Assembly: GCA_903850885.1 (NCBI GenBank)
Contig: CAINMU010000094.1
Span: 1-41,155, forward strand
Direction of reading: 5' to 3'
Length of the DNA stretch: 41,155 nt
Source of the DNA: an uncultured Opitutia bacterium
Lineage (GTDB): Bacteria; Verrucomicrobiota; Verrucomicrobiia; Opitutales; UBA953
The position numbers were made by a program, and so were the translations under genes. Position 1 is the first letter of the stretch; each line of letters opens with the position of its first letter. The notes below the pieces were generated by a model that had not been told where the DNA came from, made no database searches, and worked only from the letters and a program-made list of their open reading frames with translations. Positions 1 to 41,155 of the stretch are shown one piece after another.

Positions 1-465
1 GGCGACCGCCCCCTGCTACGCTCACGCGTCAACGCCGCGCTCGACGTTCTGAGCCACGACGCCCGCACCGACGCTTCGAAGATCGCCGCGACCGGCTACT
101 GCTTCGGCGGCACGACCGTAGTCGAACTCGCCCGCAGCGGCGCCGCGCTCAAGGGCGTCGTCAGCTTCCACGGCGGCTTGGATTCTCCGACCCCGGCCGA
201 CGGCAAAAACATCAAGGCCAAGATCCTCGCTTTACACGGGGCGGACGACCCTTTCGTAGCCGCCAAGGATGTCGCCGCCTTTGAGGCCGAAATGAAATCC
301 GCCTCCGTTGACTATAAACTCATCAAGTATCCCGGCGCCGTCCACAGCTTCACGCATAAGGCCGCCGGCAACGACAACTCCAAGGGAGCCGCTTATAACG
401 CCGACGCCGACCGGGATTCATGGATCGAAATGGAGAACTTCCTAAAGACCACCCTCGGCCGCTGA
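1..465 (+). CDS. Dienelactone hydrolase family protein, C-terminal part (5' end outside window)
   Basis: This alpha/beta hydrolase is open from the first base of the window, so its start lies upstream. The frame contains GYCFGG around codon 34, which is the Cys nucleophile elbow (GxCxGG) typical of dienelactone hydrolases rather than the GxSxG of esterases. An acid follows in LHGADDPF and the catalytic His in AVHSFTHK, so the Cys-Asp-His triad is complete. The C-terminal segment PxxxDRDSWIEMENFL is also typical of the family. Real dienelactone hydrolases open lactone rings in aromatic degradation, but most members are hydrolases of unknown substrate, and the sequence gives no reason to choose one. 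A serine hydrolase gene starts 16 bases downstream on the same strand and may be co-transcribed. Confidence 0.85.
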   Translation, partial: GDRPLLRSRVNAALDVLSHDARTDASKIAATGYCFGGTTVVELARSGAALKGVVSFHGGLDSPTPADGKNIKAKILALHGADDPFVAAKDVAAFEAEMKSASVDYKLIKYPGAVHSFTHKAAGNDNSKGAAYNADADRDSWIEMENFLKTTLGR

Positions 466-481
466 GCGACCTATCTTTAAA

Positions 482-1648
482 ATGAAAGCCCGACTCCTAC
501 TGTTTTCCCTCTCGGCTTCCGCCCTGCTGGCCGAACCAAGCGATGGCCTCGCCCCTGAGGTGCCCGGCCTAAACGCCGCCGCCGTCTCCTACGCACTGGA
601 AGCCAAATTACCTGACCTCGAGAAGCCGTTCCTCTCGACCAAGCCGCAGGAGCTTAAGGACGGCCTCAAGGTCGGAGAACTCCTAGGCACTCAGAAGGAC
701 TCCGTGATGAAGTTTGCCCACGAAATCGCGGACGGTAAGCACGGCGAAATCGACAGCCTCCTCGTCGCGCACCACGGCCAGCTGCTCTTCGAATCCTACT
801 ACCGCCGCGGACGTCAGAACTACCCGCACTATCAGATGTCGATTACCAAGTCCTACACAGCCATGGCCGTCGGACGTGCGATTCAACTCGGTTACCTGAA
901 GATGTCGGACCTCGACCGCCCCGTTTACTCTTTCTTGAATGAACTTCAGCCGGCGAAGTTCGTCGCGGGCGCCAAAGATGTCACCCTCGCGCAGGCGATG
1001 AACATGAAATCGGGCGTCCGCATCGACGAGACCAAGGTCGGAGAACTCGTCAAGAATCCTGCTGCGCTGAAAGGCCAAGGCCAGATTCAGGGCTATTTCC
1101 AGCATAGCGCGCCGATTGCGGCTGCGCCGCGCACCTTCAAGTATCAGTCCTCCGATCCTTGCATGGCGATGCAGGTCGTGCAGGCCAGCGTACCAGGCTC
1201 TGCCGAGGAATTCATCCGCAAGGAGCTCTTCGGCAAACTCGGCATCACGAATTACAACTGGGAAACTGACACCATTAGCGGCTGGCCTAAATCAGCAGCT
1301 GGCGCCGGCTTGCTGTCGCGTGACATGGTCAAGTGGGGCCAGCTCGTGCTGGATAAGGGCAAGTGGCACGGCGAACAGCTGATCCCCGCCGAATACGTGG
1401 CCAAGGCCACTTCGCGCATCAACGAGAACTCCGACACGAATGGTTATGGTTATTTCTGGTGGACCGATGGCTTCAAGATCGGAGACAAATCCTATCACGC
1501 GATGGAAGGGCGCGGTGCTGGTGGCCAGTTTATCTTCATGTTCCCGGAGGCCGATCTCGTCGTCGTCGTGACCGCCCACCACAAAGGCATGGGCACGATG
1601 CTGAAGAATCTTCCGCCCGCCCTGCTGCCGGCTTTCCTTGCCCGATAG
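482..1648 (+). CDS. Secreted serine hydrolase, beta-lactamase class C / penicillin-binding-like
   Basis: This 388-residue protein has a short signal peptide (residues 1-17, ending LLA-EP). The class C beta-lactamase/DD-peptidase fold is shown by S120-I-T-K123, the SxxK nucleophile and base. Y221 in KYQSSDP stands where the family has YxN; here the third residue is Ser. GRGAGGQ (about 343-349) takes the place of the KTG strand. The motifs fit the broad family of periplasmic esterases and beta-lactamase-like hydrolases better than true resistance enzymes. The protein probably acts outside the cytoplasm on an ester or amide. It lies 16 bases after the dienelactone hydrolase gene. The start follows a pyrimidine-rich leader with no Shine-Dalgarno sequence. 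The substrate is unknown. Confidence 0.85.
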   Translation: MKARLLLFSLSASALLAEPSDGLAPEVPGLNAAAVSYALEAKLPDLEKPFLSTKPQELKDGLKVGELLGTQKDSVMKFAHEIADGKHGEIDSLLVAHHGQLLFESYYRRGRQNYPHYQMSITKSYTAMAVGRAIQLGYLKMSDLDRPVYSFLNELQPAKFVAGAKDVTLAQAMNMKSGVRIDETKVGELVKNPAALKGQGQIQGYFQHSAPIAAAPRTFKYQSSDPCMAMQVVQASVPGSAEEFIRKELFGKLGITNYNWETDTISGWPKSAAGAGLLSRDMVKWGQLVLDKGKWHGEQLIPAEYVAKATSRINENSDTNGYGYFWWTDGFKIGDKSYHAMEGRGAGGQFIFMFPEADLVVVVTAHHKGMGTMLKNLPPALLPAFLAR

Positions 1649-1673
1649 TCGGCCTATACTAAGGCGGCGAAAC

Positions 1674-2096
1674 ATGCGACACCCTCTCTGCCTGCTCCTG
1701 TTCGTGCTCGTGCTCCTGGGTTGCAAGCCGGCAATTGAGACGCTGCGCGGGACGCCGACGGAATTGAGCGCCATCCGGAACGTAGGTGATAAACGTTTCA
1801 GCGCGGGCGACGTCGTGACCTGGGCGCAACTCGACGACACTTTCCTCGACCGTTCGGCGAAACTCGAGGTCGGCGCGGCCGACGGGAAGACCGTACTGGG
1901 CCGATTGGTCATACTCGAGAACGGTACCGAGGCGGCCGCCTTTCTGATAGCCCACGGATGTGTCACGATTTCCGGGCCTATTGGCGTACGCAAGCTAACG
2001 ACAGCCCTTGAGGTAGACGTCGAAATCACCAGCAAGGACGGTCAGAAACTCATCCTAATCCTGAAGTCCGACGGTACGCCTCAAGGCGTGGGCTAA
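1674..2096 (+). CDS. Small predicted lipoprotein, function unknown
   Basis: This 140-residue protein begins with a hydrophobic stretch ending in a lipobox (VLLG-C, Cys about residue 17), so it is predicted to be lipid-anchored. The frame is open a further 12 codons upstream to 1638, but that would overlap the previous gene and put charged residues before the signal peptide. The ATG at 1674 has AAGGCGG six bases ahead and is preferred. The mature part alternates polar and beta-forming segments and contains no catalytic motif that I recognise. It follows the serine hydrolase gene by 25 bases and is ended by a hairpin terminator. No family assignment is made. Confidence 0.7.
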   Translation: MRHPLCLLLFVLVLLGCKPAIETLRGTPTELSAIRNVGDKRFSAGDVVTWAQLDDTFLDRSAKLEVGAADGKTVLGRLVILENGTEAAAFLIAHGCVTISGPIGVRKLTTALEVDVEITSKDGQKLILILKSDGTPQGVG

Positions 2097-2099
2097 AAA

Positions 2100-2136
2100 C
2101 AAAAGAGCCGCGGATCATTCCACGGCTCTTTTTCTT
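2100..2136. terminator. Bidirectional intrinsic terminator between convergent genes
   Basis: AGAGCCGCGG (2104-2113) pairs with CCACGGCTCT (2120-2129) with one C-A mismatch and a six-base loop. On the plus strand the hairpin is followed by TTTTTCTTTCC, and on the minus strand by TTTGTTTTT. It can therefore end both the lipoprotein transcript and the phosphorylase transcript that runs the other way. Confidence 0.85.
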
Positions 2137-2151
2137 TCCTGGCGGGCCGAC

Positions 2152-3486
2152 TTAGGCCACGCGCTCGACGACCAGCGGGGGCATGTTCGGGCGCTTCGGA
2201 GCGAGGCGATAGGCGTCGCGGAAATACGGGAGCGCGGCGTCGACTTTGGCCTCGTCGTTGTAATGGATCATGATCAGCGGCTCACCCTGCTTGACCTGCG
2301 TGCCGACCTTGCGGATTTCGGTGACGCCAACCGATGGATCAAGCGTGCCATCCTTGAGGGTGGCGAGGAGACGGACGCCTTGGGCGATCTTGCCAGCATC
2401 GATGGTGTGCACGTAACCACGCTTAGGCGCAGGCAACTTGCGGATGAATTTCGCCTTCGGGAATTTTTCCGGATCATCGATCCAATCGGTCTTGCCACCT
2501 TGGGCGCGGACCATCGCTTTGAATTTCTCGAGGGCTGAGCCATCCTTAAGATGCTTCTCTACCGTCTGCTTGGCGGAAAGCGTCGAACCAGCGACACCGG
2601 CCAGACGGACGACTTCCATGCCTAACTTGAGCACGAGATCCTGAAGGTCTTCTGGTCCTTCGCCCTTGAGGAGACGGACGGCTTCAAGGACTTCGAGTCC
2701 GGTGCCGACGGAATCACCCAGAGGCTGATTGATGTCGGTGACCAGAGCGACGCATTTGCGGTTAAGCGAGCGGGCGACGCGGGTGACGATGCGGGCGAGC
2801 TGCTTGGCCTGCTCGAGGTCGCGGATAAAGGACCCGTTGCCCCACTTCACGTCGATTACCAAACCTTCGCAGCCTTCGGCCAACTTCTTGGAAAGAATGC
2901 TGCCGGTGATGAGCGGGAGGGAGGGAATCGTACCCGTCTTCTGGCGGAGCTTGTAAAGGATGTCGTCGGCAGGAGCGATTTCACTGCACTGCTCGGTGAC
3001 AGCGCAACCCACGCGTTCGAGTTGTTGGCGGAACTGATCCATCGTCGCCTTGCCCTTGAAGCCCGGGATAGAGCTGAGCTTCTCGACGGTCGAGATACAG
3101 AACTCTTCGTCCTTACCGTTCATACCTGGCATGATGACGCCAGCGGCGGCACCGAGAGGACCAAGTACCATGGAAGTCTTATCACCCACGCCACCGGTCG
3201 AAACCTTGGCGATCTTGGGCTGAGTCAGGCGATCCAAGTCGATGACATCGCCGGAGAGACGCAATTCCTCGGCCAACATGGCCGTTTCCTGAGCCGACAT
3301 CTGCTTAAAGTAAATCGCCATGGCCAAAGCCGCTTGCTGCGCCTCGGGCATCTCCGCATCCATGATCGAATCGATGATCTGACGGATCTCGTCGGCTGTA
3401 AACTCACCGCCATCCCGCTTCTTTTCGATGAGAGACGTAAATGAGGGCTTTTCCTTCCGCTTGTGTTCTAAGATTTTGTCTGTCAT
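2152..3486 (-). CDS. deoA: Pyrimidine/thymidine nucleoside phosphorylase family, divergent
   Basis: At 444 residues this has the standard length for the thymidine/pyrimidine nucleoside phosphorylase family, which splits nucleosides with phosphate for salvage. Helical N-terminal, phosphate-binding STGGVGDKTS (about 96-105) and C-terminal domains are recognisable. So are APADDILYKLR and PLITGSILSKKLAEG, which carry the Arg, Ser and Lys that bind the pyrimidine in the E. coli enzyme. Two things are odd. The usual KHSTGG is KVSTGG, so the base-contacting His is replaced. The highly conserved GRGLGHTGGT segment is replaced by PGMNGKDEEFCIST. Substrate choice may therefore differ. The leader before the ATG closely resembles that of groEL. 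About 200 bases of apparently non-coding DNA lie between this gene and ribD; I saw no clear promoter there. Confidence 0.85.
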   Translation of the reverse strand: MTDKILEHKRKEKPSFTSLIEKKRDGGEFTADEIRQIIDSIMDAEMPEAQQAALAMAIYFKQMSAQETAMLAEELRLSGDVIDLDRLTQPKIAKVSTGGVGDKTSMVLGPLGAAAGVIMPGMNGKDEEFCISTVEKLSSIPGFKGKATMDQFRQQLERVGCAVTEQCSEIAPADDILYKLRQKTGTIPSLPLITGSILSKKLAEGCEGLVIDVKWGNGSFIRDLEQAKQLARIVTRVARSLNRKCVALVTDINQPLGDSVGTGLEVLEAVRLLKGEGPEDLQDLVLKLGMEVVRLAGVAGSTLSAKQTVEKHLKDGSALEKFKAMVRAQGGKTDWIDDPEKFPKAKFIRKLPAPKRGYVHTIDAGKIAQGVRLLATLKDGTLDPSVGVTEIRKVGTQVKQGEPLIMIHYNDEAKVDAALPYFRDAYRLAPKRPNMPPLVVERVA

Positions 3487-3688
3487 AAGTAGTTAGGATT
3501 TAGAAGGTTAGGCCCGTTCTGCTTTAGGCAGGGAGGCGGACTCGCTGTGATGTAAGTTTTTCTTGAAAAGGCGAGCCAAAACCGACAGGCGGAGCCGTCT
3601 TGGCGCTAAAAGAAACCTCTTACCCTCACGGGAAGGCACAAACGGGGCTAATTTTGGCCTTGGCGGCCTTTGAGGAAATCAATCGAGG

Positions 3689-4777
3689 TTACCCCAAATA
3701 ACCACGGAAAAGGGCGTCCTGGCCCAAAGCCGAGGTCCTTACGGCCACCATCGGAAGCTCGGCACCCTCGAACCAAACCGGGCTATCAGGGGTACCCCGT
3801 AAACGAGGTGACACATAAGCGAATAAGTAATCCGCAAAGGCGCCTTGCAGCAGCGCGCTTGCAAGGCGGGGGCCTGCTTCGATCAAGACCGCCGTAAGAC
3901 CCTCTGTTGCGCAACGCTCCGCCCAGGCATCGAGAAATTCTTCCGCCTCACCCGATAGGGCCCAGACGGCAATCCCCTCAGCTTCATACCAAGCCAGATC
4001 GGACTTACGGGCAAGAGCCGCCAGTCCGACCACGATCGTTCGGGACCGGTGATGGTCCTGAAAAAGATTTAGCCCTGCCCTTCCGGCAGATTTGAAAGTA
4101 CGATCAAGTACGAAACGTATCGGAGAGAATTCACCGTCAGGACTCCTTGAAGTCAGACGTGGATTGTCCGCCAGAAGCGTATCGGCGCTCACGGCGATGG
4201 CCGGAAAAAGTCGGCGCCATTGATGGACATCGGCCTGCGCCGCGGCGCCGGTGATTTGCTTTCCTTCGCCAGGTGCGAGCACGAGCTTGCCATCCAACGT
4301 GGAGGCCACCTTCACGGCCATCAGCGGCCGCTGAGTTGTAATCCAATGGTTAAACATCAGGTTAAGGTCTGCGCATTCTTCGCCCAAGACCCCTTCAATC
4401 ACCTTAATCCCCGCCGCACGCAGCAAGTCGAGCCCCTTCCCGGCATGAGCAGGATTAGGATCCAAGGCGCCGACGACGACGGTACGAAAACCAGCCTGGA
4501 TGATAGCTTCTACGCAGGGCGGCGTCCGACCATGCGTGCAACAAGGCTCAAGCGTGACGTATAAAATCGCCTCAGCCCCTGGCTTACGGCCCAACGACCG
4601 GAGCGCCATGACCTCGGCATGGGGTTCGCCAGCCTTCGCATGAAAACCTTCGCCAACGATCTTTCCATTTTCCGTAATCACCGCCCCAACCATGGGATTA
4701 GGGTGCGTCTGACCCCAAGCCTGGCGAGCGAGCTCCAAAGCTCGGCGCATAGGGGGCTCGTTCGGTACAAGAGACAC
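3689..4777 (-). CDS. ribD: Bifunctional riboflavin biosynthesis protein RibD (deaminase/reductase)
   Basis: This 362-residue protein has the two RibD domains in the usual order. The N-terminal zinc deaminase domain has HAE (53-55) and PCCTHGRTPPC (78-88), the zinc and proton-shuttle residues. The C-terminal reductase domain (about 150-362) begins MAVKVASTLDGK and contains the NADPH-binding part RFVLDRTFKS. It converts the GTP-derived pyrimidine to 5-amino-6-ribitylamino-uracil phosphate in riboflavin synthesis. The GTG start lies two bases after the stop of the upstream DEAD-box gene, which suggests translational coupling; an internal ATG at residue 10 is the alternative. No other rib genes are in the window and no FMN riboswitch was seen upstream. 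Confidence 0.93.
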   Translation of the reverse strand: MSLVPNEPPMRRALELARQAWGQTHPNPMVGAVITENGKIVGEGFHAKAGEPHAEVMALRSLGRKPGAEAILYVTLEPCCTHGRTPPCVEAIIQAGFRTVVVGALDPNPAHAGKGLDLLRAAGIKVIEGVLGEECADLNLMFNHWITTQRPLMAVKVASTLDGKLVLAPGEGKQITGAAAQADVHQWRRLFPAIAVSADTLLADNPRLTSRSPDGEFSPIRFVLDRTFKSAGRAGLNLFQDHHRSRTIVVGLAALARKSDLAWYEAEGIAVWALSGEAEEFLDAWAERCATEGLTAVLIEAGPRLASALLQGAFADYLFAYVSPRLRGTPDSPVWFEGAELPMVAVRTSALGQDALFRGYLG

Positions 4778-4779
4778 GA

Positions 4780-5967
4780 TTATCGGTTACGCTTACGAGA
4801 AACCAACGCCGCCTTGGCGCTACCAGGCACCAACTGGGGTTCGGAATAATAACGGAAGTCTTCTAACTTACGGCGCTCGATTGCCCGACCCAACAGCTGC
4901 TCGATCTGCTGCAAGTGATGCATTTCATCCGGAGAGAAAAGTGTGAAAGCTTCGCCTTCCGCCGAAGCCCGGCCCGTCCGGCCAATCCGGTGGACGTAGT
5001 CTTCGGCATGCTCAGGGACGTTGTAATTAATCACGTGGGTCACGCCGCGGATATCAAGCCCGCGCGAGGCGATGTCCGTCGCGACCATGATGGAAAATTT
5101 TCCGGACTTAAACCCAGCCAAGGCCGCGGCGCGCTCGGTCTGCGTCCGGTCGGCGTGCATCGTGGCCACCGGCGTACCATGCCCTTCGATCCATTCCGCG
5201 ATACGATCGGCATCACGTTTCGTGCGGGTGAAAACAATGACAGACTTATAACCGCTCTTATTTAAAAGGGCCAGAAGCAGGTCGTACTTCTGGAAAATAT
5301 CGACGGGGTAAATCGCGTGTTCGACCGTATCCGCGGCGCCTAAGCCGGTCCGGACGTCGATCGTGACGGGGTCGCGCAAGGCCCAGCCAGCGATCCGACC
5401 GATGGCTTCGCTGATGGTCGCAGAAAATAACAATGTCTGACGACCCTTCGGACAGTAGTTCACGATTCGGGTCACGTCCTCGATGAAACCCATGTCGAGC
5501 ATGCGATCCACTTCGTCCAAGATCAGGATCTTGATATGCTTAAGGTCGAGCAGCTTCTGCTCATGGAGGTCGAGCAAGCGGCCGGGCGTAGCGATGACGA
5601 CGTCAACCCCCTCTTCCAAGGCCTTCACTTGGGCTCCGTAACCGACGCCACCATAAAGCAAAGCCGTACGCGTCCCGAAGTGCTTGCCATACTTTTGAAA
5701 ATTCTCGTCAACCTGCACGGCCAGCTCGCGCGTCGGTACCAGGACCAGACAACGAGGCTTACCGGCCGCGGGTCCGAGGATGGAAAGAGCAGGCAAAGCG
5801 AACGCTGCGGTCTTACCAGTACCCGTCTGAGCTGCCCCGATGATGTCTCTGCCGGCCATAATAGCTGGAATGCCTTGAGCCTGAATGGGCGTAGGGGTCA
5901 CATAACCGTGTTCGGCTAGTGAGCGCAGGACTGGCTCGGGGAGGCCGAGATCGGAAAACGTAGACAT
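4780..5967 (-). CDS. DEAD-box family ATP-dependent RNA helicase (RhlE-like, DEVD variant)
   Basis: This 395-residue protein carries all core helicase motifs. They are the Q motif TPTPIQ, Walker A AQTGTGKT (47-54), PTRELAVQ, TPGR, motif II as D151-E-V-D154, SAT, ARGLDIRGV and HRIGRTGR. It would use ATP to open short RNA duplexes, for example in ribosome assembly or RNA decay. The stretch RMLDMGF after motif II is typical of the RhlE/DbpA-like group. Motif II reads DEVD where most members have DEAD; the acid residues needed for Mg-ATP remain. The C-terminal tail is short and basic (SRKRNR), with no RNA-binding add-on domain. It is the first gene of a probable two-gene unit with ribD. The leader before the ATG is pyrimidine-rich and lacks a Shine-Dalgarno sequence. 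Confidence 0.93.
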   Translation of the reverse strand: MSTFSDLGLPEPVLRSLAEHGYVTPTPIQAQGIPAIMAGRDIIGAAQTGTGKTAAFALPALSILGPAAGKPRCLVLVPTRELAVQVDENFQKYGKHFGTRTALLYGGVGYGAQVKALEEGVDVVIATPGRLLDLHEQKLLDLKHIKILILDEVDRMLDMGFIEDVTRIVNYCPKGRQTLLFSATISEAIGRIAGWALRDPVTIDVRTGLGAADTVEHAIYPVDIFQKYDLLLALLNKSGYKSVIVFTRTKRDADRIAEWIEGHGTPVATMHADRTQTERAAALAGFKSGKFSIMVATDIASRGLDIRGVTHVINYNVPEHAEDYVHRIGRTGRASAEGEAFTLFSPDEMHHLQQIEQLLGRAIERRKLEDFRYYSEPQLVPGSAKAALVSRKRNR

Positions 5968-6083
5968 AAAGAAGGATGAGAAAGCGATACGGAGAGGTAA
6001 AGGGGAAGGATAAACGATGGAATATTAGGAAAGGAGGCAAGTTTGACCTGTGAAGCCGACTTACGCGGTCAGTTTGTCGGAGT

Positions 6084-6112
6084 TTGACAATTCGCGGTAG
6101 ATTCCCTGCATA
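6084..6112 (+). promoter_or_regulatory. Candidate promoter for tRNA-His
   Basis: A perfect -35 box TTGACA (6084-6089) is followed after 17 bases by TGCATA (6107-6112), a weak -10 box. Transcription would start about 23 bases before the tRNA. The position fits, but the poor -10 match keeps this tentative. Confidence 0.45.
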
Positions 6113-6141
6113 GGGCTTCCTTCTGCGAAGAAGACTCGAAT

Positions 6142-6219
6142 GGTGGTTGTAGCTCAGTTGGTTAGAGCACCGGTTTGTGGTACCGGGGGTCGGGGGTTCA
6201 AGTCCCCTCAATCACCCCA
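6142..6219 (+). tRNA. tRNA-His (anticodon GTG)
   Basis: A full cloverleaf can be drawn. The acceptor GTGGTTG (6143-6149) pairs with CAATCAC (6209-6215) with one G-T pair. The D stem is GCTC/GAGC. The anticodon stem CCGGT/ACCGG encloses loop TTGTGGT with anticodon GTG at 6177-6179. The T stem encloses TTCAAGT. The extra G at position -1 (6142), opposite C73 (6216), is the identity element of tRNA-His and is encoded in the gene. CCA (6217-6219) is encoded too. The gene stands alone, between the divergent helicase gene and a secreted protein gene. Confidence 0.97.
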
Positions 6220-6224
6220 TCTTT

Positions 6225-6258
6225 AAAGCCCCGGAGCAATCCGGGGCTTTTCTTATTT
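6225..6258 (+). terminator. Intrinsic terminator of tRNA-His
   Basis: A perfect 11-base-pair stem (AAAGCCCCGGA, 6225-6235, with TCCGGGGCTTT, 6240-6250) closes on a GCAA tetraloop, which has the stable GNRA form. TCTTATTT follows. It starts five bases after the tRNA CCA end. Confidence 0.92.
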
Positions 6259-6311
6259 ATCGATGCCGCTTGAAACTTTATACCGCCGTCGCGGGTTTCT
6301 TAGGTAACCCC

Positions 6312-7109
6312 ATGCGCTTCTCCTTACTCGCCCTTTTCCCGTTGGCCGCCTTGGCCGCGGAACTCAAACCTTTGATGGTGGAAACGGACAAGGTGATTTT
6401 CTCCGACGATTTCACCCAAGCTCGCGAAATTAAAGCGACCGCCGGAGCCGCCGCTAAAAATGCGACCGCCCCTCAACCCTGGAATCCGAATCAAGGGACG
6501 CGTTGGACTGTCGCCGAGGGCGTCCTCAAGGGCCAAGCCTCCACGCCGGAATACCAAAGCTCGCACGACACGCACAAAGGCGTTCATCCTCGTATCGTCC
6601 TTAACGCCACCCCGGCGGAATATGCGGTCAAATTCTCGTTCCGGTTGATCGACGGCAAACCCTTCGACGCCGCCAACCGGAAGTCGGTCTCACCTTTCCT
6701 CGAGTTCGGTCACCACATCTCCCGGATCTCGTGGGGAGCCGAGGGGGCGATGCTTCTCGCTGATGCCGATAGTTTGGCGATGGATACCGCGAAAGGCTTC
6801 AAACTCGAAACCGGGAAGTGGTATACGGTGCTGGCCGAACGACGCGCAGATGAAATCTATGTGCAATTTCAAGACGGTCCTTCCTTTCACGGTAAACATG
6901 CCAGCTACAAGAGCGAGCCTCACGCGGTCATGATCGCCGGGCTCGAAGCCGGGCACTTGGAAATCGACAACGTCACGGTCTGGTCGATCAAAGCCGGCAC
7001 AAACCCTGCGTGGGAAGCGACGCTTAAAGCCCATCCGGCGATTCCGGAAGTCCGCCTGCATGAAGCCAAGCCTGCGGCCGAAGCTACGCCCAAGAAGGCC
7101 AAAAAATAA
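6312..7109 (+). CDS. Secreted concanavalin/LamG-like (GH16-resembling) protein, function unknown
   Basis: This 265-residue protein has a signal peptide (about 1-16, LAALA-AE). The mature part opens with VIFSDDF, the strand that begins many GH16 and LamG-like jelly-roll domains. It continues through alternating beta segments to a closing strand LEIDNVTVWSIKAG, typical of 3-keto-disaccharide hydrolase (DUF1080)-like and LamG-like proteins of this phylum. No ExDxxE catalytic motif is visible. The C-terminus is a Lys/Ala/Pro-rich tail (about 245-265). The frame runs open through the tRNA upstream, but the ATG at 6312 directly precedes the signal peptide and is chosen. A distant relation to the five paralogs at 25072-28661 is likely from the opening motif only. 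Confidence 0.7.
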   Translation: MRFSLLALFPLAALAAELKPLMVETDKVIFSDDFTQAREIKATAGAAAKNATAPQPWNPNQGTRWTVAEGVLKGQASTPEYQSSHDTHKGVHPRIVLNATPAEYAVKFSFRLIDGKPFDAANRKSVSPFLEFGHHISRISWGAEGAMLLADADSLAMDTAKGFKLETGKWYTVLAERRADEIYVQFQDGPSFHGKHASYKSEPHAVMIAGLEAGHLEIDNVTVWSIKAGTNPAWEATLKAHPAIPEVRLHEAKPAAEATPKKAKK

Positions 7110-7138
7110 GCCGGCGGCGGACGTGCAGTTTCGGCGGC

Positions 7139-7639
7139 TTACTGCGCGCCCTTGGCCTTGAAATAAGCTTCGAGGGTCTCGCGGATGGCCTTCTCCAGTT
7201 CATCGTCCTTAGCCTTCACTTCGGCATCTAGGATCGGGTCGCCCACGATCGCGCCTTTGCGGAAATAACCGCCGTCGCCCGCTAAGTTAATCCGCTGCGC
7301 ATAGTAGCTCGCGTAGCTGATATTATATTTATAACCGGAGGAATAATTCTGGAAGCGCAAGGTCAGCGATTCGACGGGGTAATCGGGCTTGATCTTCACA
7401 ACGGCTGCCCGGAGCAAGACCAACGCTTCCGGCGCCTCGCATTTGATCCGGTTATCCATGAACCGAACGTCTTCGGGCAATTCGACCGTGTGCGGAAAGA
7501 AAACTCCCGCTCGTACGCCACGAAAATCCGTATTCGGAATCCCATAATACAAGATTGCGGCCGTTAGGAGCGTCGTACCCAGCAGCAGGGCGATATTAAC
7601 GAAGGGATTCGATTCCTCCTTTAGCTTAACGGCACACAT
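7139..7639 (-). CDS. Unknown protein with N-terminal membrane helix
   Basis: I do not recognise this 166-residue protein. It has a hydrophobic helix at about residues 14-32, a middle domain rich in Tyr and Asn, and a charged C-terminal helix (about 140-166) that may form a coiled coil. The called ATG at 7639 lacks a Shine-Dalgarno sequence. The same frame stays open for about 20 more codons upstream and encodes a second hydrophobic stretch (LIATVSVWVIST) with no ATG, GTG or TTG start, so a rare CTG or ATT start is possible. The gene lies 61 bases after the large cytochrome c fusion gene and is probably co-transcribed with it. A role beside that enzyme is only a guess from position. Confidence 0.55.
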   Translation of the reverse strand: MCAVKLKEESNPFVNIALLLGTTLLTAAILYYGIPNTDFRGVRAGVFFPHTVELPEDVRFMDNRIKCEAPEALVLLRAAVVKIKPDYPVESLTLRFQNYSSGYKYNISYASYYAQRINLAGDGGYFRKGAIVGDPILDAEVKAKDDELEKAIRETLEAYFKAKGAQ

Positions 7640-7700
7640 CTCGGTGGAGATAACCCAGACGGATACCGTGGCAATCAGATATGAAGCGGCGGCAAAATCG

Positions 7701-10628
7701 TCACTTCAACGTCTGCAAGAATGCTTTGATGTCTTCGATTTCCTGCGCCTTTAAGATCAAGCCCATCGGGGGCATGGGAGAGACGCCAAGCTTCTCGAAG
7801 CCCTTGGCCAGGACTTTATTCGGCTCCAATAACGACTCCTGGATGTACGCCGTAGTCCCCCGGGTCGCGATGCCATCGAGGGCCGGGCCGATGGCACTGC
7901 CCTTGCCTTTAACCATATGGCAGTTAACGCAGGCCGCAATCGGATGCTTGAGGACAATCAGCTCGCCGCGGGCAGCCACACCCGCAGTCACCGGGGCCTC
8001 GCCCACTAAAGTCAGTTCACACAGTTTCACATCATCGAACAAGGCGTCACCGGCGGCAGCGACCTGCAGCAGATTGATGCTGGCCTTGGTCCGATTGCCA
8101 CTATTGAAGACGACGTCGATCTCGCCCCACTCCGATTCGCGGGCGACAATTTTCTCGGTCTCGGCACGGCCGATATGATCGTTCAGGCTGGCTTTGCCCC
8201 GCAGGGCGTGGGTCTTGATCCACGCGCTCAAGCGATACTCCGTATTCGGCTTGAGTTCCACGTCAGCGTGCAGACTCGTATCGACATCTCCGCGGGCGAT
8301 GACGCGCACGGAGACCTTGCCGGAATGCACTAGTTTAGGGTCGGTCACCACGCCCCACTCCACCGTCTTATTACCGGACTTGGTGCCATAATCGCGACGC
8401 TTCCACCCAGCGGGGATTTTCTTATCCGCGGTAAGCTCCTCAAAGCCGGGATTGGGAAGCAAATTGGGCCCTTCGATATAACTGGCGGTCTTATGCTTCT
8501 TGGCGAGCAGGCGCGCGGCCTCGTTGAGCCATTCGTCCGCCTTGACGGATGCGTCGGAGGAGAGCTGACGCACCAGCGTCTGCACCTCGGGCGTCGTGGA
8601 AAAATCAGCCAGTTTGACGAATGCCGCCAAGCGCGTGACGGGATTCTTATCCGCGACGACACCCGCTCCGAAAAAGAGCCCTTGGGAGGCGACATCATCG
8701 CCGAGTGCCCGGATCGCATTTCGGCGCAAGATGTCATCGCGCGACAGCAGTGCCTTCTGATGGGTTTCGGCATCTAACTGACCCAACCCCTGGAGCGACC
8801 AGAGCGCATGAACGGCCGCGATGCCGGTTTTTTCATCCCTTACCAGTTTCTTAAGTTCCGAAACCAGTCCGATTTTTTGCCCCTCGACGATGGCTTGCTG
8901 CGCGCGAAGTCGACCATACTGCGTCGAGCCAGACAAGCCCGCGAGCAGTTCGGCATCAGTCGACCCGAGCACCGGCGAGACCACGGGTTTGGTCTTCGCA
9001 ACCACCCGGTAAATTCGTCCGCGATTATGATCACGCAGCGCATTCTCGTGCGCACCACCGCCGCCGGTCTTCGCATCGTAACCGCCACGAATTGTACTCG
9101 GCGTCGGATTGTGCTGAATGATGAAGTTCTGCCAATCCGCCACCCAGATGGCACCGTCCGGGCCTACCGCCGCATAGACCGGAGAAAGCCATTCATCGGA
9201 GCTTGCGAGCAGGTTGAAGCCGTCCTTGGCGACATACCCCGCACCGTCGGCCTGCACATCCATCAGCGTAACGACCTTCATCGTCGGCTCACAGACCATG
9301 GCCATGCCCTGCAAACGTTCAGGGAGTTGGGCGGAGTAAATAAAGTTAGAGCCTGCGGCGGCCGTATATCCTCCCATGACGTCGACCTGGCGGAAATTCG
9401 GGGTGATCGTGTGGACCTCGCCGACCAGATTGATTTTCTTAGCGGTCATGGCGCGAGCGCCTTGCGGAAGCACGGAGTTCGGAATGCCGCCGTAGAAAAT
9501 CGGAGCGGCGTTAGCTGTGCCGCCAAACTCATCTCCGGCCGCATTCGCGCTCTGGGCCCAAGTGTTATTGGTGAACTGATGGAGGAACTGGATTTTTTGG
9601 CCATCAGCCGTGAAGCGATAACTCCCCATGGCGAATCGCTTATCTTCGCCCCCGACCTTGCCTTCGAAACCGCTATAACCTACGGCCCCGCGTAACCAGT
9701 TATCATAACCATACGAAAGATTACTGGCCTGAGCATGGGTGTCGCGAATGCCCCAGCCCGTCATGATGACCTGACGCACGTCGGCATGATCGCCGCCCGT
9801 ACTATCTTTCAGAAAAAGGAAGTTCGGGGGCTGGGAGACGATGATGCCGCCGCGGGCGAAGGTAAAACTTGTCGGAATATTCAGATGATCGGCGAAGACC
9901 GTGAACTTGTCGGCCTGGCCATCGCCGTCGGTGTCTTCGCAGATAACAATCTTATCGTGACCCTGCTGCTGGTCTTCCATGACGCCGTGCGGGTAATCGG
10001 AGGTCTCGGCCACCCAAAGGCGACCGCGGTGATCCCAGGCGAACGAGATCGGCTTCATGATGTCTGGCTCGGAAGCGAAGAGCTTCAGCTCCATGTCGGC
10101 CGGGACTTGCGTGCGCTCCATGCTACCCTTCACCGAGAAAGGCTGCTGGAACGTCAATGGCTTGGGACGTTTCTCGTAATTCGCTACGTTCGGATTTTCC
10201 TCGCGGATTTCCGGTTCGCGTTGGGCGATAAAATTTCGCCAAGCGCCCAGCCGCTCCGGCGAAAGTCGTGACTCAAGTTGCGACCGGAACGAAAGTGCCG
10301 TAGCGTCAGCCGTGAGCAGGATAACCGGCAGGGCCTGCCCAGACGGTAATTTATAAGATGACCTCAAAGTCGACTGAGCCTCGGTCGCTGGCTTCGATAA
10401 AATAGCATCATAATAGCCGATACGTGACGCGTCAGGAGACGCTCCCGTCGCATAATCGAACCAAATACCGTCGCGACCGAGTGCCGCCATCAAATCATGC
10501 AGCGGCCCCTTGGCCGACTGTTCGCTACCCGCGGCATCAAGGTAAAGAATCCGCAGCGGACCTTCGACGGCGAAGACCTGCGAAACCGATAACATCAGGA
10601 TAACACGTAAGACGGCGAAGATTCGCAT
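7701..10628 (-). CDS. PVC-type secreted fusion: ThuA-like, beta-propeller dehydrogenase-like, HEAT, CBM-like, cytochrome c
   Basis: This 975-residue protein starts with a signal peptide (about 1-20). A ThuA/GATase-like segment (about 25-135) leads into a sorbosone-dehydrogenase-like beta-propeller (about 165-560) with landmarks WVAETSDYP, EDTDGDGQADKFTVF and WVADWQNFI. Helical HEAT-like repeats follow (about 570-710), then a carbohydrate-binding-like jelly roll beginning NLLPNPGFEEL (about 725-880). A C-terminal cytochrome c domain has the heme motif C900-V-N-C-H904 and possible axial Met in SPMPPM (about 951-956). This order is known from Planctomycetes and Verrucomicrobia, where such proteins are thought to oxidise sugars in the periplasm and pass electrons to the attached heme. 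The substrate is unknown. The ThuA-like part looks short. The unknown membrane protein at 7139 follows it. Confidence 0.88.
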   Translation of the reverse strand: MRIFAVLRVILMLSVSQVFAVEGPLRILYLDAAGSEQSAKGPLHDLMAALGRDGIWFDYATGASPDASRIGYYDAILSKPATEAQSTLRSSYKLPSGQALPVILLTADATALSFRSQLESRLSPERLGAWRNFIAQREPEIREENPNVANYEKRPKPLTFQQPFSVKGSMERTQVPADMELKLFASEPDIMKPISFAWDHRGRLWVAETSDYPHGVMEDQQQGHDKIVICEDTDGDGQADKFTVFADHLNIPTSFTFARGGIIVSQPPNFLFLKDSTGGDHADVRQVIMTGWGIRDTHAQASNLSYGYDNWLRGAVGYSGFEGKVGGEDKRFAMGSYRFTADGQKIQFLHQFTNNTWAQSANAAGDEFGGTANAAPIFYGGIPNSVLPQGARAMTAKKINLVGEVHTITPNFRQVDVMGGYTAAAGSNFIYSAQLPERLQGMAMVCEPTMKVVTLMDVQADGAGYVAKDGFNLLASSDEWLSPVYAAVGPDGAIWVADWQNFIIQHNPTPSTIRGGYDAKTGGGGAHENALRDHNRGRIYRVVAKTKPVVSPVLGSTDAELLAGLSGSTQYGRLRAQQAIVEGQKIGLVSELKKLVRDEKTGIAAVHALWSLQGLGQLDAETHQKALLSRDDILRRNAIRALGDDVASQGLFFGAGVVADKNPVTRLAAFVKLADFSTTPEVQTLVRQLSSDASVKADEWLNEAARLLAKKHKTASYIEGPNLLPNPGFEELTADKKIPAGWKRRDYGTKSGNKTVEWGVVTDPKLVHSGKVSVRVIARGDVDTSLHADVELKPNTEYRLSAWIKTHALRGKASLNDHIGRAETEKIVARESEWGEIDVVFNSGNRTKASINLLQVAAAGDALFDDVKLCELTLVGEAPVTAGVAARGELIVLKHPIAACVNCHMVKGKGSAIGPALDGIATRGTTAYIQESLLEPNKVLAKGFEKLGVSPMPPMGLILKAQEIEDIKAFLQTLK

Positions 10629-10753
10629 GGGGTATGCCTTGATGAAAGCCTACGGCCTACTTCTGGCAATAGGTTCTCTCGCCAAAACCTAGGCGTTCTT
10701 ACCAATGGATCGCAACGGATGTCGTAATCATAAAAGGGCCGGGGGGGCCGGGC

Positions 10754-10782
10754 ACAAAAAACGGCGCCCAAAGGGCGCCGTT
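10754..10782 (-). terminator. Intrinsic terminator of groEL
   Basis: On the minus strand AACGGCGCCC, a three-base loop and GGGCGCCGTT form a perfect ten-pair stem (10760-10782), followed by a six-T run that partly extends the stem. The bases after it read GTGCCCGG and are identical to those after the PNPase terminator. Confidence 0.92.
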
Positions 10783-10811
10783 CGTAAGTTATCGGATTAA
10801 GAACCCGGACC

Positions 10812-12437
10812 TCAGTGGTCGTGGTGATCACCACCGGTCGAAGGCTTATTATCCTCAGGCATGTCGGTGATCAGGCACTCGGTCGTGAGCAGCAGGCCAG
10901 CCACCGAAGCGGCATTGATGATGGCCGTACGCGTCACCTTGGTAGGATCCACGACACCGGCAGCGATCAGGTCTTGGTACTCGCCGGTCGCGACGTTGTA
11001 ACCGTTACCGCCCTTATGCTTGAGCATGACTTCCTGAACGATCAGGGAGCCTTCGACGCCAGCATTGGAGCAGAGAGTGCGGAGCGGCTCTTCAATCGCC
11101 TTACGGACGATCTGGGCGCCGATCTTTTCATCACCAACGAGACTGTTGATCACAGCATCGATGGCTTTGACGGTACGAAGCAGGGCAACACCGCCCCCTG
11201 GGACGATGCCTTCTTCGACGGCGGCGCGGGTAGCGTGAAGGGCGTCATCGACGCGGTCCTTCTTCTCCTTAAGTTCGGTTTCAGTCGCAGCACCCACGTG
11301 GATGACGGCAACGCCACCGGCGAGCTTAGCGAGACGCTCCTGGAGCTTTTCTTTATCGTAATCAGAAGTGGTCTCTTCGATCTGGCGACGGATGAGTTTC
11401 ACGCGACCCTGGATGTCAGCGGACTTGCCGGCACCCTGAATGATCGTGGTGTTTTCCTTGTCAGCTACGATGCGCTTGGCGCGACCGAGGTCGGCAACTT
11501 TTACGGACTCGAGCTTGATCCCAAGGTCATCGGTGACGAAGCGACCACCCGTGAGGACGGCGATGTCTTCCATCATGGCCTTACGGCGATCACCGAAGCC
11601 CGGAGCCTTGACGGCGCAGACATTGATGGTGCCACGGAGGCGATTGACGACGAGGGTAGCGAGGGCTTCGCCTTCGATCTCTTCGGCAATAATGAGCAGA
11701 GGCTTCCCAGTCTTAGCGACTTCCTGCAAGAGAGGCAGCAGATCCTTCATGGCGCTGACCTTCTTTTCGTAGAGAAGAATGTAAGCGTCTTCGAGGATGG
11801 CCTCGAGAGTTTCGGCGTTGGTCGCGAAATAAGGCGAGAGGTAACCCTTGTCGAACTGCATACCTTCGACGACGTCGAGGGTCGTTTCGATGGTCTTGGC
11901 TTCTTCGACCGTAATGGTGCCGTCCTTGCCGACGCGATCCATGGCCTCAGCGATGATGTCGCCGATAGAGGAATCCCAATTAGCGGAAACGGTTGCGACC
12001 TGCTTGATTTCTTCGCGGGTCTTGATCTTCTTGGAGATGTTAGCGAGTTCCTTGACGATAGCTTCCGAAGCCTTGTCGACGCCACGCTTAACGAAGATCG
12101 GATTGGCACCGGCGGCGACGAAACGAAGGCCTTCCTTATAGATGGCTTCGGCGAGGACGGTAGCGGTGGTCGTGCCGTCGCCCGCTTTGTCAGCGGTCTT
12201 CGAGGCGACTTCGCGCACCATCTGGGCGCCAATGTTTTCGTAAGGATCGTCGAGTTCGATCTCCTTGGCGACCGTGACACCATCCTTGGTGACCTTCGGA
12301 GCGCCAAATTTCTTGTCGATCATCACGTTACGGCCTTTAGGACCGAGCGTGACCTTGACGGCACGGGCGAGAATCGAGACGCCATTGAGCACCTTGCGGC
12401 GAGCGGCTTCATCGAACAGAATCTGTTTCTTAGACAT
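10812..12437 (-). CDS. groEL: Chaperonin GroEL (Cpn60) with His-rich tail
   Basis: This is a full-length 541-residue GroEL. It begins [17 protein letters not shown] and has [37 protein letters not shown] for ATP binding, and the equatorial segment [14 protein letters not shown]. It forms the folding chamber that works with GroES. The C-terminus ends GGDHHDH instead of the usual Gly-Gly-Met repeats, so the tail inside the cavity would be short, acidic and His-rich. His-rich GroEL tails are known in some second-copy chaperonins such as mycobacterial Cpn60.1. The gene lies 32 bases after groES. Its leader reads TCTAAACCCAAACTACT just before the ATG, with no Shine-Dalgarno sequence. Transcription ends at a strong hairpin. 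Confidence 0.98.
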
Positions 12438-12454
12438 AGTAGTTTGGGTTTAGA
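12438..12454 (-). promoter_or_regulatory. Non-Shine-Dalgarno leader motif before groEL
   Basis: The minus-strand leader TCTAAACCCAAACTACT abuts the ATG. It matches the deoA leader (3487-3503) at most positions and shares ACCCAAAC with groES and acpP. It may be a translation-initiation element; the sequence alone cannot show this. Confidence 0.4.
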
Positions 12455-12469
12455 GTGGGGAGAGACGAA

Positions 12470-12781
12470 TTAGTCGATGACGGCGAGGATTTCTTCTTCG
12501 CGCATGAGGAGGTAAATCTCTTCATCGAGCTTCACTTCCGTGCCGGCATATTTGCCGACCAGAACCTTGTCGCCGACTTTCACGGAGAAAGGGATTTTCT
12601 TACCATCCTTATCGAGGGCACCGGTACCTAGGGCGATCACCTTGGCCTCCTGTGGCTTCTCTTTTGCAGAATCGGGGATGATGATGCCGCCCTTGATTTC
12701 TTCAGCTTCCTCGAAGCGCTGCAGAAGCACGCGATCGGCGAGGGGCCGTACGGATTGTTTGGATTTGGTAGTCTTGGCCAT
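12470..12781 (-). CDS. groES: Co-chaperonin GroES
   Basis: This 103-residue protein has the usual GroES size. It starts [20 protein letters not shown] and carries the GroES signature VRPLADRVL, the mobile-loop region [20 protein letters not shown] with its IxI/V-type contact residues, and [17 protein letters not shown]. It caps GroEL. An upstream ATG in the same frame (12922) would add 47 residues without any GroES similarity, so the ATG at 12781 is chosen. Its leader ends CTACCCAAACTAACTACC just before the ATG, like the leader of groEL. groES and groEL form one unit. No CIRCE inverted repeat was found upstream; a different repeat is described at 12924-12967. Confidence 0.98.
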
Positions 12782-12799
12782 GGTAGTTAGTTTGGGTAG
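12782..12799 (-). promoter_or_regulatory. Non-Shine-Dalgarno leader motif before groES
   Basis: The minus-strand leader CTACCCAAACTAACTACC directly precedes the groES ATG. ACCCAAAC (12790-12797) is shared with groEL and acpP and lies eight bases from the start codon. Confidence 0.4.
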
Positions 12800-12923
12800 A
12801 GGTGCGTTGGGGGGACGAAGTAAGATTGCAGAACAGATGCCAAAACGATTTTGGTGAAGATAAGCAACCGATTTAGGGGTTTTTCGGGGTCTGACTTGGG
12901 TAAAGACCGCCTTGGAGGCCATT

Positions 12924-12967
12924 TGTCCCCCTTTTCAACGGGACAGGGTGACACAGGGGTGGGACAA
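12924..12967. promoter_or_regulatory. TGTCCC/GGGACA half-site cluster upstream of groESL
   Basis: Three copies of one six-base half site occur: TGTCCC at 12924-12929, and GGGACA at 12940-12945 and 12961-12966. The first two form an inverted repeat with ten bases between. The second and third are direct copies 21 bases apart, about two helical turns. The cluster lies about 145-185 bases before groES, where an operator could sit in the absence of CIRCE. The inverted pair could also form an RNA hairpin at the end of the TPR transcript, but no T run follows. Tentative. Confidence 0.3.
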
Positions 12968-12991
12968 GCCCAACCCTACCTTACCAGCCAT

Positions 12992-13369
12992 TCAAGCTAT
13001 CTCGCCTGGTAACTTACCTTCGGGCTCTTTCAATTGATCGCCCCACCCCAGAATTCTGGCTTGGGCGCCATGGAACTCGGCTTTGGTCTTATCCCCTCGC
13101 TCCATCCAAATGCGGGAGAGCGAGGTGTGAATATGAATATCCTTAGGTCGGAGTCCATGAGCGCGCTCCCCCGCTGCTAAGGCCTCGTCATATTGATGCA
13201 GTGCGAAATGGACCTCGGCTTTAGCCAGCCAGGCCTCGAAACAATTCGCATCCAAGGCAACGGCAGCGGTCAGTTTCACCAAGGCAGCCGTTTCATCACC
13301 GAGGGCAAAATCAAAGGCCGCCTCCTCCGCCAAGCCCAGGGCGCGATTTACGGGTGAGTCAGAATCCAT
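12992..13369 (-). CDS. Small TPR-repeat protein
   Basis: This 125-residue protein consists almost wholly of helical tetratricopeptide-like repeats. Repeats are visible at about 37-70 (ALVKLTAAVALDANCFEAWL), about 71-104 (FALHQYDEALAAGERAHGLR) and about 105-125, with the usual Ala, Gly, Tyr and Pro spacing. Such proteins act as protein-binding scaffolds; the partner is unknown. The frame is open to an earlier ATG at 13438, which would add a basic 23-residue extension. The ATG at 13369 gives a compact protein starting MDSDSP and is preferred without strong evidence. It is upstream of groES on the same strand, but about 210 bases separate them. Confidence 0.65.
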   Translation of the reverse strand: MDSDSPVNRALGLAEEAAFDFALGDETAALVKLTAAVALDANCFEAWLAKAEVHFALHQYDEALAAGERAHGLRPKDIHIHTSLSRIWMERGDKTKAEFHGAQARILGWGDQLKEPEGKLPGEIA

Positions 13370-13454
13370 CCACCCACGCTGAAGCCTGCGAAGAAGTCCG
13401 CAAGCGCTCCTTTCACGCTTGGAAAGCCCGGATGGCATCGCAAGTTAGCCCTTC

Positions 13455-14573
13455 ATGGATCCACGATTCGGACAGCTGGCCAAAGTCCTTTGCGGCTTTT
13501 CTACCCGCCTTAAAAAAGGCGAGAACGTGCTTATTGATGCGTTTGATATCCCCGAAGAGTTCGTCCTCGCGCTCGTCCGTGCCGTCCGGGCATGCGGCGC
13601 CACGCCCATGGTCAACCTCCACCGGGCTCGCGTAAACCGCGAAATGGTTCTCGGAGCCACCCTAGCGCAACTCAAACTTGCGCGGGACCATGAACTCGCG
13701 CGGATGAAGAAGATGCATGCATACATCGCGGTGCGCGGTTCCGAAAATATTTTCGAAGGCAGCGACATCCCCAGCGATCAAGCGAAGCTTCAAGGTGAGT
13801 TCATGCGGCCGGTACTCGACTGGCGCGTCAATAAGACCAAATGGGTCGTGCTCCGGTGGCCGACCGCTTCGATGGCCCAGCAGGCGAAGATGAGTACCGA
13901 AGGGTTTGCCGATTTCTATTTCCGGGTCTGCACCTTGGATTATTCGCGCATGATTCCCGGCATGGCCGCCTTGAAGAAGGCCATGGAAGCCACCGACCAG
14001 GTGCACATCACCAGCCCAGGCACTGATCTGAAATTCTCGATCAAAGGCATGCATGCGGTTCCTTGCGGCGGAGAATATAATATCCCCGACGGCGAAGTCT
14101 TCACCGCGCCGATCAAGGACTCCGTCAACGGTGTCCTCCAATATAACTGCGCGACCGTCTACAGCGGCACCTCTTTCGAAAACATCCGCTTGGTCTTCAA
14201 AAAAGGTAAAATCGTCGAAGCGACTTCGAACAACACGAAGCGTCTCAACGAGATCCTCGACACCGACGGCGGCGCCCGCTTCATCGGCGAATTCGCCATC
14301 GGCTTCAATCCGCACATCCTCAACCCGATGCAGGATATCCTGTTCGACGAAAAGATCGCCGGCTCTTTCCACTTCACTCCTGGCAAATGCTATGAAGCGA
14401 CCGACAACGGCAACCACTCCTCCATCCACTGGGACATGGTCTGCATCCAGCGCCCCGAATACGGCGGCGGGGAAATTCGTTTCGACGGTAAAGTCATCCG
14501 CAAAGACGGCATCTTCCTCCCTCAACCTCTCCAAAAATTGAACCCTTCATACCTCCTCGGTAAGGCCCGCTAA
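13455..14573 (+). CDS. M29-family metallo-aminopeptidase
   Basis: This 372-residue cytoplasmic enzyme belongs to the M29 (AmpS/thermophilic) aminopeptidases, which remove N-terminal residues using two metal ions. The two-metal site is visible. E214 is in [13 protein letters not shown]279 in [11 protein letters not shown], and H321, H325 and D327 are in [10 protein letters not shown]. The N-terminal domain [20 protein letters not shown] is also typical. The length is a little below the usual value near 400. The next gene begins one base after the stop, so the two form an operon. It is divergent from the TPR gene. No signal peptide is present. Confidence 0.92.
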
Positions 14574-14574
14574 G

Positions 14575-15693
14575 ATGGCCAACCAAAAAAAGCCAAAGAA
14601 GCCTAAGCCGACGCGCAAAGGGTCGCGCCCCCAGGCCCGCACCGTCAAGGCGTTGAAGCGTAAAGACAAACCGGCGCCGCATATTCCCTATGCCGCCCGG
14701 CCCGCAAAAGCCCCGATTGAAGAAAACCGCCCCGACGAAATCGTCACCACCCGTGTCCCCGATGAAGTCGAAGCCGCGCGGGCGGATAAGATCGTCTCGA
14801 CGCTGCTGGACGGGGTCAGTCGTTCGCGGGTGCAAAAAGCCCTCGACCTCGGCATGGTCAAGGTCAACGGCGTCGCCGCCGACCGTCGCACGGTCATCAA
14901 ACCCGGCGACCATATCGAAGTCGCCCTCCCCTCGCCGGGCGAGCCAACCGCTCGCCCCGTCAAGATGGCCCTCGAAGTTCTTTTCGAAGACGCCCACCTG
15001 ATCGCAATCAACAAACCCGCCGGCCTACTCACGCACCCCGTGCAAGGTTCTGATGAAGTTTCCGTCGTGCACGGTCTCCTCCATTACACCAGAGGAAAAC
15101 TGGCTCCGGCCGGCGGCGCACCGCGTCCCGGCGTCGTCCATCGCCTCGACCGTGAAACCTCGGGCGTGATCGTCCTGGCCAAGACCGACAAAGCTTACCA
15201 CGCCCTCGTTGCGCAATTCGCCCAACGGACGGCCCAGAAAGAATACCTCGCTCTGGTCGACAAGGCGCCGCGCCTGCTTTCGGGTATCATCCAAGCCAAG
15301 ATTGATCGTCACCGCACCGTGCGCGTCCGCATGGCCGTCCGCGAAGATGGACGCGATGCCGTCACGGAGTGGCGCGTCGAAGAAAAATATGCCACCGATG
15401 CGGCACTCGTCCGGGCCTTCCCGCACACCGGCCGCACCCACCAGATCCGTGTGCACTTGGCACACCTCGGTCACGCCATCCTCGGCGATCGGACCTATGG
15501 AAAATTTGATATCCCGACCTATACCGGCTGGCCCATGTCACGCGTCATGCTCCACGCCCACCGCCTAACCTTGACGCACCCCCAGACCGGCAAGCCGCTC
15601 ACGATCTCGGTTGAGCCGCCGAAAGACTTCAAAGAGCTCCAAGAGTGGCTGGCCAAGAAGTTCGGGCGCAAGGCCTACCTGCTGCCCGCCTAA
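14575..15693 (+). CDS. RluA/RluD-family pseudouridine synthase with basic N-terminal extension
   Basis: This 372-residue enzyme would convert specific uridines in RNA, probably 23S rRNA, to pseudouridine. It has an S4 RNA-binding domain (about 68-117, with SRSRVQKALDLGMVKVNG). The catalytic domain has H189-R-L-D192-R-E-T-S-G, where D192 is the catalytic aspartate. RTHQIRVHLAHLGHAILGD is also diagnostic. An unusual feature is the N-terminal 50 residues, rich in Lys, Arg and Pro, which may strengthen RNA binding. The gene starts one base after the aminopeptidase stop. The exact target uridine cannot be told from sequence alone, so no symbol is given. Confidence 0.92.
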   Translation: MANQKKPKKPKPTRKGSRPQARTVKALKRKDKPAPHIPYAARPAKAPIEENRPDEIVTTRVPDEVEAARADKIVSTLLDGVSRSRVQKALDLGMVKVNGVAADRRTVIKPGDHIEVALPSPGEPTARPVKMALEVLFEDAHLIAINKPAGLLTHPVQGSDEVSVVHGLLHYTRGKLAPAGGAPRPGVVHRLDRETSGVIVLAKTDKAYHALVAQFAQRTAQKEYLALVDKAPRLLSGIIQAKIDRHRTVRVRMAVREDGRDAVTEWRVEEKYATDAALVRAFPHTGRTHQIRVHLAHLGHAILGDRTYGKFDIPTYTGWPMSRVMLHAHRLTLTHPQTGKPLTISVEPPKDFKELQEWLAKKFGRKAYLLPA

Positions 15694-15708
15694 GGCCGCA
15701 GAGGCCCC

Positions 15709-17130
15709 TTAGAAGCCCTTGTCGCCCGACTTAGGGAGCTTCTTGGGGGCTACCCATTCGCTTGGCTCGATGGTCTTGGCCGTGAGCGGGTCGGCGTCGC
15801 CATCGGCTTTCATCTCTTCGCCAAGCTTGGCGAGCATGGCCTTGATGCGCTCTGCCTGGGCGGTATCGCCGGACAGGTCATTAAGTTCATACGGATCGGC
15901 CTGCAGGTCGAAGAGCTGGGTGCGGTCGATATGCGGGTAACGGATTAATTTCCAGCGGCCGTCGTTCAGCGCCTTCTGGAGTGACTTGTAACCGAACATC
16001 AGGAAAGGACGGGCGACTTGATTCGGGGCCTTCAGTACCGCTGAGAACTCGCGGCCCTGAGAATCCTTCGGAGCCTTCACGCCACAGAGTTTTCCGAGCG
16101 TGGGCATGACGTCGAAAAGGTAGCACAGCGCATCTGACCGACGATCGGCGGTGACGCCCGGACCGGCGATGATTAGCGGCACCCGCATGGAGTGTTCGTA
16201 AAGATTCTGCTTTCCGATCAGGCCGTGCGAACCACGGGCCACCCCAGAGTCGGCGGCGTAGACGATGATCGTATTGGCGGCGAACGGTGAAGCATCCACG
16301 GCGTCGAGGATACGGCCGACCTGACCGTCCAAGAAACTGATGTAACGATAATATTCTGACAGCATTTCCTGCACGGCTTCCGGCGTGCGGGGCCACTTCA
16401 GCAGCTGTTCGTCACGCACGAGCATTTCGCCGTTGTTAAACGGATGCTGAGGCAGGAAGTTAGGCGGCAACGGAATCGAAGTCGGGTCATATTTCACAGG
16501 GTAACCTTCAGGTACGATGTGCGGATCGTGCGGACCATCGAAAGCCAGGTAGCTGAAGAACGGGCTCCTGCCGTCCTGGGACTTCAAAAATGCGAGCGTC
16601 TCGTCCGTCGCCTCTTCGCAAAGATGCTTCGGCGAAATCTTCGCCGGCGTCAGCTTACCCGTCGGCAGCATATCGCTGGTCGGGGCCTTCAAAGGATTGG
16701 CCATTCCGCCCACAAAGAGCGCCTTGGCCTGCTGGAAGGACTTGGGGATGGAAGACGGGCCGTTGTGCCACTTGCCGGCAGCGAAGGTCGCATAGCCGGC
16801 TGCGCCGAAGGCGTGCGGCCAGGTTTCATGCTTCAAAAGCTTTTCGTCGATCTGGGCCAACGAACGGCCAGAAAGCAGCATCGCCCGCGAGGGCACGCAG
16901 GTGGCCCCACCGTTGCCGCCCTGCATGTAAGCGTGCGTAAAAGAAACTCCACGTTTGACCAGCCGATCCAAGTTCGGCGTCTTAATAACGGAATTACCTA
17001 AGGCAGCGATGGTATCTGCCCTCTGGTCGTCGGCAAAGATGAAAACGACATTCGGCGGAACGGGTGAAGCGGCTCGCAAAGAAATCACCGTTAAAAACCA
17101 AAGTAAAAACATCACTCGTGGGAATCGCAT
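15709..17130 (-). CDS. Secreted formylglycine-dependent sulfatase
   Basis: This 473-residue protein has a signal peptide (about 1-21) and the sulfatase fold. The metal-binding start is NVVFIFADDQRADT (D34, D35). The active-site motif C78-V-P-S-R82 with LLSGR after it is the CxPSR signal that is turned into formylglycine. SYLAFDGPHDPH and the C-terminal strand region are also typical. It would cleave sulfate esters from an organic or polysaccharide substrate outside the cytoplasm. Families of such sulfatases are common in Verrucomicrobia that use sulfated algal glycans. No anaerobic or aerobic sulfatase-modifying enzyme is in the window. Upstream, two direct copies of GTAAACCAG (17141 and 17172) are seen, meaning unknown. 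Confidence 0.93.
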   Translation of the reverse strand: MRFPRVMFLLWFLTVISLRAASPVPPNVVFIFADDQRADTIAALGNSVIKTPNLDRLVKRGVSFTHAYMQGGNGGATCVPSRAMLLSGRSLAQIDEKLLKHETWPHAFGAAGYATFAAGKWHNGPSSIPKSFQQAKALFVGGMANPLKAPTSDMLPTGKLTPAKISPKHLCEEATDETLAFLKSQDGRSPFFSYLAFDGPHDPHIVPEGYPVKYDPTSIPLPPNFLPQHPFNNGEMLVRDEQLLKWPRTPEAVQEMLSEYYRYISFLDGQVGRILDAVDASPFAANTIIVYAADSGVARGSHGLIGKQNLYEHSMRVPLIIAGPGVTADRRSDALCYLFDVMPTLGKLCGVKAPKDSQGREFSAVLKAPNQVARPFLMFGYKSLQKALNDGRWKLIRYPHIDRTQLFDLQADPYELNDLSGDTAQAERIKAMLAKLGEEMKADGDADPLTAKTIEPSEWVAPKKLPKSGDKGF

Positions 17131-17187
17131 AAGGAAAGGGGTAAACCAGATATAGGTTACTTGTGGGTTTTGTAAACCAGCACTTGG

Positions 17188-18105
17188 TCAATCAATCCGG
17201 CCGTGATGCCCGTCCTGCTTGCGGTGTTCGGGAGCATCAGGCTCGACATGGACCAAGACGGCCACGACCTCAGGATGTAGTCTTAAGATATTCGATTTGA
17301 CCTGACCGGCAATCGCATGACCTTCGGCAACTGTTGCCGTCTCTGCGACCTGCAGGTGGAAATCGACTTCAAAACGGTCACCTAAGCGACGGGCTCGGAA
17401 AGCATGGAATCCTTTGGCACCCGGCACTTCTAAAATATGCTCGCTCAAATCTTTCAGCACCGTCGCCGCGGGAGCGGTATCGATAAGATCGTCGCAGGCC
17501 GCCTTGAAAAGCCGGATGCCCTCCGAACCTAACCAACCTGCGAGGACCAAGCCGACGACTTTATCCACCGCGACCCAGGCGGGGTAGACATTAGCAATCA
17601 GCACGGCGATCAGCGCGAGCAACGAAGCCACGGCATCTGCCCGATGGTCGGTTGCGCTGGCCATCAGCAACCGTGACCCGAGACGCTCCGCCTGCCGGCG
17701 GGCATAGCGGTAAAATCCTTCCTTCAAAAGCAGCGCAATACCGGCGACCCAAGCGGCCGCCAAGCCCGGAGGCTGGGTTGCTTCTCCGTGCATCAATCCG
17801 TGCAAGGAAGTCCAAGCCAGCCCGACGCAGAAAATGATGACCATCCCGGAAATAAAGAATGTCGCGAGGGTCGAGAAGCGATGGTGGCCATAGGGATGAT
17901 CATCATCCTTAGGTAAATGTGCGAAGCGCAGGCCGATGAAGGCTGCGATGTCGCTGGCGATATCGACCAAAGAGTGGATGCCATCAGCCAGCAGAGCCTG
18001 CGAGGAGGCCATGAAGCCGACCGTAAGTTTGGAAACGGCCAGCAACAGATTCACCCCGAAACTCCAGAGGGTCGTCCGCGTGCCTTCTCGTTGCAATTCG
18101 CTCAT
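17188..18105 (-). CDS. Cation diffusion facilitator (CDF) metal transporter
   Basis: This 305-residue protein has about six membrane helices followed by a soluble C-terminal domain (about 210-295) with the CDF ferredoxin-like fold. Metal-binding residues are seen in helix 2 as H44-S-L-V-D48 (within ADGIHSLVDIASD) and in helix 5 as D153-H-R-A-D157. DDHPYGHHR lies in the first cytoplasmic loop. It exports divalent metals such as Zn, Fe or Mn in exchange for protons; the mixed His/Asp pattern does not fix which metal. It ends GHHGRID with an extra His-rich tail. The start lies one base after the stop of the gene at 18107, so they are coupled. Confidence 0.92.
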   Translation of the reverse strand: MSELQREGTRTTLWSFGVNLLLAVSKLTVGFMASSQALLADGIHSLVDIASDIAAFIGLRFAHLPKDDDHPYGHHRFSTLATFFISGMVIIFCVGLAWTSLHGLMHGEATQPPGLAAAWVAGIALLLKEGFYRYARRQAERLGSRLLMASATDHRADAVASLLALIAVLIANVYPAWVAVDKVVGLVLAGWLGSEGIRLFKAACDDLIDTAPAATVLKDLSEHILEVPGAKGFHAFRARRLGDRFEVDFHLQVAETATVAEGHAIAGQVKSNILRLHPEVVAVLVHVEPDAPEHRKQDGHHGRID

Positions 18106-18106
18106 G

Positions 18107-18754
18107 TCATTGCTTGCTGTTGGCTTTGATTAAGTCGGCCTCGGCCTTCCAATCAATCCGTATGAGTTCGGCCGAAGCCACGGCAGCATGCTGGTTTAAT
18201 TCGAGGACAAGTTTCGGCAAATTTCCCCACGGTGCGCCTGCGGGAAGGTGTTGCCATTTCGTCAAATTAAGCACGGCCTGATCGGTCTTCCCCGCCACCA
18301 TCACGGCGATGTCGCCCGAAGGAAGTATGATTTCCGCTGGCTGATGCCCGGGCTTGAGGCGAAGCGTGATGCGGTCGGCATAGACAAAATCATAACCGAT
18401 GACTGGACCCGCTTCCGCTAACGGCGTGCCGGCGGCATAAGTCTCCGTGATCCAAAGGTATTCTTCGGGCAATTCTCGTCCATCCGAACCGTAGCGACGG
18501 CGACCTCCGGTCACGACGGACCGGAGTTGCGAACCATCGGCTTGTTGCGTCACGGATTCGTACTTCACGTAATGACCATAGAACCCCTTCTGGGTCACGG
18601 CATAGTCATACATCATCCCAGGCAAGTTAAGCGACTCGCGCACCCGCCGGTGCTCCTCCTTGGCCGGATTGCCTTTGTTATTAAGCCCCCAAAGAATACC
18701 CACGCCGAGCAGAGCTCCGACCAGAAAGAGGATAAAACGTTCACGCTGTCCCAT
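18107..18754 (-). CDS. Unknown membrane-anchored periplasmic protein
   Basis: I do not recognise this 215-residue protein. It starts MGQRERFILFLVGALLG, giving one membrane helix (about 6-24), and the remainder is probably periplasmic. The body mixes beta segments with loops rich in Arg and Gly (SVVTGGRRRYGSDGR). An upstream ATG at 18799 would add 15 residues ahead of the helix; the chosen start gives a more usual anchor. It is the first gene of a two-gene unit with the CDF transporter. The gene to its left on the map starts divergently 110 bases away. Position suggests nothing firm about its job. Confidence 0.6.
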   Translation of the reverse strand: MGQRERFILFLVGALLGVGILWGLNNKGNPAKEEHRRVRESLNLPGMMYDYAVTQKGFYGHYVKYESVTQQADGSQLRSVVTGGRRRYGSDGRELPEEYLWITETYAAGTPLAEAGPVIGYDFVYADRITLRLKPGHQPAEIILPSGDIAVMVAGKTDQAVLNLTKWQHLPAGAPWGNLPKLVLELNQHAAVASAELIRIDWKAEADLIKANSKQ

Positions 18755-18864
18755 GCGGGCATCTTCACTCCTCTCGGCTCTTCGGCAAGGACAAGACACT
18801 TGAGCGCCCGCAAAGTCCTGCCTTTGGCGTTGGAAACTCCCCGAAGGTCGTCAAATTCACGGCC

Positions 18865-19278
18865 ATGATTCAGGCTACCGTCGAAACACGCGTCCGCTTT
18901 GCCGAAACCGACGGTATGGGCATCACTTATCACGGAAACTATCTCCCATGGTTTGAAATGGCCCGCGTGGCGCTCCTCGACCAACTGGGTTGCCCTTATC
19001 GCGAACTTGAAAAAGCCGGCTTCTTCCTACCCGTGCTGGAAACCGGCTTAACCTACCACCGCCCATCGCATTTTGACGACCGCGTCCGCATCACCGTCAC
19101 CTTGGCGGAAAAGCCCAAAGCCCGCTTACGTTTAAACTACAAAGTGGAACGCGACCATGAGTTGCTCGTCGAAGGTTTCACCGTCCACGCCTTCGTGACG
19201 CGCGAAGACTTCAAAGCGATTCGCCCACCGGAAGCCGTTGAGCTCGCCCTGCAACGCGTCTTCGGCCCCTCGGTCTAA
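18865..19278 (+). CDS. Hotdog-fold acyl-CoA thioesterase (YbgC/FadM type)
   Basis: This 137-residue protein is a single hotdog domain. The family motif is clear: FAETDGMGITYHGNYLPWF (about 12-30) with D16, the residue that activates water in YbgC-type 4-hydroxybenzoyl-CoA thioesterases. The central helix EMARVALLDQLG and strand FLPVLETGLTYHRPSHFDDR follow as expected. Such enzymes split short or medium acyl-CoA or acyl-ACP thioesters. The exact substrate is not shown. An MBL-fold hydrolase begins four bases after the stop, and a further gene nine bases after that, so the three probably form one transcript. Confidence 0.92.
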   Translation: MIQATVETRVRFAETDGMGITYHGNYLPWFEMARVALLDQLGCPYRELEKAGFFLPVLETGLTYHRPSHFDDRVRITVTLAEKPKARLRLNYKVERDHELLVEGFTVHAFVTREDFKAIRPPEAVELALQRVFGPSV

Positions 19279-19282
19279 TCTT

Positions 19283-19933
19283 ATGAATATCAGCGCCGCC
19301 CCCTTGGGGCCGTTCGAAACCAATGCCTATTTAATCGTCTCCGACGATGGCAGGACCTGCGGCGTCGTCGACGCCCCCAAGGGCGCGGGTGCCGCCCTTT
19401 TGGGTGAAATCAAAACGCGTGGCCTTAAATTGACCCATCTGCTCATTACCCATGGGCACTGGGATCACATGTGCGAAGCCCATCTTTTCGCCGCCGCTGG
19501 CGCGCAAGTCATCGCTCACCGCGACGATCAGCAACTCATCGAGAACATCGAAGCCTATAAGGACCGCTACCAATCCATGATTCCCTGGCTCACGGACGAC
19601 GATTTTTGTTCGGTCAAAGTCGACCGCTGGGTCACGGAAGGCGACGCGCTCGCGGCCTGCGGTTTTAATTTCGAAATCCGCCATGTACCCGGCCATTGCC
19701 CGGGCAGCATTCTTTTCTATGCCGCCCAAGAAAAGGTCGCCTTTACGGGCGATGCGATTTTCGCCGGCTCAGTCGGCAGGACTGACCTGCCGAACGGCAA
19801 CTGGAACCAATTATTGGAAGCCATCCGCCAGCGCATCTACACCCTGCCCGATGACACCGTACTTCTTCCAGGACATGGTGGCCAGACCACCGTCGGGCGG
19901 GAGAAGAAGACGAACCCGTACGCCAAACCTTGA
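19283..19933 (+). CDS. MBL-fold metallo-hydrolase, glyoxalase II-like
   Basis: This 216-residue protein has the metallo-beta-lactamase fold. The metal motif THGHWDH (H57, H59, D61, H62) is complete. Further ligands follow in RHVPGHCPGS, FTGDAIFAGSVGRTDL and LLPGHGGQTTVG. The region GRTDLPNGN is typical of the YcbL/glyoxalase II-like group that hydrolyses thioesters. A longer frame to 19238 exists, but the ATG at 19283 directly precedes the first beta strand. Its neighbour is a thioesterase, so both may act on acyl thioesters; that is inference. The C-terminus is short, without the glutathione-binding domain of full glyoxalase II. Confidence 0.9.
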   Translation: MNISAAPLGPFETNAYLIVSDDGRTCGVVDAPKGAGAALLGEIKTRGLKLTHLLITHGHWDHMCEAHLFAAAGAQVIAHRDDQQLIENIEAYKDRYQSMIPWLTDDDFCSVKVDRWVTEGDALAACGFNFEIRHVPGHCPGSILFYAAQEKVAFTGDAIFAGSVGRTDLPNGNWNQLLEAIRQRIYTLPDDTVLLPGHGGQTTVGREKKTNPYAKP

Positions 19934-19942
19934 GCCTTTGAA

Positions 19943-20458
19943 GTGACGCCCTCACCCTGCCCTTTCCTGCCCTCCTGCGGGCGTGAACTCTCCTGGCGCG
20001 ACCTCGCGGCGCTGCGCGCAGATCAAGGGCCGGAACTTTATCTGCTCTGCCTCACCTACGCACAGCAACTCTGGCTCAATCATCTACCCGCCCGGGCGTT
20101 GCTCGCGGTTGATCGTGCGCTGTACTGCGACCTTCCCGAGCATGCCGCCTCTTTAAGCGACTATCCACTGCCCTATGCGGCGATTGGTTGGATGGTCAGC
20201 GAGCCGACGGAAGCCTTTACGGGTAACGCTCGCATCCACTACCAGCACTTGGCGGACCGCGTGCGCGGCGAACGCGCTGCAACCAAAAAGTGGCGTGCCT
20301 GGGCAGCTTGGGCTATCGTCAGAAAACGACGTCCCGACTTAGCCAATGACCCACTGCATGCCGTCGACGAACCGACGATTGAGACGATCCACGCAGGTCT
20401 CAGGGGCTATGGGCTTCCTCATGAAACCGAAGTCTGGACCAAGGCCTTGGCCGACTAA
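19943..20458 (+). CDS. Unknown soluble protein (Trp/His-rich)
   Basis: I do not recognise this 171-residue protein. It begins with GTG, nine bases after the MBL gene. It is mostly helical, with CPFLPSCGRELSWRDLAALR near the start (two Cys six residues apart) and several Trp and Arg residues (about 105-125, KKWRAWAAWAIVRKRRP). It has no signal peptide or membrane helix. It is likely the last gene of the thioesterase-MBL transcript. Its stop codon TAA abuts, with no spare base, the stop codon of the convergent gene at 20459. Codon use resembles the neighbours. Confidence 0.6.
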   Translation: MTPSPCPFLPSCGRELSWRDLAALRADQGPELYLLCLTYAQQLWLNHLPARALLAVDRALYCDLPEHAASLSDYPLPYAAIGWMVSEPTEAFTGNARIHYQHLADRVRGERAATKKWRAWAAWAIVRKRRPDLANDPLHAVDEPTIETIHAGLRGYGLPHETEVWTKALAD

Positions 20459-21169
20459 CTACCGGACAATATCAGCGGTGATCGTCACCTCGACTCCGCC
20501 CATTCCGCCCACTTTGGTGGCTTCGCCTGACTTGACCGTGATGACTGTATTGATGTCGGTCGCGGAGGCGGAGACGACCGATTTGTGCAGAGGCAATTCT
20601 TGACGGGCACTCCCTTGAGTCAGGATCAAGATCTCTTTTTCCTTATCGTAGGATTCAAGCTTCCAACCGTCGACCGTGCGACGCAACGGAACCCAGCGGC
20701 GGACGCCCTTCGCGTCTTCCAAAGAAAATAGGCCATCGGCCGCCAAGGCGGAATGGAAAATCGGGAGACCCTCGTGAGCGACCGGCGAGCCATCCTTGCG
20801 TGGTTTTTTCTCTTTTTTATCTGATTTATCGGATACCGCACTGGTTTCGGATTTATTATTAAGCACAATATGAATCGCCAAGGTGATTTCGCCCGTGGCC
20901 ACATTAGCCGTCGGGGTGAACGTCATCTCTATCGCATTGTCGACCTTGCCGTTAGCATCGGGCTTTCCGGCGACGCGGACACGGGCCTCGGAACCCGAAG
21001 CGGTCGTAATCGTCGGCATACTTTCCACATCGGTCTTGCCGGTCGTCTTCGGATGCGAAATGACCGTGCGAACCCGCACCGAAGGGTTGGGCGCAACGGG
21101 AGGCGTCTGCGCCGCAAGAAAAGGGATCATCGCCGTCAGGGCAGCGAGAAAAATAGGGCGAAGGGCCAT
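20459..21169 (-). CDS. Unknown secreted protein
   Basis: This 236-residue protein has a signal peptide (about 1-19, PFLA-AQ). The mature part contains beta-rich segments similar in style to secretin or pilus-associated domains: it reads VRVRTVISHP at the start and VEVTITADIVR at the end. A charged linker (SDKSDKKEKKPRKD, about 116-129) separates two parts. I cannot assign a family. No partner gene for a secretion system is in the window. It is convergent with the gene at 19943 with no space between stops. fabF lies upstream on the same strand, 79 bases away. Confidence 0.55.
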   Translation of the reverse strand: MALRPIFLAALTAMIPFLAAQTPPVAPNPSVRVRTVISHPKTTGKTDVESMPTITTASGSEARVRVAGKPDANGKVDNAIEMTFTPTANVATGEITLAIHIVLNNKSETSAVSDKSDKKEKKPRKDGSPVAHEGLPIFHSALAADGLFSLEDAKGVRRWVPLRRTVDGWKLESYDKEKEILILTQGSARQELPLHKSVVSASATDINTVITVKSGEATKVGGMGGVEVTITADIVR

Positions 21170-21248
21170 GGGGTAAGGTCTACGAGGTTATACACCAACC
21201 GCGGGTTAAAGTTTCACCCCAAACCAAAGGGCAGACCGAAAACCGGAC

Positions 21249-22508
21249 TTAACCTTCGAAGCGCTTGAAGATTAAAGAGGCGTTATGTCCGCCGAAACCG
21301 AGATTATTGGAGATAGCCACATCGACCTTACGACGTTTGGCGACGTTCGGAGTATAATCCAAATCGCAATCGGGGTCAGGATTCTCGTAATTGATGGTCG
21401 GAGGGATCATGCCGTGGTGAATCGCCAGGCAGCAAGCCGCTGCCTCGACCCCGCCCGCAGCGCCCAACAAGTGACCGGTCATCGACTTGGTCGAAGAAAT
21501 CGAAATCTGGCGGGCAGCTTCACCAAAGACGCGTTTGATCGCGAGGGTCTCGCATCGGTCGTTGATCGAAGTCGAAGTACCATGGGCGTTGATGTAGCCC
21601 ACTTCGGATTTTTCGATCCCGGCTTCGGCCAAGGCACGATTCAGACAGAGGGCCAAGCCCTTCCCTTCCTGGTCCTGCCCGGTGATGTGATAAGCGTCGC
21701 AAGTGGCGCCATAGCCGACGAGTTCGCAATAGATGCGGGCACCACGGGCTTGGGCATGCTCAAGCGCCTCGATGACCAAGACGCCGGAACCTTCGCCCAT
21801 CACAAAACCATCGCGTAATTTATCGAAAGGACGGGAAGCTTTCTCGGGCGTGTCGTTGAAGTCGGTCGACATCGCTTTCATATTACAGAAACCGGCATAA
21901 CTCAGGCGGGTGATGCAGGCCTCGGAGCCGCCCGAGAGCATGATGTCGGCATGGCCGTCGCGGATGTGGCGAAGCGCTTCGCCTAAGGAGTGGGAACCGG
22001 AGGCGCAGGCGGAGACGACGCCGAAGTTGACGGACTTGGCCTGGAACTCGATGGCCACGACGCCGGAGGCGATGTTGGCGATCAGCGAAGGAATCGTGAA
22101 CGGTGAGACGCGCGAAGGACCGCGCTCGATCAAAATACGTGCCTGGTTCTCGATGGTCTCCATGCCACCGATACCCGAACCGATGATCACGCCGAAACGA
22201 TCGGAATCAATTTTGGTGACATCCACTTTGGCATCTTCGATCGCCATCCGCGAAGCCGCGACGGCATATTGGGTGTAACGATCATTTCGTTTAGCCTCTT
22301 TCGCATCCATAAACTTGGAGGCGTCAAAATCGCGGATTTCGCCACCGACCTTGGACGGAAATTCTGTGGGGTCGAAGCGGGTGACCCGCGAAATGCCGGA
22401 ACGTCCGGTGATGAGGCCATCCCAGAAGGCCGCCGTATCTGGCCCAAGGGAGGAAAGACAACCAATGCCCGTTACGACTACACGGCGTGTTTTGCGGTCG
22501 GTGCTCAC
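21249..22508 (-). CDS. fabF: Beta-ketoacyl-ACP synthase II (FabF)
   Basis: This 419-residue enzyme extends the growing acyl chain with malonyl-ACP in fatty acid synthesis. The Cys-His-His triad is visible: C168 in VSACASGSHSL, H309 in INAHGTST and H346 in KSMTGHLLGAAGG. The length fits FabF. The start codon is GTG, 32 bases after acpP. The leader has no Shine-Dalgarno sequence. The order fabG-acpP-fabF (in the direction of transcription) is the common bacterial arrangement; fabD, fabH and plsX are not in the window. Confidence 0.97.
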   Translation of the reverse strand: MSTDRKTRRVVVTGIGCLSSLGPDTAAFWDGLITGRSGISRVTRFDPTEFPSKVGGEIRDFDASKFMDAKEAKRNDRYTQYAVAASRMAIEDAKVDVTKIDSDRFGVIIGSGIGGMETIENQARILIERGPSRVSPFTIPSLIANIASGVVAIEFQAKSVNFGVVSACASGSHSLGEALRHIRDGHADIMLSGGSEACITRLSYAGFCNMKAMSTDFNDTPEKASRPFDKLRDGFVMGEGSGVLVIEALEHAQARGARIYCELVGYGATCDAYHITGQDQEGKGLALCLNRALAEAGIEKSEVGYINAHGTSTSINDRCETLAIKRVFGEAARQISISSTKSMTGHLLGAAGGVEAAACCLAIHHGMIPPTINYENPDPDCDLDYTPNVAKRRKVDVAISNNLGFGGHNASLIFKRFEG

Positions 22509-22540
22509 AGAGACGGGCCTAAGAGGTAGCCCGTTTGGGG

Positions 22541-22783
22541 TTACTTTTGGGCGTTGGCCTTGATGTGCTCGATAGCATCACCCAAGGTCTTGATCCCGGC
22601 GGCCTTGTCTTCGGGGATCGTGATTCCAAACTCATCCTCGAAGGCCATGATGATTTCGACGAGGTCAAGAGAGTCGGCTTTTAAGTCACCCTGGAAGGTG
22701 GCTGAAGCTGTCAATTGCTCAGGGGTGACCGAGAGCTGCTTGACGATGATGTCCTTGACGCGTTGTTCAATATTTTCAGGCAT
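22541..22783 (-). CDS. acpP: Acyl carrier protein
   Basis: This 80-residue acidic, helical protein carries the 4'-phosphopantetheine site D-S38-L in FQGDLKADSLDLVEIIMAFE. It carries intermediates for FabG and FabF. The frame extends upstream to 22837, but the ATG at 22783 gives the standard ACP start MPENIEQRV. The leader includes ACCCAAAC ten bases before the ATG, as in groES and groEL. Between fabG and acpP lie about 240 bases, so acpP may have its own promoter, as is common for this abundant protein; I could not pick out a convincing one. Confidence 0.97.
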   Translation of the reverse strand: MPENIEQRVKDIIVKQLSVTPEQLTASATFQGDLKADSLDLVEIIMAFEDEFGITIPEDKAAGIKTLGDAIEHIKANAQK

Positions 22784-22801
22784 AATAAAAGGTGTTTGGG
22801 T
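22784..22801 (-). promoter_or_regulatory. ACCCAAAC leader motif before acpP
   Basis: ACCCAAAC lies at 22794-22801 on the minus strand, ten bases before the acpP ATG. It is the same eight-mer as before groES and groEL. The bases in between are pyrimidine-rich, with no AGGAG. Confidence 0.35.
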
Positions 22802-23023
22802 TGTTATCTGGGTGTCAGATAGGGGGGGCATCGTCAAGTTTAGAAAAGTCGCAAAAACCCCGCCCCAAAGAGCCGAGTGGAAACCCGAAAGAGTGACAAT
22901 CGGACAGCATCGTGGCGACTGCCCATCATAGCAGATAAGACCCAGGGGCGTGCATCGATAAAAATGATGGCCTTCATCCGGGCATCTCTCCGTGAAGCAA
23001 ACCCCACCCTCTCAGCTAAGGCA

Positions 23024-23767
23024 TCAAATAGCCATACCACCGTCGACCGAGAAGACCTGACCGGTGATGTAGCCCCCCTCTTCGGAGGCCAGATAATCGA
23101 CCATCGCGGCGATGTCATTGACGGAGCCAAACCGGCCCAAGGGAATCACGCTAAGGATCTTCTGCTTCACCTCTTCGGAAAGCTCACCGGTCATATCTGT
23201 GGTTATAAACCCAGGGGCGACGGCGTTGGCAGTGATCGCGCGGCCGGATAGTTCGCGGGCGAGCGTCATGGTGAGGCCGTGGAGGCCGGCCTTGGCGGCA
23301 GCGTAGTTAGCTTGACCGGCGTTACCTTGCACCCCGGTCACCGAGGAAATACTAATGATGCGACCCCAGCGCTTCTTGGTCATAGGGCGAACCAGCCCCT
23401 TCACCCAATAGAACGCCGAAGAAAGATTGGTCGAAATCACGTCGTTCCAATCCTGATCGGACATCGCCATGACAAGTTTATCACGGGTGATACCCGCATT
23501 GTTCACTAAAATTTCAACGGCACCGAACTCGGCGTTGATTTGTTCGCAGGCCTTGGCGACCGCAGCGGCGTCCGAGACATCCACCTGAAAGGCTTTCGCC
23601 TTCAATCCTTTGGTCAGGATATCATGGGCGACCGCGACACAGGTTTCAGATTTGGAAACACACAGTACCGTATGGCCGTGACTCGCGAGCCGTTCCGCGA
23701 TGGCCTTGCCGATGCCGCGACCGGCTCCGGTAACGAGGGCGACGCGAGGAGTGTGCGTGAGATGCAT
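23024..23767 (-). CDS. fabG: 3-oxoacyl-ACP reductase (FabG)
   Basis: This 247-residue short-chain dehydrogenase reduces the 3-oxo group of acyl-ACP with NADPH. The Rossmann motif TGAGRGIG is at 13-20 and NNAG at 89-92. The catalytic triad S142, Y155 and K159 lies in SISSVTG and NYAAAK. The C-terminal GFITTDMTGEL and VDGG fit FabG closely. An upstream frame to 23842 adds 25 residues with no similarity, so the ATG at 23767 is used. It is the first gene of the fabG-acpP-fabF group. Confidence 0.96.
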   Translation of the reverse strand: MHLTHTPRVALVTGAGRGIGKAIAERLASHGHTVLCVSKSETCVAVAHDILTKGLKAKAFQVDVSDAAAVAKACEQINAEFGAVEILVNNAGITRDKLVMAMSDQDWNDVISTNLSSAFYWVKGLVRPMTKKRWGRIISISSVTGVQGNAGQANYAAAKAGLHGLTMTLARELSGRAITANAVAPGFITTDMTGELSEEVKQKILSVIPLGRFGSVNDIAAMVDYLASEEGGYITGQVFSVDGGMAI

Positions 23768-23860
23768 CGGCCACTTATGTGAGAGCAAAACTGCTCCGTG
23801 GCAAGTGGCGAAAATTGGGCCAAACCTTAGTCCCGTGCACACGCCCCTAACCCGCTCCCA

Positions 23861-25018
23861 TCAATAAACATCACGCTGATAACGGCCGTCTTTCTTGAAC
23901 TGCTTCACCCAATCGACAGCGGCTTCCGGAGTCATTTTCCCATGCTCAGCCACCAGCGCATGCAAAGCAGCATCCACATCCTTGGCCATCCGCTTGGCAT
24001 CGCCGCACACGTAGAAATAAGCCCCTTCCGAAATCCAGCGCCATAACTCCGCGGCGTTTTCACGCATGCGATCCTGGACATAGACCTTGGTCGCTTGATC
24101 ACGGGAGAAAGCCGTGTCCAAACGGGTCAAGACGCCTGACTGCAAATACTCCGCCCATTCATCGGCATAAAGGAAATCGTGCTCTTTGCGCTGATCGCCG
24201 AAGAAAAGCCAGTTGCGACCTTTCGCGCCCCGCGTGGCTCGGTCCATGACAAAGCTGCGGAACGGGGCCACACCGGTACCGGGCCCCACCATGATCACCG
24301 GGACATTATCGTCTTCCGGTAAGCCGAAATGGGATTCGGCCACAAAAACCGGCAGGTCGGCCTGCCCCAGGCGAGCCCGTTCCGCGAGATAAGTCGAACA
24401 GACCCCTTCCCGCTTCCGGCCATTGGTTTCGTAACGGACGACCGCAATCGTCAGATGGATTTCGTCCGGAAATTTGGATGGTGCCGAGGAAATCGAATAA
24501 AGCCGGGGCATCAGTTTACGCATGAGCTCGACCAGCTCTTGGGCCAGCAATCGGGCCGCGGGAAATTCGGTGAACAAATCGACGTATTCGCGCTGCTCGA
24601 TCCACGCTTTCTTTTTTTCCGGATCAGCCTCGGCTAATAAGGCTGCGAGCTGCGCCTTCTGCACTTCGTCAACGGTACGGTCATGCAATTGTTGAACGAA
24701 CTTGTAAGTCGGACCATTGAGTGCGAGACGCTTCGATAGGGCTTCGCGTAAAGAAATCGAACTCGTATCCTTGGGTAGCGTCACCGGCTCATCTCCCGAA
24801 AAGCCCGCCGCTTTCAAGAGCTCGGTGACTGCCGCCGGATTATTGATGGGAAAGACACCGAGGGAGTCGCCGCAAGCATAGGTCAGACCGCTACCCGCCA
24901 GCGAAACGGAGAAATGCTGGGTATCCTTTTGGCTCGCAGGCGCGCTGAGTCGATGCCGATCAATCAAGCAGGCCGCAAATGGGTTATTTTTGTCGAAAGG
25001 TGAGGACATGGCGGACAC
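23861..25018 (-). CDS. CysJ-like FAD/NADPH reductase without flavodoxin domain
   Basis: This 385-residue protein matches the C-terminal FAD- and NADPH-binding half of sulfite reductase flavoprotein (CysJ) and cytochrome P450 reductase. The FAD motif RLYSISSAP, the flavin loop GVCSTYLAERA, the NADP motif GPGTGVAPFRSF and the end DGRYQRDVY are all present. The N-terminal flavodoxin (FMN) domain of CysJ is missing; the protein begins directly with the FAD domain. It may pass electrons from NADPH to a separate flavodoxin or ferredoxin, or directly to a partner such as sulfite reductase. No such partner lies in the window. It is 53 bases downstream of the GH16-like array, so co-transcription is possible. 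Confidence 0.85.
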   Translation of the reverse strand: MSAMSSPFDKNNPFAACLIDRHRLSAPASQKDTQHFSVSLAGSGLTYACGDSLGVFPINNPAAVTELLKAAGFSGDEPVTLPKDTSSISLREALSKRLALNGPTYKFVQQLHDRTVDEVQKAQLAALLAEADPEKKKAWIEQREYVDLFTEFPAARLLAQELVELMRKLMPRLYSISSAPSKFPDEIHLTIAVVRYETNGRKREGVCSTYLAERARLGQADLPVFVAESHFGLPEDDNVPVIMVGPGTGVAPFRSFVMDRATRGAKGRNWLFFGDQRKEHDFLYADEWAEYLQSGVLTRLDTAFSRDQATKVYVQDRMRENAAELWRWISEGAYFYVCGDAKRMAKDVDAALHALVAEHGKMTPEAAVDWVKQFKKDGRYQRDVY

Positions 25019-25071
25019 CTCGCAGGATGCGGAGCGCAGGCGACAGGCAACCTTCTTTTATCGCTCCCTGC

Positions 25072-25764
25072 TCACTTATAGGCCTTCACCCAGTCCACCT
25101 CGATCGGATCATTCTGTGTCTTGGGAGTGATATCTTTTTTCTCAAATTCGGACACCCAATTACCGAATGAAAGCACCATGCCCGCCTTGACGACCTCCGC
25201 CAGCGGGGCTTGGAATACTTTCTTGCCGTCCAAGAACCAGGTACAAGATTTCTCCACCCACAGAAAACCATAGGTATGGAACGATTTTGAAATTACGCCC
25301 GGACGGAGAAATGATTCTTTCTTGGCCGACTCTAAATCCTTTACTCCCTTCGCGGTGGCCAGGCGACCCCATATCCGAAGCTTATCTTCGCCAAAGCCTT
25401 CGAAGAGAAAATTAGCGGACGGCAGCTCCTTATCGCTCTCGGATTTTACGACATACGCGCAATGGTGACCTTTATAAAGACCCATGCGCACCGAGGCCTC
25501 GAAGTAGCCTTGGACTTGGGAGAACTTACCGCGCGTGGACAACCCTCCGCCGTTTAGTCCCTCAGGGCGCTGCTTAACGTCGATGAGCAATTTTCCGGAC
25601 TTAAAAGAAACCGCGTCAGAATTTCCCTCATAGGTCCACTTCGTCGCATCCAACGTCGTCGCTTCGAACTGATCTTCGAAAGTCACTTTCATCTTCGCAG
25701 CCGGACTTTCGGCGCGGACAAAGCCGGAGGCGAGAACCAGGAGAATACAGAGCTGAGATCGCAT
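25072..25764 (-). CDS. GH16-like secreted paralog A (likely non-catalytic)
   Basis: This 230-residue protein has a signal peptide (about 1-18, SGFVRA-ES). The GH16-type jelly roll opens with VTFEDQFEATTLDATKW and closes with the exact C-terminal strand VDWVKAYK. YGFLWVEKSCTWFLDGKKVF matches the GH16 strand that places a sugar-binding Trp. At the catalytic strand, where active enzymes read ExDxxE, this protein reads NFLFEG, so the nucleophile and general acid are missing. It is the last of four genes with gaps of 1-5 bases. Probably a secreted sugar-binding or structural protein; the ligand is unknown. The frame extends nine codons upstream to a GTG at 25791, but the ATG at 25764 precedes the signal peptide. 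Confidence 0.8.
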   Translation of the reverse strand: MRSQLCILLVLASGFVRAESPAAKMKVTFEDQFEATTLDATKWTYEGNSDAVSFKSGKLLIDVKQRPEGLNGGGLSTRGKFSQVQGYFEASVRMGLYKGHHCAYVVKSESDKELPSANFLFEGFGEDKLRIWGRLATAKGVKDLESAKKESFLRPGVISKSFHTYGFLWVEKSCTWFLDGKKVFQAPLAEVVKAGMVLSFGNWVSEFEKKDITPKTQNDPIEVDWVKAYK

Positions 25765-25769
25765 AAAGG

Positions 25770-26462
25770 TTATTTCCAAATCTTCACCCAATCGACGTCG
25801 ACGTCATCGGGCATATTTTTGGCATCAAAATTCTTGCGATCGCCTTCGGTAGAATAATGCCTGATGGACAGAACCATCGGACCGACGGCGGAGGGCTTAT
25901 CCAGTTTGAAAATAATCTTATTGTTCAGATACCAGACATAGGCCGCGGGCGTCCAAAGGAATCCGTAGACATTGGCATTCTTGGAAACGATACCCGGCTT
26001 CAGATAAGTCTCCTGCTTCTTTACTTTCGCCGGTTTGAATTCGCGCGCCCCGGCCGCCTCGAGAATCCGGGCCATGGGGAAAAGTTCGTCGTCCCCCGCG
26101 CACTCGAACTTAAGCAAAGCCGAAGGAACTTGGCCGGTATCCTTCGGATGAATGTGAAAACTTGACCGATTACCGCGGTAAGCGTTAAAGCGGATGGCCG
26201 CTTCAAAATAGCCCTGAGACTGGGAAAACTTGCTCGAAATACTTCCGCCCTTGAATCCGTCGGCTACCTTATGGAAGCCCAGAATCACCTTGCCGTCCTT
26301 CAGCGTCACCTGATCCGGATTACCGACCGTCCATTTCTCCGTATCAATCTTGGCCCCGTTAAAATCGTCGGAAAAAACCAACTTCATCTTAGGCGTCGGA
26401 CTGTCAGCCCGGCCGCCGGCAAGGGCGACCCAGAACACGAGGACGAATCGGAAACTGCGCAT
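25770..26462 (-). CDS. GH16-like secreted paralog B (likely non-catalytic)
   Basis: At 230 residues, with signal peptide 1-19 (GGRA-DS), this protein has the same layout as A. LVFSDDFNGAKIDTEKW is the classic GH16 opening strand. GGSISSKFSQSQGYFEAAIR matches the GH16 segment that ends GRxEARIK. YGFLWTPAAYVWYLN and the terminal DWVKIWK follow. The strand expected to hold ExDxxE reads LLKFEC, so the catalytic pair is absent. It lies five bases before A and one base after C, which implies coupled translation. Among the five, B shows the best match to GH16 at both ends and is the best anchor for an alignment. Confidence 0.8.
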   Translation of the reverse strand: MRSFRFVLVFWVALAGGRADSPTPKMKLVFSDDFNGAKIDTEKWTVGNPDQVTLKDGKVILGFHKVADGFKGGSISSKFSQSQGYFEAAIRFNAYRGNRSSFHIHPKDTGQVPSALLKFECAGDDELFPMARILEAAGAREFKPAKVKKQETYLKPGIVSKNANVYGFLWTPAAYVWYLNNKIIFKLDKPSAVGPMVLSIRHYSTEGDRKNFDAKNMPDDVDVDWVKIWK

Positions 26463-26463
26463 C

Positions 26464-27150
26464 TTACTTATAGACTTTCACCCAATCTACCTCGATGTCA
26501 TCCGGCAGAGTCTTAGGGTCGAAATCCTTGCGATCGGACTCCAAGGCGTTGTGCTGGATCGCAAAACTCATGGGGGTCTTAACCTCCGGTTTATCAATCT
26601 TCATAGCGACCTTGCCTCCGATATAAATCGTGTAGGCTTTTTCCGTCCAAAGTATCCCGTAGGTATTAAACTTCTTGGAAGCGGCCTCTTTCCCGCCACC
26701 CAAGAAACCTGTCTCCTTGGGCGAGGCGGCGTCGCGCGTCCCCCCCGCCGAAGCTAGCCGGGCCCAGGGATAGACCAAGTCAGCCCCTTTATTCTGAATG
26801 GTAATGGAGGCCCCAGGGATCTCCTCGGCCGTCGAGCTGATCCGCATCGTACCCCGATGGCCTTTGTAGGCGTTAAAGCGGATAGATGCCTCGTAATAGC
26901 CATAAGGCTGTTCGGGCTTGGCGGCGATGGTGATGCCACCACCCACGGGGCCGGTAGGCGTCATGCCGAAACCCAAGACCAGCTTACCCTTCTTGATCGA
27001 AACATGCTGAGGCGCGGTGATTTTCCACTTCGTCTGGTCGACGGCGGCTGCCTCAAAGTCATCGGAGAATATGACTTTCATCTTCAACGCCGGGTTATCC
27101 GCCCGGGCAATGAGAGAAGCCAGAATCAGCAAGAGGAGGGAGGGTCGCAT
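26464..27150 (-). CDS. GH16-like secreted paralog C (likely non-catalytic)
   Basis: This 228-residue protein has a signal peptide (about 1-18, LIARA-DN). It keeps VIFSDDFEAAAVDQTKW, QPYGYYEASIRFNAYKGHRG, YGILWTEKAYTIYIGGK and the terminal DIEVDWVKVYK. The catalytic strand reads SITIQN, with no acidic residue at all, the most extreme loss in the group. The end MSFAIQHNALESDRKDFD is shared closely with B (LSIRHYSTEGDRKNFD), so B and C probably arose by the most recent duplication. Gaps are one base to B and five to D. A further ATG upstream at 27177 would precede the signal peptide and is not used. Confidence 0.8.
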   Translation of the reverse strand: MRPSLLLLILASLIARADNPALKMKVIFSDDFEAAAVDQTKWKITAPQHVSIKKGKLVLGFGMTPTGPVGGGITIAAKPEQPYGYYEASIRFNAYKGHRGTMRISSTAEEIPGASITIQNKGADLVYPWARLASAGGTRDAASPKETGFLGGGKEAASKKFNTYGILWTEKAYTIYIGGKVAMKIDKPEVKTPMSFAIQHNALESDRKDFDPKTLPDDIEVDWVKVYK

Positions 27151-27155
27151 CGGTA

Positions 27156-27869
27156 TTATTTGTAAATTTTCACCCAATCAATCTGCATGGGTTCGGGGGG
27201 CAATTTAGGGTCGGGGAAGTTTTTCAAGACCCCTCCTTCAGGAAGGTTGTGGTAAAAATGCACCGATAATGGCGCCGTTGGCGTCGTAATACTGACGCGG
27301 TGGACTTGGCGTGTATTGACATACCAAGCAAAGTATTTCGGCGTCGAAAGGACGCCATAGGTGTTGAACTTCTTATAGGAGGCCCCGCCATCGAGAGGAA
27401 TCGGGCTATTGACCGGCTCGATGTTCCTGACCCCGGCCTCTTCGGCGATCTTAAGGGTTGGGCGCACGGTGTTCGTGGCCTCGCCGCTCGTTGTAAAATA
27501 AATTTCGGCGGCAGGAAACTTCTTGACTGCAGATTCCTCGAAAAACGTCCTCACTTGCATGCCGCTATGCCGCCCCTTCGTTTGGATCATCCGAATGGAA
27601 GCCTCAAAATAACCATAGGGTTGTCGAAACTTACAAGTAACAGTGGCGTTCTTCCACAGAGTTGGTTTGCCGTCCTTTGAGGAGACTTCGAGTGATAATT
27701 TGCCATCCGCAACCTTGCAGCCTTCTTTGTTGTCTTTAGAGAAATCCCATTTGGTCAGGTCTAGTTCCTTGACGTCGAATTTATCTTCGAAGACCAATTT
27801 CATGGTGCTGGTCGGATCAGCCCAAAGGGTAGAGGCCAATAAGAGTGAGGCGATAAGACGTACGTACAT
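27156..27869 (-). CDS. GH16-like secreted paralog D (likely non-catalytic)
   Basis: At 237 residues (signal peptide about 1-17, STLWA-DP) this is the first of the tightly packed four. It opens LVFEDKFDVKELDLTKW, contains QPYGYFEASIRMIQTKGRHSG and ends MQIDWVKIYK. With E it shares YKKFNTYG, WYVNTRQV and an EGGVL motif near the end, so D and E form a subgroup apart from A-C. At the catalytic strand it reads EIYFTT: the first Glu survives but the middle Asp and second Glu are replaced. A candidate promoter and short leader precede the ATG. The frame extends upstream to 27941 without a signal-like start, so the ATG at 27869 is preferred. Confidence 0.8.
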   Translation of the reverse strand: MYVRLIASLLLASTLWADPTSTMKLVFEDKFDVKELDLTKWDFSKDNKEGCKVADGKLSLEVSSKDGKPTLWKNATVTCKFRQPYGYFEASIRMIQTKGRHSGMQVRTFFEESAVKKFPAAEIYFTTSGEATNTVRPTLKIAEEAGVRNIEPVNSPIPLDGGASYKKFNTYGVLSTPKYFAWYVNTRQVHRVSITTPTAPLSVHFYHNLPEGGVLKNFPDPKLPPEPMQIDWVKIYK

Positions 27870-27888
27870 AGGAGGCTTAGGGGCACAT

Positions 27889-27919
27889 ATATTACAAAGC
27901 CAGCTAAGGCTTTTGGCAA
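27889..27919 (-). promoter_or_regulatory. Candidate promoter for the GH16-like D-C-B-A unit
   Basis: On the minus strand TTGCCA (27919-27914) and TAATAT (27894-27889) are separated by 19 bases, which is longer than ideal. A start would fall about 12 bases before the ATG of D, giving a very short leader. AAAGCC...GGCTTT lies between the boxes and could form a weak hairpin. Tentative. Confidence 0.3.
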
Positions 27920-27977
27920 GTGCTTGGTAAAACGAAGGCACCCCTAAACCAGAGCCCAGGTAAGGAAATATCCTCGA

Positions 27978-28661
27978 TTACTTCCAAATCTTCACCCAAT
28001 CGATGACGAGCGGCTCAGGACCAAGGGCGGGGTTCGGGAAACTGCGAAGCACGCCCCCCTCAGGCGTTCCGTGATGAAATTTCATCTCTAATGGCCCCGA
28101 AGGAGTCGGGCGTTCGACCCGGAAAACCTGTCGTGTATTCACGTACCATAGGTAGGTCTTGGGCGTTACCAGTAGTCCGTAGGTGTTAAACTTCTTATAC
28201 GTCACACCGCCTTCCATCTTAATCGGACTTTCCTTCGGGCGCAGTTTCTGAGTTCCGAGCAATTCGCCGACATCCAAATAGGGTCCGACCTTATCGGCGC
28301 CCCCGCATTCAAATCCTAAACTGGCGGATGGAAATTTCGTTTCGAGGGAACTACCGCTGATACCGAAACCGACGCCATGCCCCTTGGTCTGCACCATTTG
28401 GATCGAGGCTTCAAAATAACCATAGGATTGTTTAAATTTACAATCCAACTTCCCGGACCGCCAAATCGTAGACTTGCCGCCTGAAATCACTTCGATGGAG
28501 GCTTTCCCATCAACCAATTTGACAATCTCTTTCTTAAAACCCCATTTGGACTCATCGATGGATTGGCCGTTAAACTGATCTTCGAAAGCCAACTTCATAC
28601 CACCCTCTGGCCCCGCCCAGAGAGCGGTGGCTAAAACGAGGATGCATAAGCGCAAAATCAT
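27978..28661 (-). CDS. GH16-like secreted paralog E (likely non-catalytic)
   Basis: This 227-residue protein has a signal peptide (about 1-16, TALWA-GP) and stands 108 bases upstream of D. It opens KLAFEDQFNGQSIDESKW, contains QSYGYFEASIQMVQTKGHG, and ends LVIDWVKIWK. The strand for ExDxxE reads SLGFEC. It shares with D YKKFNTYG, WYVNTRQVFRV and EGGVLRSFPNPAL; both lie in one subgroup. Its leader CCCCTTAGCC is nearly the same as that of D (CCCCTAAGCC), as if the duplication had included upstream DNA. The ATG at 28661 is the only start that gives a signal peptide. Confidence 0.8.
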   Translation of the reverse strand: MILRLCILVLATALWAGPEGGMKLAFEDQFNGQSIDESKWGFKKEIVKLVDGKASIEVISGGKSTIWRSGKLDCKFKQSYGYFEASIQMVQTKGHGVGFGISGSSLETKFPSASLGFECGGADKVGPYLDVGELLGTQKLRPKESPIKMEGGVTYKKFNTYGLLVTPKTYLWYVNTRQVFRVERPTPSGPLEMKFHHGTPEGGVLRSFPNPALGPEPLVIDWVKIWK

Positions 28662-28667
28662 TCGGCT

Positions 28668-28683
28668 AAGGGGTATCCCCTAA
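28668..28683. promoter_or_regulatory. Palindrome in the leader of GH16-like gene E
   Basis: AAGGGGTATCCCCTAA contains the near-perfect palindrome GGGGTATCCCC (28670-28680), nine bases before the ATG of E. A partner repeat CCCTATCCCTTAG lies at 28691-28703. It could be an operator or an RNA hairpin near the start codon. No regulator gene is adjacent. Confidence 0.3.
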
Positions 28684-28736
28684 ACAAAAACCCTATCCCT
28701 TAGACGTTGCAACCATTCTAAGTATTCAAAACCCGC

Positions 28737-29441
28737 TTAATTCTCGAAAATCATCTCAATTTCCTTCCGAGCCAACGGCCGACAATCGCCCAAGGGCATC
28801 TTTCGTAAGACGAGTTCGCCGATTTGGAACCGCCGGAGAGTCTTCACATGGAAACCGAAAATCTCGAAGAGACGCCGAATCTCGCGCTTCCGGCCTTGAT
28901 CCAGATGGATCTCCAGCGAAGCCGGATTGTCCGGGTGACGGATCACCTTCTTAAAACGCAGATGCTCGCCTTCTTCAAAAGCCCCCTTGATCAAACGCGG
29001 CGTGAGCGTGGGGTCATAATCGCGGTTCAAGAGAATCTCGTAGCGCTTAATGACGCCACCCGAAGGGTGCATCACTTTGTTGGCCAGGTCGCCATCATTG
29101 GTCAGCAACAGCAAGCCCTCCGAATCCTTGTCCAGTCGCCCGACACAAAACAAGCGTAGCTCTTTATATTCAGGCGGGACCATCTCGAAGACTGTATGCC
29201 CACCATGCGTGTCATCATTGGTGCAAAGAAAACCACGGGGCTTATTCATCATCAATACCACCGTTCGGGACAAAGGTTTGACTAATTGACCCCGGCAGCG
29301 GACCTGATCGGTCTCACCATTGACGGGCTGTCCAGTCTTGGCGACGATGCCATTGATTGTCACGACCCCCTCCGCGACCAGACGTTCCGCCTCCCGACGG
29401 GAACAGACCCCCGAGGTAGCGAGAAATTTATGAATGCGCAT
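28737..29441 (-). CDS. RsuA/RluB-family pseudouridine synthase
   Basis: This 234-residue enzyme modifies a uridine in rRNA. The S4 domain (about 1-45, MRIHKFLATSGVCSRREAE) is followed by the catalytic domain with GRL-D104-KDSEGLLLLTNDG, in which D104 is the catalytic aspartate. The usual GRLDxxTEGLL has Ser for Thr here. RKREIRRLFEIFGF supports the RsuA/RluB/RluE family. The ATG at 29441 has AGAAGGA a few bases ahead, one of the few Shine-Dalgarno-like sites in the window, so it is preferred to the GTG at 29456. The target uridine is not determined. It is divergent from folD. Confidence 0.92.
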   Translation of the reverse strand: MRIHKFLATSGVCSRREAERLVAEGVVTINGIVAKTGQPVNGETDQVRCRGQLVKPLSRTVVLMMNKPRGFLCTNDDTHGGHTVFEMVPPEYKELRLFCVGRLDKDSEGLLLLTNDGDLANKVMHPSGGVIKRYEILLNRDYDPTLTPRLIKGAFEEGEHLRFKKVIRHPDNPASLEIHLDQGRKREIRRLFEIFGFHVKTLRRFQIGELVLRKMPLGDCRPLARKEIEMIFEN

Positions 29442-29562
29442 AGGTCCTTCTGACACGCCCTACCCATTGAGGCATTTAACGACACAGGGCGAGACAATCA
29501 ATTCAGGCCTTAAGTGAGGACTTTTCTCGCCCTCCTTCCCTCCTTTGCCCTACATAGTGCCC

Positions 29563-30435
29563 ATGCGCCTCATCGACGGTAACGCCATCGCCCAACAAGT
29601 GCTCGCCGAAGTCAAAGAGCGGGTCGCTAAACTTGCCCCCATCGTCCCTCACGTGGCTTTCGTTCGTGTTGGCGACGATCCCGCCTCGGTGTCCTATGTG
29701 ACCAAAAAGCAGAAGACCGCAGCGGAAGTCGGTATGCACGCCAGCATCAAACTATTTCCCGATAACGTCAGTAAGGCCGAACTCTTCGCCCACCTCGACG
29801 CCTTGAATGCCGATCCATTGATTCACGGCATCCTCATTCAGGCACCTTTACCCAAACACCTGCCCGAGACGGAAGTCTTTAACCGCGTGTCCCCCGATAA
29901 GGACGTCGATGGCTTCGGCACTCAAAGCATCGGGCGCCTCGTCCAAGAACTCCCTGGCGCCTTCGCCGCCTGCACGCCCGCGGGCGTCATCGAACTTCTC
30001 CGTCGCTCCGGCATCGAAACCGCCGGCAAACACGCCGTCGTCGTCGGCCGTTCATTGATCGTCGGCAAACCCGCCGCCGCCCTGCTTCTGGCCAAAGGTT
30101 GCGATTGTACCGTGACCATCGCTCATTCGCGCACCCGAGATCTTCCTAGCATCGTCCGCCAGGCCGACATCATCATCGCTGCGATCGGCAAACCTCGTTT
30201 CATCACCGCCGACATGGTCAAACCTGGAGCGGTCGTCATCGACGTGGGCATCAATCGCATCCCAGACGCCACCAAAAAGACCGGCTATCGTATCGTCGGC
30301 GATGTCGACTTCGACGCCGTCTCTCCGAAATGCGAAGCCATCAGCCCTGTTCCAGGCGGCGTGGGCCCGATGACCGTGGCCATGCTAATGAAGAACACGC
30401 TCGACGCCTGCGAGCGCGCTCAAGCTCGTGCTTAA
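29563..30435 (+). CDS. folD: Bifunctional FolD: methylenetetrahydrofolate dehydrogenase/cyclohydrolase
   Basis: This 290-residue cytoplasmic enzyme interconverts methylene-, methenyl- and formyl-tetrahydrofolate for purine and formyl-Met synthesis. Motifs are [10 protein letters not shown] with the catalytic Tyr45 and Lys49, [20 protein letters not shown], the Rossmann part [12 protein letters not shown] and the end [18 protein letters not shown] start at 29545 is possible, but the ATG at 29563 begins the usual MRLIDG. The stop overlaps the RDD gene start by eight bases, so the two are coupled. The leader is pyrimidine-rich with no Shine-Dalgarno sequence. Confidence 0.97.
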
Positions 30436-31054
30436 CGCTCCCCCTATCCCGCCTTCGAGCCCTCCGCCCATCCCCTTTACGCCTGCGGGGTATTGGTGGA
30501 GGACGCTGGCCTGCCTTGCGGATATCATTCCACTTTTGTTCCTAGGCTGGGCCCTGGCTGGCTTATTGGCGGGACCGGACGAACTCGCCGCCCGTCAAGA
30601 AACTGACGCTTGGATGCACCGCTTCGTGAATCAGTACGTAAAGCTCTTCAGTGCCGGCGGCTCCTTACGCGAAAACCAAGCCCTATGGGATATGCTTCTT
30701 AAACCCGACCCCAAGGCGCTCGAAGCCATGTCCGTGTGGGTGAACTTCCAAGGCATGGTGACTTTTTTCACGCTCATGCTGACCTTAACCTTCCAAGAGT
30801 GGCAAATGAAGGGCCAGACGATTGGCAAAATGATCTTCAACCTGCGCACAATTGATATCGGCACCCGACAACCCCCGGTTTTTTTCGGCTGTTTGCTGCG
30901 CTCAGCCTGGAAGGCCTCGTTTTTCGCCCTGCCTAACCCCATCTTCATGGTAATTGGGGTTATCAACTTTCACGTGCCGCTCTTTCGTCGCGACCGTCGT
31001 GCCTGGCACGATCTTTGGACGCGCACGCAGGTCATCGACAACAAACTCAGCTGA
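30428..31054 (+). CDS. RDD-family membrane protein
   Basis: This 208-residue protein has a proline-rich N-terminus ([12 protein letters not shown]), then the RDD motif region [19 protein letters not shown] and about three membrane helices in total (about 30-50, 112-130 and 160-185). The C-terminal [19 protein letters not shown] is the typical RDD ending. The family is poorly understood; some members are linked with ion movement. The GTG start overlaps the folD stop by eight bases. The secreted esterase gene follows after seven bases, so folD, this gene and the esterase may be one transcript, though their functions are not obviously linked. Confidence 0.85.
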
Positions 31055-31061
31055 ACCCTCT

Positions 31062-31943
31062 ATGCGCCTCGCCCTGCTCTGCTTGACCTTGGCGACGTCG
31101 CTCAGTGCCGCCGATTTAGTCCTGCCGCCGCTGACCGAACAAGACCCGCAGCCTGGCAAGCGAGCCGCCATCACCACAACCGAATATGCCGGCACGAAAG
31201 TCCATCACCTGATCGCGTTGCCTGACGACTGGACGCCGGACTGGAAGGCGCGCGGTAAGAGCTGGCCGGTGATCGCCGAATACACCGGCAACTACTTCCC
31301 GACCTCCGGCTCCACCGGTGAAATCGAAGGAGCCGCCCTTGGCTACGGCGTCGCGCGCGGTAAGGCCATCTGGATCGTCCTGCCTTACGTCGCCAAGGAC
31401 CATCAGAAGAACGAGATCACCTGGTGGGGCGACATCGATGCCACCGTCAGCTACGCCAAGACGAACATCCCGCGCATCTGCGCCGAGTTCGGCGGCGACT
31501 CTAAACGGGTCGTCCTCTGCGGCTTCTCGCGCGGCGCCATCGGCGTCTCCTTCCTCGGCTTGCACGACGACGAAATCGCCAAGCTCTGGTGCGGACTCTG
31601 GGCCCACGACCACTTCGACGGCATGCTGGAATGGAAGGGGCACCCCTGGGGCTCGCCGCTGGCGCGCTACCGCGAGGAAGCGTCCGTCCGCCTGCGCCGC
31701 CTCGCCGGCCGCCCGCTGCTTGTCAGCCAGGCCGGCGCCGAGACCCGCCGGTTCATCGATGCCCTCGCGCCGAGCGGCGTCACTTATCTTACGGTCGACA
31801 TGCGGACGCACTTCGGAACCTTTCCAAATGAACTCGCCCAGCATCCGCACAACGATCGCTGGGCATTGCGTGACGGGCCGGCGACGAGCATCGCTCGCGC
31901 CTGGTTCGAAGGCGTGACGGCGACAAATAAGACGGCGAAATAA
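31062..31943 (+). CDS. Secreted alpha/beta-hydrolase (esterase-like)
   Basis: This 293-residue protein has a signal peptide (about 1-17, TSLSA-AD). The nucleophile elbow is CGF-S156-RGAIG, and a likely catalytic His lies in DMRTHFGTF near residue 250. It resembles D-(-)-3-hydroxybutyrate oligomer/PHB depolymerase-like or cutinase-like esterases only in fold. The substrate is unknown. An upstream in-frame ATG at 30954 would lie inside the RDD gene and is rejected; the ATG at 31062 begins the signal peptide. From here rightward the DNA is visibly richer in G+C with strong C-ending codon preference. Confidence 0.8.
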   Translation: MRLALLCLTLATSLSAADLVLPPLTEQDPQPGKRAAITTTEYAGTKVHHLIALPDDWTPDWKARGKSWPVIAEYTGNYFPTSGSTGEIEGAALGYGVARGKAIWIVLPYVAKDHQKNEITWWGDIDATVSYAKTNIPRICAEFGGDSKRVVLCGFSRGAIGVSFLGLHDDEIAKLWCGLWAHDHFDGMLEWKGHPWGSPLARYREEASVRLRRLAGRPLLVSQAGAETRRFIDALAPSGVTYLTVDMRTHFGTFPNELAQHPHNDRWALRDGPATSIARAWFEGVTATNKTAK

Positions 31944-32224
31944 GCCACGCGAAGTCTCGCGATGGAGGTTTCAGCGAACCTAATCGACCCATACGTTTTG
32001 CTAATCTCGCCCCCGCGATGATTGTTGACCCAACAACACGAGAATGGTTTCGCCCTTTGGTAGCATAGGTGAAACACCGATAAGCTTTCGTTTAGAATCA
32101 TTGTAAGCGTTTTGCTTAACGTACCTATAAGTGTCGAAAAAAACTGTCTCAGCCGATCTCGGCTGGACATTGGTTGAATGCGTCTGGTCGAAAGGTAATC
32201 TCAGGGCGTCGTCCCTTACGACAT
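31944..32224. other. Intergenic region upstream of the cbb3 operon, with several dyads
   Basis: This 281-base gap has no convincing gene. It is A+T-richer than both neighbours. Dyads seen are CGCGA-AGTC-TCGCG just after the esterase stop, TTGTTG-ACC-CAACAA (32022-32036), TAAGC-GTTTT-GCTTA (32104-32118) and CAGCCG-ATCT-CGGCTG (32150-32165). A -10-like TATAAG lies at 32126-32131 with TTGTAA 19 bases before it. A promoter for the oxidase operon and oxygen or copper control would be expected here. The TTGTTG dyad resembles an FNR box but has a different centre and spacing. Confidence 0.5.
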
Positions 32225-32395
32225 ATGGCCGCCCTCGCTCTCACCGTCTTTTTCTCCGTCCTGCTGGCCCTCCTGGCCGCACTCGCATTCCTATGGGATC
32301 AGCGCAACCGCGGCGAAGACGGGTACGATCGGGATTCCCTGCGACCGCTTGACGACGACGCGTCCGGCCCTGCTCCGACCAACAAGCTTCCATGA
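32225..32395 (+). CDS. ccoS: CcoS-like cbb3 oxidase maturation protein
   Basis: This 56-residue protein is one membrane helix (ALTVFFSVLLALLAALAFLW) followed by an acidic tail WDQRNRGEDGYDRDSLRPLD. This fits CcoS/FixS, whose members are small one-helix proteins with a FLW...GQFDD type tail, needed for cofactor insertion into cbb3 oxidase. It starts at an ATG inside a longer frame beginning at 32174; the first 17 residues of that frame are basic and do not fit. Its stop overlaps the ccoN start as ATGA. Its place at the head of the operon rather than after ccoI is unusual. Confidence 0.75.
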   Translation: MAALALTVFFSVLLALLAALAFLWDQRNRGEDGYDRDSLRPLDDDASGPAPTNKLP

Positions 32396-34725
32396 ACGAA
32401 AAGAATCCGTCCACCATCCGCTATAACGATGAAATCGTGAGGCGTTTCACACTCGCCTCGATCTTCTGGGGCGTGGCTGGCATCCTCTTCGGGGTTTTTA
32501 TCGCGCTGCAACTGGCCTTCCCGGCGCTGAACTTCGGAATCCCGTACACCAGCTTCGGCCGCCTGCGACCGTTACACACCAACGCGGCCATCTTCGCGTT
32601 CATCGGCAACATGATGTTCGCCGGCGTCTACTACTCCTCGCAGCGTCTCCTCAAGACCCGACTCGCCTGCGAGTTTCTCAGCAAGGTCCACTTTTGGGGC
32701 TGGCAGTTCATCATCCTGCTCGCGGCCATCACCCTGCCCCTTGGCCTGACCCGCGGTAAGGAATACGCCGAGCTCATCTGGCCGATTAACATCCTCGTGG
32801 CCGTTATCTGGGTCGTCTTCGGCATCGTCTTCTTCACGACCCTTGCCCGTCGTCGCGAACGCAGCCTGTACGTCGCCATCTGGTTCTACATCGGCACAAT
32901 CATCACCGTCGCCCTGCTCTACGTGGTCAACCACCTCTCGCTCCCGACGAGCTTGCTGCACAGCTACCCTATCTTCAGCGGCGTGCAGGATGCGCTCGTG
33001 CAGTGGTGGTACGGCCATAACGCCGTAGCTTTCTTCCTCACCACGCCGATCCTTGGCATCATGTATTACTTCATCCCCAAGGCCGTGGGACGACCAGTCT
33101 ACAGCTACCGCCTTTCGATCATCCACTTCTGGTCGCTAATCTTCCTCTACATCTGGGCCGGTCCGCACCACCTGCTCAACACCGCCCTCCCCAGCTGGCT
33201 CCAGGGACTCGGCATGATCTTTTCGCTCATGCTTTGGGCGCCCTCCTGGGGCGGCATGCTGAACGGGCTGCTCACGTTGCGCGGCGCATGGGATAAGCTG
33301 CGCACCGACCCCGTGGTCAAGTTCATGGCGGCGGCCGTGACGTTCTACGGCATGGCCACCTTCGAAGGCCCCCTGCTCTCGATCAAGGCCGTCAACGCCC
33401 TCGGCCACTATACCGACTGGATCATCGGCCACGTCCACGCCGGCACCCTCGGCTGGAACGGCTTCATGGCCGCGGGCATGTTCTACTGGCTCGTGCCGCG
33501 ACTCTGGGGCACGAAACTGCACAGCGAACGACTTGCGAACCTCCATTTCTGGCTGGGGATGATCGGCATCCTCTTCTACGTCGCCTCGATGTGGGTCGCC
33601 GGCATTGGCCAAGGCCTCTCGCTCAACGAGCTCACCGCTGACGGCTCCGCCCCGGCCAACACTTTCATCGAGACGCTGAAGAACATCATCCCGATGTACT
33701 ACCTCCGCGCCCTCGGCGGCGGCCTCTATCTCGTCGGCTACCTACTGATGGTCTACAACCTCGTCCGCACCATCCGTGGCGGCGTCGCCACCGACGGCAC
33801 GCTGCAGGTCGCCGAAGCGGCGCCGGCGGCGGCGCCCGCCAAGGCCTTCGCCGGCTTCCTCAACCCTCCGGTGCTCTTCACCCTCTCCATCATCGTGATG
33901 GTCTGCGTCTGGCTGCTTGGCCAAGGCGGCTGGAGCACGTTCGGACTCGTCGGCGCGATCATCGCAACCCTCGCCACAATCGCGCACTTCGAGCTCAACA
34001 GTTACGGCTGGAAACAGTGGCATGAGGAGCTCCTGCATAACGCCTTTCCTTTCGCCATCCTTTCGCTCATCGCCGTCGCCATCGGCGGCTCCCTGCAGAT
34101 CATCCCGACCGTCGCGCTCTACCGCGGCGACGGTGACGCCAAGCTACTCGAAGGCAGGCGGCAGACGCCCTACCGTCCGCTGGAGCTCGCCGGACGCGAC
34201 ATCTACGTCCGCGAAGGCTGCTACAACTGCCACTCGCAGATGATCCGCACCCTGAAGCCCGACATCCTCCGCTACGGAGCGGGCCAGGGCTATTCGCGCC
34301 TCGGGGAATCGATCTACGACCGGCCCTTCCAGTGGGGCTCGCGTCGCACCGGCCCGGACCTCGCCCGCGAAGGCCTACTCCGTCCGGACCTGGCCTGGCA
34401 CTATCGCCACCTAAACAACCCCCGCGAACTCGAGCCGGATTCCATCATGCCGGCCTACCCTTGGCTGAAGGATGGACAGGTGGATCGCTCGCAACTCTTC
34501 GGCAAGATTTCGGCGCTGCGCACCCTCGGCGTGCCTTATAAGGCTGAAATCAGCACGCCTGGGGCCATCCAGGCCGATTATGAATCCCAGTCCAAAGAAA
34601 TCGCCAAAGCTCTTGCCGACAAGGGAATCAAAGTCTCCGCCGACGCCGAGATGGTAGCGCTCCTGGCCTACCTGAGCCGCCTCGGCCTCAACGTCGAACC
34701 CATCAAGACGGAGGACGCTCGCTGA
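32392..34725 (+). CDS. ccoNO: cbb3 cytochrome oxidase, fused CcoN-CcoO subunits
   Basis: This 777-residue protein joins the catalytic subunit (CcoN, about 1-480) and the mono-heme subunit (CcoO, about 530-777). CcoN is shown by about 12 membrane helices and conserved His: LHTNAAIFAFIGN, WYGHNAVAFFLT, IWAGPHHLLNTALP and GHVHAGTLGWNGF. CcoO is shown by a membrane helix near 560 and the heme motif C610-Y-N-C613-H614, with PDLAREG and MPAYPWL for the Met ligand. The linker about 485-500 is Ala-rich. Together they form the proton-pumping oxidase of high oxygen affinity. Fusion of N and O is known in some Bacteroidetes and Verrucomicrobia. The gene overlaps ccoS by four bases and ccoQ starts one base after it. 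Confidence 0.95.
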   Translation: MNEKNPSTIRYNDEIVRRFTLASIFWGVAGILFGVFIALQLAFPALNFGIPYTSFGRLRPLHTNAAIFAFIGNMMFAGVYYSSQRLLKTRLACEFLSKVHFWGWQFIILLAAITLPLGLTRGKEYAELIWPINILVAVIWVVFGIVFFTTLARRRERSLYVAIWFYIGTIITVALLYVVNHLSLPTSLLHSYPIFSGVQDALVQWWYGHNAVAFFLTTPILGIMYYFIPKAVGRPVYSYRLSIIHFWSLIFLYIWAGPHHLLNTALPSWLQGLGMIFSLMLWAPSWGGMLNGLLTLRGAWDKLRTDPVVKFMAAAVTFYGMATFEGPLLSIKAVNALGHYTDWIIGHVHAGTLGWNGFMAAGMFYWLVPRLWGTKLHSERLANLHFWLGMIGILFYVASMWVAGIGQGLSLNELTADGSAPANTFIETLKNIIPMYYLRALGGGLYLVGYLLMVYNLVRTIRGGVATDGTLQVAEAAPAAAPAKAFAGFLNPPVLFTLSIIVMVCVWLLGQGGWSTFGLVGAIIATLATIAHFELNSYGWKQWHEELLHNAFPFAILSLIAVAIGGSLQIIPTVALYRGDGDAKLLEGRRQTPYRPLELAGRDIYVREGCYNCHSQMIRTLKPDILRYGAGQGYSRLGESIYDRPFQWGSRRTGPDLAREGLLRPDLAWHYRHLNNPRELEPDSIMPAYPWLKDGQVDRSQLFGKISALRTLGVPYKAEISTPGAIQADYESQSKEIAKALADKGIKVSADAEMVALLAYLSRLGLNVEPIKTEDAR

Positions 34726-34726
34726 G

Positions 34727-34885
34727 ATGTTTCGCCGCATCATCTGGGAAGACCTCCTACGCGACCTGCAGGCAGCCGGCCTACTACTCCTAGGCATCGC
34801 CATCGTCCTGCTGCTCGCCCGCGTCTTGACGACGCCCAAGGACGAAGTCCGCCGGCTCTCCGAACTTCCCCTTAACGACGAATAA
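34727..34885 (+). CDS. ccoQ: CcoQ-like small cbb3 subunit
   Basis: This 52-residue protein begins MFRRIIWEDLLRDLQAAG, has one membrane helix (about 17-33, AGLLLLGIAIVLLLAR), and ends with the charged tail PKDEVRRLSELPLNDE. Size, one helix and place between ccoO and ccoP fit CcoQ/FixQ, which stabilises the oxidase. Sequence similarity in this family is weak, so the call rests mainly on position. It starts one base after the ccoNO stop and ends eight bases before ccoP. Confidence 0.75.
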   Translation: MFRRIIWEDLLRDLQAAGLLLLGIAIVLLLARVLTTPKDEVRRLSELPLNDE

Positions 34886-34893
34886 TCCCGACC

Positions 34894-35487
34894 ATGACCA
34901 AAGATCAGACTCGCGGCTCCAAGCCTGTCATCATGCCGCATTCGTATGACGGGATCCAGGAATACGACCAAAGCCTTCCGAACTGGTGGCTGTTCACCTT
35001 ATTCGGCTCGATCGTCTTCGCCTTCCTCTACTGGCTGGCGAACTTCGTGACCGGCACGCTTCCCGATGACCGGGTGGCGATTAACACGGAGATCGACGCC
35101 CTTGAGGCTCGCCAACTGGCGGCGATCAAGGACCTGGACGAGCCCACACTCTGGAAGATGAGCCGTAACTCGAAGACAGTCGCCGAAGGCCAGGCCGTCT
35201 ACAACTCCCTCTGCTTCACCTGCCACGGCCCCACCCTCGCCGGCATAAAAGGCCTCGGCTTCCGTCTTAACGACGACCTCTGGGTGCACGGCAACACGCC
35301 GACCGCCATCTTCAACAACGTCAGCGAAGGCATCACCTTTGAAGGCAAGCCGACCGGCATGGCCGCACAGAAAGTCCTCGGCACCGGCCGCATCGCCGCC
35401 GTGACCGCCTTCCTTCTGTCGAAACAGAAGGAAGGGGCCATGAAGGTCATCCCGCGCAAGGACGAGCCGTCCCAACTTACCCCTTAA
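34894..35487 (+). CDS. ccoP: CcoP-like cbb3 subunit with one heme site
   Basis: This 197-residue membrane-anchored cytochrome c has the CcoP start HSYDGIQEYDQSLPNWWLF, a membrane helix (about 32-50) and one heme motif, C107-F-T-C110-H111. The canonical proteobacterial CcoP is near 300 residues with two such motifs; only one is present here, and the protein is correspondingly shorter. It passes electrons into the CcoO/CcoN core. A Met ligand could be in KPTGMAA. Its stop overlaps the ccoG start by one base (TAATG). Confidence 0.9.
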   Translation: MTKDQTRGSKPVIMPHSYDGIQEYDQSLPNWWLFTLFGSIVFAFLYWLANFVTGTLPDDRVAINTEIDALEARQLAAIKDLDEPTLWKMSRNSKTVAEGQAVYNSLCFTCHGPTLAGIKGLGFRLNDDLWVHGNTPTAIFNNVSEGITFEGKPTGMAAQKVLGTGRIAAVTAFLLSKQKEGAMKVIPRKDEPSQLTP

Positions 35488-36887
35488 TGAAACCCACCCC
35501 TATTCGCGAAAGCGTCACCACTATCGGTCACGACGGTACGCGCCGCTTCCTGCAGCCGGCCCTCATTTTTGGCTCGTGGTGGAGGGCCCGTCGCGCCGTC
35601 GCCTGGCTGCTCATCGCCTTCTTCGCCGCCCTGCCCTGGATCGAGATCGACGGCTTTCCCGCCGTCTTCCTCGACGTCGAGCACCGTCACTTCCACCTGC
35701 TCGGCACAATGATGGGGCTGGGCGACATTTGGCTCCTCTTCTTCGTCATCACCGGGTGGGGCTTCCTGATCTACGCGACGACCGCGCTCCTCGGGCGCAT
35801 CTGGTGCGGCTGGGCCTGCCCGCAGACGGTCTACCTCGAACACGTCTTCCGCGTCGTCGACCGCCTCTTCGAGGGCGACCACGTCAGCCGAGCCAAGCTT
35901 GACGACCAGCCGTGGAGCGCACCCAACAAGATGCTCCGCCGCGGAGCGCGCGCCTTCGCATACCTAGTGCTATGCTGGGCTGTCGCGCATATCTTCCTAG
36001 CCTACTTCATCTCAATCCCGGGACTCTACCCGATGATCACCGACGCGCCTCTGGCCCACCCGGCGGCGTTCGTGGCGATGGCCATCGCGACGGGCTTGCT
36101 GTTCTTCAACTTCTGGTGGTTCCGCGAACAGCTCTGCTTGATCGTCTGCCCCTACGGCCGCCTGCAGTCGGCCCTCATCGACGACGATTCGGTCATCGTC
36201 GGCTACGACGAAAAACGCGGTGAGCCCCACGGCAAAGCCGCCCCGGGCATCCCCACCGGAGACTGCGTCGACTGCCGCCGCTGCGTCCAGGTCTGCCCCA
36301 CAGGCATCGACATCCGCCATGGCCTGCAGATGGAATGCATCGCCTGCACGGCCTGCGTCGACGCCTGCGACGACGTGATGACGAAGCTCAAACGCCCGAC
36401 TGGCCTAGTCCGCTATGCCTCCCTGCGCGAGCTCAACGGCGGCAAGACCCGCTTCCTCCGTCCGCGCACGGTCCTGTACGCGGCCTTGCTCGTCATCGGC
36501 CTCATCGTCGCCTCGATCGCCGTCCTGCGCGTCCAGCCCGCCGCGTTCAAACTGAGCCGTCCGCCGCAGACCGAGCTCTACGCCCTGAGCGAAGCCTCCG
36601 TCGCGAATGTCTTCCGGGCCAAGATCCAGAACAAGGACGAGATCCCCCGACGCTTCTTCATCTCGGCCGAATCTCCCGCGACCAAGGTCACCGTCCTCAA
36701 CCAATCGGTCGGCATGGTCATCGCGCCCCTGACCGAGATCACGCTGCCGCTGACGCTGCTGGTGGACCGCCAGGACTACCGTGGCGAATTCAACTTCATG
36801 CTCCGCCTCCGCAGCGAGGATGGCGAGATCTCCCTCCTCCAGAAAGCCCACTTCATCGGACCTGATCCGCGCACCCTGAAGCAATGA
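35487..36887 (+). CDS. ccoG: CcoG/RdxA ferredoxin-like membrane protein (cbb3 copper handling)
   Basis: This 466-residue protein has about four membrane helices in its first half, with RIWCGWACPQTVYLEHVF (about 109-126) and CLIVCPYGRLQ. Two 4Fe-4S clusters follow: C260-V-D-C-R-R-C-V-Q-V-C270 and C284-I-A-C-T-A-C-V-D-A-C294. The C-terminal immunoglobulin-like domain (about 340-466) is typical of CcoG. CcoG reduces Cu(II) so that CcoI and others can supply Cu(I) to the oxidase. It overlaps ccoP by one base and the next ORF by four bases (ATGA). Confidence 0.95.
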   Translation: MKPTPIRESVTTIGHDGTRRFLQPALIFGSWWRARRAVAWLLIAFFAALPWIEIDGFPAVFLDVEHRHFHLLGTMMGLGDIWLLFFVITGWGFLIYATTALLGRIWCGWACPQTVYLEHVFRVVDRLFEGDHVSRAKLDDQPWSAPNKMLRRGARAFAYLVLCWAVAHIFLAYFISIPGLYPMITDAPLAHPAAFVAMAIATGLLFFNFWWFREQLCLIVCPYGRLQSALIDDDSVIVGYDEKRGEPHGKAAPGIPTGDCVDCRRCVQVCPTGIDIRHGLQMECIACTACVDACDDVMTKLKRPTGLVRYASLRELNGGKTRFLRPRTVLYAALLVIGLIVASIAVLRVQPAAFKLSRPPQTELYALSEASVANVFRAKIQNKDEIPRRFFISAESPATKVTVLNQSVGMVIAPLTEITLPLTLLVDRQDYRGEFNFMLRLRSEDGEISLLQKAHFIGPDPRTLKQ

Positions 36888-37039
36888 ACCTCCTGCGCCG
36901 CCATCCTTGGATTCCCCTCGCCGCCCTCTTCCTGGGCTTCGTGGCGGTCTGGGCCTGCTGGCTAAACATCGCCCTGCGGAACGCACCCGAATCGGTGGCA
37001 CCCGTCAACCCGCCGCCCGCCCATGCTCCCGCTCGTTGA
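36884..37039 (+). CDS. Tiny membrane protein in CcoH position (shortened CcoH-like)
   Basis: This 51-residue protein starts MNLLRRHPWIPLAALFLGFV, giving a membrane helix (about 10-30), and ends with a Pro-rich tail. The N-terminus resembles the first helix of CcoH/FixH (the W/P-rich start HPWIPLA), which stands here in cbb3 operons, but CcoH normally continues for about 100 more residues and that domain is absent. It overlaps ccoG by four bases (ATGA) and the next gene by 17 bases in another frame, which supports translation. An alternative is a chance ORF, but the tight overlaps speak against that. Confidence 0.6.
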   Translation: MNLLRRHPWIPLAALFLGFVAVWACWLNIALRNAPESVAPVNPPPAHAPAR

Positions 37040-37697
37040 GACCGGCGCCGGCGCCTTCCTGGCCGGCCTGGCGGTATCGCCGCACTGCGGCGCCATGTGC
37101 GCCCCGCTGACGTGCGCCCTCGGTCCATGGAAGGCGAGCACCGACCAGCGGCTCGGCTTCACGACCGCCTATCACCTGACCCGCACCCTCGCCTACGCCG
37201 CCTGCGGCGCGCTGGCCGGCTTCCTCGGCGCGAAGTTCGGCCGCTGGATGGCCCTGCCGCTCATGGATTATCTTCCATGGGCGATGGTCGTCTTCCTGGT
37301 CGCCCTGGCCTTCGGCCTTGATCGCGGCTTCGGCGCACCGGCCTTCCTGCGCAAACGTCACGCCCATTGGATGCGACTGACCCAGGACCGCAGCCCAGCT
37401 TTTGCCGGCGCGTTGCTGGGGATACTCAGCCCCCTCCTGCCATGCGGTCCGCTCCACGCCCTATTCGGCTTGGCCCTACTGAGCGGCCAAGCCCTGCACG
37501 GCGCCGAGATCGGGTTCGGCTTCGCCCTTGGCACCATTCCCCTGCTGTGGGCCGCGCAGATGGGCTACCATCGCCTATCCATCCGCCTCGGGGAAGCCCG
37601 CAGCATCCGCCTCCGTCGCGGCCTCGCCGGCCTGGCGGCGCTGGCGCTCCTGACCAAACTCCTCTGGTTCCAAACATCGGGCAATGTCTGCCTCTAA
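37023..37697 (+). CDS. UreH/TauE-SafE-like membrane protein of the cbb3 cluster
   Basis: This 224-residue protein is almost entirely membrane helices (about six). It begins with AGLAVSPHCGAMCAPLTCAL, in which HCxxMC is the signature of the UreH-like/sulfite exporter-type family often found in cbb3 gene clusters, and a second Cys-Pro site is GILSPLLPCGPLH. Members of this family are thought to handle copper or thiol cofactors; the role in the oxidase is not settled. It overlaps the small ORF by 17 bases and ccoI by 14 bases. Confidence 0.85.
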   Translation: MLPLVETGAGAFLAGLAVSPHCGAMCAPLTCALGPWKASTDQRLGFTTAYHLTRTLAYAACGALAGFLGAKFGRWMALPLMDYLPWAMVVFLVALAFGLDRGFGAPAFLRKRHAHWMRLTQDRSPAFAGALLGILSPLLPCGPLHALFGLALLSGQALHGAEIGFGFALGTIPLLWAAQMGYHRLSIRLGEARSIRLRRGLAGLAALALLTKLLWFQTSGNVCL

Positions 37698-40035
37698 AGC
37701 CAAGCCCTGCCGCCATTGCGGCTCCGCCATCCTGAATCCGCTGGCGCCGGCCGGCTTCTGCTGCGCCGGCTGCGAACAGGTCCACGGTCTCATCCTTAGC
37801 TGCGGGCTCGAACGCTATTACGAACTCCGCTCCGAAGCGATCGCCCCGGTCAACGAGACCATCCTCGGCTCGCATGACTTCGACTGGCTTCGCGACGCGC
37901 AGAAGTCCAGCGACCTTGCCGGACGACGCTCGCTCCGGGTCGCCTTACGCGGCCTCTCCTGCGTCGGCTGCGTTTGGCTGATTGAGAAACTGCTCTCTGA
38001 GTGCGCCGGGAACATCGCCGGACGCGTCAACGCGCATCGCGGTACGGTCCGCCTCGAGTGGGGCGAAGGCGCCGACCTCACGGCGGCGGCGCGCCGACTG
38101 GCGGGCTTCGGCTACCTCATGGCGCCCGACGACGGCGAAGATTATCGCGAAGAAGACGGACTGACCACGCGGCTCGGCCTGTGCGCGGCGTTCGCGATGA
38201 ACGCGATGCTCAATTCGGTGCCGGCCTACCTGGGCATGAAGCAGGACGAACAGTTCGCGGAACTCTTCCGACTGCTCGCCGCCTTTTTCGCAACGCTCTC
38301 GATGCTGGTCGGCGGCAGCTACTTCGCCGCCCGCGCCTGGGCATCGCTGCGACGCGGCAAATTGCACATGGACCTGCCGATCGCCCTAGGGCTCTTCAGT
38401 GCTTATCTAGCCGCCTTCGTCGGCTGGGCGCTCCGCCTGCCCACCCTGGAGTATTGGGATTTCGTCTGCCTGTTCACGTTCCTGATGCTGGTGGGTCGAT
38501 GGACGCAGGAGCGGGCCATCGAGCAGAACCGACGTCGTCTGCCGGCCAGTTCGCCTTCGCTCCGCCCGGTCGACCTGTTCGAGATCGCGGATAGTGCCAC
38601 GTCGCTGCGTCGCATCCCAGTGGAGTCGCTCCAACCCGGGCAAATCTATAGCGTCCCCAGCGGACAAGTCGCGCCGGTCTGCAGTCGCCTGCTCCGCCAG
38701 GATACCGAACTCAGCCTGGCGTGGATCAACGGCGAATCCGAACCCGTCGTCTACCCGGCCGGACGCCTTGTGCCATCCGGCGCCCTAAATATCGGCCAAG
38801 AACCGCTTCGGCTGGAAGCCGCTGAGACATGGGATGGCTCGATGTTACGGAAACTTACCGACGCAGGAGGCGATGGCGCGTTCGTGCCGCGTCAGCTCGA
38901 ACACATCCTGAGCCTCTACCTCGGTATCGTCATCTCGCTGGCCGCGCTCGCCTTCGGACTCCGCGGTGCGCTCACGGGCGACTGGCCGCAGGCCCTGCAA
39001 GCGGCCATCTCGATCCTAATCGTTTCGTGCCCCTGCGCCATCGGTCTCGCCTTTCCGCTCGCGACCGAACTCGCCGTCGGCACGTTGCGTCGGGCCGGCG
39101 TCTACCTGCGCGACCATCGCGTGTGGGAACGCGCCCTGCGGGTGCGTCAGGTCGTCTTCGACAAGACTGGCACACTGACCCTCGAAAGCCCTCGCCTAGG
39201 CAATCCCGAGCTGCTGGGCGGATTGCCGAATGAAGCCCGCCGAGCCTTGTTCGCGCTGGTGAACACGAACCTGCATCCCTTCGGACGTAGCCTACGCGAG
39301 GCATTGGCGCAACATGAGGACCCCGCTCCGATATCAGGATGCCTCCGCAACGTGCCCGGCGCTGGCGTGATGCTGACGGACGCCCAAGGCGTCCGCTGGA
39401 CTGTCGGCAAGCCGGGCTGGCAGGGGAGCATTCCCGCCCCGACCGGCATGTCGGCTGCCGAGTTCTGCCGGGATGGCACGCGACTTGCGCTTTTCCTTTT
39501 CTCCGAACAATCCCGCGCCTACGCCAAGGAAGTCATCGACGGGCTAAGGGCGGAAGGTGTCGCGATATTCATCCTCTCCGGCGACCAATCGGAGAAAGTC
39601 GCCACGCTCCTGCGTAAGCTCGGACTACCCGCCGACAGCGGCCTCGGCGACCTCTCGCCCGAACAGAAAGCCGACTGGATCCGTCGTCACGACGGGGCCT
39701 CGACGCTCATGCTCGGGGACGGCGCCAACGACGCCCTTGCATTCTCCGAAGCCACGCTCCGCGGCACGCCGGTCGTGGACCTCGGGCTACTCGAACAGAA
39801 AGCCGACTTCTATCTCCTCGGTCGCGACCTACGCGGGCTCGGCCGCCTGTTCGCCGTGGCTCGCCACCGCCGCCGGGTGCTCACCGAAGTCTTCCTCTTC
39901 ACGATTGTCTATAACCTCGTCGCCATCGGCTTTTCCGCCGCCGGCCTCATGTCCCCGCTGCTCGCGACGGTCATGATGCCGACCAGCGCGATCCTCACGC
40001 TCGTGCATGTCACCGTGCGGATGCGTAAAGCGTAA
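37684..40035 (+). CDS. ccoI: Copper-type P1B ATPase CcoI/FixI for cbb3 assembly
   Basis: This 783-residue ATPase supplies copper to the cbb3 oxidase. The N-terminus has C9-R-H-C12 and C26-C27-A-G-C30 (a Cys-rich segment typical of CcoI), then a heavy-metal domain with C93-V-G-C96. Further motifs are the membrane site C449-P-C451, phosphorylated D493 in DKTGTLT, HPFGRSL (His-Pro motif) and GDGANDALAFSEA. All match P1B ATPases that move Cu(I). About eight membrane helices are expected. The gene overlaps the previous one by 14 bases and is the last of the operon. It converges on PNPase; the terminator between them has its T run on the PNPase strand only. Confidence 0.95.
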   Translation: MSASKAKPCRHCGSAILNPLAPAGFCCAGCEQVHGLILSCGLERYYELRSEAIAPVNETILGSHDFDWLRDAQKSSDLAGRRSLRVALRGLSCVGCVWLIEKLLSECAGNIAGRVNAHRGTVRLEWGEGADLTAAARRLAGFGYLMAPDDGEDYREEDGLTTRLGLCAAFAMNAMLNSVPAYLGMKQDEQFAELFRLLAAFFATLSMLVGGSYFAARAWASLRRGKLHMDLPIALGLFSAYLAAFVGWALRLPTLEYWDFVCLFTFLMLVGRWTQERAIEQNRRRLPASSPSLRPVDLFEIADSATSLRRIPVESLQPGQIYSVPSGQVAPVCSRLLRQDTELSLAWINGESEPVVYPAGRLVPSGALNIGQEPLRLEAAETWDGSMLRKLTDAGGDGAFVPRQLEHILSLYLGIVISLAALAFGLRGALTGDWPQALQAAISILIVSCPCAIGLAFPLATELAVGTLRRAGVYLRDHRVWERALRVRQVVFDKTGTLTLESPRLGNPELLGGLPNEARRALFALVNTNLHPFGRSLREALAQHEDPAPISGCLRNVPGAGVMLTDAQGVRWTVGKPGWQGSIPAPTGMSAAEFCRDGTRLALFLFSEQSRAYAKEVIDGLRAEGVAIFILSGDQSEKVATLLRKLGLPADSGLGDLSPEQKADWIRRHDGASTLMLGDGANDALAFSEATLRGTPVVDLGLLEQKADFYLLGRDLRGLGRLFAVARHRRRVLTEVFLFTIVYNLVAIGFSAAGLMSPLLATVMMPTSAILTLVHVTVRMRKA

Positions 40036-40048
40036 AGGAACCGGGCAC

Positions 40049-40078
40049 AAAAAAGGCCCCGGGGTGAGCCGGAGCCTT
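40049..40078 (-). terminator. Intrinsic terminator of PNPase gene
   Basis: On the minus strand AAGGCTCCGG, a six-base loop and CCGGGGCCTT form a ten-base stem with one mismatch, followed by a T run (40054-40049). No T run follows on the plus strand, so ccoI may lack its own terminator. The bases after the T run, GTGCCCGG, match those after the groEL terminator. Confidence 0.85.
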
Positions 40079-40099
40079 ATCTGGTCGTACAACCGATGC

Positions 40100-41155
40100 T
40101 TAGCGGCGCTCAGGACGATCGCCACGGGGGCGATCCATCGGCTTAGGAGCCGGCGCGTATTCGCGACCTTCCTTCTCGGCGATGGCGGCGCGGCGCGAGA
40201 GGCGTACGCGACCTTTGTCGTCGATGCCGACGCACTTGACGATAATCTCGTCACCGAGCTTAACGACGTCTTCGACGTTATTCACGCGGAAGTCAGCGAG
40301 CTCAGAAACGTGGACGAGGCCTTCTTGACCAGGCAAGCATTCGACGAAGGCGCCGAACTCCTTGACGGAGCGGACGATGCCTTTGTAGGTCTTGTTGATC
40401 TCGATCTGGGCTGAGATGAGGTTCACTTCGTTGACCGCGCGAGCGAGAGATTCGCCATCGGTGGCAAAGATTGTGACCCAACCGGAGTCATCTTGGTCGA
40501 TGTCGAGCTGGCAACCCGTGTACTCGGTGATGCGCTTGATATTCTTGCCGCCTGGGCCGATGAGGGCACCGATCTTGTCGGAAGGAATCTTAAGACGGTG
40601 GGTACGCGGAGCGCAGGGCTTCAGCTCGGCGCGGGTGGCCGGCATGGTCTTGGCCATGATGTCCAGGATCGCGTCGCGGGAGACCTTGTTCTGCGCAATG
40701 GCTTCCTTGGCGATGCTCATCGGGAGACCGTGGATCTTAAGGTCGAGCTGGAAGGCGGTAATACCTTCGCGGGTGCCGCAAATCTTGAAGTCCATGTCGC
40801 CGTAGTGGTCTTCGGCGCCAATGATGTCGGTCAGCACGCGGTGCTTTACAATCTTACCAGCGGCATCTTCGGTCACGAGACCGCAGGAGATACCGGCCAC
40901 CGGGGCCTTAATGGGCACGCCGGCGTCGAGCAGAGCGAGCGTACCACCACAGACGGAAGCCATGGAGGTGGAGCCGTTGGATTCCATAATCTCGGAGACG
41001 AGACGGATGGAGTACGGGAAATCCTGCTCGGAAGGCAGGACGGAGAGCAGCGAGCGCTCGGCGAGGTTACCGTGGCCGGTTTCGCGGCGGGAGGTCATGC
41101 CGAAACGACCGGTCTCACCTACCGAGAAGGGCGGGAAGTTATAGTGCAGCAGGAA
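40100..41155 (-). CDS. pnp: Polynucleotide phosphorylase, C-terminal part (5' end outside window)
   Basis: The frame is open to the last base, so the start lies outside; 351 residues are present. The second RNase PH domain is shown by the segment [19 protein letters not shown] and by [19 protein letters not shown] (usually SSSMA-VCG). A KH domain follows, with [16 protein letters not shown], then an S1 domain with [20 protein letters not shown]. The protein degrades RNA from the 3' end using phosphate. The tail is short and Arg/Pro-rich ([10 protein letters not shown]). The gene converges on ccoI, 64 bases away. Confidence 0.97.

Follow-up and report, generated by a model that had tools for sequence, protein, structure and literature searches.

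Among the known systems closest to the proteins considered here are GH16 laminarinases and lichenases (e.g., PDB 6xqf, 6jh5, 4crq, 1mac) of subfamilies GH16_3 and GH16_21, and the insect beta-1,3-glucan recognition proteins or GNBPs, which belong to GH16_4. The insect recognition proteins are described as GH16 relatives that have lost the catalytic Glu and are considered to bind glucan (PMC6403176), and typical insect GNBPs as having an added N-terminal CBM39 and a role in immunity (PMC13414360). A family-wide survey reports lost catalytic residues in about 9% of GH16_4, 0.7% of GH16_3, and 1% of other GH16 members, and the GH16_4 losses are said there not to form monophyletic groups (PMC6827312). 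The mycobacterial GH16 protein Rv0315 (PDB 4wzf) is reported as an inactive beta-1,3-glucanase that keeps both catalytic Glu of the EXDX(X)E motif, with its inactivity ascribed to a wide cavity, and as not binding laminarin; the same text identifies the Trp just upstream of the motif as a -1 subsite residue (PMC4606783). Among the matches listed in the open-access literature, we found no description of this array or of an inactive GH16 family in Verrucomicrobiota. Here, we describe a locus that we best explain, with a probability of roughly 0.55, as a set of tandem secreted pseudoenzymes that arose from an inactivated and duplicated GH16 and are putative non-catalytic groove binders.

Layout and distribution of the array

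The window, by which we mean the whole 41,155-nucleotide stretch analyzed, contains five intact minus-strand ORFs between positions 25072 and 28661 (Table 1). The earlier note had described five same-strand, secreted-type paralogs of 227 to 237 codons, four of them packed with intergenic gaps of 5, 1, and 5 bp, and no interleaved transporter, regulator, or sulfatase gene, all of which agrees with the ORF coordinates and our inspection of the window's ORFs; the fourth gap, between genes 4 and 5, is 108 bp. Its sequence landmarks were also recovered, namely an F-x-D-x-F opening, a GY(F/Y)EA-type strand, a YG..L strand, and DWVK(A/I/V)(Y/W)K, which occupies the extreme C-terminus of all five proteins. 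Across the arrays of the family, 84 of 91 intergenic gaps fall within -4 to 58 bp (-4 in 12 of these), and the tandem set is probably co-translated. A scan for promoters and terminators returned fewer sites than in shuffled sequences. Neither flanking gene, cysJ-like or rsuA, is thought to take part in the function of the array.

Table 1. Features of the array and its flanks (positions in the window; protein lengths for internal ATG starts)
Feature	Position	Strand	Details
Left flank marker: CysJ-like FAD/NAD(P)-binding reductase	23861..25018	(-)	Adjoins array wherever contig includes left flank
Pseudo-GH16 gene 1, left subgroup	25072..25764	(-)	230 aa; signal-peptide-like N-terminus; PF00722 E 9e-11
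Gene 1 catalytic-strand equivalent	25390-25422		PSANFLFEGFG
Pseudo-GH16 gene 2, left subgroup	25770..26462	(-)	230 aa; PF00722 E 4e-9
Gene 2 catalytic-strand equivalent	26094-26126		PSALLKFECAG
Pseudo-GH16 gene 3, left subgroup	26464..27150	(-)	228 aa; PF00722 E 2e-6
Gene 3 catalytic-strand equivalent	26785-26817		PGASITIQNKG; no acidic residues remaining
Pseudo-GH16 gene 4, right subgroup	27156..27869	(-)	237 aa; PF00722 E 7e-6
Gene 4 catalytic-strand equivalent	27483-27515		PAAEIYFTTSG; single Glu remaining; E-x-Y, compare sister genus
Pseudo-GH16 gene 5, right subgroup	27978..28661	(-)	227 aa; PF00722 20.8 bits vs cut-off 22
Gene 5 catalytic-strand equivalent	28299-28331		PSASLGFECGG
Right flank marker: RsuA-type pseudouridine synthase, then folD	28737..29456	(-)

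The search for homologous arrays in other Verrucomicrobiota, proposed in the earlier note, found them in dozens of genomes, where they occupy the same site. In a sample of 55 species-level genomes of the genus (lake and freshwater Opitutae), 43 carry the family in 1 to 5 copies at a single chromosomal site with the context cysJ-like/array/rsuA-folD. We examined 46 loci, 32 of which have both flanks on one contig; these 32 arrays hold one copy (2 arrays), two (9), three (2), four (13), or five (6). A single copy also occurs in a 2.3 Mb genome (G057, locus L079), and is thus not restricted to small genomes. Of the twelve genus genomes without a full match, six are small and their site is demonstrably empty, G018 contains fragments truncated by the ends of contigs, and the other five have assemblies lacking an rsuA match, so their site is not assessable. 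In two sister-genus genomes, we observed one copy at the same site, reading E-x-Y-x-x-E at the motif, which is possibly an intermediate state. In sister-genus genome G336, the GH16 gene and rsuA are divergently oriented, which differs from the arrangement in the array genus, and in G128 no family member lies within 1.2 kb upstream of rsuA. The array is not a product of chance, given its PF00722 matches and its recurrence at one site in dozens of genomes, and an assembly artifact is ruled out because many independently assembled genomes show the same array, in some cases within contigs of 100-660 kb. A mobile or phage origin is unsupported: a pattern-based search, which is a weak test, found no relatives in viral contigs, and the window's sole tRNA, at 6143, is distant from the array.

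A GH16 fold with an altered catalytic strand

The GH16-type jelly roll proposed in the earlier note is borne out by Pfam, by PDB profile matches, by two AlphaFold models, and by structural comparison; the profile search and the modeling of genes 1 and 4, both of which it had recommended, indicate a GH16 fold. PF00722 matches all five genes with E-values from 9e-11 to 3e-4, four of them above the curated cut-off, and 104 of the 105 rows of the family alignment A2 (E <= 0.01). The AF2 models of gene 1 (pLDDT 91.4, pTM 0.86) and gene 4 (pLDDT 86.1, pTM 0.84) returned GH16 entries as the top Foldseek rows, and the best structural matches by VIA-align are GH16 glucanases (Z up to 23.9, 204 residues aligned, rmsd 2.3). 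We rejected an origin from PF06439 (3-keto-disaccharide hydrolase) because its matches are weaker than those of GH16: only gene 4 of the five is listed, at 15.6 bits against a cut-off of 26.8, and the 17 of 105 A2 rows that match (E <= 0.01) reach 1.1e-4 at best, versus 4e-15 for PF00722.

The GH16 motif ExDx(x)E is absent from the catalytic strand of all five window proteins, and none of 142 distinct relatives from freshwater Opitutae has the three acids of ExDxE or ExDxxE on the aligned strand. When each of these 142 members is scored in whichever register gives more acids, two acids are present in 5, one in 74, and none in 63, and the Glu at the last motif position is kept in 68. All 31 comparison GH16s aligned together with the family have the motif. 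They comprise 30 sequences of the L116-L150 set, each covering 120 profile columns or more (shorter matches were excluded), and the host genome's own second GH16, C28; one of the 30, L122, is itself of the C28 type and comes from the array genus. Seventeen nearer GH16 relatives, including L185, a second entry for gene L122 of the first comparison set, read ExDxxE (13), ExDxxD (2), ExVxxD (1), or QLEILS (1). The column of the -1 subsite Trp contains W in 0 of 142 members versus 44 of 49 comparison rows, one of which (L199) is actually a sister-genus family member without the Trp; a second, less conserved Trp column has W in 7 of 142. A loose E-x-D-x-E string occurs in five members, in none of them on the catalytic strand. 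In gene 1 and three orthologs it reads ESDKE or ENDKE and lies, in the gene 1 model, in the loop just before the strand; in the fifth member it is located elsewhere. The earlier note had overlooked the catalytic loss.

Secretion, diversification, and possible roles

By a crude rule devised for this analysis, 130 of 136 members have signal-peptide-like N-termini, which upholds the earlier claim of secretion at the level of a signal-like protein start. Gene 5 and its orthologs make up four of the six exceptions, failing on the cleavage-site pattern only, and the remaining two belong to the fused frame of genome G022. A lipobox was found in 0 of 136 members, and the five proteins terminate with the last jelly-roll strand and therefore have no C-terminal anchor. 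The array proteins would leave the cytoplasm through the Sec system.

The two subgroups that had been proposed are recovered in a tree built from 142 relatives, with three genes on the cysJ side and two on the rsuA side (SH-aLRT 94 and 83; 82 and 89 in a second tree). The family forms one clade (SH-aLRT 99, or 98 with the sister-genus copies inside), the sister-genus copies group weakly with the left lineage (82), and ortholog order is stable in the tree. In 20 hand-chosen ortholog pairs, dN/dS is 0.039-0.281, indicating purifying selection, although single values are rough (Nei-Gojobori counts, dS up to 1.7). Decay into pseudogenes is ruled out by the intact ORFs and these low ratios.

The suggestion of a diversified set gains support from residues on the former catalytic strand that are partly group specific. 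The ExDxE-equivalent positions 118, 120, and 122 (gene 1 numbering) rank 17, 32, and 45 of 214 columns in group specificity, and the alternating positions 117, 119, and 121 rank 115, 61, and 153. Judging from this alternation and the alignment, positions 118, 120, and 122 probably face the groove. Specificity is not absolute, since the most frequent residue of a group accounts on average for a share of 0.68, 0.74, and 0.81 of its members at the three positions, respectively. The consensus triples of the seven large paralog groups are LLE, TSH, LLE, GGS, SSV, AYE, and RFE, groups A and C being identical.

We are highly confident that the locus is an inactive, GH16-derived paralog array under selection. 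As to what it does, the missing triad and -1 Trp make a binder likelier than an enzyme, and we put the odds of glycan binding at about even. In the proposed scheme, a GH16 that had lost its activity gave rise by duplication to a set of secreted groove proteins without catalytic function, in which the former substrate groove is the predicted binding site. Because the old catalytic positions differ between most groups and are moderately constant within them, the paralogs are taken as holding different ligands, which would most likely be short stretches of environmental or own-envelope polysaccharide. The proteins may then work in a lectin-like manner, free in the periplasm or at the surface, to capture, retain, or mask glycans. 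The idea that a dead GH16 scaffold gave rise to a bacterial recognition repertoire of multigene secreted lectins, in which residues at the former catalytic positions determine the ligand, is more tentative. No linked transporter or enzyme was found in the array neighborhoods of the window or the other loci. The host genome (96% complete) encodes one TonB-dependent receptor, two secretins, and no GH3; with no GH3 and a single such receptor, a glucan-uptake pathway is not obvious. Orthologs of C28 occur in 27 of the 55 genus genomes, among them 24 of 43 array carriers and 0 of 6 empty-site genomes, these genomes being related.

We weighed several other roles for the array. Jelly rolls could assemble at the surface or in the periplasm, with the paralogs as building blocks of a layer. 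This structural or coat role is unlikely in our estimation: it would fit secreted, single-domain proteins encoded by several packed paralogs with no linked enzyme or transporter, but the lipobox and C-terminal anchor are missing, and the paralog groups differ strongly on the former catalytic strand, although a coat protein would have no need of variation there. Cryptic enzymes, active through migrated catalytic residues or a different chemistry, are decidedly unlikely. Strong purifying selection speaks for them, and they could draw on the last-position Glu of 68 members, the two acids of 5, the sister-genus copies that retain both Glu with Asp changed to Tyr, or the ESDKE string in the preceding loop of gene 1; against this, the -1 Trp is missing in 142 of 142, and the consensus residues of the large groups differ at the motif positions, so there is no common replacement triad.

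Since neither the catalytic residues nor the Trp platform of the -1 subsite remain, the old sugar subsite is not preserved, and the binding partner could be a protein. The proteins might be decoys or inhibitors, directed for instance at foreign glycosidases, or else antigens that phages or grazers meet at the cell surface, diversified by conflict. Secretion, duplication, and a copy number that varies from 0 to 5 between species suit such a role, but the odds against it are long: dN/dS is low in all 20 pairs, the five proteins have no PADLOC defense-model match, the pattern-based viral-contig search was negative, and ortholog order is stable, contrary to expectation for fast-changing antigen loci. 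A defense system was likewise rejected on the PADLOC result. Finally, an ordinary laminarinase cluster of GH16 glucanases, which automatic annotation would endorse from the PF00722 matches in 104 of 105 A2 members, is rejected as having a negligible chance of being correct, the aligned strand lacking the catalytic motif in 142 of 142.

Significance and relation to known systems

GH16 genes in aquatic genomes are commonly taken as a sign of laminarin or beta-glucan degradation. Family searches would label the array proteins glycosidases; they are very unlikely to be enzymes that degrade these glucans, and with 1 to 5 of them per genome, GH16 counts would mislead. The locus also offers a natural series for the birth of a pseudoenzyme, from active relatives through the one-gene E-x-Y-x-x-E form and duplicated inactive sets to some small genomes with no copy at all. 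Should the paralogs bind different glycans, they could serve directly as a collection of small glycan probes, each a single domain.

With the GH16 laminarinases and lichenases, the array proteins have in common a jelly roll over the mature protein (Z 21-24, identity 12-22%, among the 50 matches listed), a PF00722 match, a C-terminal strand of the DWVK/DYVRVY type, and secretion. Unlike those enzymes, they have neither ExDx(x)E on the strand nor the -1 Trp, and are short, single-domain, and encoded in tandem. Rv0315 is found among the fold matches of gene 4, at rank 49, and is set apart by its two catalytic Glu (PMC4606783), whereas the array family lacks the motif; that this structural relative reportedly does not bind laminarin counts against glycan binding by the array proteins. 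In contrast to the scattered GH16_4 losses (PMC6827312), the array family is one clade of 142 distinct sequences with the motif missing throughout. The insect GNBPs resemble the array proteins in combining a GH16 fold with loss of the catalytic Glu, although 68 of 142 array relatives keep the last-position Glu, and they offer a precedent for turning such a fold to binding (PMC6403176). Pfam gave no CBM39 match in the five genes or the 105 A2 rows (PF00722 and weak PF06439 matches only), and the signal-like stretch of the array proteins directly precedes the jelly roll. The bacterial proteins further differ from insect GNBPs in being encoded in operon-like arrays, and we infer that the bacterial and insect catalytic losses were separate. 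By this analogy, a lectin repertoire of the kind proposed would be a bacterial equivalent, of independent origin, of the glucan receptors that insects derived from GH16.

Fold and relatives of the five array proteins

The earlier note's five minus-strand genes are present as open reading frames in the window, a stretch of contig C94; the draft genome totals 2.34 Mb. We number them from the cysJ side (gene 1) to the rsuA side (gene 5). Gene 1 shares 32-43 % identity with the other four array proteins. Four of the five proteins pass the curated Pfam cut-off for GH16 (PF00722), with gene 5 falling just under it, and the scan of the five found no further domain above cut-off. When a profile built from all five was searched against the PDB, 40 distinct sequences were matched at E <= 0.01. 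These are named as glucanases, laminarinases, carrageenases, porphyranases and other GH16-type enzymes (one merely as "Hydrolase"), and the best match is a beta-glucanase (E 9e-12). AlphaFold2 models of gene 1 (pLDDT 91.4, pTM 0.86; 105 sequences) and gene 4 (pLDDT 86.1, pTM 0.84; 64 sequences) are all-beta, and GH16 enzymes head the Foldseek matches listed for both. With VIA-align, the best of the matches listed for the gene 1 model aligns 204 residues at 2.3 A, for a Z of 23.9.

Coordinates of the array, of neighboring window genes and of related loci in other genomes
Feature	Location	Strand	Description
Genes 1-5	window 25072-28661	-	tandem array of pseudo-GH16 genes
329-aa ORF	window 30954-31943	+	signal-like internal start; no Pfam match at 1e-3; presumably esterase-like, by the resemblance of GFSRG
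777-aa ORF	window 32392-34725	+	COX1 (CcoN) and FixO (CcoO) domains; fused cbb3 oxidase subunits I and II
Fused array frame	G022, L057:1858-3099		two pseudo-GH16 domains joined in one 414-aa frame
GH16 relative outside the array, same genus	G022:C280, L184:2601-3395		motif reads QLEILS; possibly another inactive copy
Ortholog of active-type GH16 (C28)	G033:C7:22963-23715		one TGA listed inside
Ortholog of active-type GH16 (C28)	G028:C41:754-1506		one TGA listed inside

Loss of the catalytic residues

We aligned 142 distinct family members with 31 other GH16s: 30 that came from the genome contig scan, plus C28, a second GH16 carried by the source genome. The catalytic motif E-x-D-x-x-E is present in all 31 comparison GH16s and, at the aligned strand, in 0 of 142 family members. 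Taking for each member the better of the bulged and unbulged registers, three acids at the motif positions are found in none, two in 5, one in 74 and none in 63. The tryptophan of the -1 subsite is likewise absent from all 142 at its column, which is W in 44 of 49 comparison rows (one of the 49 being a sister-genus member). A loose E-x-D-x-E occurs off the strand in five of the 142, including gene 1 (ESDKE, in the loop preceding the strand). Because the defining motif was sought and is absent, we do not class the array as GH16 enzymes. Copies from the sister genus (SEIYVAE and AELYIAE) keep two glutamates with the aspartate replaced by tyrosine, and gene 4 of the window retains E-I-Y with the last glutamate gone; from these sequences, the motif may have been lost stepwise.

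The TGA listed inside each of two C28 orthologs may mark a pseudogene, stem from an error in sequencing or lie beyond the gene itself.

A single clade at one chromosomal site

In a maximum-likelihood tree (short search), the 142 copies form one clade (SH-aLRT 99) that divides into a cysJ-side lineage (SH-aLRT 94) and an rsuA-side lineage (SH-aLRT 83). In two-gene species each lineage holds one of the two genes, and larger arrays show extra duplications within each lineage, with order along the chromosome largely kept. Genes 1-3 of the window fall in the left lineage and genes 4-5 in the right, the same two subgroups that the earlier note had drawn. The genes are closely packed: 84 of 91 intergenic gaps measure from -4 to 58 bp (12 of them 4-base overlaps), four measure 106-108 bp, and three are explained by frame fusion or by a gene left unscored.

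Where the flanks are readable, the array has on one side a CysJ-like reductase, followed by fabG and fabF, and on the other an RsuA-type pseudouridine synthase, followed by folD; a few rows of the flank listing seem out of order, with long overlapping frames sorted by their ends. Both flanks lie on one contig in 32 of 46 loci examined, and these 32 arrays hold one copy (2 loci), two (9), three (2), four (13) or five (6). Single copies are found in the small genomes G030 and G172 and in the 2.3 Mb G057. The site is empty, its flanks directly adjoining, in six genomes of 1.2-1.5 Mb (G006, G218, G270, G274, G343 and G355). In G045, from a more distant family, an RsuA-like gene (46 % identity) adjoins cysJ with no GH16 between. 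Two sister-genus genomes each carry one family member at this site, in the order rsuA (divergent)-GH16-cysJ in G336 and GH16-cysJ in G341.

The family is present in 43 of 55 same-genus genomes (E <= 1e-24), with cut fragments in one more. Across 372 genomes of the order, G336 and G341 alone give matches outside the genus at E < 1e-50, the next best being 1e-24; in a phylum-wide sample of 387 genomes the best outside match is 1e-30, and three such matches that were read (L203-L205) keep E-x-D-x-x-E. Titled loci with strong matches are mostly assemblies of freshwater Opitutae, Opitutales or Verrucomicrobia, and the few titled as unrelated taxa look like mislabelled bins. Two array contigs, L102 and L105, bear the record titles Polynucleobacter meluiroseus and Akkermansia muciniphila and have the flanks of Opitutae arrays; these titles are probably wrong. 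The genus label g.UBA953 appears in a study of freshwater genome-reduced bacteria (PMC11039613) and would denote the genus bearing the array.

Constraint, possible function and known relatives

Across 20 hand-picked ortholog pairs, dN/dS lies between 0.039 and 0.281, and we therefore consider that the inactive proteins have been kept for a function. Measured as mutual information between alignment column and paralog group (seven large groups), the old catalytic positions rank 17, 32 and 45 of 214 columns for group-specificity. Positions alternating with them along this strand, apparently core-facing in view of their hydrophobicity, come at 115, 61 and 153. This specificity is not absolute: the commonest residue averages 0.68, 0.74 and 0.81 of a group at the three positions, and the triple LLE is common to two of the seven groups. 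Further high-ranking columns include 103, 105, 124, 157, 158, 205 and 207, which would line the groove, judging from GH16 topology.

N-termini resembling secretion signals are found in 130 of 136 members, no lipobox was found in the same 136, and the source genome has two secretin systems. The proteins would be exported via Sec, then either retained in the periplasm or passed out through either secretin system. Our best guess is non-catalytic binding in the old groove, with glycans as the most likely ligands, since the proteins have retained the fold and lost the catalytic chemistry, and most paralog groups differ from one another at the former active-site positions. Insect glucan-recognition proteins (PMC6403176) offer a precedent. 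Against glycan binding stand the loss of the -1 tryptophan, the lack of a linked uptake system in a genome with no GH3 and a single TonB receptor, and Rv0315, an inactive bacterial GH16 reported not to bind laminarin (PMC4606783).

Among the papers listed by searches of the open-access literature, no description of the array was found. Loss of GH16 catalytic residues is itself known; according to section 11 of PMC6827312, it is rare outside GH16_4, and the losses within GH16_4 are not monophyletic. The array genes make up a bacterial pseudo-GH16 family, monophyletic and expanded in tandem, which we therefore take to be a new form of such loss.
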